From: Phaeacidiphilus oryzae TH49
GTDB lineage: Bacteria; Actinomycetota; Actinomycetes; Streptomycetales; Streptomycetaceae
NCBI RefSeq assembly: GCF_000744815.1
Contig: NZ_JQMQ01000005.1
Span: forward strand, 1,992,055-2,056,054
Direction: 5' to 3'
Length of the DNA: 64,000 nt
This document shows, piece after piece, positions 1 to 64,000 of the stretch. The position numbers were made by a program, and so were the translations under genes. Position 1 is the first letter of the stretch. The number at the start of each line of letters is the position of its first letter. Below the pieces are notes generated by a model. The model did not search any database and was not told the origin of the DNA. It worked only from the letters and a program-made list of their open reading frames with translations.

Positions 1-390
1 CCCGGCGAGGCCGTGCCGGCCGGGCGGGAGGCCGGTGCCGACGGAGGCCAGGCTCGTGGCGGTGGTCGCCGGGAAGCCCGCGGTGATCCTGCCGCCCGCC
101 CCCCCGGCGGCGGCCGCCTCGGCCAGCAGGGAGGCCAGGAACGGGGCCTCGTCCGGGTGGTCCCTGAGAAGTTCCCAGCCCATGCCGTCGACCAGGAAGA
201 CGCAGACCCGGTCGGCGGGCACCAGGTCCAGTCCGGGGCCGGGGCCGTGGCCGTGGGAGCCGTCCGGCTCGTAGCCGGGCACGCCGAGGCCCCGGGCCAC
301 CATCGGCAGCAGGTCGGCGAGGGAACCGCTGCCGTAGGCCGGCACGGGGGCGTCCGCGGGGTCGAGCGGGCGGAAGTCGGTGTGGGTCAT
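1..390 (-). CDS. Alkaline phosphatase family protein (nucleotide pyrophosphatase/phosphodiesterase type), N-terminal part
   Basis: The gene reads leftward and leaves the window, so only the first 130 residues are present. The N-terminus lacks a signal peptide. It runs into VFLVDGMGWELL at about residues 58-69, the start of the alkaline-phosphatase fold where the Asp binds metal, and then into GFPATTATSLAS, where the Thr would be the nucleophile of the phosphodiesterase/nucleotide pyrophosphatase family. The start is the ATG at 388-390, with no better upstream choice. It lies 46 bp downstream of the DUF5998 gene on the same strand and is probably co-transcribed with it. The family cleaves phosphate mono- or diesters; the substrate cannot be told. 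Confidence is high for the family and low for the function. Confidence 0.82.
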   Translation of the reverse strand, partial: MTHTDFRPLDPADAPVPAYGSGSLADLLPMVARGLGVPGYEPDGSHGHGPGPGLDLVPADRVCVFLVDGMGWELLRDHPDEAPFLASLLAEAAAAGGAGGRITAGFPATTATSLASVGTGLPPGRHGLAG

Positions 391-436
391 ATCCGTCTGT
401 GGACCAGTCTCATGAGGGGCGGGGGCTGACGACCGG

Positions 437-1027
437 TCAGGGACGGGCCTCGATGGTGGCGTCGGAGACGGCCTGGGCGAAGGCGAGGGCCTGCGCCACC
501 GTCTCGGGACCGTCGCCGGCCTCGCTGACCCGCAGCTGGAGGTCGTCGGCGGTGGCCGAGCCGGTGTAGCCGTGGTCGGCCTCGCACTCGGGATCGCCGC
601 AGGTGGCCGGCTCCAGGTCGAGGCGGGAGACGGCGCCCCAGCCGATGGTCAGCACCACCTCGCGGGGCAGGGTGCCGGGGGTGTAGGACTCCGGGTTGGC
701 GACCACCCGGCTCACCACCACCGAGGAGACGTTGCCGATCCGGACGCTCTCGGTCGAGGTGGTCGCGTAGGGCACCGGGGAGGTGTCGTCGGCCCCCTGC
801 TCGTCGGTGTGGCTGACCAGGAAGCGACTGGGGGTGAGCACCAGGACGGTGACGTGCCGACGGACCTCGTTGGCGTCGAAGGTGGTCTCCTGGTGCACCA
901 GGTAGGACGTGATCGGCTCGGCGCCCACGACCGACTCGACGGCCTCGGCCACGAGCGCGGGGTAGTAGCCGCTGCGCTCGATCGCTGTGCGCAGGCCCTG
1001 GGAGGTACTGGTACCGGTCTTCGCCAT
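437..1027 (-). CDS. DUF5998 family protein
   Basis: This is a 196-residue soluble protein starting at the ATG 1025-1027 (MAKTGTSTSQGL). A longer reading of the same frame upstream is an artefact of the GC-rich antisense of the neighbouring gene. The text looks like the actinobacterial family DUF5998, whose members have no established function. Visible features are the conserved stretch GYYPALVAEAVESVVG (about residues 20-35) and a C-x4-C pair in the sequence CGDPEC, which could bind metal. There is no membrane segment or signal peptide. It sits between the acetyltransferase fusion and the phosphodiesterase gene on the same strand, as in other streptomycetes. Function unknown. Confidence 0.8.
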   Translation of the reverse strand: MAKTGTSTSQGLRTAIERSGYYPALVAEAVESVVGAEPITSYLVHQETTFDANEVRRHVTVLVLTPSRFLVSHTDEQGADDTSPVPYATTSTESVRIGNVSSVVVSRVVANPESYTPGTLPREVVLTIGWGAVSRLDLEPATCGDPECEADHGYTGSATADDLQLRVSEAGDGPETVAQALAFAQAVSDATIEARP

Positions 1028-1110
1028 GGGTCCATCCTGGCATGCGGAGCCGACAGCCCGGGCCTCACGGGCTCGTGGAACCCCGACGGAGTGGCGGGGC
1101 CCCGGCCGGG

Positions 1111-3990
1111 TCAGGCCGGCGGGAGGGGGAGGGCGCGGGGGCCGAGGTCGTTGCGCGGCTGCGGCGGGGTCAGCCGGATGCCCGCGTTGAGCACGGTCAG
1201 GCCGTGTGGGGCGACCACCACCGGCTCCAGTTCGAGGGCCGCGATCTCCGGCTGGTCGTCGACCAGGCGGGAGATCCGCAGCAGCAGGTCCTCCAGGGCC
1301 GGGGTGTCCACCGGTTCGGCTCCGCGCCAGCCGAAGAGCCGCGGGGCCGCCTTGATCTCGCGGATCTGCGAGGCGACGTCCCGGTCGGTGGCCGGGATCA
1401 GGCGGTGCGAGAGGTCGCCGAGCAGCTCGCTGGCCGCTCCGGCCAGGCCGAAGGAGAGGATGGCGCCGACGGCGGGGTCCACCGCGGCCCGGACGACGGT
1501 GTCCACCCCGCGCGGGGCCATGTGCTGGACGACCAGCCGGGCCCGCTCGGCACCGCCGAGGTTCGCGCAGACCTGGCGGTAGGCGAGGCGGAGCTGGGCC
1601 TCGTCGGGGAGGTCGAGGCGGACCGCGCCCAGGTCGGGGCGGTGCCGGAGGTGTCCGGCGACCGATTTGAGTGCGACCGGGTAGCCGAGTTCGGCGGCGG
1701 CCCGGACGGCGGCCTCCTCGTCCGGGGCGGGCAGCGCGGACGGGACGCGGATGCCGTAGTCGGCGAGGAGGCCGCGGGCGTCGGCGTCCGCCATCAGGAG
1801 GGCCCGGGACGGCGAGTCGCCCGGCGCGGCCGGCGGGAGCGCGGAGAGGGCGGCCTGGACGCGGGTGCGGGCGGCCTCCTCGTCGATGTCGGGGAAGGCG
1901 TCGTCCCGTGGGACCCGGCCGCCGGCGGCCTCGGCGCGGCGCCAGGCCGCGTACCGGACGCTGTGGGCGAGGGCGCGGACGGCCCGCTCGGGGGCCGGGT
2001 AGGCGGGGACCTCCGGGGTGAGGCGGCCGGGCAGGTCGGGGAGGGCGAGGTGGACGACGAGGAGGGGCTTCCCGGCGTCGGCGGCGCTGGCGTAGGCCTC
2101 GCGGAGGACGGTGGTGAGGGAGTCCGGCGCGGGGGGCAGGCCCTCCCCCGCGGCCTGGGCGCTGCCGGCCTCGGTGGCCGCGCGGAGCAGCCCCGCGCCC
2201 GGGAAGCCGGGGCCCTCCCCCAGCCCGAGGCGCGGGATGACGACGGCGATGACGGAGTCCGCCGAGGGGTCGGCGATCGCCTCGGCCAGGGCCCCGGCGA
2301 GTTCCTCCGGGGAGGCCTCGGTGCCCAGGTCGCGGGCCGGCTGCGGTTGGAGGCCGGCGCCCAGGCAGGCGTCGTAGGCGAGGGCGGCGAGGGAGTCGGA
2401 GTTGCCGGCGATGGCCACCCGGGGGCCCGCCGGGAGCGCGTGGTCGGCGAGCAGCTGGGCGGTGTCGTAGAGGTCGGTGATGGTCTCCACCCGGACCACG
2501 CCGGCCTGCTGGAAGAGGGCGTCGGCGGTGCTGTCGGCGATCCGGGCGGTGGCGGCGGCGTGGCCGGGCGGGAGGCTGCCGGTGTGCCGGCCCCCCTTGA
2601 TCACCACGATCGGCTTGCGGGCGGCGGTGCGGCGGGCGATCCGGGTGAACTTCCGCGGGTTGCCGAAGGATTCGAGGTAGAGGAGGGCGATCGAGGTGTC
2701 CGGGTCCTCCTCCCAGTACTGCAGGAGGTCGTTGCCGGAGACGTCGGCGCGGTTGCCCGCGGAGACGAAGGAGGAGATGCCGAGTCCGCGGCGGGCGGCG
2801 CCCTCCAGCAGGGCGGCGCCGATCGCCCCGGACTGGGTGAAGACGCCGAAGCGGCCGCGTTCCGGGAGGCGCGGCGAGAGGGAGGCGTTGAGCCGGATCC
2901 CGGGGTCGGTGTTGACGATGCCGAAGGCGTTGGGGCCGATGACGCGGAGTCCGGCGGCGCGGGCCGAGGCGACCAGGCCGCGCTGCCGCTCGCGGCCCTC
3001 GGGGCCGCTCTCGGCGTAGCCGGCGGAGACCACCACCAGGCCCTGGACGCCGAGTTCTCCGCAGTCCGCGACCACGGAGGGGACCTCGGCGGCGGGGACG
3101 GCGACCACCACCAGGTCGATGGGTTCGTCGAGGGCGGCGAGGTCGCGGAGGGAGCGGTGGGCGGGGACGCCGTCGAGTTCCGACCCCGGCTCGGCGTGCC
3201 GGTTGATCGCGTGGAGGCTGCCGGTGAAGCCGGCCTCGCGAAGATCGCGGAGGAGGGTGCGGCCGAGGCCGGCCGGGCCGCGGCCGACGCCGACCACGGC
3301 GACCGAGCGGGGGGCGAGGAGGCGCTGCACGGAGCGGGCCTCGGCGCGGTGCTCGCGGGCGCGCATCACGGAGAGCGAGCGCTCGGTGGGCTCCAGGTCG
3401 AGCTCCAGGTGGAGGACGCCGTCGGCGAAGCTGCGGGTCTGGGTGTAACCGGCGTCGGTGAAGACCTTCGCCATCCGGCGGTTGTCCGGGAGGAGTTCGG
3501 CGGTGAAGCGGTCGATGCCGCGCTCGCGGGCGACGGCGGCGATGTGCTCCATCAGTGCGGAGGCGACGCCGCGGCCCTGGTGGGCGTCCTGGACCAGGAA
3601 GGCGACCTCGGCGGTGGCCGGGAGGTCGCTCTTCCGCACGGCCTCCGCGAGCTCGGGGCCGGTGCCGGCCGGGAGGCCGGTGTGGGGGTCGATGCGGTCG
3701 TACCGGACGGTGGCGATGAAGCGGTCGTTGACGAGGGCGGCGAGGCCGACGCGGTCGCGGTAGTCGTGGTGGGTGAAACGGCGGACGTCGCGGTCGGAGA
3801 GGCGGGGGTAGGGCGCGAAGAAGCGGTAGTACTTCGACTCGTCTGAGACCTCTTCGTAGAAGGCGACGAGGCGGCCGGCGTCGTCCGGGCGGATGGGACG
3901 GATCCGGGCGATCCCGCCGTCCCGCAGCACGACGTCGGCCTCCCAGTGCTCCGGGTAGCCCTGCGGGTTGGCGGCGGCGTCTACGTCCAC
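1111..3990 (-). CDS. Pat-like bifunctional GNAT protein acetyltransferase / NDP-forming acyl-CoA synthetase-like protein
   Basis: This 959-aa fusion has a GNAT domain at about residues 20-195, with the acetyl-CoA pyrophosphate loop QDAHQGRGVASAL at 134-146. A CoA-binding Rossmann domain follows (about 218-330), then succinyl-CoA-ligase flavodoxin-like domains (about 345-660), then an ATP-grasp domain (about 720-930). This N-terminal GNAT order is that of streptomycete PatA-type lysine acetyltransferases, which acetylate acyl-CoA synthetases and respond to acetyl-CoA. In true ADP-forming synthetases the alpha domain carries a phosphohistidine in an SHTGAL-like motif. Here the matching stretch, residues 476-487, reads GHAAATARIADS, so the catalytic His appears to be lost and the module is probably a sensor. 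The start is the ATG at 3988-3990. The downstream gene on the strand is DUF5998. Confidence 0.88.
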   Translation of the reverse strand: MDVDAAANPQGYPEHWEADVVLRDGGIARIRPIRPDDAGRLVAFYEEVSDESKYYRFFAPYPRLSDRDVRRFTHHDYRDRVGLAALVNDRFIATVRYDRIDPHTGLPAGTGPELAEAVRKSDLPATAEVAFLVQDAHQGRGVASALMEHIAAVARERGIDRFTAELLPDNRRMAKVFTDAGYTQTRSFADGVLHLELDLEPTERSLSVMRAREHRAEARSVQRLLAPRSVAVVGVGRGPAGLGRTLLRDLREAGFTGSLHAINRHAEPGSELDGVPAHRSLRDLAALDEPIDLVVVAVPAAEVPSVVADCGELGVQGLVVVSAGYAESGPEGRERQRGLVASARAAGLRVIGPNAFGIVNTDPGIRLNASLSPRLPERGRFGVFTQSGAIGAALLEGAARRGLGISSFVSAGNRADVSGNDLLQYWEEDPDTSIALLYLESFGNPRKFTRIARRTAARKPIVVIKGGRHTGSLPPGHAAATARIADSTADALFQQAGVVRVETITDLYDTAQLLADHALPAGPRVAIAGNSDSLAALAYDACLGAGLQPQPARDLGTEASPEELAGALAEAIADPSADSVIAVVIPRLGLGEGPGFPGAGLLRAATEAGSAQAAGEGLPPAPDSLTTVLREAYASAADAGKPLLVVHLALPDLPGRLTPEVPAYPAPERAVRALAHSVRYAAWRRAEAAGGRVPRDDAFPDIDEEAARTRVQAALSALPPAAPGDSPSRALLMADADARGLLADYGIRVPSALPAPDEEAAVRAAAELGYPVALKSVAGHLRHRPDLGAVRLDLPDEAQLRLAYRQVCANLGGAERARLVVQHMAPRGVDTVVRAAVDPAVGAILSFGLAGAASELLGDLSHRLIPATDRDVASQIREIKAAPRLFGWRGAEPVDTPALEDLLLRISRLVDDQPEIAALELEPVVVAPHGLTVLNAGIRLTPPQPRNDLGPRALPLPPA

Positions 3991-4036
3991 GCTGACAGGC
4001 TAGCGATTGGCGCGGGACGGGGCGCGGGGCGCGGGG

Positions 4037-4497
4037 CGTTGCGTTCGGCAACGGAGCTCGGGCTGCGATCTGGTGGCGGTTGCCGGGTGCGGCGCCGTGG
4101 TGGGCTGGGCGCGCAGTTCCCCGCGCCCCCTACGCGCGCCTGCGCGGCGCTGCGCCGCAGGCGCAGGACAGGGGCGCGGGGAACTGCGCGGGCCGCCGGT
4201 TACGGTCCGCAGTCGGCAGCGGAGTTCGGGCTGCAATCCGGGGGCCGTTGCCGGGCGCCGCGCCGTGGTGGGCCGGGCGCGCAGTTCCCCGCGCCCCCTA
4301 CGCGCGGCTGCGCGGCGCGGCGCCGCAGGCGCAGGAGAGGGGCGCGGGGAACTGCGCGGGCCGCCGGTTACGGTCCGCAGTCGGCAGCGGAGTTCCGGTT
4401 GCAACCCGGTAGCCGTTGCCGGGCGCGGCGCCGTAGGGGGCCGGGCGCGCAGTTCCCCGCGCCCCCTGCGTGCGCCTGCGGCGCTGCGTCGGGGCGC
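4037..4497. repeat. 168-bp tandem repeat array (about 2.7 copies) with embedded 20-bp inverted repeats
   Basis: Three anchors each recur at exactly 168 bp: the element cggag-t/c-tcg starts at 4052, 4220 and 4388, and the core CGCGCAGTTCCCCGCGCCCC starts at 4110, 4278 and 4446. In the first two units the exact reverse complement of the core follows at 4171-4190 and 4339-4358, so each of these units can form a hairpin with a perfect 20-bp outer stem and a further GC-rich inner stem. The third unit has only the left arm. The array fills the space between two same-strand genes, and its end abuts the stop codon of the GH127 gene at 4498. The same core recurs near 18.3-18.6 kb. No protein-coding signal is seen here. 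Confidence 0.9.
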
Positions 4498-6969
4498 TCA
4501 GGTCGTCGTTACGCGCCAAGCGAGGAGGCCGGCGGAGACGGTGGGCTGGAGTTGGGTGACCACGCGGAGGGCGGTGGTTCGGATGGGGGCGAACGACGTG
4601 GTGTTGAAGGTGTCCTTGGCGGTGCCGTAGGCGGAGGGGTCGGGGACGGGGTGCCAGCTGCCGTCGGGGGCCTGGTAGTCGAGGTGCCAGGACTGGGGGA
4701 CTCGGCAGGCGCCGTGGCCGGTGTCGTCGTACCAGTAGGTCTGGACGGCGGTGGCGGTCACGGGCTCGGCGTAGGTGTAGGAGACCCACTCGGCGCTGCC
4801 GGTGTGGCCCCACCAGGTGAAGCGGGGCAGCTGCTGGTCGTAGGAGTCGGTGGGGACGGCCGCGGCCCCGTTCATCAGGAGGGCCTGCGGGCTGTCGACC
4901 CCGCTGTAGGAGGCGTCGACCGCCGCCCAGGGGGTCGCGGAGGGACCGGAGCCCGCGAGGGGGAAGGCGGTGATGCGGAGCCGGGCCGCCGCGGAGGGGA
5001 TGAGGGTGACCTGCTGGGCGGGGGTCCCGGCGGGGACGCGCGCGGGGCTGGGCTGGAGGGGGGCCAGGACGTTCTGGTCGTCGGTGCGCCAGGTGGGGAT
5101 CCGGCGGGCCTTGGCGGTGATCCTGGCGGGGACGGTGTCCTGGGTGAAGGGGTTGGCGGCGTCCGGCGGGACCGCGGGGGTGGAGAAGGAGAGGGAGCGG
5201 GCCGGGTCCTCGGGGTCGAGTTGCAGGGCGTAGTTCCACGGGGAGCCGGCGCGGACCTCGTACTCGGGCCAGTCGTCGGTGCCGGAGAAGCGCGTCCACT
5301 GCTCGTCGATGCGCAGGGAGTAGGCGAGCGGGCCGCGACTCACCGAGACCGCGCCGCCGTTGGCCGGCCAGCGGTGGACGGCGGTGGACATCGGGAGGGT
5401 GAGGCGGAGCTGGTCGCCGCTGCGCCATTCGCGGTTGAGGACGAGGTAGCCGCCGGTCGAAGTGGCTTGCACGGCACGGCCGTTGAGCTTGACGGAGGGC
5501 CGGGCGCACCAGCCGGGGACGCGGAGGTAGAGCGGGAAGGTCAACGGCTTGGGGCTGGTCAGCCGGAGGTCGACGGTCTCGCCGAAGGGGTACTCGGTGT
5601 GCTCGGTGAAGGTGACCTCGGTGCCGTCGGCGACCTTGGCCCGGACCGTGGACTCGGCGTAGAGCGAGGCGCACAGACCCCCGTCCGCGCTGGCCAGCCA
5701 CGCCTCCTCGGCGTAGTACGGCCAGCCCTGGCCGTAGTTGTGCGGGCAGCAGCGGTACTGGTGGACGCCAGGCATGTAGGCCTGCATCGCGAAGGCGTTG
5801 TCGAACTGGCCGTGCGACTTGGCGACGTCGTCCAGCTGAACGCCGTTGGCCGAGGTGATGTAGTGGGTGCCCTTCTGCTCCGGATCGAAGGCGGCGGGGA
5901 GGAGGTTGAGCGCCAGCTCCTCGCAGCGGTCGGCCCAGACCGGGTCGCCGGTCATCCGGTGCAGCAGCTCGTCGCTGCGCATGTACTCGACGATCCCGCA
6001 GGTCTCGAAGCCCTGCCTCGGGTCGTGGAAGCCGGGGCGGGCGTTCTCGTCGGCCGCGAAGCCCCCGCCGGGGAAGCCGCCGTAGGCGCCCATCACGGTG
6101 TCGTGCACCCGGTAGGTGGCGGCGCGGAGGGACGGGTCGCCGGCCAGCACGCCGTACTGGGCCGGTTCCCGGAAGCCCTGGGCGAGGTTGACGTTGTGCC
6201 AGGTCGGGATGGTGTGGGTGTAGTCGGCGCTGTTGGCGTGCATCGTGCGGACCAGGTCCAGCAGCGAGGAGTCGCCGGTGCGGTTGTAGAGCCAGTACGC
6301 GGCGTCGATGGTGTCGCCGACCCGGGCGGAGCCCCAGCCGAGGGAGAACTGCGAGCCGGGGAGGGTGTTCAGGAAGCCCAGCCAGCCGGTCAGGGTGTCC
6401 AGGACGCGGGTGTCGCCGCTGTACTCGTACCAGGTGCGCAGGGCGTCCAGCACCGGCATGTACGGCCAGTAGTCGGGGCCGCCGTTGAGCGAGGTGCGCA
6501 GGGCTGCGGGGCCGAAGAAGCCGTCGGACTGGCGGGTGGCGAGGATCCGGTCGATCCAGGCCTTGGCCTGCTCGATGGTGGCGGAGTCGCCGGTGACGTA
6601 GCCGAGGTCGCCGAACCCCCGCAGCCAGTACGGGAGTTCCTCCCAGCCGGTCTGGGAGGGCACGGACCAGCCGCTGGTCTGGGTGCCGAGGTAGTCGGAG
6701 ACCTCGGGCATCCGGCCGTTGAGGCCGTTGAGTTGGAGGCGGAGCTGCTCGGCCAGCCAGCCGCCGGGGGTGACGCTGCCCGGGGGCAGCCGGAGGAAGG
6801 GCTCCCGCTGGAGCGGGGCCCGGTTGGCGGGGTAGCAGGGCCCGCCGGCCCCGACCAGGCCGAGGCCGGGTCGGGGCGCGGCGGCCTGCGCCGGCAGGCC
6901 GGTGAATCCGGCCAGCGCGGCACCGCCGGCGAGGACGAGGGAGCGGGCGAGGAAGCGGCGGCGATCCAT
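4498..6969 (-). CDS. Tat-exported GH127-family glycoside hydrolase (beta-L-arabinofuranosidase-like, former DUF1680)
   Basis: This 823-aa protein starts at ATG 6967-6969, preceded by AGGAGG eight bases upstream. The N-terminus MDRRRFLARS plus a hydrophobic run and an AQA-type cleavage site is a Tat signal peptide. The central (alpha/alpha)6-barrel region carries the GH127 zinc/cysteine site: Glu322 and Cys324 in FETCGIVE, and the adjacent Cys407-Cys408 in YRCCPHN. This matches the Glu-x-Cys and Cys-Cys ligands of the characterised beta-L-arabinofuranosidase HypBA1. The last 130 or so residues look like an extra beta-rich carbohydrate-binding module. It lies 12 bp downstream of the DUF4965 gene, so the two form one operon. 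It faces a furanose-type ABC transporter. GH146 or another arabinofuranoside specificity is possible. Confidence 0.86.
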   Translation of the reverse strand: MDRRRFLARSLVLAGGAALAGFTGLPAQAAAPRPGLGLVGAGGPCYPANRAPLQREPFLRLPPGSVTPGGWLAEQLRLQLNGLNGRMPEVSDYLGTQTSGWSVPSQTGWEELPYWLRGFGDLGYVTGDSATIEQAKAWIDRILATRQSDGFFGPAALRTSLNGGPDYWPYMPVLDALRTWYEYSGDTRVLDTLTGWLGFLNTLPGSQFSLGWGSARVGDTIDAAYWLYNRTGDSSLLDLVRTMHANSADYTHTIPTWHNVNLAQGFREPAQYGVLAGDPSLRAATYRVHDTVMGAYGGFPGGGFAADENARPGFHDPRQGFETCGIVEYMRSDELLHRMTGDPVWADRCEELALNLLPAAFDPEQKGTHYITSANGVQLDDVAKSHGQFDNAFAMQAYMPGVHQYRCCPHNYGQGWPYYAEEAWLASADGGLCASLYAESTVRAKVADGTEVTFTEHTEYPFGETVDLRLTSPKPLTFPLYLRVPGWCARPSVKLNGRAVQATSTGGYLVLNREWRSGDQLRLTLPMSTAVHRWPANGGAVSVSRGPLAYSLRIDEQWTRFSGTDDWPEYEVRAGSPWNYALQLDPEDPARSLSFSTPAVPPDAANPFTQDTVPARITAKARRIPTWRTDDQNVLAPLQPSPARVPAGTPAQQVTLIPSAAARLRITAFPLAGSGPSATPWAAVDASYSGVDSPQALLMNGAAAVPTDSYDQQLPRFTWWGHTGSAEWVSYTYAEPVTATAVQTYWYDDTGHGACRVPQSWHLDYQAPDGSWHPVPDPSAYGTAKDTFNTTSFAPIRTTALRVVTQLQPTVSAGLLAWRVTTT

Positions 6970-6981
6970 CCCCCGGCCTCC

Positions 6982-9135
6982 TTACTTGCCCAGGCTGAGG
7001 AGGGCGAAGATCCCGCCGACGACCGGGCGGGCCTGGAAGCCGTTCTGCCGGTCGCCGACAGTGTCGTACCAGTCGGTGAAGGGCACCCGCGAGCTGGAGG
7101 TGTTGAGGAACTCGTAGAGGGTGCCGATCAGGCGGTCGCGGACCGGGTAGGCGTGCAGCCAGGCCGCGGTCCACATCTCCCAGTCACCCTTGGTGTAGGA
7201 GTGCCGGATGTCCAGCGGGATGCCGAACTGGTTGGCCTGGCCGAGGTACCAGGCGGCCTCCTCGGCGGCGACCTTCTCGGGGATCAGGCCGAGGCCGAGC
7301 AGCCGGTCCGGGTAGCCGTTGTACTTCAGCGACCAGGTGCCGGGCTGGTCGTAGGCCAGCTTGAGGTGGTCGCCGCCGGTGTCCTGGGCCTTGCTCACCC
7401 ACTGGGTGATGTACGACTTCGCGGTCGACAGGTAGCTCGCGGAGTCGGCGGCGTTCCCGGCCGCGGTCGCGACCTGCGACATCGCGCCGATGCCGAGGAT
7501 GCCCTTCAGGGCGAGGTTGGCGCTGTGCGCGATCCAGCCGGTGAAGTCGTCGGTCTGGTTCTGGTTGCCCGGGTCGAGGGCGTTGCCGACCAGGTAGTCC
7601 GCCCACTGCTTGAGGATCTTGTAGTGGGTGGTGGCGAAGGACTTGGCGCTGGCCGCGTCGGTGCGCTTGAGGTAGGCGGCGGACATGATGAGCATGTTCG
7701 CGGTCTCCTCGACCGGCATGTCCTCCTCGTTGCCGTCGTTGTGACCGCTGGCGTTGGGGTAACTGGAGCCCAGGTCGTGCTCGGCGAACTGCTTGGGCCA
7801 GCCGCCGTTCTCGGCGTAGTCGAGCATCGGCGCCAGGATCAGGCCCAGGTACTCGGGGTCGAGGTAGCTCCACACCGGCATGCACGGGTAGGTGACGTCG
7901 ATGGTGGACACGTTGCCGTCGCTGGAGATCTCCTTGAGGAACACCCACGGCTTGCCGTTCCTGCTGACCAGCTCGGTGCCGGCGTACGCCTGGCGGAGCG
8001 CCAGGGCGCACAGCGCCGCGTACTTGGGGCCGGCGGCGGCGGTGGCCTCACTGCGGATCTTCGTGTCCAGCCGCGCGGTGCGCTGCTGGGCGGCGGCCAG
8101 GTCGGAGTGGAAGTAGCCGACCATCTGCTTCCAGTCCGACCAGTAGGACTTCCACAGCGGCGGCAGCTGGGTGCCCAGGTAGCTGACCGCGGGTTCGCGG
8201 ACGTGGCCGACGGAGAGCTCCGCCCGGGCCGGGGTTTTGCCGACCGAGCCGAGGTCGAAGGCGAAGGCGAAGATCGGCCAGTGGTCGTTGATCGCCCGCG
8301 GCTGGTTGGTGTCCACGCTGTCGTCCAGTTTGCCGTCGGCGACGAAGGCGGGGCGGACGGCAGTGTCGGGGCCGATCGCGGAGGTCAGTCCGGGGCGCTG
8401 GGTGGCACTCCACACCACCGTGCCCCAGGTGGCCATGTCGCCGTTCTCCTGGAGCACCGGGGTGCCGGCCGGGGTGCAGGACAGCGTGGTGACCGAGGTC
8501 CCGGACGGGCCGCTGATCTGGTCCTTGCTCCAGTTGATCTTGGTGCCGGTGTTGTTGTGCGCCCACTCGCCGGAGATGTCGAAGTAGAGGGCGGCATGGT
8601 GGCTCTTGCCGTCGACGCTGCGCACGTCGGCGGTGATGTACGAGAGCGGCATGGACTGGCGGCGCAGGTCGCCGGGCTCCACCGGGGAGAGGAAGGTCAG
8701 GGTGAGCTCCACCCCGCCGCCGGTGTAGACGAACTGCGAGCGGGTGGCGGTGACCGTCAGCCGCTGCTGGACCAGGGCGCGGGAGCCGAGCCCGGTGAAG
8801 CCGGGGTTGCCGAAGAAGAGGTACGGGTCGCCGTCGACGAGGGCGACACCGGTCATCGCGGTGATGTGGTTGCCGGTCCAGAAGCCCGGCCAGTTGGCGG
8901 CGGTGTAGTCGGTCGCCATCCAGGTGCTGAGGTACGGGGAGCGGACGGCGAGCGGCACGGCCGGCGGGCGTATCGGGTCGAAGCCGGTGAGCGCCGCGGA
9001 GGCGGCGGTGCCGGCGGAGTCCGCGGTGGCCGCGGCTGCGGGCTGGGCCAGGCCGGGCAGGAGGGCGGCGGCGCCGGCGCCGACTCCGGCCGCTCCGGTC
9101 CAGCGGATGAGTCCGCGTCTGCTGATCTCGGTCAT
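6982..9135 (-). CDS. Tat-exported glutaminase-A-like protein (DUF5127/DUF4965/DUF1793)
   Basis: The 717-residue reading starts at ATG 9133-9135, with GGAGGACCGT just upstream. The frame stays open for another 180 bp upstream, but those codons look non-coding. The N-terminus has SRRGLIRW and an Ala-rich hydrophobic segment, a Tat signal. The order of domains (N-terminal DUF5127 beta-sandwich, DUF4965, then a six-hairpin DUF1793 barrel with the conserved DVTYPCMPVWSYLDPEYLGL text around residue 415) is that of proteins annotated as glutaminase GtaA. Many bacterial members sit in polysaccharide loci and may be glycosidases rather than amidases. Being first in an operon with GH127, and exported the same way, argues here for a role in breaking down a sugar polymer. 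This is inference. Confidence 0.83.
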   Translation of the reverse strand: MTEISRRGLIRWTGAAGVGAGAAALLPGLAQPAAAATADSAGTAASAALTGFDPIRPPAVPLAVRSPYLSTWMATDYTAANWPGFWTGNHITAMTGVALVDGDPYLFFGNPGFTGLGSRALVQQRLTVTATRSQFVYTGGGVELTLTFLSPVEPGDLRRQSMPLSYITADVRSVDGKSHHAALYFDISGEWAHNNTGTKINWSKDQISGPSGTSVTTLSCTPAGTPVLQENGDMATWGTVVWSATQRPGLTSAIGPDTAVRPAFVADGKLDDSVDTNQPRAINDHWPIFAFAFDLGSVGKTPARAELSVGHVREPAVSYLGTQLPPLWKSYWSDWKQMVGYFHSDLAAAQQRTARLDTKIRSEATAAAGPKYAALCALALRQAYAGTELVSRNGKPWVFLKEISSDGNVSTIDVTYPCMPVWSYLDPEYLGLILAPMLDYAENGGWPKQFAEHDLGSSYPNASGHNDGNEEDMPVEETANMLIMSAAYLKRTDAASAKSFATTHYKILKQWADYLVGNALDPGNQNQTDDFTGWIAHSANLALKGILGIGAMSQVATAAGNAADSASYLSTAKSYITQWVSKAQDTGGDHLKLAYDQPGTWSLKYNGYPDRLLGLGLIPEKVAAEEAAWYLGQANQFGIPLDIRHSYTKGDWEMWTAAWLHAYPVRDRLIGTLYEFLNTSSSRVPFTDWYDTVGDRQNGFQARPVVGGIFALLSLGK

Positions 9136-9200
9136 ACGGTCCTCCAGGCTGCGGGGGGTGGGACGCTGGGGTTGACGAACCGTCAATAACGTGCGAGGCG

Positions 9201-9243
9201 GACAACGTTGAAGCTGACAACGTTGGCAGAGGTACGACGTTGG
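9201..9243. promoter_or_regulatory. Cluster of LacI-type operator-like sites (AACGTT core)
   Basis: The 356-bp gap 9136-9491 between the divergent hydrolase operon and the ABC operon contains three closely spaced copies of an ACAACGTTG-like element. They are at 9201-9210, at 9215-9228 (TGACAACGTTGGCA, palindromic except for one base pair) and at 9234-9243 (ACGACGTTGG). A further half-match, acatcgttgg, lies at 9448-9457. CG-centred palindromes of this kind are the usual binding sites of LacI/GalR regulators, and two such genes lie in the cluster. Which of the two acts here cannot be told. The remainder of the gap has no ORF. A TTGACA hexamer at 9413-9418 has no convincing partner -10. Confidence 0.55.
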
Positions 9244-9491
9244 AAACTGAGCACGGGAATGACAGCACGCCCCGCCCACCCTGTCCACCCCCGGCGTCAC
9301 AAGTCGCCCATCCACTCCTTCCCAATCCCACCAATACGGGCAGAAGTTGACTCTCGGTCATGATCGGACCCCGTTCCGGTGCGTGAATCGTCCACGAACC
9401 CGCGCAGATCCCTTGACAGGGTGGAGCGGCGTCGCCCAAGGTCCTCTACATCGTTGGAATTTCCCCACATCGACGAGGATGTGATCGGCGC

Positions 9492-10625
9492 ATGTCCGCC
9501 ACCACCCACCCCCGCCCGGGCACCCGCACCGCCAGAGTCGCACTCGCCGCGCTGTGCACCGCCGGGCTCGCCCTCACCGCTGCCGCCTGCACCAACTCGG
9601 GTACCGCCTCCGGTGGTTCCAGTTCCACCGGGGCCGCGGCCGCCGCCGGCGCGAACGCGCAGCAGACGGCGGCCGCCACCGGCGCCGCGGGCCCCGCCTG
9701 CACCTACCAGTCCTACGGCGGCAGCGGCGTGCCCAAGCTGACCATCGGCGCCGGGACCAAGATCGGGTTCTCCCAGTCGGAGTCCACCACCAACCCGTTC
9801 CGGGCCACCGAGACCGCCAGCATCGTCGCGGAGGCCAAGAAGGTCGGCGTCACCCTGCTGCAGGCCAACGCCAACGCGGACGTCAACGCGCAGAACTCGC
9901 AGATCGAGTCGCTGATAGCGCAGGGCGCGCAGGCGCTGATCGTCGCCCCGGAGAACTCGGACGGCCTGGCGCCGGCGCTGGCCGAGGCCAAGGCCAAGAA
10001 GATCCCGGTGCTCACCATCGACCGCACCGCCGGCACCGCCTGCCAGAACGTGATCTCCTTCATCGGCTCGGACTTCACCGGGCAGGCCGAGGCGGCCGCG
10101 GACGACCTGGCCAAGGCCACCGGGCAGAAGGCGAAGATCGCCATCCTCACCGGCACCCCCGGCAACAACGTCGCCGTGGACCGCACCAACGGCTTCCGCA
10201 ACGAGCTGAAGAAGTACCCGGGGATGAGCGTGGTCGCCCAGCAGACCGGCCAGTTCGCGGAGACCACCGGCCAGCAGGTGATGGCCCAGCTGCTGCAGGC
10301 GCACCCGGACATCACCGCGGTCTACGCGGAGAACGACGAGATGGCGCTGGGCGCGATCCAGGCGGTCAAGGCGGCGGGCAAGACCCCCGGCAAGGACGTC
10401 AAGATCGTCTCCATCGACGGCATCCAGCAGTGCGTGGAGGACGTCTCCTCCGGCGTGATGGCCGCGGACATCGAGACCAACCCGCGCTTCGGCCCGCTGG
10501 CCTTCCAGTCGCTGAAGAACTTCTACTCCTCCACCGGCGTCCCGGCGAACGTGATCATCAAGGACCAGCACTTCGACGACAGCGGCCTGGCCAAGCAGGC
10601 GCTCGCCAGCGGCAATGTCTACTGA
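9492..10625 (+). CDS. Sugar ABC transporter substrate-binding lipoprotein (YtfQ-like)
   Basis: This 377-aa lipoprotein has a signal peptide ending in the lipobox LTAAAC (Cys at about residue 33) and a Gly/Ser/Ala-rich linker. A type-I periplasmic-binding fold follows. Its text resembles the galactofuranose-binding protein YtfQ of Escherichia coli: GFSQSES near the start of the mature domain, RATET, and later GAIQAVKAAGKTPGKDVK followed by SIDG. It captures the sugar outside the membrane and hands it to the two permeases encoded downstream. The start is the ATG at 9492 (a GAGGA lies about 13 bases upstream). The stop overlaps the ATPase start by 11 bp. Furanose specificity is inferred from YtfQ likeness and the adjacent GH127. 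Confidence 0.88.
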   Translation: MSATTHPRPGTRTARVALAALCTAGLALTAAACTNSGTASGGSSSTGAAAAAGANAQQTAAATGAAGPACTYQSYGGSGVPKLTIGAGTKIGFSQSESTTNPFRATETASIVAEAKKVGVTLLQANANADVNAQNSQIESLIAQGAQALIVAPENSDGLAPALAEAKAKKIPVLTIDRTAGTACQNVISFIGSDFTGQAEAAADDLAKATGQKAKIAILTGTPGNNVAVDRTNGFRNELKKYPGMSVVAQQTGQFAETTGQQVMAQLLQAHPDITAVYAENDEMALGAIQAVKAAGKTPGKDVKIVSIDGIQQCVEDVSSGVMAADIETNPRFGPLAFQSLKNFYSSTGVPANVIIKDQHFDDSGLAKQALASGNVY

Positions 10626-12237
10626 GCCGACGACCGCCGCCGGGCCGACGGGCACCGGGACGCCCCGGCCGGTGCTCGAGGTCGCCGGGGTCAGCAAGGC
10701 CTTCGCCGGGGTCCAGGCGCTCAGCGAGGTGGACTTCACCCTCCTCCCCGGCGAGGTGCACGCGCTGATCGGCGAGAACGGCGCCGGCAAGTCCACGCTG
10801 ATCAAGGTGGTGACCGGGGTCCACCAGCCGGACTCCGGCACCGTCCGGCTGGCCGGCGAGGAGCGGCGGTTCGGCAACCCGCTGGAGGCCCAGGCCGCCG
10901 GGCTCTCCACGATCTACCAGGAGGTCAACCTCGTCCCGCTGATGTCGGTGGCGCGGAACCTCTATCTGGGCCGCGAGCCGCGGCGCCTCGGCCTGATCGA
11001 CACCCGCCGGATGAACCGGGACGCCGCCGAGGCGCTGGCCAGGTACGGCGTCGAGGTGGACGTCACCAGGCCGCTGCGCACCCTCGGCCTGGGCGCCCAG
11101 CAGATGGTGGCGCTGGCCAGGGCGGTGCAGATCGACGCCCGCGTGGTGATCATGGACGAGCCGACCTCCTCGCTGGAACCGCGCGAGGTGGAGACCCTCT
11201 TCTCGGTGATCCGCGAGCTGAAGCGGCAGTCCATCGCGGTGGTCTACGTCAGCCACCGTCTCGACGAGCTGTACGCGGTCTGCGACCGGGTCACCGTGAT
11301 GCGGGACGGCCGGGTCGTCCACACCGGCGAGATGGCCGGGCTGGAACGGCTGCGGCTGATCTCGCTGATGCTGGGCCGGGAGATGTCCACCGTCCGCAGC
11401 GAGGGCAGCACCGCCTTCGACAGCGACCGGCACCACGCCAAGGACGGCGTGCCCGCCCTGCGGGCCGAGGGACTGACGGTCCGTCACCGGCTGGACGGGG
11501 TCTCCTTCGAGATCCATCCGGGCGAGGTGGTCGGCCTCGGCGGGCTGCTCGGGGCCGGGCGGAGCGAGACCGCCAAGGCGGTCGTCGGGGCGCTGCCCGC
11601 GGAGTCCGGCGAGGTCGAGGTCGGTGGGAAGCCGCTGCGCAGGCGCAGCCCGGCGGCGGCGATCCGGGCCGGGGTGGTGATGCTGCCGGAGGACCGCAAG
11701 GTGGAGGGGATCATCCCGAGCCTGTCGGTACGGGAGAACATCTCGCTGGCCGCGCTCCCCCGGCTGTCCCGGGCCGGCCTGGTCTCGCGGGCCAAGCAGG
11801 ACGAGGTCGTCGACTTCTTCATGAAGCGGCTGCGGATCAAGGCCTCCTCCCCGGACCAGCCGGTCCGCGACCTGTCCGGCGGCAACCAGCAGAAGGTGAT
11901 GCTGGCCCGCTGGCTCTGCCTCAGCCCCAAGGTGCTGCTGCTGGACGAGCCCACCCGCGGCATCGACGTCGGCGCCAAGGCCGAAGTCCAGGGCCTGATC
12001 GACGAGTTGGCGGCGGACGGGCTCGGGGTGCTGCTGATCTCCTCCGATCTGGAGGAGCTGATCGAGGGCGCCGACCGGGTGGTGGTGCTCAAGGACGGCC
12101 GGGTGGTCGGCGGCCTGGACGGCGACCAGGTCAGCGAGGAGGGCCTGCTGGCCGCGCTGGCCACGGCACCGGGGACCGAGGACGAACGGGCCGGTGCCGC
12201 CGAGGAGAGCGGCACGGCCGAGGAGGAACCGGAATGA
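10615..12237 (+). CDS. Sugar ABC transporter ATPase with two ATP-binding domains (YtfR/RbsA-like)
   Basis: The 540-residue protein has two tandem ABC domains, typical of carbohydrate-uptake family 2. The first (about residues 18-250) has the Walker A GENGAGKST and Walker B VIMDEPTSSLE. The second (about 270-515) has the modified Walker A GLLGAGRSET that is normal for this family and a strong signature LSGGNQQK followed by LLLDEPTRGID. It powers the YtfQ-like importer. The ATG at 10615 lies inside the end of the binding-protein gene, and its own stop overlaps the next start as ATGA, so the four genes are translationally coupled. The C-terminal tail is acidic. Confidence 0.92.
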   Translation: MSTEPTTAAGPTGTGTPRPVLEVAGVSKAFAGVQALSEVDFTLLPGEVHALIGENGAGKSTLIKVVTGVHQPDSGTVRLAGEERRFGNPLEAQAAGLSTIYQEVNLVPLMSVARNLYLGREPRRLGLIDTRRMNRDAAEALARYGVEVDVTRPLRTLGLGAQQMVALARAVQIDARVVIMDEPTSSLEPREVETLFSVIRELKRQSIAVVYVSHRLDELYAVCDRVTVMRDGRVVHTGEMAGLERLRLISLMLGREMSTVRSEGSTAFDSDRHHAKDGVPALRAEGLTVRHRLDGVSFEIHPGEVVGLGGLLGAGRSETAKAVVGALPAESGEVEVGGKPLRRRSPAAAIRAGVVMLPEDRKVEGIIPSLSVRENISLAALPRLSRAGLVSRAKQDEVVDFFMKRLRIKASSPDQPVRDLSGGNQQKVMLARWLCLSPKVLLLDEPTRGIDVGAKAEVQGLIDELAADGLGVLLISSDLEELIEGADRVVVLKDGRVVGGLDGDQVSEEGLLAALATAPGTEDERAGAAEESGTAEEEPE

Positions 12238-13196
12238 CCACGCTCAGCTGGGCCGGCGGGATGGACCGCTCCCGCGCCCGGAGACTGCTCCAGGACTACG
12301 GGGTGTACGCGGCGCTGCTGCTGCTCTTCGTGGTGGCCGTGGCGCTCAACGGCTCGTTCATCGAGATGAGCAACCTGCGGGCGCAACTCCTCCAGGTGAC
12401 GCCGGTACTGGTGGTCGCCCTCGGGATGTCGCTGGTGATCGGCACCGAGGGGATCGACCTCTCGGTGGGCGCGGTGATCGCGCTGGCCGCCGCCGTCCTC
12501 CCGCTCTACCTCGGCTACGGCTTCGGCGCCTCGCTGGTGGTGGCGCTGGTGGTGGGCGCGGTCTCGGGCGCCCTGGGCGGGGCGATGGTGGCCTTCGTCC
12601 GGGTGCAGCCGATCGTCGCGACCCTGTCGCTGATGATCGGGCTGCGCGGACTGGCGAACATCATCAACGGCAGCTCCGGCAAGCCGGTGACCGACTCCAC
12701 GGTGGCCGACCTCGGCACCGGGAACCTGGCCGGGATCCCGGTGATGACCTGGATCGCGGTGGTCTGCACGGTGCTCACCGCGCTGGTGGTGCGGCGCACC
12801 ACCTTCGGGCGGCAGCTGGTCGCGATCGGCGACAACCGGCAGGCGGCCCGGCTGGCCGGACTCCCGGTCCGGCGGGTGCTGATGACGGTGTACATCGTCT
12901 CCGGGGTGCTGGCCGCGCTGGCCGGGGTGATGCTGGTCGGCTACTCCGCCGAGTCCGACCCCTCGACCGTCGGCCTCAACTACGAACTCAACGCGATCAC
13001 CGCGGTGGTGGTCGGCGGCACCCCGCTCACCGGCGGGCGGGTGCGGGTGCTCGGCACGGTGGCCGGCGCGCTGCTGATGCAGCTGATCTCGGCGGTGCTC
13101 CAGCAGCACAACATCCACCAGTCCTACCAGCAGATCATCGAGGCGGCGCTCATCTGCTTCGCCGTCTACGCCGCCCAGGAGCGTGGTACCCGATGA
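12234..13196 (+). CDS. Sugar ABC transporter permease (YtfT-like)
   Basis: This 320-residue integral membrane protein has about nine or ten hydrophobic helices and belongs to the BPD_transp_2 family (RbsC, YtfT). The family loop EGIDLSVGAVIALAA is at about residues 75-89, and the late motif ELNAITAVVVGGTPLTGG at about residues 250-267. The start overlaps the stop of the ATPase gene (ATGA), and its own stop overlaps the second permease in the same way. Having two different permeases with one binding protein and one double ATPase is the arrangement of the ytfQ-ytfR-ytfT-yjfF galactofuranose system, rather than of ribose or xylose systems, which use a permease homodimer. Confidence 0.9.
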   Translation: MTTLSWAGGMDRSRARRLLQDYGVYAALLLLFVVAVALNGSFIEMSNLRAQLLQVTPVLVVALGMSLVIGTEGIDLSVGAVIALAAAVLPLYLGYGFGASLVVALVVGAVSGALGGAMVAFVRVQPIVATLSLMIGLRGLANIINGSSGKPVTDSTVADLGTGNLAGIPVMTWIAVVCTVLTALVVRRTTFGRQLVAIGDNRQAARLAGLPVRRVLMTVYIVSGVLAALAGVMLVGYSAESDPSTVGLNYELNAITAVVVGGTPLTGGRVRVLGTVAGALLMQLISAVLQQHNIHQSYQQIIEAALICFAVYAAQERGTR

Positions 13197-14227
13197 GCCC
13201 CACCGCCGTACGCCCGACCGCGCTGCCGCCGGACGACCCCGCGCCGCCGCCGGCCGGGGGGCAGGCCGCAGCGACCCCGCTGCGCGAGCGGGTCGCCCAC
13301 CAGCTGCAGCGGCGGGGCGCCCCGGTGGTGCTGGTGCTGGTCGCGGTGATCGCCTCGATCTCCTCCTCCACCTTCCCCACCTGGTCCAACATCAGCTCGA
13401 TCCTGGTGGGCAACAACTTCGTCTGGCTGCTCGCCCTCGGCATGACCTTCGTCATCATCACCGGCGGCATCGACCTCTCGGTGGGCTCGATGTACGCGCT
13501 GGGCGGGGTGCTCGGGGCCTACGGGGCGCAGCACGGCGGCTCGCTGGTCGCCCTGGTGCTGCCGATCGCGGTCGGCGCCGCCTGGGGGACCGTGCAGGGG
13601 CTGCTGGTGGCGCGGGCCCGGATGGCGCCGTTCATCGTCACCCTGGCCGGGCTGCTCGGCGCCCGCGGGCTGATGCAGGCGATCAGCAACGAGGGCGCGA
13701 CCACCTACATCGTGCCCAAGAACTCCTTCTTCGCCTCGCTCGGCTCGGGCACCTGGGTGCCGCTGCTGATCCTGGCGGTGTTCTTCGCCGCCGGGACCGT
13801 GCTGCTGGCCCGCACCCGGTTCGGGGCGACCCTCACCGCGATGGGCGGGAACGAGAACGCGGCGGTGCTGATGGGGCTTCCGGTGGCCCGCGCGAAGGTG
13901 CTGGTCTACCTGCTGTCCGGGACGGTGGCGGCCACCGCGGGCGCGCTGGGCGCGGCCCGGCTGCAGTCCGGCGTGACCACCATCGGCGTCGGCTACGAGC
14001 TGACCGCGATCGCCTCGGTGGTGATCGGCGGGACGCTGCTCACCGGCGGCAGCGGGACGGTCGGCGGGACGCTCAGCGGGGTGCTGCTGCTGGGGGTGCT
14101 GCACAACCTGATCGACAGCCACTTCTCGCAGTACGGGTCGGCGTTCACGGACCTGGTGAACGGCGCCTTCCTGGCCGTGGTGGTGCTGCTGCAGACCCTC
14201 CTCAGCCGGACCCAGCAACTGTCCTGA
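13193..14227 (+). CDS. Sugar ABC transporter permease (YjfF-like)
   Basis: The 344-aa second permease starts at ATG 13193 in an ATGA overlap. The same frame is open further upstream, but that part is the shadow of the first permease. A proline-rich cytoplasmic N-terminus of about 45 residues precedes multiple membrane helices. The family loop GGIDLSVGSMYALGG and the late motif ELTAIASVVIGGTLLTGG are both present. It should pair with the first permease to form a heterodimeric channel. The stop codon at 14225-14227 lies within a 21-bp tandem duplication. It is followed after 52 bp by the LacI gene, probably in the same transcript. Confidence 0.9.
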   Translation: MSPTAVRPTALPPDDPAPPPAGGQAAATPLRERVAHQLQRRGAPVVLVLVAVIASISSSTFPTWSNISSILVGNNFVWLLALGMTFVIITGGIDLSVGSMYALGGVLGAYGAQHGGSLVALVLPIAVGAAWGTVQGLLVARARMAPFIVTLAGLLGARGLMQAISNEGATTYIVPKNSFFASLGSGTWVPLLILAVFFAAGTVLLARTRFGATLTAMGGNENAAVLMGLPVARAKVLVYLLSGTVAATAGALGAARLQSGVTTIGVGYELTAIASVVIGGTLLTGGSGTVGGTLSGVLLLGVLHNLIDSHFSQYGSAFTDLVNGAFLAVVVLLQTLLSRTQQLS

Positions 14228-14249
14228 AGGACCCGGCAACTGTCCTGAA
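14208..14249 (+). repeat. 21-bp tandem duplication across a stop codon
   Basis: Bases 14208-14228 and 14229-14249 are the same 21-mer with one transition. The first copy encodes the last residues of the YjfF-like permease and its TGA; the second repeats them after the stop. This looks like a recent replication-slippage event in the spacer before the LacI gene. Confidence 0.85.
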
Positions 14250-14279
14250 GACCAACGCGAAGAGAGAGATCACCGCGCC

Positions 14280-15425
14280 GTGGGCGTCAGCCTCAAGGAC
14301 GTGGCGCTGCTCGCCGGCGTCTCCGTGAAGACCGTTTCCAACGTAGTCAACGACTATCCGCACATCCGCCCGTCGACCCGGCAGCGGGTGCAGCGGGCCA
14401 TCGAGGAGCTGGGCTACCGGCCCAACCTGACCGCCCGCAACCTCCGCAAGGGCCGCACCGGGATCATCGCCCTGGCCGTGCCCGAACTGGCCAACCCGTA
14501 CTTCGCCGACCTGGCCGGGGCGGTGATCGACGCGGCCGCCCAGCACGAGCACACGGTGCTGCTCGACCACACCGCGGGACTGCGCGCCCGGGAGGTCCTG
14601 GTCTCCAGGGGCTTCCGCTCGCACATCATCGACGGCCTGATCCTCAGCCCGATCGAGCTGGAGAACGACGACCTGCTGGACCGGCCGGACGGGCCGCCGC
14701 TGGTGCTGGTCGGCGAGCGGGAGTACACCGCTCCTTACGACCACGTGGCCATCGACAACGTCGAGGCGGCCAGGACGGCGGTGCGGCACCTGCTGGAGCT
14801 GGGCCGGCGGCGGATCGCCTTCCTCGGCGCCCGGCACGAGAGCGCCCGCCAGCCCGCCCACCTGCGGCTGCGCGGCTGGCGGGAGGAGCACAGGGCGCAG
14901 CAGCTGGTCCCGCCCGAGGAGCTGGTGGTGGCCACCGCCGGCTACGACCGCGGGGACGGGGCCGCCGCGATGGCGGAGCTGCTGGACCGGGAGTGGGACT
15001 CGGGGGCGGATACGGGCCCGGGCTCGGGATCCGGCTCGGGCTCCGGCTCGGGCTCGGGCTCGGGCTCGGGGCCGGCGAAGCGGCCGGACGCGGTGTTCGC
15101 CTACAACGATCTGATCGCCCTCGGCGCCATGCGGGTACTCGCCGAGCGGGGCCTGCGGGTGCCCGAGGACGTGGCGGTGGTCGGCTTCGACGACATCGAG
15201 GAGGGCCGCTTCGCGCCGATCTCGCTGACCACGGTCGCCCCCGACAAGGCCGCCATCGCCCGGTTCGCGGTGGACCGGCTGATCGAGCGGATCCAGGCCG
15301 GCAGCGAGGCGGACAGCTGGCACTCGCGGCGCTTCCTGCCCAGCCACCGGCTGATGGTCCGGGAATCGACCTCCGGGCGGGCGCGAAGAGCCGGCGAGCC
15401 GCCGCGCCTCCGCGCGGACGGCTGA
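14280..15425 (+). CDS. LacI-family transcriptional regulator with a Gly-Ser repeat insert
   Basis: This is a 381-aa LacI/GalR regulator starting with GTG at 14280. The helix-turn-helix and hinge are clear (LKDVALLAGVSVKTVSNVVN, then RPNLTARNLRKGRTG near residue 60), followed by a type-I periplasmic-binding effector domain with FAYNDLIALGAMRVL and VAVVGFDDIEEG. An uninterrupted Gly-Ser dipeptide run of about 16 residues at about 248-263 interrupts the effector domain before the PDAVFAYND segment. LacI homologues have a short loop there, so it is probably tolerated. It follows the transporter genes on the same strand and likely controls them through AACGTT-type sites at about 9.2 kb. The ligand is probably the imported sugar. 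Confidence 0.9.
   Translation: MGVSLKDVALLAGVSVKTVSNVVNDYPHIRPSTRQRVQRAIEELGYRPNLTARNLRKGRTGIIALAVPELANPYFADLAGAVIDAAAQHEHTVLLDHTAGLRAREVLVSRGFRSHIIDGLILSPIELENDDLLDRPDGPPLVLVGEREYTAPYDHVAIDNVEAARTAVRHLLELGRRRIAFLGARHESARQPAHLRLRGWREEHRAQQLVPPEELVVATAGYDRGDGAAAMAELLDREWDSGADTGPGSGSGSGSGSGSGSGSGPAKRPDAVFAYNDLIALGAMRVLAERGLRVPEDVAVVGFDDIEEGRFAPISLTTVAPDKAAIARFAVDRLIERIQAGSEADSWHSRRFLPSHRLMVRESTSGRARRAGEPPRLRADG
15021..15070 (+). repeat. Hexanucleotide microsatellite (GGCTCS)n inside the LacI gene
   Basis: About eight consecutive copies of ggctcg, with two variants (ggatcc and ggctcc), encode the Gly-Ser run of the LacI protein. The unit length keeps the frame, so copy-number change would alter only the linker length. 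Confidence 0.88.
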
Positions 15426-15480
15426 CCCCGCCGCCTCCCCCGCCCCCTGCTGTCCCCCTCCCCCACTGCCTAGGAGCCCC

Positions 15481-16542
15481 ATGCTGCGTTCCGCCCCCCG
15501 CCCCTCCCTGCTCCGCACCGAGTTCGGCCGGGCGCCGGACGGCACCCCGGTGGACCGCTGGGTCCTGGACAACGGCGCGGGCATCCGGGCCGCCGTCCTC
15601 ACCTACGGCGCGGTGCTCCACGAGCTGACGGTTCCGGACGGAAGCGGCGGCGACCCCCGCAACGTGGTGCTCAACCTGCCCACCGTCGGCGAATACGCCG
15701 AGCACAGCCCGTACTTCGGCGCGGTGGTCGGCCGCTACGCCAACCGGATCGCCCACGGGCGGTTCGAGCTGGACGGCACGGCGTACCAGGTGCCGGTCAA
15801 CGACCGGGGGCACGCCCTCCACGGCGGCCCGGAGGGCTACGACCGGCGGGTCTGGACCGCGCACCCGACCGACGGCGGGCGCAGCGACCGGGTCGCGCTC
15901 CGGCTCGAACTGCACAGCCCCCACCTGGACATGGGCTTCCCGGGCGCGCTGGACGTCTCCGTCGTCTACACCCTCGACCGGCGCGGCACCCTCTCCGTCG
16001 ACTACCGCGCGGCCACCGACCGGCCCACCGTCGTCAACCTCACCCAGCACACCTACTTCAACCTCGCGGGGGCCGGCTCCGGCGAGGTCCTCGGCCATCG
16101 GCTGGCGGTGGACGCCGAGCACTACCTGCCGGTGGACGAGGACGCCATCCCGCTGGGACCGCTGGCCCGCACCGCCGGCACCCGCTTCGACTTCGCCGGA
16201 CCCGAGCCAAGGCCGATCGCCGCCCACGACGGGGACGGCTACGACCACTGCTGGGCGCTCACCCCGGTCCGGGACGGCGTCCTCCGCCGCGCGGCCCGGC
16301 TCCGCGAGCCGGACAGCGGACGGCGGTTGGAGGTATGGACGACCGAGCCGGGCATCCAGGTCTACACGGCGAACGGCCTGGACGGCACGCTGCGCGGGCC
16401 GGACGGGCGGGCGTACGGGCGGTTCGGGGCGGTCTGCCTGGAGACCCAGCGCTTTCCGGACAGCCCCAACCGGCCGGAGTACCCGAGCGCTGTGCTGCGA
16501 CCGGGCGAGGTCTTCGAATCGCGTACTGAGTTCAGGTTCTGA
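15481..16542 (+). CDS. Aldose 1-epimerase (galactose mutarotase family)
   Basis: This 353-residue protein of the GalM fold equilibrates alpha and beta anomers of free sugars. The family landmarks are present: VGRYANRI at about residue 80, HALHGG with the first catalytic-site His, TQHTYFNLAG at about residue 182 with the acid His, and CLETQRFPDSPN at about residue 319 with the catalytic Glu. There is no signal peptide, so it is cytoplasmic, which fits a job on imported sugar. It starts at ATG 15481, 55 bp after the LacI gene, on the same strand as the transporter. It is convergent with the second LacI gene across a 68-bp spacer in which nothing was recognised. Confidence 0.92.
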   Translation: MLRSAPRPSLLRTEFGRAPDGTPVDRWVLDNGAGIRAAVLTYGAVLHELTVPDGSGGDPRNVVLNLPTVGEYAEHSPYFGAVVGRYANRIAHGRFELDGTAYQVPVNDRGHALHGGPEGYDRRVWTAHPTDGGRSDRVALRLELHSPHLDMGFPGALDVSVVYTLDRRGTLSVDYRAATDRPTVVNLTQHTYFNLAGAGSGEVLGHRLAVDAEHYLPVDEDAIPLGPLARTAGTRFDFAGPEPRPIAAHDGDGYDHCWALTPVRDGVLRRAARLREPDSGRRLEVWTTEPGIQVYTANGLDGTLRGPDGRAYGRFGAVCLETQRFPDSPNRPEYPSAVLRPGEVFESRTEFRF

Positions 16543-16610
16543 CGGGTCGTCAGGCCGACGGGGGGTGGGGTGGTCGGGGGCGGGTGGCCGGAGCGGTCCG
16601 GGGCGGGTGG

Positions 16611-17636
16611 TCAGGGGCGGCCGGTGCGGAGGCTGCTCTCCCGGACGACCACCCGGTAGCCGGGCTGGACCAGCCGGCTCGGGCCGGTGAAACGCTCCTC
16701 GATGCGCTCCAGCAGGCAGTTGACGGCCAGTTCGGCGATCCGGCGCTTGTCCGGGGCGACGGTGGTCAGCGAGGGGATGGAGTACTCCGCCTCCTCGTTG
16801 TCGTCGAAGCCGGCGATGCCGATGTCCTCGGGGATCCGCAGGCCGTCCTCGTGGGCGGCGCGCATCGCGCCCAGCGCCATCAGGTCGTTGAAGCAGAAGA
16901 CCGCGTCCGGCCGGTCCGGCAGCTTGAGCAGCCGGTGCATGGCGGCGGCGCCGTCCGGGCGGAAGTAGCTGCGCACGGGCGGGAGGAGGGCCTGGTCGAC
17001 CTCCATCCCGGCCTCCTGGAGGGCCTGGGTGTAGCCGAGGAGGCGCTGCTCGGCGGTGGCCCGCGGGGAGGGGTCCTGCCAGCCGATGGCGCCGATCCTG
17101 CGGTAGCCCTGGGCGATCAGGTGGCGGGTGATGTCGCGGGCGGCGGCGACGTTGTCGATCGGCACCCGGTCGGCGACCGGGCCGAGGTCGGCCTCGCCGA
17201 GCAGGACCAGCGGGATGCTGCGCTCCCGGGAGAGCAGCTTGGCCTGGTCGAGGCCGAGCGGGCTGAGGATCACGCCGTCGATCATCTGGTCGCCGAGACC
17301 GGAGGCGATCCGCAGCTCGGCGGCGGGGTCGCCGCCGGTGTCGTCCATCAGCACCGTGCAGCCGTGCCGGCGGGCGGCGGCTATCACCTCGACCGCGAGC
17401 TCGGCGAAGTACGGGGACGGCAGCTCGGGGAAGGCCAGCGCGATCACCCCGCTGCGGCCGGTGCGGAGCCGGCGGGCCGTCATGTTCGGCTGGTAGCCGA
17501 GGGCGTCGATGGCCTCCTGGACCCTGGCGCGGGTCTGCGGGGCGACCGAGACGGTGCCGTTGACCACGTTCGAGACCGTCTTCACGGACACCCCGGCGAG
17601 CCGGGCGACGTCCTTCAGCCGAGGCGCTTCCGCCAT
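16611..17636 (-). CDS. LacI-family transcriptional regulator
   Basis: This 341-residue regulator starts at ATG 17634-17636, with GGAGGGGAG nine bases upstream. The longer open frame upstream has no coding character. The helix-turn-helix LKDVARLAGVSVKTVSNVVN is nearly identical to that of the regulator at 14280, so the two probably recognise related operators. The effector domain ends with VFCFNDLMALGAMRA and IAGFDDNEEAEYS. It is convergent with the epimerase gene. Upstream lie two half-sites, cgttgc and gcaacg, at 17654-17659 and 17674-17679. A paralogous pair in one locus suggests either two inducers or a local and a wider role. Confidence 0.9.
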   Translation of the reverse strand: MAEAPRLKDVARLAGVSVKTVSNVVNGTVSVAPQTRARVQEAIDALGYQPNMTARRLRTGRSGVIALAFPELPSPYFAELAVEVIAAARRHGCTVLMDDTGGDPAAELRIASGLGDQMIDGVILSPLGLDQAKLLSRERSIPLVLLGEADLGPVADRVPIDNVAAARDITRHLIAQGYRRIGAIGWQDPSPRATAEQRLLGYTQALQEAGMEVDQALLPPVRSYFRPDGAAAMHRLLKLPDRPDAVFCFNDLMALGAMRAAHEDGLRIPEDIGIAGFDDNEEAEYSIPSLTTVAPDKRRIAELAVNCLLERIEERFTGPSRLVQPGYRVVVRESSLRTGRP

Positions 17637-17653
17637 CCTGCGGCTCTCCCCTC

Positions 17654-17679
17654 CGTTGCGGTGGTGCGTCGCTGCAACG
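17654..17679. promoter_or_regulatory. Inverted half-sites upstream of the second LacI gene
   Basis: The hexamers cgttgc (17654-17659) and gcaacg (17674-17679) are inverted, 14 bp apart, just upstream of the LacI start at 17636. They resemble halves of the AACGTT palindromes at 9.2 kb and may mediate autoregulation. The evidence is weak. Confidence 0.3.
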
Positions 17680-17859
17680 TGAGAATACCGCCGGGGGGTG
17701 TCCTGGGGTGGCGGGTCCTGGGTGCCGTACCGGCACGGTAGGGGTCGGGTCGGGGTACGGGACCGGTGGGGCGGTGCGTCGGCGGGTACGGCGGGGCGGG
17801 GCGGCTTAGCTTGGTGCGGAGCGGTGGCGTGCGCCGGGCGGCTGCGGACGGCATGCGAC

Positions 17860-17875
17860 ACTGGTCTAGACAACA
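17860..17875 (+). promoter_or_regulatory. DasR-responsive element (dre)-like operator upstream of ptsH
   Basis: The 16-mer ACTGGTCTAGACAACA matches the DasR operator consensus (a palindrome around TGGTCTAGACCA) in its left half and centre, with divergence at the right end. It lies 27 bp upstream of the ptsH ATG. DasR, the GlcNAc-responsive GntR regulator of streptomycetes, is known to control PTS genes including ptsH, so this is the expected position. Confidence 0.75.
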
Positions 17876-17901
17876 TCGCCGTTGAACCGAAAGGCAGAGT
17901 C

Positions 17902-18180
17902 ATGGCTGAGCGCCAGGTCACCGTCGGCTGGCCGGAGGGCCTGCATGCGCGTCCCGCGTCCATCTTCGTGCGGGCCGCGACGGAGGTCGGGATCCCGGTG
18001 ACGATCGCCAAGCCGGACGGGAACCCCGTCAACGCGGCGTCGATGCTGGCGCTGCTGGGGCTGGGCGCGCAGGGCGGGGACACCGTCGTGCTGGCGTCCG
18101 ACGCGGACGGGGCGGAGCAGGCGCTCGACCGGCTGGCGATGCTGGTCGAGCAGGGCCTCGACGCGCCGCCTGCGGCCTGA
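17902..18180 (+). CDS. ptsH: Phosphocarrier protein HPr of the PEP:sugar phosphotransferase system
   Basis: This is a 92-residue cytoplasmic HPr, the usual length. His15 in GLHARPAS accepts phosphate from enzyme I and passes it to EIIA domains. Ser47 in NAASMLALL occupies the place of the regulatory serine of Firmicutes, although the matching kinase is not known to operate in streptomycetes. The start is ATG 17902, preceded by aaggcagag. The upstream open frame is not coding. A DasR-like operator precedes it and the tandem array at 18181 follows directly after the stop. Convergent gene PhzF lies beyond the array. Confidence 0.96.
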   Translation: MAERQVTVGWPEGLHARPASIFVRAATEVGIPVTIAKPDGNPVNAASMLALLGLGAQGGDTVVLASDADGAEQALDRLAMLVEQGLDAPPAA

Positions 18181-18625
18181 GGCCGGCGCGCGAGGGCCGG
18201 GGGCCGGCGCCCGCGGGCCTGGCGGCCCGCGCCCCTTCCGGGCGGGCCGGGGTCGCGCCTGACGGGCGGCGAGCGCGCGGGGCGGGGCGGGTGCGGCGAA
18301 GGCGGTGGCTTGGCGCGCAGTTCCCCGCGCCCCTGGCCGGCGGGCCGCGCGCGGGCGCAAACCGGCCCTCGACGGGCCGAAGTCGCGCCTAACGGGCGGC
18401 AAGCGGGCGGGGCGGGGCGGGTGCGGCGAAGGCGGTAGCTTGGCGCGCAGTTCCCCGCGCCCCTGGCCGGCGGGCCGCGCGCGGGGGCGCAAACCGGCTT
18501 TCGACGGGCTGAAGTCGCGCCTAACGGGCGGCAAGCGCGCGGGGCGGGGCGGGTGCGGCGAAGGCGGTAGCTTGGCGCGCAGTTCCCCGCGCCCCTGGCC
18601 GGCGGACCGCGCGCGGGCCTCGTGA
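18181..18625. repeat. About 131-bp tandem repeat array (about 3.3 copies) sharing a core with the 4-kb array
   Basis: The core CGCGCAGTTCCCCGCGCCCC starts at 18314, 18444 and 18576 (spacings of 130 and 132 bp). Each copy is preceded by a gaaggcggtrgcttgg segment and followed by a ccggcgggccgcgcgcggg segment. A diverged partial unit begins at about 18200. Unlike the array at 4 kb, no inverted copy of the core is present, so the long hairpin is not formed. The array separates the convergent ptsH and PhzF genes. No ORF here has coding character; 18626-18666 holds nothing recognisable. Confidence 0.88.
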
Positions 18626-18666
18626 GGTGGGGGCGGGGAGTGGGCTGCCTCCGAGGAGTGCTGGGT

Positions 18667-19587
18667 TCACGGCAGGGGGATTGCTCGGCCTGTTACGTGG
18701 CTGCGGGACGGGGCGGTGGGGGCCACGTGGACCCGTAGGTGGCTGGGGCGGCCCATGTCCTCGCCCTGGTGGATGGTGAAGGTGCCGGTCGGGGGGAGTT
18801 CGGAGAGGTCGCGGAGGTAGCCGCCGAGCGCGGCGGCCGCGGCGCCGGTCGCCGGGTCCTCGACCACGCCGCCGACCGGGAAGGGGTCGCGGGCGTGGAA
18901 GACGTCGGGTGCCTCGCGGTGGACGATCTGGACGGTGGTCCAGCCCTGACGGGTCATCAGCCGCTCCAGCGCGTCGAAGTCGTAGTCCAGCGCGGCCAGC
19001 GTGGACCGCGCGGCCAGCGGCAGCACCAGGTGGTGGACACCGCCGAAGGCGACCCTCGGCGGAAGGGCGGGGTCCAGGTCCGAGGGGGTGAGGCGGAGTG
19101 CGGCCAGCGCGGCGTCCAGCTCCTCCGTCCCCGCCGGGCGGGACTCGGTGGGGACGCTGGTGAGGGTCGCGGTGAAGGCGCCCTCCGAGGCCGCCGTGTC
19201 CACCCGGATCTCGCCCGCCGGGGTGTCGAAGACCAGCGGTCCGGCGCCGATCCGCTCGGCCAGCGCGACCGCGGCGGCCACCGTGGCGTGGCCGCAGAAG
19301 TCGACCTCGGCGCGGGGGCTGAAGTAGCGGACGCGATAGTGCCGCTCGGCGCCGTCCGCGGCGGGGGTGAGGAAGGCCGTCTCGGAGTAGCCGAGGTCGG
19401 CCGCGATGGCGAGCATCCGGGATTCCGGCAGTCCGCGCGCGTCCAGCACCACGCCGGCGGGGTTGCCGCCGGAGGGGGTGTCCGCGAAGGCGGTGTAGCG
19501 CAGGGGGGCGGAGGTGACGGGGGCGGAGGTGACGGGGGCGGGCGAGGCGGTGGTGGCGGCGGTCCGCGTCTCCGGGTTCGTGGTCAT
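18667..19587 (-). CDS. PhzF/YddE-family isomerase
   Basis: This 306-aa protein starts at ATG 19585-19587. The PhzF family (diaminopimelate-epimerase fold) is shown by GGNPAGVVLD near residue 40, the general-acid/base Glu in GYSETAFL, FCGHATVAAA at about residue 100 and the late GEDMGRPSHLRV. PhzF isomerises a dihydro-hydroxyanthranilate in phenazine synthesis, but no other phenazine gene is present. This is therefore one of the many stand-alone homologues of unknown substrate. The first 30 residues contain a TSAPV repeat and are probably disordered. The VOC gene lies 103 bp upstream on the same strand. Confidence 0.87.
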   Translation of the reverse strand: MTTNPETRTAATTASPAPVTSAPVTSAPLRYTAFADTPSGGNPAGVVLDARGLPESRMLAIAADLGYSETAFLTPAADGAERHYRVRYFSPRAEVDFCGHATVAAAVALAERIGAGPLVFDTPAGEIRVDTAASEGAFTATLTSVPTESRPAGTEELDAALAALRLTPSDLDPALPPRVAFGGVHHLVLPLAARSTLAALDYDFDALERLMTRQGWTTVQIVHREAPDVFHARDPFPVGGVVEDPATGAAAAALGGYLRDLSELPPTGTFTIHQGEDMGRPSHLRVHVAPTAPSRSHVTGRAIPLP

Positions 19588-19690
19588 GCGACTACGGTCG
19601 CAGGCGGCTGGCATGGAGTCCAACGATCGTTCTGCATGGTCACCATCGGAGTATTCGATGACAGGACCGCGGACGGCGGACGGGGACGCC

Positions 19691-20302
19691 TTACGCCGCC
19701 GCCTCCCAGACGAAGCCGTCGGGGTCGGTGAAGCCGCCCGCGTCGGCGCCGATCGCCAGCCGGTGGGAGCCCTCCCCCTCCGGCGCCACACCGGCGTCCC
19801 TGGCCAGGCCGCGCCGGCCGTAGAGGGCCAGCTTGACCGGGCTCGACCCGGCCTCGAACTCGACGTACCGGCTGCCGAAGCTCCGCGCCACGGTGAGGCC
19901 CCGCTCGCGGTAGAACCGCTTGCTCGCGGCCATCTTCGAGACGCCGAGGAGCAGAACCGCCTGGTCGATCTCCCGGGTGTCCGGGCCGGAGTCCCTCTTC
20001 GACGAGCTCGCGACCTTGCAGATCGTCCCGTCCGGCGCCTGGACGACGCCGCCGAAGCCCCAGAACGACTTCCCGGCGGGCTTCAGCTCGGTACCCCCGG
20101 CCCGGAGCGCGGCGCCGACCAGCCCTTCGACGATCGACGGACGGGACACCACCAGCGACACCGTCCAGCCGCGGAAACCGGACGTCGGCGCCTGCGACTC
20201 GCGCAGGCGGACCTGCTTCTCCAGACCGAGGGCGTCGGCGTAGAAGCGCTGGGCGGCCGCGAGGTCGGCCACCTCCAGGGTGAGGTGCTCGATTGAGGTC
20301 AT
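19691..20302 (-). CDS. VOC-superfamily (glyoxalase/bleomycin-resistance type) protein
   Basis: This 203-residue protein has two vicinal-oxygen-chelate modules, each with the beta-alpha-beta-beta-beta pattern. The first starts at IEHLTLEVADLAAAQRFYAD; the second contains FYRERGLTV, YVEFEAGSSPVKLALYG and ends with GFTDPDGFVWE, where the Glu is a typical metal ligand. The substrate is unknown. The ATG at 20300-20302 is preferred; a GTG eight codons upstream is possible. It is divergent from the LysR gene across 110 bp, which makes it a plausible LysR target. Confidence 0.8.
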   Translation of the reverse strand: MTSIEHLTLEVADLAAAQRFYADALGLEKQVRLRESQAPTSGFRGWTVSLVVSRPSIVEGLVGAALRAGGTELKPAGKSFWGFGGVVQAPDGTICKVASSSKRDSGPDTREIDQAVLLLGVSKMAASKRFYRERGLTVARSFGSRYVEFEAGSSPVKLALYGRRGLARDAGVAPEGEGSHRLAIGADAGGFTDPDGFVWEAAA

Positions 20303-20350
20303 GAGAGTCACGGTAGGGACGGCCACGGCCCGCGCGCTTCTCCAAAACTG

Positions 20351-20387
20351 ACCGATACCGACGATGATCTCTCGGTGCCGGCATCGG
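20351..20387. promoter_or_regulatory. Inverted repeats in the VOC/LysR divergent promoter
   Basis: ACCGA (20357-20361) and TCGGT (20372-20376) are inverted with a 10-bp spacer. An outer pair, CCGAT (20352-20356) and ATCGG (20383-20387), surrounds them but is not on the same centre. The position midway between divergent genes suits a LysR-type binding site. The evidence is positional only. Confidence 0.35.
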
Positions 20388-20412
20388 CCCCACCGATGGT
20401 TACTCTGGCCGG

Positions 20413-21312
20413 ATGGACACCAGGCTGCTCCGCACCTTCACCACGCTGGCCAGGACCGGGAACTTCACCTCGGCGGCCGGCGAACTGCATCTGGTGCAGT
20501 CCACCGTGACCTCTCAGATCCAGCAACTGGAAAGGGAGTTGGGCACTCGGCTGTTCGACCGCCTGCCGCGCGGGGCGGTGCCCACCGAGGCCGGCCGCCG
20601 GCTGCTGCCGCGCGCCGAGGCGGTGCTGGACGCCGAGGCCCGGCTGCGGGCGGCCGCCGAGCCGGACGGCGAGGTCGCCGGGCGGGTGGTGATCGCCGCG
20701 GCGGAGACGCTGGTCTCGGCGCGGCTGCCCGGCGTCATCGCCGAGCTGCGGCGGAGCCGTCCGGGCGTGGAGGTCGACCTGCGGACCTCCGGGACCGCCG
20801 ACGCGCTGGACGGCCTGCGCTCGGGGTCGTACGACCTGGCGCTGCTGATGGAGGAGCGGGTGCCGGGCGGCCCCGACGACCTCGCGGTGCGGGTGCTGGG
20901 CAGGGAGCGACTGGAGCTGGTCGGCGCCCCGGACCATCCGCTGGCCGGCCGCAAGCGGGCGGTCCCCTGGCAGCGGCTGGTGCACGAGGAGTTCTTCGTC
21001 CACGAGGAGGGCTGCGCGTACAGCGACGCGCTGGTCGCGCGGTTGCGGGCGGCGGCCCGGGCGGAGGGCGTGGCCGAGCCGAGGCTGACCCGGTTCGGCA
21101 GCATCGAGGCGGCGAGGGCCTGCGTGGCTGCGGGACTCGGGCTGAGCCTGCTGGCGCGGGTGAGCGTGGCGGCCGCGATCGAGGCGGGCGGCCTGCGGGC
21201 GATCCCCTGCCCGGAGTTCCCCGACGTGCCGGTGCTGCTGGCCCGGGCGCGGGCGCGCTGGGAGTCCCCGGCGGTACGGGTGGTCACGGAGGCGCTGGCG
21301 CACACCTGGTGA
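20413..21312 (+). CDS. LysR-family transcriptional regulator
   Basis: The 299-residue protein has standard LysR length. The winged helix-turn-helix occupies residues 1-60 (LLRTFTTLARTGNFTSAAGELHL up to the FDRLPRG turn). It is followed by a linker helix and a two-lobed effector domain, with RPGVEVDLRTSGTADALDGL and the late GLGLSLLARVSV. It starts at ATG 20413. It is divergent from the VOC gene, and regulators of this type usually control the divergent neighbour and themselves. The effector is unknown. Its stop codon lies in a 24-bp tandem duplication. Confidence 0.9.
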   Translation: MDTRLLRTFTTLARTGNFTSAAGELHLVQSTVTSQIQQLERELGTRLFDRLPRGAVPTEAGRRLLPRAEAVLDAEARLRAAAEPDGEVAGRVVIAAAETLVSARLPGVIAELRRSRPGVEVDLRTSGTADALDGLRSGSYDLALLMEERVPGGPDDLAVRVLGRERLELVGAPDHPLAGRKRAVPWQRLVHEEFFVHEEGCAYSDALVARLRAAARAEGVAEPRLTRFGSIEAARACVAAGLGLSLLARVSVAAAIEAGGLRAIPCPEFPDVPVLLARARARWESPAVRVVTEALAHTW

Positions 21313-21356
21313 GCGCGGGCGCAGGCACGGGGGTGAGCGCGGGCGCAGGCACGGGG
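21309..21356. repeat. 24-bp tandem repeat (two copies plus a partial)
   Basis: A 24-mer starting gtgagcgcgggc is repeated head to tail at 21309-21332 and 21333-21356, with a partial third copy at 21358. The first copy contains the TGA of the LysR gene. The array fills the intergenic space and carries no coding signal. Confidence 0.8.
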
Positions 21357-21474
21357 GGTGAGCGCGGGCGCGCGAAGAGCCGCGAGCGGGGGCGTGGGAA
21401 GGAGCGCGAGCGCGGGTGCGGGTAGAGCGCCGGCGCGGGAAGAGCCGTGCGCCCGGGAAGCGGTGGAAACGCGC

Positions 21475-21522
21475 CGCGCGCCGCGCCCGGGGCCTCCTCA
21501 GAAGCCTTGGGCGCGGCGCGCG
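21475..21522. terminator. Bidirectional hairpin between convergent LysR and MFS genes
   Basis: A 14-bp perfect inverted repeat (21475-21488 CGCGCGCCGCGCCC and 21509-21522) with a 20-nt loop lies between two converging genes. No U-tract is present, as is usual for streptomycete terminators. Confidence 0.75.
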
Positions 21523-21556
21523 ATGACGGTTCGTCAGTGAACCGGGAGCGGACCGC

Positions 21557-23077
21557 TCAGTGGGCGAGCGTCGGGACGGGGAGCTCCTCGTCCGCAGCGG
21601 CGCCCGCGGTGCCCTCGCCGATCTTCACCGGCTGCGGGCGTCCCGCGTTCAGCATCAGGAAGGCCACCGCCGAGGAGAAGACCAGGATGCCGGCGGCCCA
21701 CCAGGCCGCGACCGAGTAGCCGTGCACGGCGGCCGTGTTCAGCACCTGCTGGGTCGGGGCGCCGCCGCCCCGGCGGGCCAGCAGCCAGGCCGCGGTGGCG
21801 TTCGCCGCGACGGTGTTCAGCAGCGCGGTGCCGATCGAGCCGCCCACCTGCTGCGAGGTGTTGACCATCGCCGAGGCCACCCCGGCGTCCTGCGGCTGCA
21901 CGCCCAGCGTGGCCAGGCTCATGGCCGGCATGAACGCGGAACCCATGCCCAGGCCGAGCAGCAGCTCCGCGGGGAGGATCAGCGCCGGGTACGAGCTGCC
22001 GGTGTGCAGCTGGGCCAGCAGCACCATGCCGACGGCGGCGACCAGGAAGCCGGGGCCCATCAGCAGCCGGGCCGGAACCCGGTTGAGCAGCCGGGCGCCG
22101 ATCTGGGTGGAGCCGGTGATCATGCCCGCGATCATCGGCAGGAAGGCCACGCCGGTGAGCACCGGCGAGTACCCCTTGACCGCCTGGAGGTAGTAGGTGA
22201 GGAAGAGGAAGACGCCGAACATCGCGATCACCGCGGTGCCCAGGGAGAGGTAGACCCCGCCGCGGTTGCGGTCGGTGATCACGCGCAGCGGCAGCAGCGG
22301 GTGAGCGGTCCTGGCCTCGAAGGCCACGAAGCCGGCCAGCAGCACCAGCGCGGCGGCGAACATGCCGATCGTCACCGGTGCGGTCCAGCCGTCGGACTCG
22401 GCACGGGTGAAGCCGTACACCAGGGAGACCAGGCCGAGGGTGGCCAGCAGGACGCCCGGCACGTCCAGGCGGGAGCGGTTGCGGTCGCCGGCCGGCTCGC
22501 GGATCACGGTCACCGCGCCGAAGGCGGCCACCACCGCGAAGGGGACGTTGACGAAGAGCGACCAGCGCCAGTTCAGGTACTCGGTGAGGACGCCGCCCAG
22601 GATCAGGCCGACAGCGCCGCCGCCACCGGCGATGGCACCGAAGATGCCGAAGGCGCGGGCGCGCTCCCGGGCCTCGGTGAAGGTGACCGCGAGCAGTGAC
22701 AGCGCGGAGGGCGCGAGCAGTGCGCCGAACGCGCCCTGCAGGGCCCGAGCGCCGAGCAGCATCGGGGTGTCCACCGCGGCGCCACCGAGCGCGGAGGCGC
22801 CGGCGAAGCCGAGGAGCCCGATCAGGAAGGTGCGGCGGCGCCCGGCCATGTCGGCTATGCGTCCGCCGAAGAGCAGCAGACCGCCGAAGGCAAGGCTGTA
22901 GGCGGTGATCACCCACTGCCGGCTGCTGTCCGAGAAGCCCAGGTCATGTTGGGCGGCGGGCAGTGCGATGTTCACGATGGTGGCGTCCAGCACCACCATC
23001 AGCTGGGCCAGGGCGATGAAGAAGAGCGCTTTCCAGCGCCGGGGATCGGGAGTGACGGAGGGGGTTCCGGAAGACAT
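21557..23077 (-). CDS. MFS drug exporter, DHA2 (EmrB/QacA) family
   Basis: This 506-residue membrane protein has about 14 transmembrane helices. Family marks are the helix-1 motif LDATIVNIALPAAQHDLGFS, the loop 2-3 motif GGRIADMAGRRRTFL and the antiporter motif in helix 5 (GGGGAVGLILGGVLTEYLNWRW). It should export a toxic or secondary metabolite by proton antiport. The start is the ATG at 23077. The TetR gene lies 190 bp upstream on the same strand, a common regulator-exporter pair. Substrate unknown. Confidence 0.93.
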   Translation of the reverse strand: MSSGTPSVTPDPRRWKALFFIALAQLMVVLDATIVNIALPAAQHDLGFSDSSRQWVITAYSLAFGGLLLFGGRIADMAGRRRTFLIGLLGFAGASALGGAAVDTPMLLGARALQGAFGALLAPSALSLLAVTFTEARERARAFGIFGAIAGGGGAVGLILGGVLTEYLNWRWSLFVNVPFAVVAAFGAVTVIREPAGDRNRSRLDVPGVLLATLGLVSLVYGFTRAESDGWTAPVTIGMFAAALVLLAGFVAFEARTAHPLLPLRVITDRNRGGVYLSLGTAVIAMFGVFLFLTYYLQAVKGYSPVLTGVAFLPMIAGMITGSTQIGARLLNRVPARLLMGPGFLVAAVGMVLLAQLHTGSSYPALILPAELLLGLGMGSAFMPAMSLATLGVQPQDAGVASAMVNTSQQVGGSIGTALLNTVAANATAAWLLARRGGGAPTQQVLNTAAVHGYSVAAWWAAGILVFSSAVAFLMLNAGRPQPVKIGEGTAGAAADEELPVPTLAH

Positions 23078-23267
23078 GGGTATCCACCTGGGAAGTCGTG
23101 TCGGCAGTGAGCGGATCAGCGGATGACGGAGCGTCAGCGATGCTCGGCAGTGCTTGGTAAACGGTGGTGCGCGGTGCTCGGTAAGTGGTGCTGAAGGGAG
23201 GACTCGGAACCGGGCCGGACGTCATCGGTCGGCACGGATGTTGATCGGCGGTCGGTGCGTCGGCGGA

Positions 23268-23921
23268 TCAGGCGCCGCGCAGTTCCTCCAGGGTCGCGGT
23301 GTGTCCGGCCAGAGGAGCCGGCTCCGGCGTGGTCAGCCCGTCCAGCAGGAGGTCGAGATGCCGGTGGGCGAAGGTCTGGAATCCGGGGCAGGTGGCCCCG
23401 GGGAGCGGCCGGGTCAGTTGCGCGAGGGCGATCAGGACGTCGGCCGCGGCCACGTCTCCGCGGATCCGGCCGGCCAGTCGGCCGCGGGAGAGGATCTCGT
23501 CCACCGCCTGCCGGCCCCGCTCGGCCGCCAGCGCCAACTCCGGCTCCCGGGTGTCCAGATGGGAGCTGAGAAGGCTGCACGCGGCGCCGATCCTGTGGTC
23601 CGCGGCCGAGTGGACGTACTCGCGCAGGGCCGCCACCGGGTCGTCCGGGTGGTCGGCCAGCGCGCGTTCGGCCAGCTCAGCGGAGTGCTCCAGGACGGCG
23701 AGGGTGACGCTGCGGACCAGTGCCGCGCGGTCCGGGAAGTGCCGGTAGAGGGTGGCGTTGCCGACGCCGGCCCGGCGGGCGATCTCGTCCATCGGCGCCT
23801 CGGCGCCCTGTTCGATGAGCACCTGGAGGGCGGCGCAGACGATCCGCTCGTGGTTGCGGGAGGCGTCGGCGCGCGGTCGCCGCGGTGCGGTGGCCGTACG
23901 GCTCGCGGTGCTGGTTCCCAT
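23268..23921 (-). CDS. TetR-family transcriptional regulator of the adjacent MFS exporter
   Basis: The 217-residue regulator starts at ATG 23919-23921, with GGGAGG ten bases upstream. The DNA-binding helices are MDEIARRAGVGNATLYRHF at about residues 43-61, and the C-terminal domain ends in a typical ligand-binding bundle (PGFQTFAHRHLDLLLDGL). Two perfect or near-perfect palindromes stand 33 to 88 bp upstream and are likely its operators. It most probably represses itself and the MFS exporter downstream. Confidence 0.92.
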   Translation of the reverse strand: MGTSTASRTATAPRRPRADASRNHERIVCAALQVLIEQGAEAPMDEIARRAGVGNATLYRHFPDRAALVRSVTLAVLEHSAELAERALADHPDDPVAALREYVHSAADHRIGAACSLLSSHLDTREPELALAAERGRQAVDEILSRGRLAGRIRGDVAAADVLIALAQLTRPLPGATCPGFQTFAHRHLDLLLDGLTTPEPAPLAGHTATLEELRGA

Positions 23922-23953
23922 GACGCGCTCCCTCCCGCTCTCGGGGACTTTCC

Positions 23954-24008
23954 GGGGACTCAGTCCCCGCTTCGTTCCTACGGAGGGTTAAACGGGGACT
24001 CGGTCCCC
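23954..24008. promoter_or_regulatory. Twin TetR operators (GGGGACT-N-AGTCCCC type)
   Basis: GGGGACTCAGTCCCC at 23954-23968 is a perfect palindrome about one centre base. GGGGACTCGGTCCCC at 23994-24008 has one mismatched pair. They are 40 bp apart, about four helical turns, so two dimers would bind on one face. A further half-site ggggact lies at 23943-23949. They overlap the region where the tetR promoter must be. Confidence 0.7.
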
Positions 24009-24018
24009 GGAAATTTCC

Positions 24019-24052
24019 GCCCCCGGATGTGAACTGGGTCACATCCGGGGGC
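24019..24052. terminator. Hairpin terminator after rtcB
   Basis: A perfect 14-bp inverted repeat (24019-24032 GCCCCCGGATGTGA and 24039-24052) with a 6-nt loop lies downstream of the rtcB stop at 24107 and just before the TetR operators. It separates the two same-strand transcription units. Confidence 0.8.
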
Positions 24053-24106
24053 GAGCGGCCGCGGCGGGCCCGCGGGCCGGCCCGCAGGGGGTCAGCCCGC
24101 GGGGGG

Positions 24107-25300
24107 TCAGCCCTTGACGCACACCAGCTGGCGGAGCTTGGCCACCACCTCGACCAGGTCGGTCTGGTCGGCGATCACCTGGTCGATGTCCTTGTACGCG
24201 CCGGGGATCTCGTCGATCACCCCGGAGTCCTTCCGGCACTCCACCCCGCGGGTCTGGGCGACCAGGTCGTCCCGGGTGAACCGCCGCTTCGCGGCCCCCC
24301 TGGACATCCGCCGCCCGGCCCCGTGCGAGGCCGAGTGGAAGGACTCGGGGTTGCCGAGCCCGCGGACGATGTACGAGGAGGTGCCCATCGAGCCGGGGAT
24401 GATGCCGTACTCCCCCGCCCGCGCGCTGATCGCGCCCTTCCGGGTGACCAGCAGCTCCTCCCCGTCATACTCCTCCTCTGCCACGTAGTTGTGGTGGCAG
24501 GAGATCTCCTCCTCGAACTCGACCTGGAGACCCCGGAGTTCGTCCCGCAGGGCGTTCTTGAAGAGGGACATCATCGCGGCCCGGTTGAGCCGGGCGTACT
24601 CCTGCGCCCAGTAGAGGTCCCGCCGGTAGGCCTCCATCTGCGGGGTCCGGGCGATGAAGACGGCGAGGTCGCGGTCGGTGAGGTGCTGGTTGTGCGGGAG
24701 CGAGCGGGCGACGCCGATGTGGTGCTCGGCGAGCTCCTTGCCGATGTTCCGGGAGCCGGAGTGGAGCATCAGCCAGATCCGGCCCGAGCCATCCGTACAA
24801 ACTTCAACGAAGTGATTGCCCGAGCCAAGCGATCCCATCTGCTGGGCCGCCCGCTCCCGCCGCGGCTTCACCGCGGAGGCCAGGCCGTCGAACCGCTGCC
24901 AGAAGTCCGACCAGCCGGCCGACCGGAAGCCGGGCAGCCGCGCCGGGTCGACCGGCTCCTTGTGCGCGCCCCGGCCGACCGGGATGGCCCGCTCGATCCG
25001 GGACCGCAGGCGGGACAGGTCGTCCGGCAGCTGGCGGGTCGTCACCGAGGTTCTGACCGCGCTCATTCCACAGCCGATGTCGACGCCGACGGCGGCCGGG
25101 CAGACCGCGTCCCGCATCGCGATCACCGAGCCGACGGTGGCGCCCTTGCCCAGATGGACGTCGGGCATCACGGCCAGCCCGGCGATCCAGGGCAGCGAGG
25201 AGATGTTCCGCAGCTGCTGCATGGCGGCCGGCTCGACACCGGCCGGGTCGGCCCACAGGCGGATCGGCACCCGGACGCCGGGCACCTGGGTTACGGACAT
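24107..25300 (-). CDS. rtcB: RNA-splicing ligase RtcB
   Basis: RtcB joins 2',3'-cyclic phosphate (or 3'-phosphate) and 5'-OH RNA ends using GTP and Mn2+, in RNA repair. The 397-residue length is that of short bacterial RtcB. Active-site features are all visible: MPDVHLGKGATVG (45-57), Mn ligands Asp74 and Cys77 in GVDIGCGM, Asn162-His163 in GSGNHFVE, His180 in LHSGSRN, His269-His270 in SCHHNY and the guanylylated His326 in SASHGAGR. It starts at ATG 25298-25300. No archease or prfH gene is next to it. A 29-codon Arg-rich ORF with a strong ribosome-binding site lies 176 bp upstream on the same strand. Confidence 0.95.
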   Translation of the reverse strand: MSVTQVPGVRVPIRLWADPAGVEPAAMQQLRNISSLPWIAGLAVMPDVHLGKGATVGSVIAMRDAVCPAAVGVDIGCGMSAVRTSVTTRQLPDDLSRLRSRIERAIPVGRGAHKEPVDPARLPGFRSAGWSDFWQRFDGLASAVKPRRERAAQQMGSLGSGNHFVEVCTDGSGRIWLMLHSGSRNIGKELAEHHIGVARSLPHNQHLTDRDLAVFIARTPQMEAYRRDLYWAQEYARLNRAAMMSLFKNALRDELRGLQVEFEEEISCHHNYVAEEEYDGEELLVTRKGAISARAGEYGIIPGSMGTSSYIVRGLGNPESFHSASHGAGRRMSRGAAKRRFTRDDLVAQTRGVECRKDSGVIDEIPGAYKDIDQVIADQTDLVEVVAKLRQLVCVKG

Positions 25301-25476
25301 GGGAGAACGACCTCCAGGGTCGAAAGGATGTGACGGAACGTCAGGGAACGCCCGCGAGCACGGGCGTGAGGTGTGGGGGTATCGGTGTATCGATGCGCCG
25401 GTGGGCGTCGGCGCTCAGACTCGGCGCGCGCTCAGCGTCCGCACCCTCAGCGTCCGCGCCCTCGGGGCGGGCGCCC

Positions 25477-25566
25477 TCAGCGTTGGCGTGACGACGCAGC
25501 AGTGGAGAGGCGTCGCCGCAGGGAGGAGCGGACGAACTGGCGTCGGCGCTGCGACTCGACCCGCAC
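25477..25566 (-). CDS. Candidate 29-residue arginine-rich leader peptide upstream of rtcB
   Basis: The short ORF starts with GTG (rc of 25564-25566) placed five bases after AGGAGGT, the best ribosome-binding site in this stretch. It encodes 29 residues, ten of them Arg (MRVESQRRRQFVRSSLRRRL at the start), and stops at 25477-25479. It begins just after the M16 terminator and ends 176 bp before rtcB. I do not recognise the sequence. It could be a regulatory leader, a small basic protein, or a chance ORF; the ribosome-binding site is the only strong evidence. The remainder of 25301-25714 holds short ctcagcgtccgc repeats and no other gene. Confidence 0.4.
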   Translation of the reverse strand: MRVESQRRRQFVRSSLRRRLSTAASSRQR

Positions 25567-25680
25567 GGTGACCTCCTCCTCTCCACTGGTTCTCGCTCGG
25601 CCGCGGACATCCGCCGCGGGCCGGTGGATCAATTGAGCCATGGGCCGCCGGGGAGGGGCAAACGGTTTTGCTCCGGCCGG

Positions 25681-25708
25681 CGGGGCGCCCGCGCACACGG
25701 GCGCCCCG
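25681..25708. terminator. Hairpin terminator after the M16 operon
   Basis: CGGGGCGCCCG (25681-25691) and its exact reverse complement (25698-25708) form an 11-bp stem with a 6-nt loop just downstream of the M16 stop at 25715. Confidence 0.8.
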
Positions 25709-25714
25709 CTCCCC

Positions 25715-27151
25715 TCAGGCCGGGACGACGGTGACCTCGCCGATGCCCAGCGCGCGGACCTCCTCCTCGATCGCCGAGGCATCGCCGACCAGCACGGTCA
25801 GCAGCCGGTCCGGCTGGAAGCCGGCCACCACCGCGGCCGTCGCGGCCTCCGTGGTGGTGTCGTTCATCCGCTGGTAGAGACCCGCCTGGTAGTCGTCCGG
25901 CAGCTGCTGGGCGACCTGGTCGGCGAGGGTGCCGCAGACCGCCACCGCCGTCTCGTACCGCAGCGGGGCGATGCCGACCAGGTTCTGCACGGCGATGTCC
26001 CGCTCCTCCCCGGTCAGGCCCTCGGCGGCCAGGGTGCGGAGCACCTGCCAGGCGTCGGCGAGCGCCGGGGCGGTGGAGGGGGTGTCCACCGAGCCGGAGA
26101 TGCCGAGCAGCGCGCGGCCCTGCCCCTCGGCGCCCGACCGCAGCGGCTGGGCGAAGGCCCGGACACCGTAGGTATAGCCCTTCTCCTCGCGCAGCACCCG
26201 GTCCAGGCGGGAGGTGAGGGTGCCGCCCAGGGCGTAGGTGCCGAGGACCTGGGCCGGCCACTCGGGGGCGTGCCGGTCCGGGCCGAGCCGGCCGATCAGC
26301 AGCTGGGTCTGGACCGCGCCGGGGCGGTCGACGATCACCACCCGGCCGCGCTCTCCGGGGTCCGCGGCCCGCACCGGGGCGGGGACGCCGGGCTCGGCCG
26401 AGTCGCCCTGCCAGGCGCCGAGGGTGCGCTCCAGGATGCCGTCCACGTCGCCGGCCGCCGTCAGGTCTCCGACGATCACGGCGGTGGCGGTGGCCGGCCG
26501 GACGTGTGCCCGGTAGAACGCGCGGACGGCCTCGGCGTCGATCCGCTCGACGGTCTCGGCGGCGCCGGCCCGCGGCCGGGAGATCCGGTCGTCGGCCGGG
26601 AACAGCTCGGCGTAGAGGGCGATGGCGGCCCGGCGGGCCGGGTTGGCGCGCTCGTGCTGGATCTCGTCCAGGCGGTTGGCGACCACCCGCTCGACCTCGG
26701 CGTCCGGGAAGGCCGGGGCCCGTACGGCGTCCGCGAGCAGCGAGAGGCCGCGCTCCAGACGGGAGTTGGGGACCTCCAGGGAGAGCGAGACCACGGTGTG
26801 GTCGGCGTGGGCGTCCAGGGTGGCGCCGGCCCGCTCCAGCTCGGCGGCGAACGCCTCGGCGTCCAGGGTGTCGGTGCCCTCGCTGAAGGACCGCGCCATG
26901 ATGGTGGCGACGCCCTCCTGCTCCCGCGGCTCGGCGGTGAGCGGGGCGTCCAGCACCAGCTCGACGGCGACCAGCTGCTGGCCGGGGCGGTGGCAGCGGA
27001 GGACGGTGAGGCCGTTGGGCAGGGCGCCGCGCGCGGGGGTGGGGAAGGCCCAGGGGGTGGCGGGGCCGGGCTCCGGACGCTCGTGGAAGGTCATCTCGGT
27101 GAGCGGCGCGCCGCCGGCCGACGGGGTGCCTTCGGTCTGGCTGGTCGTCAC
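25715..27151 (-). CDS. M16-family peptidase-like protein without the zinc site
   Basis: This 478-residue protein has the double M16 fold. Where an active M16 enzyme has HxxEH, it reads ATIMARSFSEGTDTLD (about residues 82-97), so it cannot bind catalytic zinc. The substrate-grasping Arg/Tyr region REEKGYTYGVRAF near residue 320 is kept. That is the pattern of the non-catalytic subunit of heterodimeric M16B peptidases. The start is the GTG at 27149-27151, overlapping the stop of the active-subunit gene as GTGA, so the two are made together in equal amounts. Substrate unknown. A strong terminator follows. Confidence 0.88.
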   Translation of the reverse strand: MTTSQTEGTPSAGGAPLTEMTFHERPEPGPATPWAFPTPARGALPNGLTVLRCHRPGQQLVAVELVLDAPLTAEPREQEGVATIMARSFSEGTDTLDAEAFAAELERAGATLDAHADHTVVSLSLEVPNSRLERGLSLLADAVRAPAFPDAEVERVVANRLDEIQHERANPARRAAIALYAELFPADDRISRPRAGAAETVERIDAEAVRAFYRAHVRPATATAVIVGDLTAAGDVDGILERTLGAWQGDSAEPGVPAPVRAADPGERGRVVIVDRPGAVQTQLLIGRLGPDRHAPEWPAQVLGTYALGGTLTSRLDRVLREEKGYTYGVRAFAQPLRSGAEGQGRALLGISGSVDTPSTAPALADAWQVLRTLAAEGLTGEERDIAVQNLVGIAPLRYETAVAVCGTLADQVAQQLPDDYQAGLYQRMNDTTTEAATAAVVAGFQPDRLLTVLVGDASAIEEEVRALGIGEVTVVPA

Positions 27152-28575
27152 GCGGCGTCTCCCTTGCTGCCTTCGGTCTTGCTGCCGTCGGTGTCGATCC
27201 CGCCGGTGTCGGTCCCGTCGGTGTCGATCCCGTCGGTGTCGGTGTCGTCGGGCGTGTCGCCCTCGGGGCCGTCCTCTTCCTCGCCCGGCTCGTACGTCAG
27301 CACCGCGCGGTTGTCGCGGACCAGATGGCGGGCGGCGGCCTCGCGGACCTCCTCGGCGGTGATCTCCAGCAGCCGGCCGACGGCGGTGTCCACCAGCCCG
27401 GGGTCGCCGAAGAGGACGGCGTAGCGGGCGAGTTCGTCGGCCCGGCCGGCGACCGTGTCCAGCCGGTCCAGCCACTCGCGCTCCAGCTGGGCCTGGGCGC
27501 GTTCCAGCTCCTCCTCCGTCGGTCCCTCGGCGGCGAAGCGGGCCAGCTCCTCCTCGACGGCGGCCTCGATCTCGTCGGTGCCGGCGTCTCCGGAGGTCTT
27601 CACGTCCAGCCAGCCCAGCGAGGGCGCGCCGGCCAGCCGGAGCAGGCCGAAGCCGGCCGTGACGGCGGTGCGGTCGCGGCGGACCAGGCGGTTGTAGAGC
27701 CGGCTGGACTCGCCGGCGCCGAGGACGGTGAGCGCCACGTCGGCGGCGTCCGCCTCCCGCCCGCCGTCCTGCGGCAGCAGATACGCGGCCATCAGGGCGC
27801 GGGCCGGCACGTCGGCGACCACGTGCTCGCGGCGCTCGCCGCTGAGGGTGCCGTGCGGGATGGCGCCGGAGCGCGGCTCGGGCTTGCCGTCGTGGCCGGG
27901 GATCGAACCGAAGTACTTCTCCACCCAGGCGAGGGCCTGCTCCGGGTCGATGTCGCCGACCACGGCGAGCACCGCGTTGTTCGGGGCGTAGTAGGTGCGG
28001 AAGAAGGCCTGGGCGTCCTGGAGGGTGGCCGCGTCGAGGTCGGCCATCGAGCCGATCGGGGTGTGGTGGTACGGGTGGCCCTCGGGGAAGGCCATGCCGA
28101 CCAGGCGCTCCAGCGCGGTGCCGTAGGGCACGTTGTCGTAGCGCTGGCGGCGCTCGTTCTTGACCACGTCCCGCTGGTTGTCCAGGGAGGCCTGGTCCAG
28201 GGCGGTGAGGAGGGAGCCCATCCGGTCCGCCTCCAGCCAGAGGGCGAGCTCCAGCTGATGGGCCGGCAGGGTCTCGAAGTAGTTGGTGCGTTCGAAGCTG
28301 GTGGTGCCGTTCGGCGAGCCGCCGGCCGCCTGGACCAGCTCGAAGTGGCCGTTGCCCGGCACCGACTTGGACCCCTGGAACATCAGGTGCTCGAAGAGGT
28401 GGGCGAGCCCGGTGCGACCCGCCGCCTCGTGCCGGGAGCCTACGTCGTACCAGAGGCACACCGCGGCGACGGGGGTGCGATGGTCCTCGGAGAGCACCAC
28501 GCGCAGTCCGTTGCGCAGGCGGTGCTGAGAGATGGTGGGGCCTCCGGTGCCGGAGGCGGGGGCCGGGTTGGCCAT
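27148..28575 (-). CDS. M16-family zinc peptidase, catalytic subunit
   Basis: This 475-residue protein (from ATG 28573-28575; an ATG 51 bp upstream is an alternative) has the inverted zinc motif His59-x-x-Glu62-His63 in AHLFEHLMFQGS. It has the usual M16 flanks: RNGLRVVLSEDHRTPV before it and TSFERTNYFETLP after it. It should be the active half of a processing-peptidase-like complex with the partner encoded at 25715. No signal peptide is seen. The C-terminus is an acidic Thr-Asp-Gly repeat tail of about 30 residues (TDTDGIDTDGTDTGG), encoded by near-perfect direct repeats. It is divergent from parC. Confidence 0.9.
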   Translation of the reverse strand: MANPAPASGTGGPTISQHRLRNGLRVVLSEDHRTPVAAVCLWYDVGSRHEAAGRTGLAHLFEHLMFQGSKSVPGNGHFELVQAAGGSPNGTTSFERTNYFETLPAHQLELALWLEADRMGSLLTALDQASLDNQRDVVKNERRQRYDNVPYGTALERLVGMAFPEGHPYHHTPIGSMADLDAATLQDAQAFFRTYYAPNNAVLAVVGDIDPEQALAWVEKYFGSIPGHDGKPEPRSGAIPHGTLSGERREHVVADVPARALMAAYLLPQDGGREADAADVALTVLGAGESSRLYNRLVRRDRTAVTAGFGLLRLAGAPSLGWLDVKTSGDAGTDEIEAAVEEELARFAAEGPTEEELERAQAQLEREWLDRLDTVAGRADELARYAVLFGDPGLVDTAVGRLLEITAEEVREAAARHLVRDNRAVLTYEPGEEEDGPEGDTPDDTDTDGIDTDGTDTGGIDTDGSKTEGSKGDAA

Positions 28576-28737
28576 CCGCGTGTCGTCCTTCCGATCGGGC
28601 TCCGTGAAGGCTCCATTGTGCTGCACCGGCGCGGGCGCCGGGCGGCGGGAAACGGCGGGGACGGGCGGCGAGCCGGGCGGCGGAGGCGGGCAGCGGGGGC
28701 GGGGGCTCGCCGCCCGGCCGAGGCGAAGCCGCCGCGG

Positions 28738-28800
28738 GGCCGCGCGGGGCTGCCGCAGGGCCGCGCGGGGCCGCCGCAGGGCCGCACCCGGCCGCCGCAG
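28738..28800. repeat. 21-bp GC-rich tandem repeat, three copies
   Basis: Three 21-bp units starting ggccgc at 28738, 28759 and 28780 lie in the 440-bp divergent gap between the M16 operon and parC (28576-29015), with a diverged fourth after 28800. The gap must also hold both promoters, but no -10/-35 pair is convincing. Confidence 0.75.
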
Positions 28801-29015
28801 AGCCGCGCGCGGCCCGCGTACGGTGGCGCCGGAGGAGCTCCGGGAAAGCTCCCGGAGACCCGCGGGGGGCGCCGATCGACCCGACGGGTGGGGTTGCGGG
28901 CCGGGTTGTCGGTGGTTGGGGCCACAATGGGGGGCCGAAAGGTACGGTCGGTCCGCCCAGCCGATCCGGTCAGCCCACCCCGAGACGACCCCGAGATAGA
29001 GGAGCCCAACCCGCG

Positions 29016-31472
29016 ATGGCCCGCCGCAGTTCGCAGTCCCCGCCGCCGGAGGACTTCGAGGAGCGCATTCTCGACGTCGACGTCGTCGACGAGATGCAGG
29101 GCTCCTATCTGGAGTACGCCTACTCGGTGATCTACGCCCGCGCGCTGCCCGACGCGCGGGACGGGCTCAAGCCCGTCCACCGCCGAATCCTGTACCAGGC
29201 CGGGGAGATGGGCCTGCGGCCGGACCGCGCCCACGTCAAGTCGGCCCGCGTGGTCGGCGAGGTGATGGGCCGTCTGCACCCGCACGGCGACCAGGCGATC
29301 TACGACTCGCTGGTCCGCCTCGCCCAGCCGTTCTCCATGCGGCTGCCGCTGATCGACGGCCACGGCAACTTCGGCTCGCTGGGCAACGACGACCCGCCGG
29401 CCGCGATGCGGTACACCGAGTCCCGGCTGACCGCCGCCGCGCTGGCGATGACCGACTCCATCGACGAGGGCACGGTCGACTGGGCGCCGAACTACGACGG
29501 CAGCGAGCAGGAGCCGCTGGTCCTCCCGGCGGCCTTCCCGAACCTGCTGGTCAACGGCGCGTCCGGGATCGCGGTCGGGATGGCGACCAATATGCCGCCG
29601 CACAACCTCGGCGAGGTGGTGGCCGCCGCCCGGCATCTGGTGAAGCACCCGAACGCCGACCTGTCCACGCTGATGAAGTTCGTGCCGGGCCCCGACCTGC
29701 CGACCGGCGGCCGGATCGTCGGCCTCGGCGGGATCCAGGACGCGTACGAGACCGGGCGCGGCACCTTCAAGATCCGGGCGACCGCGACCATCGAGAACGT
29801 CACGGCCCGGCGCAAGGGCATCGTGATCACCGAGCTCCCGTACAACGTGGGGCCGGAGAAGGTGATCTCGAAGATCAAGGACCTGGTCGGCTCGAAGAAG
29901 CTGCAGGGCATCGCGGACGTCAAGGACCTCACCGACCGGGCGCACGGGCTGCGCCTGGTGATCGAGGTGAAGAACGGCTTCGTCCCCGAGGCCCTGCTGG
30001 AGCAGCTGTACAAGCTGACCCCGCTGGAGGAGTCCTTCGGCATCAACAACGTCGCCCTGGTCGACGGGCAGCCGCTGACCCTGGGCCTCAAGGAGATGCT
30101 CGAGGTCTACGTCGACCACCGCTTCGACGTGGTGCGGCGGCGCAGCGAGTTCCGCCGCACCAAGCGGCAGGAGCGGCTGCACCTGGTGGACGGCCTGCTG
30201 GTCGCGCTGCTCGACATCGACGAGGTCATCCGGCTGATCCGGGAGAGCGACAACTCGGCGGACGCCAAGCGGCGGCTGATGGAGCGGTTCGGTCTGACGG
30301 ACGTCCAGACCCAGTACATCCTGGACACCCCGCTGCGCCGGCTGACCCGCTTCGACCGGATCGAGCTGGAGTCGGAGCAGGAGCGGCTGCGGGCGGAGAT
30401 CGCTGCGCTGACCGAGATCCTGGAGTCCGACCAGGTGCTGCGGAAGACCGTCTCGGACGAACTCGCGGCCGTGGCCAAGCAGTTCGGGACGCCGCGGCGG
30501 ACCGTGCTGGACGACGGCTCGGGCACCGCGCCCGCGCCGATCACGCCGGCCGATCTCCAGGTGGCGGACGACCCCTGCCGGGTGCTGCTCTCCTCGACCG
30601 GCCTGCTGGCGCGGACGGCGAGCACGGAGGCCGGGGAGGGCGGCGGCAAGCGCGCCAAGCACGACGCCGTCGTCTCCGCGGTGCCGGCCACGACGCGGGG
30701 CGAGATCGCCGCGGTGACCACGGCCGGGCGGGCGATCCGGCTCACCGTGGTCGACCTGCCGCAGCTGCCGGAGACCAGCGCGGCGCCGAACCTGGCGGGT
30801 GGGGCGCCGATCTCCGAGTTCGTGGAACTCGCCGCCGGCGAGCGGGTGCTCTGCCTCACCACCCTGGACGAGTCCTCGCCCGGCCTGGCCCTGGGCACCC
30901 GCCAGGGCGTGGTGAAGCGGGTGGTCCCGGACTGGCCGGCCAACAAGGACGAGTACGAGGTCGTCTCGCTCAAGGACGGCGACGAGATCGTCGGCGCGAT
31001 GGAGCTGCGCACCGGCGAGGAGGACCTGGTCTTCATCACCTCCGAGGCGCAGCTGCTGCGCTTCCCCGCCTCCTCGGTGCGCCCGCAGGGGCGCCCGGCG
31101 GGCGGCATGGCCGGGATCAAGCTCGGTCCGGACGCGAAGGTGATCTCCTTCGCCGCGGTCGACCCGACGCAGGAGGCCCTGGTGGTCACGGTCGCCGGCA
31201 CCGCGGACGGCACCCTGGACGGCCTGGGCGGCACGGCCAAGGCGACGCCCTTCGACCAGTACCCGCGCAAGGGGCGGGCGACCGGCGGGGTGCGCTGCCA
31301 GCGCTTCCTGAAGGGTGAGGACCGCCTGGTCTTCGCCTGGTCCGGCCCCACCCCGGCGTACGCCGCCACCTCCACCGGCGCCCCCGCCGAACTCCCCGGC
31401 CGGGACCCCCGCCGAGACGGCTCCGGCGTCCCCATCGCCAAGCCGATCGCGGCGGTGGCGGGGCCGGCGTAG
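29016..31472 (+). CDS. parC: DNA topoisomerase IV subunit A
   Basis: The 818-residue type IIA topoisomerase A subunit breaks and rejoins DNA through Tyr133 ([10 protein letters not shown]). With ParE (encoded at 46046) it decatenates daughter chromosomes. The N-terminal winged-helix/tower region is complete ([39 protein letters not shown]), and the C-terminus has a beta-pinwheel part. It is shorter than gyrase A and lacks a clear GyrA box, which supports ParC. Position 93, the quinolone-contact Ser of gyrase, is Gln here. Asp97 is kept. The start is ATG 29016. It is followed by a strong terminator. Confidence 0.93.
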
Positions 31473-31490
31473 CGGCGGACCGCATACCGG

Positions 31491-31538
31491 CAAGTCCCCA
31501 CATAACCACCTCAATCGCGGTGGGGATGTGGGGACTTG
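31491..31538. terminator. Long hairpin terminator after parC
   Basis: CAAGTCCCCACAT (31491-31503) pairs perfectly with 31526-31538, and an inner CCACC/GGTGG stem (31506-31510 with 31519-31523) extends it. It lies 18 bp after the parC stop. Confidence 0.85.
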
Positions 31539-31747
31539 GCGTAATGGTGCCGTTTTCGACGGAGGCCGGTCGGGAATGACCGCTATGGGTCGGCAGCGGG
31601 GCCTCTCGGGCCAGGCTTCCGCTCTTCCGGCCTTCCCCCTCGCCCGGACCGACCGACCGACGACGTTCGGCGTCACCGGGCCAGGGCTTCGGCCAACCCG
31701 CCGCCAGGCGGCCGTCCGGCCCACAGCCGAGAACGGGGGTTCCGGCA

Positions 31748-32491
31748 ATGGCCATGAGCGAAGAGGGCGCGACGGGCGCCGAGCACAGCAGGACAGCCGA
31801 CGTCAGCAGCCACTTCTCGTTGCTGCGCTGGACCGTTCTCGGATGCGTTCTGCTCGCCCTGGTCGGCATGCTCTGCATCGTCCTCAGCGGCTGGATGATC
31901 CGCGGTGTCGAAGCCCTGTGGGGCGGTCCGGCCCAAGCCGAGACCATGGGCACCACCGGCCAGTACTTCGACGCCGTCGGCGCGATGTTCTCGGGTTTCG
32001 CCCTGACGCTGGCCATCGTGGCGACGCTGCTGCAGCGCCGCGAACTGCGCGAGCAGCGCGGTGAGCTGGCGCTGCAGAGACGTGCCCAGGAGGAGCAGAA
32101 CAAGCACCTGCGGATGTCCGCGGAGGCAGAGCTCCGCAACCTCCACGTGGACCTGCTGAGGATGTCGCTCCACGACGACTCCCTCGCCGAGTTCTGGGAA
32201 TCGCCCGGCTACGACACCCCCGAACACCGCCGCCAGTTCCTCTATGCCAACCTCGTCTACTCGCACTTCTTCCTGCACTTCAAGCTGGGCCTGCGCAGTT
32301 ACGAGGAGATGATCGGCCACATTCAGTCGGACCTCTGCCGAAGCTCGGTCTTCCGGGCCTACTGGCAGGCTTCCAGACGGGGCAAAGAGGTCTTGAAGCC
32401 CGGGTCAGCGGAACATCAGTTCGTCGCTCTGGTCGAGGAGGCGTTTCGACGCATGCCCGGCCCGGACAGAGGCGATGTTCAAGCGGCGTAG
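31748..32491 (+). CDS. DUF6082-family membrane-anchored protein
   Basis: This 247-residue protein resembles DUF6082 proteins, which are frequent in streptomycetes and have no known function. Two membrane helices are visible, at about residues 27-50 (LLRWTVLGCVLLALVGMLCI) and about 73-92. A charged coiled-coil segment (RRELREQRGELALQRRAQEE) follows, then a helical soluble domain with LLRMSLHDDSLAEFW and QFLYANLVYSHFFLHFKLG. The start is ATG 31748; ATG 31754 is also possible. GC at third positions is slightly lower than in the core neighbours. The 275 bp upstream contain only the parC terminator and no recognised promoter. Confidence 0.75.
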   Translation: MAMSEEGATGAEHSRTADVSSHFSLLRWTVLGCVLLALVGMLCIVLSGWMIRGVEALWGGPAQAETMGTTGQYFDAVGAMFSGFALTLAIVATLLQRRELREQRGELALQRRAQEEQNKHLRMSAEAELRNLHVDLLRMSLHDDSLAEFWESPGYDTPEHRRQFLYANLVYSHFFLHFKLGLRSYEEMIGHIQSDLCRSSVFRAYWQASRRGKEVLKPGSAEHQFVALVEEAFRRMPGPDRGDVQAA

Positions 32492-32604
32492 ACCGCATTC
32501 CTCCCGGCGCCCACCCGAGCCGCGCAACCGGTGGATGGCCGAAAACGAGACACCGGCCCCCTGGGTCGGAATACTGTGGCCACGTCAACTCGTCCGTCCT
32601 TCTA

Positions 32605-32625
32605 GCCACCCTTTGGAGGGGTGGC
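32605..32625. terminator. Short hairpin after the DUF6082 gene
   Basis: GCCACCC (32605-32611) and GGGTGGC (32619-32625) form a 7-bp stem with a 7-nt loop, 113 bp after the DUF6082 stop. It may be a terminator. The rest of 32492-32742 has no gene. Confidence 0.35.
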
Positions 32626-32705
32626 ACGGCCTCCAGACACCCGTTGGAGGGTTGGCGGTTTGCAGCCCCCCGGTGCATTCCTGAAAAAATGGCACATAAC
32701 CGGAA

Positions 32706-32725
32706 GTCAGCTCAATTGCGCTGAC
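32706..32725. promoter_or_regulatory. 20-bp near-perfect palindrome before a small gene
   Basis: GTCAGCTCAATTGCGCTGAC is palindromic over 20 bp except for one base pair, with an unusual CAATTG centre for this GC-rich DNA. It stands 17 bp upstream of the ATG at 32743, where a dimeric repressor would block the start region. Confidence 0.5.
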
Positions 32726-32742
32726 CTTTTCGTCCCTACCCG

Positions 32743-32997
32743 ATGGAAGACCACGGACTCGTGCACATCACCCGCCGTATCGGCGCATCCCCACGGGAGC
32801 GCGGCAGCCTGGGCAACAATTCCTGCCCGGACATCTTCGAGCTGGATGACGGCCGGTTCGCCGTGATCGGGACGGAGATGACCGCAGAGCTGGACCCGAG
32901 GCTCCCTCCCGACGCCTCGCGCGCCGACTACGAGCGGATCGTCGTCATCACCCGGGACACCCTGCTGCGGGCGAAAAAGGACATCCCGGACCTCTGA
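32743..32997 (+). CDS. Conserved 84-residue hypothetical protein
   Basis: This small soluble protein has a clearly selected sequence (SCPDIFELDDGRFAVIGTEM in the centre and RIVVITRDTLLRAKKDIPDL at the end). It resembles small proteins often seen beside DUF6082 genes in streptomycetes. I cannot assign a function. The ATG 32743 and the GTG 32761 (reading HITRRIGASPRERGS after it) are both possible starts; the ribosome-binding site is weak for each. A 20-bp palindrome lies directly upstream and may be its operator. Confidence 0.65.
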   Translation: MEDHGLVHITRRIGASPRERGSLGNNSCPDIFELDDGRFAVIGTEMTAELDPRLPPDASRADYERIVVITRDTLLRAKKDIPDL

Positions 32998-33092
32998 CTC
33001 CACGCCGACGGGGCCCGTTGGGTGCGATGTTCGGTGTTGTTTCCGGACGGGCCCCTGGTGCGGGTGGTGTGTTCGCGTCAGACTGCTGAGTC

Positions 33093-33920
33093 ATGAGGAC
33101 TCGGGGCGGGGTTGTCGCAGCAGGTGTCGGCGCGGCGTTGGCGTTGCTCGTGGGAATGGGGAACGCGCAGGCCGCGACCGGGAGCTGGACGCAGACCGGA
33201 AGCAGTCTGCAGTCGACGCTGAGCGCGGGCGAGGGCGTGGCCACCAACGGCTCGTCGGTGGTCTACCGGGGTACGACGTCGATCCCGCTGTCCGTCGCCG
33301 CGCAGGGCTGGACGCACATCGGCGATCCCGACGTCGCCGGCGGGTACGTCTTCGACGCCTACCAGAGCGGCACGAGCAGCCCGACCAGCAAGATGTACCG
33401 GGTGACCACCCCCGCCGGCCAGTCCTACGAGTACGTCCACCAGCTGGTGAGCGGGGAGCTGTACAACAACTCCTTCGACGCCGTCTCGCCGGACTCGCAG
33501 TGGATGGTGTCCGGCGAGTGGGGGACGATGGATCACCTGCAGGTGTACCCGACTCCGCTGCTGAACCCGGCGACGCCGAAGACCGGAGGCGCGCTGGACC
33601 TCTCCGGCGAGATCGCGCTGAGCTCCCCGGTCACGGACGTGCAGGGCTGTGACTTCACCTCGGCCACGCAGCTGGTCTGTGCCTCGGACGACGCGAACAA
33701 GGACCTGCTGGAGGTGGACCTGCCGGGGCCGCTGACCGGCGGCGACACCACGGGCCAGGTCAGCGTCATCGGCCAGGTGCCCACGCAGAGCGACTGCTCC
33801 GGCAGCGGGGAGACCGAGGGCGTGGACTACGACCCGGCGTCCGGGACCCTGCGCCTGGAGATGATCCAGCCGGGCGTCTGCAAGGTGGTGACCTCCGTCT
33901 ACACCTACCAGCGGGGCTGA
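33093..33920 (+). CDS. Secreted hypothetical protein
   Basis: This 275-residue protein has a Sec signal peptide (Arg-rich start, hydrophobic core, AQA-A cleavage at about residue 28). The mature part is rich in Ser, Thr, Gly and aromatic residues in a beta-strand pattern, with repeated WTHIGDPDV / YVFDAYQSG-like blades. It may be a small propeller or beta-sandwich. Four Cys in the second half could form two disulphides. I do not recognise a family. The start is ATG 33093. It has its own transcription unit downstream of the 84-aa gene. After the stop, 33921-33990 is a run of gcgaacgcc-type short repeats. Confidence 0.65.
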   Translation: MRTRGGVVAAGVGAALALLVGMGNAQAATGSWTQTGSSLQSTLSAGEGVATNGSSVVYRGTTSIPLSVAAQGWTHIGDPDVAGGYVFDAYQSGTSSPTSKMYRVTTPAGQSYEYVHQLVSGELYNNSFDAVSPDSQWMVSGEWGTMDHLQVYPTPLLNPATPKTGGALDLSGEIALSSPVTDVQGCDFTSATQLVCASDDANKDLLEVDLPGPLTGGDTTGQVSVIGQVPTQSDCSGSGETEGVDYDPASGTLRLEMIQPGVCKVVTSVYTYQRG

Positions 33921-33983
33921 GCGCAGGCACCGAACGCGAACGCCGAGCGCGAACGCCAAGCGGCGAGCGCCAAGCGCGAGCGC

Positions 33984-34007
33984 CGAGCAGAATGCGCGGA
34001 ACATGCG
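33984..34007 (+). promoter_or_regulatory. Candidate response-regulator operator upstream of the ABC transporter (copy 1)
   Basis: A 24-bp motif (CGAGCAGAATGCGC followed by GGAACATGCG) stands 93 bp before the ATPase start. It contains two direct AGAAyGCGC-like repeats ten bases apart. A copy with 20 of 24 identities, all differences being transitions, lies upstream of the sensor kinase at 39748-39771. The gap 33921-34099 otherwise has no gene. Confidence 0.45.
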
Positions 34008-34099
34008 GTAACGCGGTCTGCGCGGTTTGTTCGAGCAAGATGTTCCTGCCGCCCGGCCGCTCCTAGGTTCTCCCTCGACCCACCGAGAGGAGAACCCCG

Positions 34100-35029
34100 A
34101 TGGCCGCCCAGACCGATCGGGCGACGAGCCCGCCGCCGGACACCCCCGCCGGCTCCCCCGGCTCCGCCGGCCGCGGAGCACGCATCGAACTCACCAACGT
34201 CACCCGACGGTTCACCTCGCCCTCGGGCGAGCTCTTCACCGCGATCCGCGAGGTGAACTTCACCGTCGAGCCCGGCGAGTTCTGCGCCGTGGTCGGCCCG
34301 ACCGGCTGCGGCAAGTCGACCACCCTCGGCATGGTGTCCGGGCTCGACAGCCCCAGCGGCGGCACCGTCAGGGTGGGCGGCGCGGAGGTCAAGGGCATCA
34401 CCCCGGGCGTCAGCTTCATGTTCCAGCAGGACGCCCTGCTGCCCTGGAAGACCGTGCTCGGCAATGTCGCGATGGGCCCGACCTTCCGCGGCGTCAGCAA
34501 GCAGAAGGCGCACGCGGACGCCCGCGACTGGCTGCGCCGGGTCGGCCTGGACGGCTTCGCCGACCACCACCCGCACCAGCTCTCCGGCGGCATGCGCAAG
34601 CGCGCCAGCATGGCGGCGGCACTGATCAACGAGCCGTCGATCCTCCTCATGGACGAGCCCTTCGGCGCGCTCGACGTGCAGACCAAGGCCATCATGTCCA
34701 ACGAACTCCTCGGCCTCTGGGAGGAGTTGAAGCCCAGCGTGCTGTTCATCACCCACGACCTGGAGGAGGCCGTGGCGTTGGCCGACAAGGTGGTCGTGAT
34801 GACCTCGCGTCCCGGCACCATCAAGGGCGTCTTCGAGATCGACCTGCCGCGCCCGCGCGGAGCCGTCCAGGAGATCCGCTTCGACCCGCGCTTCCTGGAG
34901 CTCCACCACCAGATCTGGGAGTCCCTGCGCGAGGAGGTCGACGCGGCCTACGCGCAGACCCAGGGCGCGGCCGCCGGCGCCGGTGCCGGCCAGGGCAGCG
35001 GAAGCGGCAGCGGAAGCGAGGGGAAGTGA
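34100..35029 (+). CDS. NitT/TauT-family ABC transporter ATPase (SsuB/TauB-like)
   Basis: This 309-residue single ABC domain has Walker A GPTGCGKSTT (about residue 70), the Q-loop in FMFQQDALLPWKTV, signature LSGGMRKRASMAAAL, Walker B ILLMDEPFGALD and switch His in FITHDLEEAVALAD. The LLPWKTV loop is typical of nitrate, sulfonate and taurine importers. The N-terminal 25 residues and a C-terminal (Gly-Ser) tail are probably disordered. It starts at ATG 34100 (GAGAGGAG upstream). The TGA overlaps the permease GTG. It is the first gene of a three-gene importer operon. Confidence 0.93.
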   Translation: MAAQTDRATSPPPDTPAGSPGSAGRGARIELTNVTRRFTSPSGELFTAIREVNFTVEPGEFCAVVGPTGCGKSTTLGMVSGLDSPSGGTVRVGGAEVKGITPGVSFMFQQDALLPWKTVLGNVAMGPTFRGVSKQKAHADARDWLRRVGLDGFADHHPHQLSGGMRKRASMAAALINEPSILLMDEPFGALDVQTKAIMSNELLGLWEELKPSVLFITHDLEEAVALADKVVVMTSRPGTIKGVFEIDLPRPRGAVQEIRFDPRFLELHHQIWESLREEVDAAYAQTQGAAAGAGAGQGSGSGSGSEGK

Positions 35030-35931
35030 GCAAGGTGGCAGAGAACCTGTCGGAGCACCAGGTCCGCTCGACGCTGCAGGCGGAGATCGACTCCGACGAG
35101 GCGACCGTCGCCGCCCGCGCCCGGCGCAGGCATCTGATGCGCCGCTGGCGGATCCTCGGCGGTCAGCTGCTCTTCGCGGTGGTGATCATCGGCGGCTGGC
35201 AGCTCTTCACCGACTGGGGAATCGTCGACGACTTCTTCGTCGGCCAGCCCAGCGGCATCGTGCACCAGGTCGTCGACTGGTTCCAGCACGGCACCGAGTT
35301 CGGTTCGATCTGGACGCAGATCGGCGTGACCATGGAGGAGGCCCTGCTGGGCTTCGTCTACGGTGTGGTCGGCGGGGTCATCTTCGGTGTGGTGCTGGGT
35401 CAGTTCCGTTTCCTGGCCGAGGTGCTGGGCCCGTTCATCAAGATCGTGAACGCGGTGCCGCGTATCGTCCTCGGCTCGATCTTCGTGGTCATGCTGGGCC
35501 TCGGCACCCCGTCCAAGGTGCTGCTGGCCTCGGTGCTGGTGTTCTTCGCGGTGTTCTTCAACGCCTTCCAGGGCGTGCGCGAGGTGGACCGCATCTTCAT
35601 CTCCAACGCCCGTGTGCTGGGCGCCTCCCGGTGGCAGATCACCCGGCACGTGATCCTGCCCTCCGCGCTGACCTGGATCACCGCCAGCCTCCACGTCGCC
35701 TTCGGCTTCTCCATCATCGGCGCGATCGTCGGCGAGGTGCTGGGCGCCCAGCAGGGGCTCGGCCTGCTCATCAGCAGCGCGCAGAACCACTTCAACCCCG
35801 ACGGCGTCTTCGGCGCGATGGCCATCATCGCCGTGATCACCCTCGTCGCCGAGGGACTGATCAGCCTGCTGGAGCGGCGCCTGCTGTCCTGGCGTCCGCC
35901 GTCCCCGGCCGAGACCAGCGCCGGCGTGTAG
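35026..35931 (+). CDS. NitT/TauT-family ABC transporter permease
   Basis: This 301-residue membrane protein starts with GTG 35026 in a GTGA overlap (GTG 35035 is an alternative). It has six helices after a cytoplasmic charged N-terminus of about 40 residues. The EAA loop is NARVLGASRWQITRHVILPS at about residues 196-215, as in SsuC/TauC. It should form a homodimeric channel with two ATPase subunits. It is followed after 105 bp by the binding-protein gene; that gap has no further ORF. Confidence 0.93.
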   Translation: MSKVAENLSEHQVRSTLQAEIDSDEATVAARARRRHLMRRWRILGGQLLFAVVIIGGWQLFTDWGIVDDFFVGQPSGIVHQVVDWFQHGTEFGSIWTQIGVTMEEALLGFVYGVVGGVIFGVVLGQFRFLAEVLGPFIKIVNAVPRIVLGSIFVVMLGLGTPSKVLLASVLVFFAVFFNAFQGVREVDRIFISNARVLGASRWQITRHVILPSALTWITASLHVAFGFSIIGAIVGEVLGAQQGLGLLISSAQNHFNPDGVFGAMAIIAVITLVAEGLISLLERRLLSWRPPSPAETSAGV

Positions 35932-36036
35932 GCGAGAAGCCGCCCCGGCACTCGGTCCCCTGAGCGCACCACCCGTTGCCACCACCGTTCGCACAGCCCG
36001 TTCACACAAAGACGTGATCCGAAGGGACGAACACCC

Positions 36037-37101
36037 ATGTCCAGCAAGAGCCGCACCAGAGTCCGCATCGCCGCCGCCGTCGTCGGCACCCTCGCCCTCA
36101 CTGCCGGGGTCAGCGCCTGCGGTGGCGCCACCACCGTGAAGAAGGGCGCCAACGGCCTGCCCACCGTCACCATGATGGTCGGCGGTATCGACAAGCAGAT
36201 CTATCTCCCCTACGAGCTGGCCCAGGGCCTCGGGTACTACAAGAAGTACGGCGTCAACATGCAGCTCAGCACCGAGACCGCGGGCGGTGTCGGCGCCGAG
36301 GACGCGATGGCCTCCGGCCAGGTCGACATGGCCGGCGCCTGGTACATCCACACCATCGACTTCCAGCAGAAGGGCAAGGACGTCGTCTCCGTCGCCCAGC
36401 TGAGCGGCGCCCCGGGCGAGCGCATCATGTGCAACCCGAAGTCCGGGGTGAAGACCCCGGCCGACTTCAAGGGCAAGTCGATCGGCGTCACCGACCTCGG
36501 CTCCGGCACCGACGACCTGGTCCGCTTCCTCGCCTCCAAGACCGGTCTGACCACCAAGGACTTCCACCGGGTCGGCGTCGGCGAGGGCTCCACCCTGCTC
36601 AGCCAGCTCCAGCAGAACCGGGTGGCCTGCGCCATCACCACCCAGCCGACCGTGAACGCGGTCGAGAAGGCCGGCGCCGGCGTGCCCACCATCGACCTGG
36701 CCACCACCGCCGGGGTGAACAAGTGGCTCGGCGGGCCGCTGCCCTCGGCCGCCGTCCTCACCCGCGCGGACTGGGTGAAGGCCAACCCGGACGCCACCCA
36801 GAAGGTGGTGGACGCCCTGGTCGCCACGATGCACTACATCGCCACCCACAGCGCCGCGGACATCGCCGCCCACCTGCCCGCCAGCTATGTGGAGAACGGC
36901 CTGACCACCAAGGCCGACTACATCAAGACGCTGACCGAGGACAAGGGCCAGTTCCTGCCGGACGGCATGATGCCGGCCAACGGCCCGCAGACCGTCCTCA
37001 ACGAGGACAAGGCGGCCGGCAACGTCTCGGGCAGCGTCGACCTGTCCAAGACCTACACCAACCAGTACGTGATCGCCGCCCACAAGAAGCTCGGCTACTG
37101 A
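36037..37101 (+). CDS. NitT/TauT-type substrate-binding lipoprotein (NMT1/THI5-like)
   Basis: The 354-residue lipoprotein has a signal peptide ending in the lipobox TAGVSAC with Cys at about residue 28. The type-II binding fold shows the family pattern: YLPYELAQGLGYYKKYGVNM early, then GQVDMAGAWY, KTPADFKGKSIGVTDLGSGT and QNRVACAITTQPTVNAVEKA. Such proteins bind sulfonates, nitrate, pyrimidine precursors or aromatic acids. Nothing here fixes the ligand, although the convergent CitA-type sensor suggests a carboxylate. The start is ATG 36037 (GAAGGGACG upstream). A hairpin follows the stop. Confidence 0.92.
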   Translation: MSSKSRTRVRIAAAVVGTLALTAGVSACGGATTVKKGANGLPTVTMMVGGIDKQIYLPYELAQGLGYYKKYGVNMQLSTETAGGVGAEDAMASGQVDMAGAWYIHTIDFQQKGKDVVSVAQLSGAPGERIMCNPKSGVKTPADFKGKSIGVTDLGSGTDDLVRFLASKTGLTTKDFHRVGVGEGSTLLSQLQQNRVACAITTQPTVNAVEKAGAGVPTIDLATTAGVNKWLGGPLPSAAVLTRADWVKANPDATQKVVDALVATMHYIATHSAADIAAHLPASYVENGLTTKADYIKTLTEDKGQFLPDGMMPANGPQTVLNEDKAAGNVSGSVDLSKTYTNQYVIAAHKKLGY

Positions 37102-37127
37102 CACCAGCTCAGCTGATAGACCGTCAC

Positions 37128-37173
37128 CACCGCTGCCGCGTCCGGGCGTTCACGCCCCGGCGCGGTAGCGGTG
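37128..37173. terminator. Bidirectional hairpin between the binding protein and the response regulator
   Basis: CACCGCTGCCGCG (37128-37140) pairs with 37161-37173 through one G-T wobble, and an inner CCGGGCG/CGCCCCGG stem (with one bulged base) extends it. The stop codon of the response regulator lies in the loop region. It serves both convergent units. Confidence 0.75.
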
Positions 37174-37896
37174 TTCCGGGCGGCCGGTGGAGCCGTAGCG
37201 GAGTTCCAGGCGGACCACGCCCTCCCGGGCCAGGTAGGAGAGGTAACGCTGGGCGGTGGCGCGGGAGACGCCGGTCAGCTCGGCCACGTCGTAGGCCGAG
37301 AGGTCGCGTCCGGCGGACCGCACGGCGTCCCGCACCAGGGCCAGCGTCGGCGCCGAGTGCCCCTTGGCCGGGACCGGCGGCAGGACGTTGGGGCGGGCCG
37401 CGTTGAAGATCGCGTCCACCTCCTCCTGGCCGTGCTCCACGGCCGGGTCGAGCGCGGCGACCCGGCGGCGCAGCTCCCGGAAGGCCGTCAGCCGCTCGGC
37501 CAGCGCGGCGAATCCGAAGGGCTTGACCAGGTAGCCGACCGCGCCCAGCTGCATCGCGGTGCGCACCGAGCCGACGTCCCGGGCGGCGGTGATCACGATC
37601 GCGTCCGGCCGCGCGGCCGCCCCGGCCGCGGCGCCGGCCTCGGCCTCGGCGTTGAGCCGGCGCAGCACGTCCAGCCCGCTGCCGTCCGGCAGGTAGACGT
37701 CCAGCAGCAGCAGTTCCGGCCGGAGGGTGTGCACCGCGTCCAGCCCGTCCTCCACCGCGGAGGCCTCGCCGACCACGCTGAAGCCCTCCACCCTCCGCAC
37801 ATAGGCGGCGTGGATCGCCCGCACCCGGAAGTCGTCGTCCACCACCAGCGTCCCGATCGCGGGGCTCGGCTCCGGTCTCACGTTCTCGCTCCTCAT
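37150..37896 (-). CDS. CitB/DcuR-like response regulator
   Basis: The 248-residue protein has a receiver domain at about residues 15-130, with acidic pocket VVDDDF, phospho-acceptor Asp in LLLLDVYLPDGSGLDVL, Thr in IVITAARD and Lys in YLVKPF. A C-terminal winged helix-turn-helix of the CitB type follows (YDVAELTGVSRATAQRYLSYL). An unusual Ala-Gly run (AEAEAGAAAGAAARP) sits in the receiver after alpha-3. The ATG at 37894-37896 overlaps the TGA of the kinase gene, so the two are coupled. It probably regulates the convergent ABC transporter. Confidence 0.9.
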   Translation of the reverse strand: MRSENVRPEPSPAIGTLVVDDDFRVRAIHAAYVRRVEGFSVVGEASAVEDGLDAVHTLRPELLLLDVYLPDGSGLDVLRRLNAEAEAGAAAGAAARPDAIVITAARDVGSVRTAMQLGAVGYLVKPFGFAALAERLTAFRELRRRVAALDPAVEHGQEEVDAIFNAARPNVLPPVPAKGHSAPTLALVRDAVRSAGRDLSAYDVAELTGVSRATAQRYLSYLAREGVVRLELRYGSTGRPEHRYRAGA

Positions 37897-39646
37897 CTCA
37901 GTATCCCCGCGCCTGTCCCCACCCCCACGCCGGTCCCGGCGAACACGCCCTCGGCGCTCTCCGGCGGCTCCGCGCCCCCCAGCGGCAACGGCAGCTCCAC
38001 CGTGAAGACCGCCCCGGGCGGGCCGGACCGGACGTCGATCCGCCCGCCGTGCCGCAGCACCAGCCGGTGCACCAGCGCCAGCCCGAGTCCCCGGCGCGCG
38101 GTGCCGCGCTCCGGCTTGGTGGACCAGCCGTCCTGGAAGATCCGCTCCATCCGGTCCAGCGGTATCCCGGGACCGTTGTCCTCGACCCGCACCAGCACCC
38201 GCCGCCCGGCGGCGTCCTCCGCCAGCCGCAGCCGCACCCGCCCGGGCCGCCGCCCGGGCCGCCGGCGCCGGCGCCGCCGCCAGAGCGGGCGCGGGCGTCA
38301 CCGTCACCGTGGCCGTCGCCGGGGGCGGAGGCCGCCGCGTCCACCGCGTTGTCCACCAGGTTGCCGACGATGGTCAACAGCCGGGAGAGATGGGCCGGCT
38401 CCTCGGAGAGCCAGGAGTCCTCGTCGAGGCTCAGCTCCACCCCGCGCTCGGCCGCGACGGTGGTCTTGGCGACGATCAGCCCGACCATGGTCGGATTGCC
38501 GATCCGCTCCCGCACCGACTCGGTCAGGGCCGGCTCAGCGCCCGCGCACTCCGTCGCGAACTCCTGCGCGGCCCCGTACTCGCCCAGCTCCAGCAGCCCG
38601 GAGAGGGTGTGCATCCGATTGGAGAACTCGTGCTGCTGGGAGCGCAGCGCGTTGGTCAGGCCCCGCACCGAGTCCAGCTCGCGCAGCAGCCCGACCATCT
38701 CCGTGCGGTCCCGTACGGTGACCACCGCGCCGAGCCGGCGCCCGTGGAGCACCACCGGCATCCGGTTGACCGCCAGGCAGTGGCCGTCGGTGAGCACCAC
38801 CAGGTCGCTGCCGGTCAGGGTGCCGTCCAGGGCGCCGCGCAGCCTGCCCTCCGGCAGGAGGTCCTCCAGCCGGCAGCCGAGCGCGCTGCCGAACCCGAGC
38901 AGCCGCCGCGCCTCGTCGTTGACCAGGCTGATCCGCTCCTGAGGGTCGAAGGCGATCACGCCCTCGCGGATGCCGTGGAGCATCGCCTCGCGGTCCTGGA
39001 GCAGCCCGGCGATCTCCTCCAGTTCCAGCCCGAAGGTGGTCCGCTTGAGGCGGCGGGCGAGCAGGGCGGAGGCGATCGCGCCGAGGGCCAGGGCGATGCT
39101 CGCGAAGAGCCCGAAGACCGGCAGCTCGCGCCAGAGCTCGTCGACCGCGTTGCTCTCCAGGATGCCGACCGACACCTCGCCGACCAGGTTTCCGTCCGGC
39201 GCGAGGAGGGGTGCCTTGCCGTTGGCCGAGCGGCCGGTGGAGCCGTTGTTGATGCCGACGTGGGGCTGCCCGTCCAGGACCGCGATCGGCTCCGTGACCC
39301 GCTTGCCGATCAGCGCCGGGTTCGGGTGGGAGTGGCGCACCCGGTTCAGGTCGATGACGACCACGTAGCGGGCCGAGGTCGCCGCAGCGTAGCGCTGGGC
39401 GGCCGTCTGGATCACCGAGTCCGGACCGTCCTCGGCCATCGCCGTGCGGATCGCGGGGTCGCTGGCGGCGGCCTCGGCGATGGACAGCGCCTCGTGCTCG
39501 TACTGCCGGTCGATCTCGGCCCGCTGGGCCAGGGCCAGCAGCACGAAGCCGATCGCCGAGGTGAGCGCCAGGATGAGCAGCTGGTTCTGCAGGATCCGGG
39601 TGGAGAGCCGCCGCTTGCCCTCCCGTCTGAACTCCCGTCCTCGCAC
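37893..39646 (-). CDS. CitA/DcuS-like sensor histidine kinase, interrupted by a frame break
   Basis: The kinase starts with GTG 39644-39646 (AGGTGG seven bases upstream; ATG 39725-39727 is an alternative). It has a membrane helix, an extracellular PAS-like sensor with the RHSHPNPALIGK motif typical of citrate/dicarboxylate sensors, a second helix, a PAS domain, a dimerisation helix (SQQHEFSNRMHTLSGLLELG) and the N-box NLVDNAVDAA. After about residue 470 this frame turns into nonsense. The remaining ATPase boxes (VRVEDNGPGIPLDRM, RGLGLALVHRLVLRHGG) lie in another frame at 37893-38237, which ends in an ATGA overlap with the response regulator. One missing base between about 38238 and 38290 would restore a single gene. 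It is either a sequence error or a true frameshift. Confidence 0.82.
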
Positions 39647-39747
39647 GTCGGCACCACCTAGTCTCACGGGGCGCGAGCCCCGTTGCCGCGCGCCTGCTGC
39701 CTCGCGATTGTCCATGCAGACGGGCATTCTGCCCAGCCCCGTCCCGT

Positions 39748-39771
39748 CGAGCAGAACGCGCAGAACGCGCG
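39748..39771 (+). promoter_or_regulatory. Candidate response-regulator operator upstream of the sensor kinase (copy 2)
   Basis: The motif CGAGCAGAACGCGC followed by AGAACGCGCG matches the element at 33984-34007 in 20 of 24 positions and contains two near-perfect AGAACGCGC direct repeats. It lies about 100 bp upstream of the kinase GTG, in the opposite orientation relative to the gene. Confidence 0.45.
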
Positions 39772-39775
39772 AAAC

Positions 39776-39813
39776 CGGCGGCCGGCGCCGCAGGTGAGCG
39801 GCGCCGGCCGCCG
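39776..39813. terminator. Hairpin terminator after the symporter gene
   Basis: A perfect 16-bp stem (39776-39791 CGGCGGCCGGCGCCGC with 39798-39813) and a 6-nt loop lie 23 bp after the symporter stop, before the kinase promoter. Confidence 0.85.
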
Positions 39814-39836
39814 TTCCGGACGGCGCGCGGGGTCGG

Positions 39837-41477
39837 CTACACCGCCCCCGCGCCGGTCAGTGCGCGGACCTCGAGCTCGGCATAGGCGTCCGGATCGGCG
39901 CTCCGCCGGGAGGTCACCGTCCCCAGCCAGCCGGCCAGGAATCCGCACGGAATGGAGACGACCCCGGGGTTCTGCAGCGGGAACCAGTGGAAGTCGACTC
40001 CGGGGAAGACCGACGAGGGGCTCCCCGAGACCACCGGCGAGAACGCCACCAGCAGCAGCGCCGGAATCAGCCCCCCGTACGTCGCCCACACCGCCCCGCG
40101 GGTGGTGAACCGCCGCCAGAAGAGGTTGAAGAGCAGCGTCGGCAGATTCGCCGAGGCGGCGATCGCGAAGGCCAGCCCCACCAGCGAGGCCACGTTCAGC
40201 TTCTGCGCGAAGAGGCTGAGCACGATCGCGATCGCGCCGACCCCGACCGCCGCGCCCCGGGCCACCGCCACCTCGTCCGCCTCGCTCGGCGTCGGCTCGT
40301 CCGCCCGGCGGAACGCGCGGGCCCACAGGTCATGGGCGAACGCCACCGAGGAGGCCATGGTCAGCCCGGCCACCACCGCCAGGACGGTGGCGAAGGCCAC
40401 CGCCGCGATGACCGCGAAGAGCACCGCGCCGCCGGTGCTGCCGGCGCCTCCGCCGAGCACCTGGGCCAGCAGCGGTACGGCGGTGTTGCCGGCCGCGTTG
40501 GACGCCCGCACCCGGTCCGCGCCGACCAGCGCCGCGGCGCCCAGCCCCAGAATGATCATCATCAGATAGAACCCGCCGACCAGGCCGATCGCCCACAGCG
40601 CGGAGCGCCGGGCGGCCCGCGCTGTCGGCACGGTGTAGAAGCGGGACAGGATGTGCGGCAGCCCGCCGGTGCCGAGCACCAGCGCGAGCCCGAGGCTGAC
40701 GAAGTCCAGCCGGTTCTGCCAGCTCCCCCCGTAGGTGAGCCCGGGGCGGAGATACGCGTCGCCGAAGCCGGAGCCGCGGGCCGCGTGGGACAGCAGCTCG
40801 GAGACGTTCCCGTGGAAGCGGATCAGCACCAGCGCGCAGAGCAGAACCGTTCCGCCGAGCAGCAGGACCGCCTTGATGATCTGGATCCAGGTGGTCGCCC
40901 GCATCCCGCCGATCGCGACGTAGACCGTCATCAGCGCGCCCACCCCGACGATCGACCAGGCCCGGGCGGCGTCGGTGTTCTGCCCGAGCAGCATCGCGAC
41001 CACGCTGCCCGCACCGACCATCTGCGCCAGCAGGTAGAAGAGCGCCACCACCATCGAGGCGACCCCGGTCGCGGCCCGCACCGGCCGCTGCCGCATCCGC
41101 ACCGAGAGGACGTCGGCCAGGGTGTACCGCCCGGTGTTGCGGACCAGTTCGGCGAGGAGCACCAGCACCACCAGCCAGCCGACCAGGAAGCCGATGGTGT
41201 AGAGCAGCCCGTCGTAGCCGTAGAGGGCGATGAGACCGGTGACGCCGAGGAAGGAGGCGGCGGACATGTAGTCGCCGGAGATGGCGAAACCGTTCTGCAT
41301 GGGGGTGAACTGGCGGCCGCCGGTGTAGTACTCCTCCGCGGCGCGGACCCGGCGGCCGGCCCAGACGGTGACTCCGAGGGTGACCAGCACCACGGCGCTG
41401 AACAGGGCGGTGGAGAGCGCCTGGTGGGCGTTGTGCGGCTGACCGCCGCCGGCTGCGGCGAGGAGGTTCGCGTGCAT
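39837..41477 (-). CDS. Sodium:solute symporter (cation/acetate symporter ActP-like)
   Basis: This 546-residue SSS-family transporter has about 13 helices. Family features are the EYYTGGRQFTPMQNGFAISG loop after helix 1, GDYMSAASFLGVTG, YTLADVLSVRMRQRPVR and LGTGGLPHILSRFYTVP. It probably imports acetate or another short monocarboxylate with Na+. The ATG at 41475-41477 is preferred. A GTG at 41576 overlapping the DUF485 stop is in frame, but the 33 codons between are poor in G/C at third positions. Upstream is a DUF485 gene, the usual partner of this symporter (YjcH-ActP in Escherichia coli). Confidence 0.91.
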   Translation of the reverse strand: MHANLLAAAGGGQPHNAHQALSTALFSAVVLVTLGVTVWAGRRVRAAEEYYTGGRQFTPMQNGFAISGDYMSAASFLGVTGLIALYGYDGLLYTIGFLVGWLVVLVLLAELVRNTGRYTLADVLSVRMRQRPVRAATGVASMVVALFYLLAQMVGAGSVVAMLLGQNTDAARAWSIVGVGALMTVYVAIGGMRATTWIQIIKAVLLLGGTVLLCALVLIRFHGNVSELLSHAARGSGFGDAYLRPGLTYGGSWQNRLDFVSLGLALVLGTGGLPHILSRFYTVPTARAARRSALWAIGLVGGFYLMMIILGLGAAALVGADRVRASNAAGNTAVPLLAQVLGGGAGSTGGAVLFAVIAAVAFATVLAVVAGLTMASSVAFAHDLWARAFRRADEPTPSEADEVAVARGAAVGVGAIAIVLSLFAQKLNVASLVGLAFAIAASANLPTLLFNLFWRRFTTRGAVWATYGGLIPALLLVAFSPVVSGSPSSVFPGVDFHWFPLQNPGVVSIPCGFLAGWLGTVTSRRSADPDAYAELEVRALTGAGAV

Positions 41478-41572
41478 GGCTGATCCCGGTCCTGTCGGTG
41501 CTGTCGGTGCTGACGGTCCTATCGGGCCTATCGGGCCTATCGGTCCGGTGTCCGCCGCCGTCGAGGCTGCGG

Positions 41573-42115
41573 TCACCGGAGCCGGTCCTGGGTGTCCCAG
41601 CGCAGGCCGAGGGCGGCCCGGTCCCGCTTGAGCCGGGCGTGCCGGGCGTAGAGGGCGGCGACCGCGAAGGTGGTCACGAACTGCGCGATGCCGAGCAGCC
41701 AGGCGAGGTTGATCGAGCCGATCAGCGGCCGCGCCATCAACTGCGGCAGAGTGACCGCGCCGACCACGTAGAGGAGGTACCAGAGGAGGAAGAACACGCA
41801 GGCCGGAAAGGCGAACCCGCGGTACCGCCCGCGGATCTCCCGGAACTCCGCGCTGGCCTGCACCCCGCGATAGACCCGCGCCCGCTCCGCGTCCGCCGAC
41901 CGCGCGGCGGTGCGGTCGTCCGCCGCCGGCTCCGCGCCCCGGCCCGCGAGGCCCGCGGACGGCGCCGAGGGCTCGGGGGGCCCGGACGGCTCGGACGGCT
42001 GAGACGGCTCGTACGGCGCCGACGGCTCGGAGGGCGTGCCCTCCCCCTCGGCGGTCTCCGCCGCTGCCGCTCCCGGCAGGTCGGCTACTGCCCGCGCGAG
42101 GATGGCGGCACCCCC
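41573..42115 (-). CDS. DUF485 membrane protein, 3' part of a frame-broken gene
   Basis: The last 97 residues are a DUF485 domain: VQASAEFREIRGRYRGFAFP, then two membrane helices (CVFFLLWYLLYVVGAVTLP and INLAWLLGIAQFVTTFAVAA). Such proteins accompany acetate symporters. Coding character (G/C at nearly all third positions, a PSEPSEP-rich linker) continues upstream of the only in-frame GTG (41861-41863) to about 42115. There is no start codon there, and the reading passes instead from the Ala-rich frame at 42085-43113. One missing base in a C run at 42111-42125 would fuse the two. If not an error, the minimal protein starts at GTG 41863. The 95 bp before the symporter hold nine-base repeats. Confidence 0.7.
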   Translation of the reverse strand, partial: GGAAILARAVADLPGAAAAETAEGEGTPSEPSAPYEPSQPSEPSGPPEPSAPSAGLAGRGAEPAADDRTAARSADAERARVYRGVQASAEFREIRGRYRGFAFPACVFFLLWYLLYVVGAVTLPQLMARPLIGSINLAWLLGIAQFVTTFAVAALYARHARLKRDRAALGLRWDTQDRLR

Positions 42116-43113
42116 GTCGGCCCCCGCCCGGCGGCCTCGTCCGCTGCCGCCGCGGCCCGCGCGGCGACCGAACCGCCCCGGGACCCGGAAGCCCACTCCT
42201 CCGCCAGGGCCCGCGCGGCGGCCGGGTCTCCGTCGGCCGCCGCCCGCCCGGCCACCGCCGCACCGGCCGCCCGCTGCCGCCCAGAGGCCCACTGCTCGGC
42301 CAGCGCCCGCGCGGCGGCGACGTCGCCGGCAATGCTCTGCCGAGCGGACGTCCGCAGCTCGTCGGCCGGCTGCTCGCCAGTGACGGCGACGCCCGCCGGC
42401 GTGGAAACCGGCTGAGCGCCGGCGGACGCGACCTGCCCGCCGGCCCCGGGACCGGCCGCCGACGCCCACGCGGCATCGGCACCGGCACCGGCATCCCCGC
42501 CGCCTGGAGCGGCGAACGGCCACTGGCCGGGGGTCGGCTGCCGCTCAGTGACGGCGGCGTCCTCCCGCTCGGCCGTGCGCTGTAACGGCAGCGCCCGCGC
42601 GACGGCGGCGGTGACGGCGTCGGTCTGGGCGGCGCTGTCGTCCGTGACCGGGGCGTCCACGGCAAGCCTGCTCGCGGCGGCGGCCGCGGCGGCCGCGGCG
42701 GCACGGTCGGTGGTGGCGCGGCCCGCGGCCACTCCGGCGGCGGCGATGCGGAGCGCGGCGGCGGCTCGGGCGGAGGCCTTGGCCTGCGCGTCGGCCAACC
42801 TGGCCGGATCCTCGGCCGGTGAGCCGACCGGGCCCTTGGCCAGAGACGGCGGAACCGCCGCGTCGGTCAACGCGTCTGACGAGGTATCGGCGGACGGGGA
42901 CGCCGTCGGCTCACGCGGCGTCGGCGGTGACCACCAGTCGAAGCCGGCCTCCCGCCCGAGCGGCGGGTCCGCCTCCTGCGGATACCCCTCTGGATGCGCC
43001 TCTGGGTGTTCCTGCGGGTGCTCCCGTGGATGGTCCTGTGGGCCCTCTCTCAGGCCCGCGCTGGCCGGCACGCGTTGCTGGGCACGCGCGCCGGGGTGGT
43101 GCTGATGACGCAT
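42085..43113 (-). CDS. Alanine-rich low-complexity protein, probably the 5' part of the DUF485 gene
   Basis: The ORF starts at ATG 43111-43113 (GGGGAGCAGCA upstream) and encodes 342 residues with no membrane helix. It has a His-Pro-Glu repeat region (EHPQEHPEAHPEGYPQE), a long poly-Ala helix region, and two copies of a roughly 40-residue segment containing AAARALAEQWASG and AAARALAEEWASG. The frame runs into a stop at 42085 exactly where the DUF485 frame gains coding character. I therefore read the two as one protein of about 520 residues with an unusually long disordered or helical N-terminus. DUF485 proteins usually have about 100 residues. Function unknown. Confidence 0.6.
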   Translation of the reverse strand: MRHQHHPGARAQQRVPASAGLREGPQDHPREHPQEHPEAHPEGYPQEADPPLGREAGFDWWSPPTPREPTASPSADTSSDALTDAAVPPSLAKGPVGSPAEDPARLADAQAKASARAAAALRIAAAGVAAGRATTDRAAAAAAAAAASRLAVDAPVTDDSAAQTDAVTAAVARALPLQRTAEREDAAVTERQPTPGQWPFAAPGGGDAGAGADAAWASAAGPGAGGQVASAGAQPVSTPAGVAVTGEQPADELRTSARQSIAGDVAAARALAEQWASGRQRAAGAAVAGRAAADGDPAAARALAEEWASGSRGGSVAARAAAAADEAAGRGPTGVPPSSRGQ

Positions 43114-43254
43114 TGCTGCTCCCCGTGCCGGTGATGCTGGCGCGCGGTCCGTACCATCGGCGCGCCCGGGCCCCCAGCTTGCGGAGGGGGGCCGGAGGGC
43201 CGCCCGGCGATCCTCACACATTCACCCCATCAGGTGACGATGTTTCATAAGTGC

Positions 43255-43995
43255 TTAAGGACGCGGTCGAAGGCCGTGTTCGTAGGCATAGCGCACCGCC
43301 TGCGCGCGGTCCCGCACGCCGGTCTTGGCGAAGAGGTTGTTGATGTGGGTCTTCACCGTCGCGACCGAGACGAACAACCGGTCGGCGATCTCCCCGTTGG
43401 AGAGCCCCTCCGCGATCAGCCCCAGGACCTCGGCCTCCCGGCCGGTCAGCCCGTCCGGCAGCTCGGCGGGTGAACCCGCCCCACCGGCCCCACCGGCCCC
43501 GCTCGCCGCGCCCACGCCCGCGCCCGCGCCGCCCCCGGGCGCCGGAGCCTGCGAAGGCTCCCACGCCGCGGCGTGAGCCCCCGTCAGCCGCTCCAGCAGA
43601 CGCCGCTGCACGCCCGGTGCGAGCCCCGCCGCGCCGGAGCGGACGTCCGCGATCGCGCGGGCGATCTCCTCCCCGCCGGCGTCCTTGGTGAGATAGCCCC
43701 GGGCCCCGGCCTGCAGCGCGGGGAAGAGCGAGTCGTCGTCGGCGTAGGTGGTGAGGACGACCACCTCGGTGCGCGGATGCTCGGCGCGGATCCTGGCGGT
43801 CGCGGCGACGCCGTCCAGCCGCGGCATCCGCAGGTCCATCAGGACGACGTCCGGCTTCTGCTCGGCGACCAGCCGGACGGCCTCCTCGCCGTCCGCGGCG
43901 GAGCCGACGACCTCGATCCCCGGCAGCAGACCGAGCAGCATCACGATTCCCTCGCGCACGACCGTCTGATCGTCCGCAACGACCACCCGGGTCAC
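43255..43995 (-). CDS. NarL/FixJ-family (LuxR-type) response regulator
   Basis: The 246-residue regulator starts at GTG 43993-43995, chosen because GGAGGAG lies five to six bases upstream. A GTG five codons earlier is also open. The receiver domain has VVADDQ, the phospho-acceptor Asp in VVLMDLRMPRLDG, VVLTTYADD and YLTKDAGG. A Gly/Ala-rich linker of about 35 residues follows, then the LuxR helix-turn-helix LTGREAEVLGLIAEGLSNGEIADRLFVSVATVKTH. It is downstream of its kinase on the same strand. Targets may include the symporter operon next to it (inference from position). Confidence 0.93.
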   Translation of the reverse strand: MTRVVVADDQTVVREGIVMLLGLLPGIEVVGSAADGEEAVRLVAEQKPDVVLMDLRMPRLDGVAATARIRAEHPRTEVVVLTTYADDDSLFPALQAGARGYLTKDAGGEEIARAIADVRSGAAGLAPGVQRRLLERLTGAHAAAWEPSQAPAPGGGAGAGVGAASGAGGAGGAGSPAELPDGLTGREAEVLGLIAEGLSNGEIADRLFVSVATVKTHINNLFAKTGVRDRAQAVRYAYEHGLRPRP

Positions 43996-44106
43996 GTCGT
44001 CTCCTCCCACCCGCTCGACGATACCCGCAGCGAAGGCGCGTTCCGCCGCCGCACCGCCCCGTCACCGCGGCCGCACCGCCCCAGCACCGCCCCAACCGCC
44101 CCGGCG

Positions 44107-45447
44107 TCACGTGGGCAGCCGCACCCGCACCGCGAAACCGCCCTCCGGCGTGGGCCCGACGGTCGTCTCCCCGCCGAGCAGCTTGACCCGCTCGCGCATC
44201 CCGGTCAGCCCGTAGCCGCTCCCGGAGGCGGCCAGCCCGGCCGGCGCGGTAGGCCCGGCCGAGCCGGCGGCCCCGCCGCCGTCCGCGCCCTCGGTGGGCG
44301 TCCCGCGCCGCTCCCCCGGCGGCGGCCCGTTCACCACCGCCAACTCGACCGCCCCGTCGTCCAGGTAACGCAGCGTCAGCGCCAGCTCCGCCCCCGGCGC
44401 GTGCTTGCGGACATTGGTGACCCCCTCCTGCGCCGTGCGCCGGACCGCCTCGCCGACCGCAGCCGCCAGCGGCCTCGGCACCCCCCGCACGGTCAGCTCG
44501 GCGCCCTCCCGGGCGGCCAGTTCGGCGAGGTACTCCCCCACCGGGACGATCTCTCCGCGCAGCGCGGAGAGCGCCCTGCGGGTCTCCTCCAGGCCCTCCT
44601 GGGCCATCCTGCGGGCCGCCACCACCCGCTCCCGGACGTCTCCGCGCTCCGCCCCGGCGTCGATCATCAACCGGGCCGCCTCCAGGTGGACCAGCTGCGC
44701 GGAGAGGCTGTGTGCCAGCACGTCGTGGATGTCCCGGGCGATCCGCCCGCGCTCGGCCAGCGCGGCGGCCTCCGCCTCGGCGGCGTGCATCTCCCGCTCC
44801 TGCCGGAGCATCCGGTGGGTCGCGGCCCGCTGCTCCCGGTCCTGCCGCAGCACGTAGCCGAAGACCATCAGCCCCAGGCAGGCGGTGCCGAAGTTGCCCC
44901 AGAACACGGTGCTCCACAGCACCGTCGCGGCCACCACGGCGCAGAAGCCGAAGGAGAGGGCGGCCATCGCCGGCAGCCGCTGCGCCGACACGAAGCAGAC
45001 CAGGACGATCAGCAGCCCGCCCAGCGCCCAGCCCTTGACCAGCGGCAGCGCCAGACCCATCGCGCCGAGCGCGGTCAGCACCGCCAGCGAGGGCACCAGG
45101 CGCCGCGCGCTTGAGACCCGGATGAAGGCCCAGATCCCCAGCGAGGCCAGTCCGGCCGCCACGATGATCAGCGCCGCGTGCCAGAGGGGGCGGGACCCGC
45201 GGGAGGCCAGGTCGCCCCAGACCACCCCGATCAGCGCCACCCAGCGGACGGCCACCGCGAGCCGGCGCCGGGTCGGGTGGAAGCCCTCCCGGCGCAGCGA
45301 CTCCTCGGACGGCCATCCGAACCAGAAGTCGTGCTGCCCGTCCACCGGCTCCCACCTGTACCCGCCCGCCGTCGCCGGCGCCGCCGTCCGCCGCGCCCCG
45401 GAGGCCCCGAGGTCGGCTGACCCGGCGTCAGCCCGCAGCAGAGACAC
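44107..45447 (-). CDS. NarL-type sensor histidine kinase (HisKA_3)
   Basis: The 446-residue kinase starts with GTG 45445-45447, overlapping the end of the DUF1453 gene by 20 bp. After a cytoplasmic N-terminus of about 60 residues come about five or six membrane helices without a large extracellular domain. The HisKA_3 box with the phosphorylated His follows (RIARDIHDVLAHSLSAQLVH), then an HATPase domain with the N-box EGVTNVRKHAP and G-box GSGYGLTGMRERVKLLGG. The lack of an outside sensor domain suggests sensing within or at the membrane. It pairs with the regulator at 43255. Confidence 0.93.
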   Translation of the reverse strand: MSLLRADAGSADLGASGARRTAAPATAGGYRWEPVDGQHDFWFGWPSEESLRREGFHPTRRRLAVAVRWVALIGVVWGDLASRGSRPLWHAALIIVAAGLASLGIWAFIRVSSARRLVPSLAVLTALGAMGLALPLVKGWALGGLLIVLVCFVSAQRLPAMAALSFGFCAVVAATVLWSTVFWGNFGTACLGLMVFGYVLRQDREQRAATHRMLRQEREMHAAEAEAAALAERGRIARDIHDVLAHSLSAQLVHLEAARLMIDAGAERGDVRERVVAARRMAQEGLEETRRALSALRGEIVPVGEYLAELAAREGAELTVRGVPRPLAAAVGEAVRRTAQEGVTNVRKHAPGAELALTLRYLDDGAVELAVVNGPPPGERRGTPTEGADGGGAAGSAGPTAPAGLAASGSGYGLTGMRERVKLLGGETTVGPTPEGGFAVRVRLPT

Positions 45448-45928
45448 GGTACGTCGGCTCCAGCTCGCGCGCCCGCCACATCACCACGCCGTTCCGCACC
45501 AGCAGCAGCGCCGCCACCGAGACCAGCAAGGCGCCGGACCCGGAGTGGACGCCCATCGCCGCGCCCAGCGCGTAGAGGCCCAGCCGGGCGGCGATCATCA
45601 CCAGCCAGACGCCGATCGCGGCCGGGGTGCCCTTGCCGTAGACCGAGCCGTCCGACTCGCGCCACACCTTGGTGGTGAACCCCCAGGCGCAGGCCAGCGC
45701 CGCCTCCACGACGACTCCGGCGACCAGCAGGGCGATCGAGGCCCCCTGGTGCGCCTTGTCGACCAGGCCCTTCTCGGAGACCGCCAGCACCACCAGCACG
45801 ATGGGCAGCACGAGGAACTTCCGCGGGTTCGCCCCGGGACCCGCGTACTTCCGGGTCGAGAACTGCCGGGCGATGATCAGAACGGCTACGGCGATCCCCA
45901 CGACCACGTTGACCAGGCTTGTGTCCAT
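45428..45928 (-). CDS. DUF1453-family membrane protein
   Basis: This 166-residue protein has about four or five hydrophobic helices, starting with LVNVVVGIAVAVLIIARQFS. It resembles DUF1453/CcdC-like small membrane proteins. It starts at ATG 45926-45928 and overlaps the kinase gene. It is thus the first gene of a three-gene operon and possibly an accessory to the membrane-sensing kinase. The function of the family is not known. Confidence 0.75.
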   Translation of the reverse strand: MDTSLVNVVVGIAVAVLIIARQFSTRKYAGPGANPRKFLVLPIVLVVLAVSEKGLVDKAHQGASIALLVAGVVVEAALACAWGFTTKVWRESDGSVYGKGTPAAIGVWLVMIAARLGLYALGAAMGVHSGSGALLVSVAALLLVRNGVVMWRARELEPTYRVSAAG

Positions 45929-46000
45929 GCCCCCGAAACTACGGACGGATCGCCGTTCCGCCCTCGGCGCCCGGGTGGATTCCGGGGCGGAGCCGGCCCG

Positions 46001-46034
46001 CCGGTGCCCTCCACCCCCGGGTGGAGGGCACCGG
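46001..46034. terminator. Hairpin terminator after parE
   Basis: CCGGTGCCCTCCACCC (46001-46016) and its exact reverse complement at 46019-46034 form a 16-bp stem 12 bp after the parE stop. Confidence 0.85.
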
Positions 46035-46045
46035 CGCGACCCGCC

Positions 46046-48160
<2,115 letters not shown>

Positions 48161-48803
48161 GCGGGTGCTGCTCCTCTGTCCGTTGCTCATTCCGTTTTCG
48201 CGCCGGCAGGGTTCCGACGCCGCGTCCGGGTAGTTCCGACGCAGCCTTCCGCTTACGCGGTCCGCGAACACGGATCGCGGGGGGAGTGGTCTCCGCCGGC
48301 GCGAACCGGGCCCGGGCGGGCCTGGTGCAGTATCGCCGACTCCCCCCTGCGGAATGGGCTCATCGCGCAGAACTGCCGGGATGCAGGCTACCGGTGGGCG
48401 TCCCGGTGTTGCCGCTCCGACCTGCCTCCCGAATCCATCCTACCCGGGTTTTCGTACGTTCGTTCGATAACTCGATGGTGTGAGAGATCCGGCATCCTGG
48501 ACCAGGCATGAACCGGACGCGCCTGGGGCACGTCCTCTCCAACAACACGAGATCCATCGGGATCCCTGCATCCCGACCCTCGAAGCACGATAGAAATGAG
48601 GGGAGACCGCCGGACCCGGCCACCCGACCGAGAGCCAGCACGAGAGCGCAGCATCCAGCGACAACCGTCCCTGACCGCCGCCAACCGGTCGCCCGACCGG
48701 GCCGCGAGCACCGCACAGAAAAAATGCCGTGAGCGGGAACGTTTTCGGCCCGGCTGGATGTTGACCCTGGTACGACAGCTCGTCGAGCTAGAGAAGAGGC
48801 GAC
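48161..48803. other. Divergent intergenic region between parE and DUF7455, no gene seen
   Basis: This 643-bp stretch is less GC-rich in places and must carry both promoters. On the parE strand a TAGGAT hexamer (rc of 48437-48442) is the best -10 candidate, with the LexA-like sequence at 48453-48466 just upstream. On the DUF7455 strand a TTGACC lies at 48761-48766, but its -10 is unclear. Short ORFs here lose codon bias within a few dozen codons and are not called. Confidence 0.5.
48453..48466. promoter_or_regulatory. LexA-box-like sequence upstream of parE
   Basis: On the minus strand the 14-mer CGAACGAACGTACG matches the Gram-positive SOS consensus CGAAC-N4-GTTCG at all but one defined base. 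It overlaps the likely parE promoter. A chance match is quite possible. Confidence 0.3.
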
Positions 48804-49034
48804 GTGACTACAGTTCTGACCCCCGCGAGCCCGCTGACCGCGGCCGACCGCTGCGACCGGTGCGGCGCCCAGGCCTACCTGCGCGTTGTGCTGACCTCCG
48901 GCGGAGAGCTGCTCTTCTGCGCCCACCACGGCCGCAAGTTCGAGCCGGAGCTCAAGAAGATCGCAGCTGAAATACAGGACGAGACCGACCGGCTGACCGG
49001 GACTTCGGCCTCCGCGAGCGACGAGGAGCGCTGA
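48804..49034 (+). CDS. DUF7455-family small zinc-ribbon protein
   Basis: The 76-residue protein starts at GTG 48804 (gagaagaggcg upstream). Two metal-ligand pairs, Cys17-x2-Cys20 in CDRCG and Cys39-x2-His42 in FCAHHG, suggest one bound zinc. The C-terminal half is a charged helix. Proteins of this type are conserved next to parE and hrdB in actinomycetes, and their function is unknown. A perfect terminator hairpin follows. Confidence 0.85.
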   Translation: MTTVLTPASPLTAADRCDRCGAQAYLRVVLTSGGELLFCAHHGRKFEPELKKIAAEIQDETDRLTGTSASASDEER

Positions 49035-49120
49035 CGGCGGCGCCTGCCCACCAGGACGACGGAGCCCAGGACAGCACGGAGAGCCCCGAAACGTGACGAG
49101 CTGACCCCGGCCAGGCCGGG

Positions 49121-49154
49121 AGAGGCGGCGGATCCCTCAGGATCCGCCGCCTCT
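49121..49154. terminator. Strong hairpin between DUF7455 and the trypsin gene
   Basis: AGAGGCGGCGGATCC (49121-49135) pairs perfectly with 49140-49154 over 15 bp with a 4-nt loop. It lies between convergent genes. Confidence 0.88.
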
Positions 49155-49227
49155 TGCTGTTCCGGGGCATTTGCCGTTCCGGCCCGCGTTTCGGCCACGG
49201 GCCGGGCCGGGGGGCTTCCGGCCGCAC

Positions 49228-49244
49228 TGGGCGCCGGGCGCCCA
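49228..49244. terminator. Short hairpin after the trypsin gene
   Basis: TGGGCGC (49228-49234) and GCGCCCA (49238-49244) form a 7-bp stem with a 3-nt loop, 19 bp after the trypsin stop. Confidence 0.5.
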
Positions 49245-49262
49245 GCGCCTATGACCCTCCGC

Positions 49263-50129
49263 TCACAGTTGCGCGCGGACCGTGTCCGCCACCGCCGACA
49301 GCCGGGTGTACACCCCGGGGTGGCCCGCCTCGGCGCAGCCGGTGCCCCAGGAGACCAGCCCGACCAGCCGGCCGGCCACCACCATCGGCCCGCCGCTGTC
49401 GCCCTGGCAGGCGTCCTTGCCGCCGCCCTGCTCGCCCGCGCACACCATCGTGCGGGCGTTGAAGGTGCCGTCCGCCCCGCCCGGGTAGTCCCGCGCGCAG
49501 GTGGCGTCCGCCACCACCGGCACCTGGACGCCGTGCAGCACCGTCGGGTACGAGCCGGTGCCCTGGTCGTCGCCCCAGCCGTAGACCTGGGCCGGCGTGC
49601 CCGCCCGGTACGGCGCCGTGGCCCCCTGGGCGACCAGCGGCAGCACCGGACGGCCGCGCTGCGGCTTCGCCAGGGTGAGCACCGCGACGTCCCACATGTT
49701 GCTGGACATCCGGTACCGCGGGTCGATCCAGACCCTGCTGACCGGGACCTCGGTGCCGGTGCTGCCCGCCAGGTCCAGCCGGCCGACGATCACCCGCAGG
49801 TCCGGCCGGTCCAGCCGCTGCCCGGTGTTCTCGTCGTAGAAGCAGTGCGCCGCCGTGACCACCTTGGTCGGGGTCAGCAGGGCGCCCCCGCAGAACTGCC
49901 CGGAGCGGGTGCCGCCGTACTCGCTGCGGCTGCCCAGGGCGACCACCCAGGGGTGCCGCTTGGGGCTGTCCGTCCAGCCGCCGACGATCGCCTGGGCGTG
50001 CGGGGAGGGGGCCAGCCACATCCAGCCCAGTGGCAGGGCGGCGGCCAGCAGGACCGGGAGCAGCCTGCGGCGGACCCGCCGCCGCCTCCCCCGCCGTCGT
50101 ACCGATTCCGACCGCGCCTGCTCCGCCAC
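49263..50129 (-). CDS. Secreted trypsin-like serine protease (S1A)
   Basis: The 288-residue preproprotein starts at GTG 50127-50129 with GGAGGAACCGG just upstream. A very Arg-rich N-terminus and a hydrophobic segment form the signal peptide, followed by a short propeptide and the activation site IVGGW (48-52). The catalytic triad is His95 (TAAHC), Asp147 (MWDVAVL) and Ser245 (CQGDSGGP). Asp239, six residues before the Ser, gives Arg/Lys specificity. Six Cys allow three disulphides. There is no C-terminal binding domain. It is a stand-alone unit between hrdB and DUF7455. Confidence 0.94.
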   Translation of the reverse strand: MAEQARSESVRRRGRRRRVRRRLLPVLLAAALPLGWMWLAPSPHAQAIVGGWTDSPKRHPWVVALGSRSEYGGTRSGQFCGGALLTPTKVVTAAHCFYDENTGQRLDRPDLRVIVGRLDLAGSTGTEVPVSRVWIDPRYRMSSNMWDVAVLTLAKPQRGRPVLPLVAQGATAPYRAGTPAQVYGWGDDQGTGSYPTVLHGVQVPVVADATCARDYPGGADGTFNARTMVCAGEQGGGKDACQGDSGGPMVVAGRLVGLVSWGTGCAEAGHPGVYTRLSAVADTVRAQL

Positions 50130-50273
50130 CCGGTTCCTCCTGCGCGTTCCGGTGCAGGCCCCGGGGGCGGGTGCGCGCCCGGAGGCACTGCCCCACTACC
50201 GACACCACAGGGTAGGGGAATGATCACCGCTTGTGTCCAATCGGCACGCCGGGAGAACCGTCCGGAACGCCGG

Positions 50274-50306
50274 GAGGCCCGGAACCGGCAAGCGGTCCCG
50301 GGCCTC
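50274..50306. terminator. Hairpin terminator after hrdB
   Basis: GAGGCCCGGAACCG (50274-50287) pairs with 50293-50306 with one mismatch and a 5-nt loop, 46 bp after the hrdB stop. Confidence 0.75.
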
Positions 50307-50352
50307 TGACGGCGCCTCAGGCCGAGAGATCGGCCCAGGTCGGAGGGGTTTC

Positions 50353-52014
<1,662 letters not shown>

Positions 52015-52474
52015 GAACAACCTCTCGGACGTGAGTGGACGGCTCCCGGCCTGCCGCGGTGAGGCGGCTGCCAGGGCTGCTACTGGACTGGCTGACGAAC
52101 TGACATCTGACGGACGGCAGTCCCGGATACGGCAGCACAGCGCCAGAGCGCGTGTCCGGTATTCCGAGAACTGCATCCACCTCCGTACACATCGCTGAGC
52201 GCTGCCAAGTGTTACGCCGCCACTTCGTGGTGCGGGTCACATCATGGACAACCATCAGAAACAACGGGTTGGAGACTGCTCCGGTTGCGTCAATCCCCCG
52301 AACCAGTGAACACGATGAACGAAGCCGACCGGAAACCGCGCAGCTCCGGCCATGCGCCACCGCCCATGCGCCACCGCCCTTCGGCACGGGCCGGCCGAGC
52401 CGGCGCGCACCGAAGGGCGGTGGACGAGTCGTTCATCAGCGGACCGGTTCGGGCCCGGCTCCGACGGCGATCGG
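52015..52474. other. hrdB upstream region and whiH terminator
   Basis: These 460 bp hold no gene. Near the whiH end, CCACCGCCCTTCGG (52371-52384) and its exact reverse complement (52410-52423) form a 14-bp hairpin that should terminate whiH. A 14-bp tandem duplication (52350-52377) precedes it. The hrdB promoter lies between about 52100 and 52340, but I could not assign -10 and -35 elements with confidence. Confidence 0.6.
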
Positions 52475-53503
52475 TCAGTGCTCGCGCGGGCCGGGGACGA
52501 CATGGTCCACGTGCTCGACCTCCGGGTGGACGGTGAGCAGCGAGCGCATCGCCGCCTCGGCCGCCGTGCCGTCGCCGGTGCCCAGCGCGTCCACCAGGCG
52601 GACGTGGAGGCCGACCGCGGACTCGGACGGGCGCTCGCAGGCGGTGATCGGGCCGCCGGAGACCTGGAGCGCGGAGGCGACGATCGCCGCCAGGTGCTCC
52701 AGCATCCGGTTGCCCGCCAACTGCAGGATCAGGGTGTGGAGTTCGTTGTCGGCGCGGGCGAAGGTGAGGGCCTCGCCCTGGGCCGCGGCGTGCGCCATCA
52801 CCTCGGTCATCTCGACCAGGCGGTGCTGCACCTCCTCCTGGCCGTGGCCGGCGGCCAGCCGGGCGGCCAGCGGCTCGATCGCCCAGCGCAGCTCGAAGAG
52901 CTCGCGGCGCTGGTCGTCCCGCTGCGGCCCGTAGGCGCGCCACTCGATGATGTCGGGGTCGAGGAGGTTCCAGTCGGCGACCGGGCGGACCCGGGTGCCG
53001 ACGTTCGGGCGGGCGCTGACCAGGCCCTTGGCCTCCAGCACCCGGAGGGACTCGCGGACCACCGTGCGGGAGACCTCGAACCGCTGGCCGATCTCCTCCG
53101 GGACCAGCGGGCGGTCCGCGCCGAGGTCGCCGGCCACGATCATCTGACCGAGCTGCTGGACGAGTTGGCCGTGCAGACCGCGGCCCCGGTTGGCGGCGGG
53201 CTTGCGGGCGGTCGCACGAAGATCGACCTCACCGGCCTCCCAGCGGAGCGCGGCGGCCGGGACCACCCGGTCGGCGGCCGCCGGACCGGAGACCTGGGAC
53301 ACCGGAGGTCCACCGGGACCGGACGATCCGAGCGAGGCGCCGGGGCCCGCCGCGGCGGGGGCGTGCGGGTGCGGCCGGCCTGGTCCGGCCGCCAGCCCGG
53401 AGGGCGCGGCGGAGGGGGCGAGCGGGTAGCCGTCCAGCTCACCCGGCCCGGGCTGGACGGAGCGGGCGGGGGTCATCGTGGTGTGCTGCGCAAGGGTACT
53501 CAC
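52475..53503 (-). CDS. whiH: GntR/FadR-type sporulation regulator WhiH
   Basis: This 342-residue regulator starts at GTG 53501-53503 with AAAGGAGAC directly upstream. An N-terminal Pro/Gly/Ala-rich extension of about 105 residues precedes the GntR winged helix (GLHGQLVQQLGQMIVAGDLG to VSRTVVRESLRVLEAKGLVSARP). An all-helical FCD effector domain follows, with the metal-site pattern (FELRWAIEPLAARLAA, ADNELHTLILQLAGN, HVRLVDALGTGD). The next gene after hrdB in Streptomyces coelicolor is whiH, a GntR regulator needed for aerial hyphae to septate, and both family and position match. A sigma-WhiG-like -10 stands upstream. Confidence 0.82.
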   Translation of the reverse strand: MSTLAQHTTMTPARSVQPGPGELDGYPLAPSAAPSGLAAGPGRPHPHAPAAAGPGASLGSSGPGGPPVSQVSGPAAADRVVPAAALRWEAGEVDLRATARKPAANRGRGLHGQLVQQLGQMIVAGDLGADRPLVPEEIGQRFEVSRTVVRESLRVLEAKGLVSARPNVGTRVRPVADWNLLDPDIIEWRAYGPQRDDQRRELFELRWAIEPLAARLAAGHGQEEVQHRLVEMTEVMAHAAAQGEALTFARADNELHTLILQLAGNRMLEHLAAIVASALQVSGGPITACERPSESAVGLHVRLVDALGTGDGTAAEAAMRSLLTVHPEVEHVDHVVPGPREH

Positions 53504-53566
53504 GTCTCCTTTGTCGGCCACGGCCGGAAGCGACTTGAGCAATCTCGTGAAAAGCACACGAAAGGG

Positions 53567-53574
53567 TGATCGGC
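53567..53574 (-). promoter_or_regulatory. Sigma-WhiG-like -10 element upstream of whiH
   Basis: GCCGATCA on the minus strand matches the sigma-WhiG/sigma-28 -10 consensus GCCGATAA at seven of eight bases and lies about 64 bp before the whiH GTG. The -35 match is poor; a TAAA occurs 20 bp away instead of about 15. whiH is known to depend on sigma-WhiG in Streptomyces coelicolor. Confidence 0.45.
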
Positions 53575-53708
53575 CAGGGCTTCGCAATTGACGTTTTATC
53601 AGGGCAGAAGCGACTTTTCGATCAGGCTGGCCGAAGCGGGCTGGCGCGGCCCGGTATCGCCGCCCGCGGGGGCCGGGCTCACCGAGCGAACCGGCTGCGG
53701 GGCCGGGG

Positions 53709-54530
53709 TCAGAGGCCCCTGCGACGTGGGAGCAGCACCAGGTAGCCGACCAGCAGGAGCACCACCGGCACGGCCGCCCCGGCGACGGCCGCGAGGGCGG
53801 CGGTGCCCGGCACCGTGTCCGCGGCGGCCCGCAGCCCGCTCAGGGGTCCGAACACCCAGCCCCGGCCGGAGCCGTAGGGCAGCAGCCCGTGCCAGCCGTG
53901 GCCGGCGCCCCCGGCGCCGGACGCCCCCGCCTTCCCGGCCCTCCCGGCCGCCCTGGCCGCGATCCGGCCCAGCGGCTGCACCAGCACCGGGACCACCAGC
54001 ACGGCGAGCATCCCGGCCGCCGCCGCCCGGAACACCGCCGCGGCCAGCAGCCCGATCCAGCCCGCGGCCACCGAGAGGGCCAGGAAGCCGGCGAGTTGGT
54101 ACGGCGCGGGCGAGCGGTCCAGCATCCCGACCATCGCCCGCCCGTCCGGGCGGGCGAAGCGGAGCAGCAGCAGACCGCCGAGCTCGGTCAGCAGGCCGAG
54201 GGCGAGGGCGTACCCGGCCACCAGGACGAGCTTGGCCGTCAGCAGCCGGAGCCGGCGCCAGGGCGAGAGCACCAGCGGCAGCAGCGACGGGTCCCGGGCC
54301 TCCCGGCCGGCGGAGAGGGCACCCACCGCGCCGGCCCCGAGGGCGGCCAGCGGCAGCGGCAGCAGCGGTACGGCGGCGGTCATCGCCCGGACCGGATCGT
54401 GCGCCCCACCGAGCAGGTGACGGACCGTCATCAGCTCGACGGCGGCGCCGGCGGCGAGCACCAGGACACCGACCCACCAGGTGGAGCGCAGTCCGGTCAG
54501 CCGCCGCCATTCGTAGGTCAGCGCGTGCAT
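53709..54530 (-). CDS. ABC-2-type transporter permease
   Basis: The 273-residue protein has six hydrophobic helices (STWWVGVLVLAAGAAVELM first, VPVVLLLVGYLVLLP last) and the pattern of an ABC-2 exporter permease. A Gly/Ala-rich extracellular loop lies before the last helix. It starts at ATG 54528-54530, four bases after the stop of the ATPase gene, forming one operon. The substrate is unknown. Its ATPase partner lacks catalytic residues. Confidence 0.82.
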   Translation of the reverse strand: MHALTYEWRRLTGLRSTWWVGVLVLAAGAAVELMTVRHLLGGAHDPVRAMTAAVPLLPLPLAALGAGAVGALSAGREARDPSLLPLVLSPWRRLRLLTAKLVLVAGYALALGLLTELGGLLLLRFARPDGRAMVGMLDRSPAPYQLAGFLALSVAAGWIGLLAAAVFRAAAAGMLAVLVVPVLVQPLGRIAARAAGRAGKAGASGAGGAGHGWHGLLPYGSGRGWVFGPLSGLRAAADTVPGTAALAAVAGAAVPVVLLLVGYLVLLPRRRGL

Positions 54531-54534
54531 GGGC

Positions 54535-56253
54535 TCACTCCCCCGCTTCGGATCGCTGCTGCTCGGCGCCGTCTGCGACGGCGTCTGCGGCGGTGGTGGC
54601 GGCGACGATGCCGTCGGCGCCTCCGCCGCCTCCGCCGCCCCCGGCGCGGCCCACGGTCGCGCTGACCGAGCCGCCGGGGGCCACGACGATCACCGTCTCG
54701 TCGTCGCCGGCATCGCCGTCCGCCGCGTCCACCGGCCGGACGTCCGCGGGAGCGCCGGCAGCGGCGTCCGCGCCGTCGGTCGTGCTTCGGCCGGTCGGTG
54801 CGGCGACGGAGCCGGGGACCGCGCCGGAGACCGTGCCGGAGAGCGAGGTGGCGCCCGAGGCCGCGCCCGGCACGGGCCGGGAACGCGGGCCGGTGCGGCG
54901 GAAGTCGGCCGGGCCCTGATCGGGGTCCGTCTCGGAGGCCGCAGCCGAGACCGAGGCCGAGACCGCCACCGACCCGGACCCCGGCCGCGACGCGGGCCGA
55001 GCGTCCACGACCGCGGTGGCGGTTCGGACGGCCGCGGGGCCGTCGGGGGCCTCCGCGGCGCCGGCGGTGCTCGGCCGCCCGCCCGCCGCCGGCGCCTCGG
55101 CCGGCGCGGCGTCAGCCGCCCTCTCCGGTGTGGAGCTCCCTGGCGAGGGGGCCTGCGGCGGCGCCGGGATGGCGACCACGTCGGACGCGGCCGCCCGGCG
55201 GGCGCCGGGCCAGTCCGCCCGCCGCCGGCGCGGCGGCTCGGGGCCGAGCTCGACCAGCCGGTCGGCCAGCTCGTGCAGCAGGATGCCGTGCCGGTAGGCG
55301 AGTTCACCGATCTCGGTGCGCGGCACACCGCTCACCGAGATGCAGGCGCCGGACTCCCGGCGCACCTCGGCGCCCTGCTCGACCAGCAGATCGGCCAGCC
55401 GCCCGACCTGCGGCCCGCGCACCGCGACCTCGTCGCGCAGCCGGGTGCGGACGAACTCCTCCACGGTCTGGTCGGCCAGCAGCACCCCGCTGTGCAGGCT
55501 GACCACCCGATCCGCGAGCCCGGCTGCCTCCTTGGGGTCGGTGCAGGTGAGAAGGACCGTCCCGCCGTTGGTGGCGAAGGCGCCGAGGAAGGCGTGGAAC
55601 CATTCGACGTTCTTCGGCGAGAGCCCCTGCGCGGGCGCGTCGAGCAGCAGGGTGTGCGGGTCGCCGAGGAGCGCGGCGGCGAGCGCCAGTCGCCGGCTCA
55701 TCCCCGGCGAGAAGGTGCGCAGCCGGTGCTCGGCGGCGCCGGCCAGTCGGGTCTGCTCCAGCAGCTGGTCGGCGCGCCGGGCCGGCACGCCGGCCGCGGC
55801 GGCCAGCAGCCGGAGGTGGTTGCGGGCACGCCGGCCGGGGTGGCCGGGCGGCGGGCAGCGGTCCAGCCGCTCGGTGGCGGCGGCACCGCGGAGGCCGCCG
55901 CCGTGAGAACCGCCGCCGTGGGAGCTGTCGCCGTGGGAGCCGTAGCCGCCGGAGCCCCGGTCCGGTGCCGGGCCGGACGCGACGGTGTGCGAGAGGCGGC
56001 GGCCCGGACGGTCCAGGAGGGCCCCGATCTCCCGCTCCGGCCTGCGGATCCGCCGGTAGGGGCGGCCGTCGAAGAGAGCCGTGCCGCGGCCCTTCTCCAG
56101 GCCGAGCATCAGGTGGAGGGCGGTGCTCTTACCGGCGCCCGAGGGGCCGAGCAGGGCGGTGATCTGGCCTGGGCGCGCATCGAACGTCAGGTCCACCAGC
56201 GCGGGCGGGCGGCGACGTCGGTAGGCCTTGGTCAGTCCGATCACTTGGATCAT
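54535..56253 (-). CDS. ABC transporter ATP-binding protein with degenerate catalytic residues and long disordered tail
   Basis: Of its 572 residues, about 1-330 form an ABC domain. Walker A is normal (GPSGAGKST, 36-44). The signature is altered to TFSPGMSRRLALAAAL. Walker B reads LLLDAPAQGL with Ala206 where the catalytic Glu belongs, and the switch region reads LLTCTDPKE with Thr238 in place of His. A Gly/Ser/His-rich insert (about 100-123) sits between Walker A and the signature. The last 230 residues are low-complexity Ala/Pro/Ser/Thr. ATP binding is likely and hydrolysis doubtful, unless another ATPase pairs with it. It starts at ATG 56251-56253. The 196 bp upstream hold no gene. Confidence 0.85.
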   Translation of the reverse strand: MIQVIGLTKAYRRRRPPALVDLTFDARPGQITALLGPSGAGKSTALHLMLGLEKGRGTALFDGRPYRRIRRPEREIGALLDRPGRRLSHTVASGPAPDRGSGGYGSHGDSSHGGGSHGGGLRGAAATERLDRCPPPGHPGRRARNHLRLLAAAAGVPARRADQLLEQTRLAGAAEHRLRTFSPGMSRRLALAAALLGDPHTLLLDAPAQGLSPKNVEWFHAFLGAFATNGGTVLLTCTDPKEAAGLADRVVSLHSGVLLADQTVEEFVRTRLRDEVAVRGPQVGRLADLLVEQGAEVRRESGACISVSGVPRTEIGELAYRHGILLHELADRLVELGPEPPRRRRADWPGARRAAASDVVAIPAPPQAPSPGSSTPERAADAAPAEAPAAGGRPSTAGAAEAPDGPAAVRTATAVVDARPASRPGSGSVAVSASVSAAASETDPDQGPADFRRTGPRSRPVPGAASGATSLSGTVSGAVPGSVAAPTGRSTTDGADAAAGAPADVRPVDAADGDAGDDETVIVVAPGGSVSATVGRAGGGGGGGGADGIVAATTAADAVADGAEQQRSEAGE

Positions 56254-56449
56254 GGCTGGCTCCTCAGAGTCCGGGAGCGTCCGGGACCAGCAGCACGATA
56301 GACGGACATTTTGGCTTTACCCGCCGGGCCCGACGCGGTTCGCGCCCCGGCCACCCGATTGGGTGAGGCACCGCCCCGGAGCAGCACCGCCCTTGCCCGG
56401 TACGGGGTTTGACGGCCGCTCAGGCGGCGGCGGGCCGACCCCGCGCGGC

Positions 56450-57223
56450 TCACTTCGCGCCGGAGGGGTCCGGCTCGGGGCGCAGCATCGGCGGGTTGAG
56501 CACGGTGGCGCCGCCGGCGCGGAACAGCTGGGCGGGCCGCCCGCCCTGACGGGTCGTCGTATTGCTGGTGGGCACCAGGAACCCCGGGGTGCCGGTGACC
56601 TTGCGGTGGAAGTTCCGCGGGTCCAGGGTCACCCCCCACACCGCCTCGTAGACCCGGCGCAGCTCGCCGACGGTGAACTCGGGCGGGCAGAAGGCGGTGG
56701 CCAGCGAGGAGTACTCGATCTTCGAGCGGGCCCGCTCCACCCCGTCGGCCAGGATCCGGGCGTGGTCGAAGGCGAGGAGCACCCCGGCCTCGCCGTCGTC
56801 GGCCCGGCCGAGCAGCTCCTCGATCGGCGCCCAGCGGACGCTGCGGACGTCGCCGCCGGCCCGCGGGGCGGGCAGGTTGGGCGCCAGCACCAGATGGGCC
56901 ACGCTGACCACGCGGAGCCGCGGGTCCCGGTGCGGATGGCCGTAGGTCGCGAGCTGCTCCAGATGCGCTCCCGGCGCGCCCTCCGGAGCGCCCGGGGCGC
57001 CCTGCACCCGCAGCCCGGTCTCCACCTGGAGCTCGCGTGCCGCCGCCTCGGTCAGCCCCTCGTCGAGGCGGACGAATCCGCCCGGGAGCGCCCAGAACCC
57101 CTGGTAGGGGGCCTCGCCCCGGCGTACCACGAGGCCGCAGAGCGCGTTGTCGCGGACCGTGAGGGCGACCAGGTCGACGGTGACCGCGAAGGGTGGGAAG
57201 GCCGACGGATCGTAGCGCGACAT
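56450..57223 (-). CDS. NrtR-like Nudix-domain transcriptional regulator
   Basis: The 257-residue protein has an N-terminal Nudix domain with box GGFVRLDEGLTEAAAREL followed by QVETGL. One of the two central Glu of the REUXEE motif is Val, so hydrolysis may be impaired. A C-terminal winged helix of the NrtR type follows (FTVGELRRVYEAVWGVTLDPRNFHRKV). NrtR proteins sense ADP-ribose derivatives and repress NAD-related genes, though no NAD gene is next to this one. It starts at ATG 57221-57223. A palindrome touching the start codon suggests autoregulation. Confidence 0.83.
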   Translation of the reverse strand: MSRYDPSAFPPFAVTVDLVALTVRDNALCGLVVRRGEAPYQGFWALPGGFVRLDEGLTEAAARELQVETGLRVQGAPGAPEGAPGAHLEQLATYGHPHRDPRLRVVSVAHLVLAPNLPAPRAGGDVRSVRWAPIEELLGRADDGEAGVLLAFDHARILADGVERARSKIEYSSLATAFCPPEFTVGELRRVYEAVWGVTLDPRNFHRKVTGTPGFLVPTSNTTTRQGGRPAQLFRAGGATVLNPPMLRPEPDPSGAK

Positions 57224-57225
57224 GC

Positions 57226-57251
57226 GACGATCATAGTCGTCCGTCTGACGA
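57226..57251. promoter_or_regulatory. Palindromic operator at the NrtR-like gene start
   Basis: GACGATCATAGTCGTC (57226-57241) has 5-bp perfect arms and a near-symmetric AT-rich centre. A third GACGA follows at 57247-57251. It abuts the start codon, the expected position for autorepression. Confidence 0.45.
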
Positions 57252-57286
57252 TAAAAAGCCGATCCGGGGCGCCCCGGCGGGCCCGT

Positions 57287-59575
57287 TCAGACGCCGAGTT
57301 GCAGGCCGGCCGGCGCCTCCTCCACCACGGCGACGCCGATCCGGCTGATCCGCACCGAGAACGGGCCGCCCGCCACCCGCAGCCCGGCCAGCTCCAGCTC
57401 CCCGAGCGGTGCGCTGCTCACCGGCCGGACCACCACCCGGCCGCCGGGCACGTCCGGCCGTACCCCGGCGAGCGCCGCCGCCACCTGCACCACCGCCGCC
57501 GAGGCGACCGCGCCCGGCCGGCAGGCGGCGGGGTGCGGCACCGGGCCGCGGGCCACCGGCGCCCGCTGCTCCCCCGCGTACATCTCCGGCAGCGTCCCGC
57601 CGAAGTGCCGTGCGGCGTCCAGGAGCCCGCCCAGCAGCGCCCCGGCCTCCCGCTCCAGGCCGATCTCGGCGAGTCCGGAGACGGCGAGCGCGGTCTCGTC
57701 CACCCGGACCGCGCCGGAGCGGTGGCCCAGCGGGCTGAACCAGGGCGACTTGGCGGTGAGGGTGCGCAGCCCCCAGCCGCAGTCCAGATCAGGCGCGGCC
57801 AGCCGGCGGGCGAGGACGCGGGCCTGGTCCGAGGCGAGGAGGCCGGGCAGCAGGGCGCCGTCCGCCGCCAGACCGGAGTCCAGCAGCTGGGCGTGGGCCG
57901 ATCCGGGGCCGGGGACCGGCGCCCGGTCAGGCCCCAGGGCCGCCGCGGGCAGGCCACCTGACAGGTCGTCGATCCAGAAGTCCGCGCGGAAACGCTCGCG
58001 CAGCGCCTCCGCCCAGCCCCGCCACTCCCCGCCGCCGGGCCGGCCGAAGGCGTCCAGCAGGTCGGCCCCGTGGAGGGCGGCGCGGTGCGCCAGCGCCTGG
58101 GTCACCGCGCGGGCCGGCGGCCGGTGCTCCGGCTCCCCCGCCGCTCCGGCCGTGGCGGGGCGTAGCTCCGGCAGGAAGCCGTCCCCGGCGGCCCGGCGCA
58201 GCCTGGCCAGGAACCGCTCCGCGGTCGGCAGCAGCGCCTCCACCTGCTCCGCGGGCAGGCCCCAGCGCCAGGCCTCGGCCAGGACGGTGACGAAGAGCAG
58301 CGAGGCCGCCGTCGCCGTGCAGGCGGGCGGCTGGCCCGGCCCCGACTGCCGGAGCGGCCCCGGCAGCAGCCCCTCGGCGGCCTCCGGCCCCTCGGCCCGG
58401 CGGCGGGCGAGTGCCCGCAGGGTCCCGGCCGCCAGCGCGGTGCCGAGCGGCAGCAGCGCCCGGGCGGTCTGCAGGGCGTCCAGCGGGATCAGGCCGAACC
58501 GCCAGGGCGCGCCAGAGGCCGGATACAGGTCCGCGGGGTGGTCCGGATCGATCAGCAGAAGGCCGCGCAGCTCGTCCAGGGAGCGGTCGAGCAGCGCCGG
58601 CAGCCGGTCGTCGTCGCAGCGGGCGACGAGCCGGGACCACGGGACGGCCGCCGTGCCGCGGCCGCGCGGCAGCAGTCCGGCCCGGCCGGGCGCGGTCTGG
58701 GTCTGCACGGTCAGCTCCACCGACCAGCGGCCGGCCGGCTGGAGTTCCAGCTCCCAGCGCAGGATCCCGGCCGAGGCCAGCACCGCGTGCGGGGAGGGCA
58801 CGGCGGTGACGGCGGCGGCGGTCGGCAGTCCCGGGGGCATCGGCGCCGCGGCCGACCAGCGCAGCCCGGCGGCGTGCACCCGGCCGGGCAGGTCGGGCCG
58901 GCGCTCGCCGGTGCCCACCTCGGCCAGCGGCGCGAGATCACTGCCCAGGCAGACCTCGAAGGCGAACCGGGCGGGCCGGACGCCGGCGTTGTGGACGGTG
59001 ATCCGTTCGCGCCCGGCTGCCTGGCGCAGCCGCTCCACGGTGACGCCAGGATCGGGGTCCGGATCGCCCGGGACGCGTACCGCGCCGAGGAAGCGGGCGG
59101 CCCCGGCGGAGGTCGGCGAGCCGTGCAGCGGGATCGGCTCCAGTCCGCCGAGCCGTACCTCGAGGCGGGCCAGGGCGCGGACGCCGTCCCGGTAGAAGCC
59201 GTCCCAGCCGAACCCGCGCAGCTGGCCGTCCGGGCCGGAGACGGCGAGCGCCGGGGCCTCCACGCAGATCACCGCGGAGTGGGCGGCGGGCGGGTGGCCG
59301 CGCCGCCCGGAGCCGGGGGCCGTGCCCCGCCCCGGAACCGCGCCCGGCCTCGCACCGGGCGGCCCGGCGGCCGGACTCGCGCCCGGGAGGCCGTACGGGC
59401 GCCGCTGGGCCGGCCCCGGCCATGGCCCCGGCTGCGGTCCGCGCGGTCCGCGCGACCCCCTCGACTCGGGCGGCTGGCCCGGCTGTCCCGGCTGCCCCGG
59501 CTGTCCTGGCGCGCGCGGCTCCCGCGGCTCCCGCGGCTCAAGCGGCTCGCGCGGCTCGCGCAGTGCGATCGTCAC
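57287..59575 (-). CDS. Glycogen debranching N-terminal-domain / amylo-alpha-1,6-glucosidase-like protein
   Basis: From GTG 59573-59575 (GAGGAG about nine bases upstream) the protein has 762 residues. The first 110 are low-complexity: REP repeats, then a collagen-like GQPGQPGQPGQPP stretch. A beta-sandwich N-terminal glycogen-debranching domain follows (GFGWDGFYRDGVRALARLEV to about residue 330), then an (alpha/alpha)6 barrel with the GH63/GH133-type texts LPALLDRSLDELRGLLL and LDCGWGLRTLTAKSPWFSPLGHRSGAVRVDE split by short loops. It may trim alpha-1,6 branches of storage glucan; catalytic acids cannot be assigned with confidence. It lies 63 bp upstream of the NrtR-like gene on the same strand. 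Confidence 0.8.
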   Translation of the reverse strand: MTIALREPREPLEPREPREPRAPGQPGQPGQPGQPPESRGSRGPRGPQPGPWPGPAQRRPYGLPGASPAAGPPGARPGAVPGRGTAPGSGRRGHPPAAHSAVICVEAPALAVSGPDGQLRGFGWDGFYRDGVRALARLEVRLGGLEPIPLHGSPTSAGAARFLGAVRVPGDPDPDPGVTVERLRQAAGRERITVHNAGVRPARFAFEVCLGSDLAPLAEVGTGERRPDLPGRVHAAGLRWSAAAPMPPGLPTAAAVTAVPSPHAVLASAGILRWELELQPAGRWSVELTVQTQTAPGRAGLLPRGRGTAAVPWSRLVARCDDDRLPALLDRSLDELRGLLLIDPDHPADLYPASGAPWRFGLIPLDALQTARALLPLGTALAAGTLRALARRRAEGPEAAEGLLPGPLRQSGPGQPPACTATAASLLFVTVLAEAWRWGLPAEQVEALLPTAERFLARLRRAAGDGFLPELRPATAGAAGEPEHRPPARAVTQALAHRAALHGADLLDAFGRPGGGEWRGWAEALRERFRADFWIDDLSGGLPAAALGPDRAPVPGPGSAHAQLLDSGLAADGALLPGLLASDQARVLARRLAAPDLDCGWGLRTLTAKSPWFSPLGHRSGAVRVDETALAVSGLAEIGLEREAGALLGGLLDAARHFGGTLPEMYAGEQRAPVARGPVPHPAACRPGAVASAAVVQVAAALAGVRPDVPGGRVVVRPVSSAPLGELELAGLRVAGGPFSVRISRIGVAVVEEAPAGLQLGV

Positions 59576-59658
59576 CTGTGAGCTCCTCGTGGTTCTGGTG
59601 GTCCTGCGGGTAAGCCCTGCGGGGCCGCATCCTGAGAACGGCCTTCGGCGGCGGCAGG

Positions 59659-60951
59659 TCACGGTCGTCCGTCCGGCTCCGGGGGCTCCTCGGGTGAGCG
59701 GCGCTGCCGGGGGATCCGGCCGTCGGGGTCGGCGGGGTCCTCGGGGGCGGCGGGGCCGGTGCGCCCGGCGCGCTCGATCCGCAGGCTCCGGCGCAGCCGC
59801 TCGGGGTCGGCGCCGGAGTTCACCGCCTGGTAGAGCAGCGTGGCGAAGGTGTACTCGGGGTCCGCGTCCAGCGCGGCGGCCAGCGCGACCCGGGAGGTGA
59901 CCTCGTCTCCGCCCACCCAGGAGACCCAGCCCAGCAGGGAGAGCGGGGCGGCAGCGTGGCCGCGGAACCGGCCCACGCAGTGCCGGGCGAGATGGCGCCA
60001 GAGCCGCCCGGCCGGGAGGAGCTCCGCCGGCTCCATCCACTCCGCCGCGCGGTCCCTGGTGTGCCGGTCCTGGAGGCCGAGGATGAGCCGGGCGGTGGTC
60101 TGGGCGGGCAGATGGGCGTCGCCGGAGCGGAAGCGCTCCAGGGCGTCCTCGATCAGCAGCCCGCTCTCCTGACGGACCGTCTCCGGTCCCTTCGGGGCGA
60201 GCAGTCGGACGCCCAGCGGGGCCGAGGCCTCCTCCAGCGCGCCGAGCTGCACCTCGGCCTGGAGGGCGCCCACCGGCGCGAGCTCGGCGTGCAGCTCCCG
60301 CAGCGTGCCGCGGATCCTGATCCCGGCGTAGGCGGCGGCCGCGGCCACCGGCGTGGTGCCCGGACGCTGCACCGGCGTGCCGCGCGGATCGCAGGCGCAC
60401 TCCGGCGAGCCATGGCAGCGGTACGACCACCAGCGGCCGTCCGAGACGCAGAGCGACTCGTGGACGGCGACCCCGTGGGCGCCGAAGGCCTCGGCGATCC
60501 GCCCGGCCAGCGGACGGAGCCGGTCGGCGGCGGCCCGCCCGCCGTCCTGGCAGAGGTAGACGACGACCGCGCGGGGGCGCGCCCGCCGCTGGTCCGAGAG
60601 GTCGAGGAGGGCGCGGGCCAGCTCCTCGGCGGCGGACGGCCAGTGCGCCTCGGCCGGCAGGTCGATCCGGATCGTCCCGCCCTGCTGCAGCCGGGGGCCC
60701 TGGAGCCCGAGGACGACCACGCTGTCGGTGGGGTGGAACCCGAGCAGGTACGGCAGCAGGTCGGCGACGTCCGCGGGGCTCCGCAGGCGGACGACCGGCC
60801 GCCGGGCCCACGGCTCCTCGGGCCCGGGCGGCACCGGCGGAACGGGCCGCACGGGCTCGGGGCGGTGCACGGGCTCAGGACCGTTCACGGGCTCGGGGCG
60901 GCGGACGGGCTCGGGGCGGCGGACGGCCGGGTCGGGGGTGTCGTCGTTCAT
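59659..60951 (-). CDS. DUF4192-family protein
   Basis: From ATG 60949-60951 it has 430 residues. After an N-terminal hexapeptide repeat (RRPEPV, NGPEPV, HRPEPV) comes the DUF4192 domain, with VVRLRSPADVADLLPYLLGF, SVVVLGLQG, VVVYLCQDG and SLCVSDGRWWSYRCHGSPEC. A long C-terminal helical part ends in YTFATLLYQAVNSGADPERL. The family is common in actinobacteria and of unknown function. It is 83 bp upstream of the debranching-like gene. The 279-bp divergent gap to the next plus-strand gene holds no ORF and no clear promoter match. Confidence 0.87.
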   Translation of the reverse strand: MNDDTPDPAVRRPEPVRRPEPVNGPEPVHRPEPVRPVPPVPPGPEEPWARRPVVRLRSPADVADLLPYLLGFHPTDSVVVLGLQGPRLQQGGTIRIDLPAEAHWPSAAEELARALLDLSDQRRARPRAVVVYLCQDGGRAAADRLRPLAGRIAEAFGAHGVAVHESLCVSDGRWWSYRCHGSPECACDPRGTPVQRPGTTPVAAAAAYAGIRIRGTLRELHAELAPVGALQAEVQLGALEEASAPLGVRLLAPKGPETVRQESGLLIEDALERFRSGDAHLPAQTTARLILGLQDRHTRDRAAEWMEPAELLPAGRLWRHLARHCVGRFRGHAAAPLSLLGWVSWVGGDEVTSRVALAAALDADPEYTFATLLYQAVNSGADPERLRRSLRIERAGRTGPAAPEDPADPDGRIPRQRRSPEEPPEPDGRP

Positions 60952-61230
60952 GGCACGACCGTGCCCGCTCCGGACCGCCGACGGGCTTCCCTGTCTGCAG
61001 CCTGTGGAAGGGCCCGGCCTGGGGGAACCCGTATCCCTCGAAAGCCTGAAAGCAGTATCGGGAACAAAGCATCGATAACGGAGCCGACAGGACGCCAGCG
61101 CCGTTGCCTGAGCGGCCTCCTGCCGTGAGAATTGGCGCGTACACCGGGGCGTCGACCGCCGTTCACCGGTCCGTCCGCACGCGTCCCGCTGTACGTCGGA
61201 GTGCCCCTTCGGGCACGGGGAGGGAGGACC

Positions 61231-61881
61231 TTGATCAACGGCTCCACCAAGGACCTCGCCCCCGAGCCCGGCCGCAGCCTCGACCCCAGCGCCTGGGCCG
61301 ACTCCGAGCCGGCGCCGCTTCGCGACCCGCGCGCGCTGGTCTCCGACCTGTTCCGGATCCACGCTCCCTCGCCCGCCGTGCCGGTGCTCGCCGTGGCGGC
61401 GGTCCTGGACGCCGAGGGCCGGCTGGTCGGCAGCGCCTCGTTCGCACCGCGCGCGGGCGCCGACGACGGCTGGGAGTTCCGCAACGCGCTGCTGGCGCAT
61501 CTGCGCAGGATCGTTCCGCACGGACTGCGCCGCGCCCACCCCGGGTACACCGCCGCGCTGATGCTGTGCCGCCCCGGCGAGCCCGGCTGGACCGAGCAGG
61601 ACGGCCCGTGGATGTGGGCGCTGCGGGACTCCTGCGCCCTCCACGGGCTGCGCTGCGGCGCGTACCTGACACTCAATCAGGACGGCTGGCATGTACTGCT
61701 GGACGGGCGGTCCGGGCGCAGTCCGCGCCTGGGCACGCGGCCGCAGGACGCGGTGCGGACGGTCCGCGCCCTCCCGGAGCCGGACCTGCGGCCCGCCGCC
61801 GAGCACCCGGCCGGCCAGGCCGGGGCGCGCGAGGCGGAACCCTACCTGGCCACCCGCCGCGCCGCCGCCTGGGGCGTCTGA
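61231..61881 (+). CDS. Conserved hypothetical protein
   Basis: The frame is open from 61132, but the only strong ribosome-binding site (GGGAGGGAGG) lies five bases before the TTG at 61231, giving 216 residues. GTG 61201 is an alternative. Clearly selected text includes LVSDLFRIHAPSPAVPVLAVAAVLD at about residues 38-62 and a Trp-rich part (WTEQDGPWMWALRDSCALHG). There is no signal peptide or membrane helix. I do not recognise a family. It is divergent from DUF4192 and convergent with the next gene. Confidence 0.65.
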   Translation: MINGSTKDLAPEPGRSLDPSAWADSEPAPLRDPRALVSDLFRIHAPSPAVPVLAVAAVLDAEGRLVGSASFAPRAGADDGWEFRNALLAHLRRIVPHGLRRAHPGYTAALMLCRPGEPGWTEQDGPWMWALRDSCALHGLRCGAYLTLNQDGWHVLLDGRSGRSPRLGTRPQDAVRTVRALPEPDLRPAAEHPAGQAGAREAEPYLATRRAAAWGV

Positions 61882-62050
61882 GCCCAGCGGTAGCCCAGCG
61901 GTAGCCCAGCAGTGGAGCAGCGGTAGCGCAACGGGGCGGCGCGGCGCCACGGCGCATCGCCCCCGCGCGCCGGAGAGGCGCGAAGGGGCGTGGGCGTGCA
62001 AGCACGCGCAAGGGCGTGCGGGGAGCGTGGCGCGTGGAGCGTGGCGCGTG
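61881..62050. repeat. Short tandem repeats in a convergent intergenic region
   Basis: An 11-bp unit agcccagcggt occurs three times at 61881-61913, starting in the stop codon of the preceding gene. A 14-bp unit gagcgtggcgcgtg occurs twice at 62023-62050. No coding signal is present. Confidence 0.7.
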
Positions 62051-62067
62051 GGGCGCTCAGCCCCGGA

Positions 62068-62744
62068 TCAGCCGGCCGCGGCCGGTTCCCGCCGCACCCC
62101 GGCGGCGTCCAGCAGCTTCCGCAGCCGCGGCTCCTCGCCGCAGACCACGAGGAGCGTACGGGCCCGCCCCAGCGCGCCGGCCAGCGCCTGGCCGATCCGC
62201 GCGTCGTCGCCGCCGTTGACCGCCAGCACCACCGCGGCCCGCTTGGCCGGGCGGCTGATCAGGGCGTCGGCGTAGAACACGTCCGCCGCCTCGTCCAGCT
62301 GGGCCCAGTAGCGGTCCTCGCCGAAGCCGGACTCGTGGACCTGCCACGGGTGGGGGTCGCCGGTGGTCAGCACCAGCACCTCGCCCGGCTCGCGGCCGGC
62401 CTCGAGCAGCAGGTCGACGGCCTCGTCGGCGCGGTCCAGGGCGTCCCCGGGGGCGGCGGACACCAGCTGGACCTCGGCCGTCGGCGGAGCGGCGGCCGCC
62501 GCGGCCGGACGCCGAGGCCCCGGGCCCGGCTTGGGGATCCGCACGGACTTGGGTCCGGGCCGGTCCGCGCGCGGCGGCGCGGGGCGCGGCGGCGCGGGCC
62601 GGGCCCGGCGGGGGATGCGGAAGAGGGGGAAGGATCGGGTGAAGCTGAGGGCTTGGCGGCTGCGTCCGACTCGTGGTGGGAAGGAACGCCGCTGCCGGGA
62701 ACGGTCTGGTGGATCTCCGGCTCCTCAGGGAGGTCTGACGGCAT
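62068..62744 (-). CDS. Hypothetical protein with a frame break
   Basis: The natural N-terminus appears to be ATG 62742-62744 (MPSDLPEEPEIHQTVPGSG), a Ser/Pro-rich stretch with good codon bias. This frame loses sense at about 62590-62625 in a run of GGGCCCGG repeats, while a second frame gains it (PAPPRPAPPRADRPGPKSVR and onward) and runs to the stop at 62068. The C-terminal domain has VQLVSAAPGDALDRADEAVDL, VLVLTTGDPHPW, YWAQLDEAADVFYADALISR and LLVVCGEEPRL. It looks like a nucleotide-fold domain. If the break is real, only the 158-residue part from GTG 62542-62544 would be made. Function unknown. Confidence 0.65.
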
Positions 62745-62870
62745 ACGCCGATGTCTATCAAATGGCGGTGAGCGGCGCATAGCCACCCCCCGCACCGAAT
62801 CGAACGCGGTGCGCCGTATCCGCTGGCCGCAGCACCTGTCGCGGCTCCCCCAGAAAAACCCGACGGCTCG

Positions 62871-63566
62871 TCAGAAACCCAGCGCCAGCTGCTCGTCGGG
62901 GCTCTCGCCGGCGCCGGAGCCCTGCCGCGGCAGCTTGCGGTGGCGCCACTGCGGCAGGTCGTCGAGATAGGCCCAGGAGAGCCGGTGGTGGTCGGTCGGG
63001 CCGAATTCGGACAGCGCCGCCCGGTGGACCGGGGAGGGGTAGCCGGCGTTCGACTCGAAGCCGTAGGCCGGGTACTCCGGCGCCAGCCCGGCCATCAGCT
63101 CGTCCCGATGGACCTTGGCCAGCACCGAGGCGGCGGCGACCGACACGCAGGACTGGTCGCCCTTGATCACCGTGCGGACCCGCCAGGGCCCGCCCAGGTA
63201 GTCGTGCTTGCCGTCCAGGATCACCGCGTCGGGGCGGATCGGCAGCGCCTCCAGGGCGCGCACCGCCGCCAGCCGCAGCGCGGCCGTCATCCCCAGCTCG
63301 TCGCACTCCCGCGAACTCGCCTGCCCCAGCGCGAACCCGGTCACCCACGTGCGGAGCTGCCCGGCCATCTCGGTGCGCCGCTTGGGGGTGAGGAGCTTGG
63401 AGTCGGTCAGCCCCTCCGGGGCCCGCCGCAGTCCGGTGATCGCGGCGCCGACGGTGACCGGCCCGGCCCAGGCGCCCCGGCCGACCTCGTCCACCCCCGC
63501 GACCACCTTCGCGCCGTGGGCCCGCAGCGAGCGCTCCACGCTGTGGGTGGGGGGAACGACGACCAT
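62871..63566 (-). CDS. rnhB: Ribonuclease HII
   Basis: The 231-residue enzyme cleaves RNA in RNA-DNA hybrids and removes misincorporated ribonucleotides. The active-site carboxylates are Asp26 and Glu27 ([15 protein letters not shown]), Asp118 (VILDGKHD) and Asp137 (IKGDQSC). The [10 protein letters not shown] text is also typical. It starts at ATG 63564-63566. The C-terminal 20 residues are a family-variable tail. It is 64 bp downstream of a TetR gene on the same strand and followed by the frame-broken gene at 62068. Confidence 0.95.
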
Positions 63567-63630
63567 GACGGTGACCTGCCGGGTGTGCGCGGATGGGATC
63601 CTGGAACGGCACCAGCATAGGGCGCGGGGC

Positions 63631-64000
63631 TCAGCCCGCCGGACGCCCCGCCCCTCCTCCAGTGTCCTCCCCGGCCCGGACCAGCGGGAGGAGGACCTGG
63701 TCGACCACCGCCCGGGCCTCGTCCTCGTCCGGATCGGCGCCGCGCATCTTGGTCCGGTACAGCAGCATCGCCGGCAGCACGTCCGCGACCAGCGGGCAGG
63801 CCGCGCCCGGCCGCACCTCGCCGCGCCGCTCGCCCTCCGCGAGCACCGCCTGGATCAGCTCGGTCACCGGCTCCACCACCCGCTGGTGGACCAGTTCGAA
63901 GAAGGCCTGGGCGTGCTCGTGGTCCAGCTCGTCGATGACCGCCCGCAGGGCGCTGCCCGGATGGCTGCGCATCGCGGTCAGCATCCGGTCGGCGACCGAG
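63631..64000 (-). CDS. TetR-family regulator, C-terminal part
   Basis: The reading enters from the right edge, so the DNA-binding domain is outside the window. The visible 122 residues are the end of a TetR ligand-binding domain: [20 protein letters not shown], then [16 protein letters not shown] and [16 protein letters not shown]. The stop is at 63631-63633. The target may be a transporter further right, which cannot be seen. Confidence 0.78.

Follow-up and report, generated by a model that had tools for sequence, protein, structure and literature searches.

A well-described relative of the system examined here is that of MaeR, a Cit-family regulator of Lactobacillus casei, which, as described in part of PMC5457438, recognizes three direct repeats arranged in tandem between maeP and maeK, its binding rising on phosphorylation. 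In Corynebacterium glutamicum, the actinobacterial CitB-family pair CitA-CitB lies beside and opposite citH and activates transport genes; the consulted part of the 2012 review states that the exact DNA motif of CitB was not yet identified, and the table given there lists no autoregulation (PMC3353115).

We compared these systems with a locus in the window, i.e., the whole 64,000-nt stretch of Phaeacidiphilus oryzae TH49 DNA that was analyzed. As in the part of the MaeK-MaeR report considered (PMC5457438), a Cit-family regulator is accompanied by tandem direct repeats, which in that system lie between maeP and maeK and in the window upstream of both the kinase and the transporter genes. The MaeR repeat is TTATT(A/T)AA in three copies, whereas that of the window is GCAGAAC, in two clear copies plus degenerate ones; moreover, the window system occurs in high-GC actinobacteria, serves another transporter, and its binding is predicted from sequence. 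The putative operator system would be a further case of the Cit-family tandem-repeat type already known from MaeR. Unlike CitA-CitB, for which the same part of PMC3353115 gives citH and tctCBA as targets, the window pair is associated with an ABC transporter of the NMT1 type and seems to be autoregulated. The likeness to DcuS-DcuR and DpiB-DpiA of E. coli is one of protein models, all matches being below the curated cut-offs: the front part of the window kinase matches the DcuS/MalK and DpiB models, and the regulator can be aligned along its full length with those of DcuR and DpiA.

The two sites and their genes

Site A (CGAGCAGAATGCGCGGAACATGCG) and site B (CGAGCAGAACGCGCAGAACGCGCG) are identical at 20 of 24 bases, and all four differences are transitions, as the earlier note had stated. 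The features of the locus are as follows.

33984..34007, + strand: putative operator A, core 33987-34002 GCAGAATGCGCGGAAC; 5′ of the ABC transporter operon, core kept in family loci
34064..34069, + strand: candidate -10 box TAGGTT of the ABC operon, read from the sequence
34100..35029, + strand: ABC transporter ATPase (nitrate/sulfonate/taurine type)
35035..35931, + strand: ABC transporter permease, start uncertain
36037..37101, + strand: NMT1-like solute-binding protein
37150..37896, - strand: CitB/DpiA/DcuR-like response regulator, putative binder of both operators
37893..39646, - strand: DcuS/CitA-like sensor kinase, frame broken at ~38220-38290; probable GTG start at ~39646, from relatives and promoter
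39707..39735, - strand: candidate kinase promoter TGGGCA-N17-GACAAT, from the window sequence and divergent relatives
39748..39771, + strand: putative operator B, core 39751-39766 GCAGAACGCGCAGAAC; 5′ of the kinase and inverted relative to it, as in relatives
39776..39813, - strand: strong hairpin that separates operator B from the symporter stop (fold of 39745-39820, -53.3 kcal/mol, z -5.51), a probable terminator of the symporter gene
39837..41561, - strand: MctC-type monocarboxylate symporter, adjacent to the kinase

The direct repeats that had been described in both sites with a spacing of ten bases are present in site B, with a period of 9 bp instead of 10, as a tandem repeat of GCAGAACGC (2.2 copies, 39751-39770, TRF). 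Two exact GCAGAACGC copies and two AGAACGCGC copies occur in site B alone; site A is the weaker copy, with two mismatches to the core and a degenerate second repeat (GCGGAACAT), and an additional AAC follows 10 bp beyond that repeat. The proposed distance of about 100 bp to a start codon held on both sides, with 92 bp between the end of site A and the ABC ATPase start (ATG, 34100) and ~100 bp between site B and the likely kinase GTG. The two sites have the same strand orientation while their genes are opposed; thus, site B is inverted relative to its gene.

The ABC operon would be transcribed from ~34077, which places operator A between roughly -75 and -90, and -10-like boxes are found at approximately equal distance in the stacked relatives. 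The core of operator B ends 15 bp upstream of the putative kinase -35 box, and TGGGCA/TAGGCA-N16-18-CACAAT/CACACT is present in 23 of 24 divergent relatives. An ATG at 39715 is directly beside the presumed kinase -10 box, which makes a start there unlikely.

The regulator combines a receiver with a DpiA-like helix-turn-helix, as is characteristic of the CitB/DpiA-DcuR type (Response_reg, 69.3 bits, cut-off 30.2; HTH_64, 29.5 bits, cut-off 27); it also exceeds the HTH_IclR cut-off (29.2 versus 22) and falls below the curated NCBIfam cut-offs for DcuR (113.6 of 262 bits) and DpiA (108.6 of 264 bits). The kinase has the single cache sensor domain and the PAS domain of its type (sCache_3_2, 62.4 bits, cut-off 28.4; PAS, 26.8 bits, cut-off 22.6), a candidate Spo0B-type phosphoacceptor helix just under the SPOB_a cut-off (26.5 versus 28.1 bits) and, from its front part alone, 285.6 bits against the DcuS/MalK family model (cut-off 520). 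Its catalytic domain is not in the frame of the sensor part in the window, while both halves share one frame in all 72 distinct relatives in which both were found; if the break in this assembly is real, the strain may be unable to switch the circuit. The only relatives returned by searches with the binding protein were broad ones of the NMT1, THI5 and sulfonate types, together with a single exported protein whose role is unknown. The symporter, which passes the cut-off of MctC model NF058657 (735.8 versus 670 bits), adjoins the kinase-regulator pair in several relatives; no second operator was detected at its promoter at up to seven mismatches (window 42.4-43.2 kb).

Conservation of the motif

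Dinucleotide shuffling of the two intergenic stretches reached 20 of 24 in 4 or 5 of 1000 shuffles (~0.005). Against the other window tiles, the site A stretch had a maximum of 19 (580 tiles) and the site B stretch reached 20 in 12 of 579, and a low-complexity array (33930-33988) overlaps the first five bases of site A; taken by itself, the match thus carries modest weight, and it is conservation, not the 24-bp match alone, that decides the reality of the site. A structured RNA element as the cause of the match was rejected, the single-strand folds of the two 24-mers being unremarkable (z -1.05 and 0.20), and the window gave no Rfam hit that reached the gathering threshold.

Our family set comprised 35 related transporter loci with binding proteins 57-71% identical, and the core was counted as present at up to three mismatches. 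By this measure, the core GCAGAACGMGCAGAAC lies upstream of the transporter in a single orientation in 32 of 35 loci (31 of 35 in a separate scan). Of the 35 loci, 24 have a divergently oriented kinase and transporter with a single operator copy in common; pairwise identity among these 24 and L145 was 0.91 in the operator columns and 0.63, 0.63 and 0.43 in the flanks. Seven genomes have an unlinked kinase-regulator pair, far from the transporter (on another contig in six, ~2.8 Mb away in one), and all seven carry the site at both promoters, with an exact kinase copy and a transporter copy of at most two mismatches in every case. In L065 and L066, where the pair lies downstream, the kinase copies have zero and one mismatches, and the transporter side has only degenerate sites (four and five mismatches); L067, a second transporter copy of genome G029, is without a site (five mismatches), and L064 is without a kinase-side site. 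Looking for relatives that keep the genes and have lost the motif, which the earlier note had named as decisive against it, did not refute the proposal, given the 32 of 35 loci and the seven unlinked genomes. In the window, the units are split and each has a site; the convergent arrangement assumed in the earlier note is unusual, the divergent one with a shared operator being the commonest in the family.

In the window genome, the pattern GCAGAAYGMGCRGAAC is exact at sites A and B only, a specificity that is partly circular since the pattern was derived from these two sites. Five places have one mismatch, one of them overlapping site B; the other four were rejected as further targets, all being within long reading frames. 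At up to two mismatches, there were 118 places versus 43 for the reversed control. Outside the family, 20 of 55 loci that have a kinase-regulator pair contained the core, versus 0 of 20 without the pair, a contrast confounded with phylum, because the 20 loci without the pair are all Proteobacteria by title. The core was not found at up to three mismatches in the remaining 35 loci with the pair, and some of these, e.g., of Arthrobacter, have a related but different repeat.

Proposed regulation and alternative readings

The conservation of the site before kinase and transporter genes in dozens of soil-dwelling relatives makes it very probably the place where the regulator binds. We propose, with a probability of roughly 0.87, that the motif is the tandem-repeat operator of the CitB/DpiA-like regulator, which would activate both the transporter and the operon encoding itself and the kinase; the earlier suggestion that such an operator links the two units gains support from the family conservation and the unlinked promoters. 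Sites A and B would represent a single operator in two copies, built of GCAGAAC half-sites that are repeated directly in tandem with a 9-bp period, and both would be read by the regulator encoded between them. The membrane kinase would sense a ligand, probably a small carboxylate, and phosphorylate the regulator, which may then bind head to tail just upstream of both promoters and switch on both operons, with positive autoregulation. The window regulator shares its putative recognition helix, SRATAQRYL, with all seven sampled family regulators at site-bearing loci, and the window genome's own regulator paralogue has SRITARRYL at this position; regulator L209 of G029 has the same SRATAQRYL helix, yet no site near its gene (L239). 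In most relatives, one operator in the divergent intergenic region would serve both promoters, and in the window lineage the units appear to have separated, each retaining a copy, so that the regulatory link would have survived the rearrangement. The locus would thus exemplify an operator shared, split and kept at both ends while regulator genes move, and it offers a concrete, testable operator for CitB-like regulators of high-GC actinobacteria.

The same operator and regulator could instead mediate repression, or act on only one promoter, given that the direction of control is unreadable from sequence alone; we consider this unlikely, since the operator is upstream of the presumed -35 at both promoters, as for activators, and, in the parts of the sources considered, C. 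glutamicum CitB activates transport genes (PMC3353115) and MaeR is required for growth on malate (PMC5457438). Less probable still is a different DNA-binding protein, a wider regulator with the pair and transporter as only some of its targets. The element TGMGCAGAAYGMGCAGAA occurs at 54 places in 394 family genomes (reversed control, 2), of which 17, in as many genomes of genus g9, probably Streptomyces, adjoin the small RNA Scr2736 near citrate synthase and neither a transporter nor a kinase gene, as a wider regulator might predict. Against it, 35 of the 54 are at the pair, its transporter or a paralogous pair and transporter (in the 35 loci, 21 promoters that are shared or belong to the transporter; further, 6 shared promoters of the paralogous transporter and 8 kinase promoters away from the transporter); one more is upstream of another such regulator gene and one within a reading frame. 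The site also accompanies the pair when the pair is unlinked, and all 19 tested genomes with other sites carry regulator homologues, which are common and were present in every genome tested. Chance likeness of GC-rich or low-complexity intergenic sequences, examined by shuffles, tiles and TRF and favored by a shuffle value of only ~0.005 for one pair and by the array at the edge of site A, is contradicted by the family loci and unlinked promoters and can be set aside.

Returning to the CitB-like regulator as the binder, its predicted unexpected target is the surroundings of the conserved small RNA. The titles and abstract openings of the open-access papers that were searched gave no earlier description of the operator or of a scr2736 regulator. 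We tentatively raise the possibility, which we hold to be less than even, that CitB-like regulators control the ncRNA Scr2736 beside citrate synthase as well as carboxylate transport; if true, entry into the citric acid cycle would be coupled to the external acids that the cell senses. On this side, the element lies in the stretch that separates citrate synthase from a convergent gene for a copper-type P-ATPase.

Sites and predicted promoters in the window

The plus-strand unit of the window encodes a nitrate/sulfonate/taurine-type ABC transporter whose binding protein is NMT1-like; the minus-strand unit encodes, in order, an MctC-type symporter, a DcuS/CitA-like sensor kinase and a DcuR/DpiA-like response regulator, whose previously proposed coordinates (37150-37896) agree with the reading frame. 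A strong terminator-like hairpin is followed by a predicted promoter of the kinase's own. The relevant features are:

33984-34007, site A (proposed operator A), upstream of the transporter operon
34064-34069, plus strand, predicted transporter-side -10 element, TAGGTT
39735-39707, minus strand, predicted kinase promoter, TGGGCA-N17-GACAAT
39748-39771, site B (proposed operator B), upstream of the kinase

The identity of 20 of 24 bases claimed for the two sites, with four transitions as the only differences, was reproduced on the sequence. The repeat spacing of ten bases was wrong, the unit GCAGAACGC having a 9-base period. Site A carries one good half-site followed by degenerate ones (GCAGAATGC GCGGAACAT) and another TAACG ten bases on. 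Shuffles of both intergenic regions attained a score of 20 in 4 or 5 per 1000; the site A stretch never attained it against 580 other window tiles, and the site B stretch did so in 12 of 579. Taken alone, the window match would be weak evidence. The stretch that separates operator A from the upstream gene holds, at 33930-33988, a low-complexity tandem array of a 13-bp unit, CCGAGCGCGAACG.

Operator B lies upstream of the predicted kinase promoter and ends 15 bases from its -35 element. In 23 of 24 relatives with divergent kinase and transporter genes, TGGGCA or TAGGCA is followed after 16-18 bases by CACAAT or CACACT, running from the operator to the kinase; the sole exception, L091, is clipped at the region edge, and its row in the stacked relatives has the same promoter elements. 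The positions of both operators relative to these promoters would suit activation.

The catalytic and front ends of the window kinase are in different frames; all 72 distinct relatives in which both parts were found have them in the same frame. The disruption, which is either genuine or an error of the assembly, maps to a GC-rich stretch at 38220-38290 on the minus strand.

Conservation and specificity of the proposed operator

Within the family, taken as Streptomycetaceae, where one genome represents the window's genus, the transporter binding protein was matched in 182 of 394 genomes. We kept 36 loci at ≥57% identity and dropped one fragment without the ATPase. In the remaining 35, kinase and transporter are divergent in 24, the kinase-regulator pair lies downstream in the same direction in three, and eight have no pair nearby. 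The convergent arrangement described in the earlier note is the unusual one; the divergent layout is the most frequent in the family.

The operator reading was to fail if relatives kept the genes and not the motif; the 16-bp core GCAGAACGMGCAGAAC was found upstream of the transporter with up to three mismatches in 32 of the 35 loci, and was absent at this threshold from L065 (four mismatches), L066 and L067 (five each). A separate both-strand scan within 250 bases recovered 31 of 35, also missing L091, whose site is clipped at the region edge. The best match was on the same strand in all 35. In the 24 divergent loci plus L145, pairwise identity was 0.91 over the 16 operator columns, and 0.63, 0.63 and 0.43 over the 20 columns upstream, the 44 downstream and the 30 further upstream, respectively. 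L067 (G029) is a second copy of the transporter operon, with neither operator nor nearby kinase.

Seven genomes with an unlinked pair (G077, G045, G036, G053, G041, G061 and G069) provide the strongest evidence that the site belongs to the kinase-regulator/transporter system and not to the neighbourhood. The pair is on another contig in six of them and about 2.8 Mb from the transporter in G036; it adjoins an MctC-type symporter in the gene order of the window. All seven have an exact site between symporter and kinase and retain the transporter-side site with up to two mismatches. Where the kinase lies downstream, it has its own copy in L065 (no mismatches) and L066 (one); at L064, where it closely follows the binding-protein gene, no kinase-side copy was found, and the two are probably co-transcribed. 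In the second pair of G069 (L240), a degenerate copy (three mismatches) precedes the kinase and keeps the orientation; no site was found near the regulator gene at L239 (G029), and the contig end at L241 is too near for a site to be assessed.

The window-derived pattern is matched exactly at two places in the window's genome, both of them within the window, and with one mismatch at five, one overlapping site B and four inside long reading frames. At up to two mismatches there are 118 places versus 43 for the reversed control, an excess that we tentatively ascribe to in-frame coding matches. Across the 394 genomes, TGMGCAGAAYGMGCAGAA occurs at 54 places in 51 genomes, and its reverse at two places in one genome; the window's genome falls outside the 51, since its sites start with CG. 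Of the 54 places, 21 fall at transporter or shared promoters in the set of 35 loci, and six at the shared promoters of a transporter paralogue whose binding protein is 42-47% identical. Eight lie at kinase promoters that are separate from the transporter and 17 next to the conserved small RNA Scr2736 (RF02831); of the other two, one precedes a further regulator gene of this type (G354) and one is within a reading frame (G173). With a looser pattern, 14 chosen genomes yielded 15 places, spread over 12 of them, versus none reversed: eight shared promoters, one transporter promoter, three kinase promoters, two beside Scr2736 and one upstream of a paralogous transporter in G232, assigned by distance only.

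The element beside Scr2736

In 17 of 19 loci examined, the exact element lies near Scr2736, with 25 to 106 bases separating it from the RNA's first 20 bases. The loci are:

L248-L259, L261-L263, L265 and L266, 17 Scr2736-side loci with the exact element
L287-L316, the best 30 Scr2736 loci scanned

The Rfam model matched all three of the 17 on which it was run, and the same two neighbours were called in four of four, identified in two loci as a citrate synthase and a convergent heavy-metal P-ATPase (copper-type by NCBIfam). Among the best 30 loci, 28 could be anchored on the RNA start; the core occurred upstream with up to two mismatches in 22, in a single orientation and 29 to 71 bases away, compared with none of 503 control windows taken from these loci, and at this threshold was not found in six. 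No Scr2736 match was found in the window's own genome.

The element forms a conserved island whose spacer varies in length, and this uneven spacing speaks against a simple fixed activator position. On its other side is a conserved C-rich hairpin-like block (L254 5509-5612, minus strand, and equivalents) that looks like an unannotated RNA; its best Rfam match besides Scr2736 was a weak one to sX13 (18.8 bits, cut-off 50). The element may serve Scr2736, this opposite block, or neither.

Regulator helix and variant sites

In 29 chosen loci, we compared the helix that, from the fold family, would be the recognition helix. SRATAQRYL is identical in the window regulator and seven site-bearing family regulators (L068, L070, L080, L091, L097, L232 and L240), and also occurs in L209, a locus without the site. 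In the paralogous system, the regulators (L246, L247 and L267) carry SRSTAQRYL or SRQTAQRYL at this position, and the paralogue in the window's genome has SRITARRYL. In the Cit family, MaeR of Lactobacillus casei is described as binding three direct repeats, arranged in tandem, in the maeP-maeK intergenic region (PMC5457438); for CitB of C. glutamicum, a review states that the exact motif was not yet identified (PMC3353115).

Outside the family, 75 loci with 250 bases upstream were sampled. The core, at up to three mismatches, was present in 20 of the 55 that have the kinase-regulator pair and in 0 of the 20 that lack it (Fisher p 0.0008), a comparison in which pair and phylum are inseparable, all 20 of the latter being Proteobacteria by title; shuffle controls gave 13/1100 and 3/400. 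Arthrobacter loci carry a different though related, partly inverted repeat upstream of the same transporter (L140: GCAGAAAACGCACAAAACGTGCACTTTTGC), near-identical in L135 and L158. In eight loci of genus g9, probably Streptomyces (L267-L274), two regulators flank one paralogous transporter, and a variant site, GCAAAACGAGCACAAC, lies between regulator and transporter.
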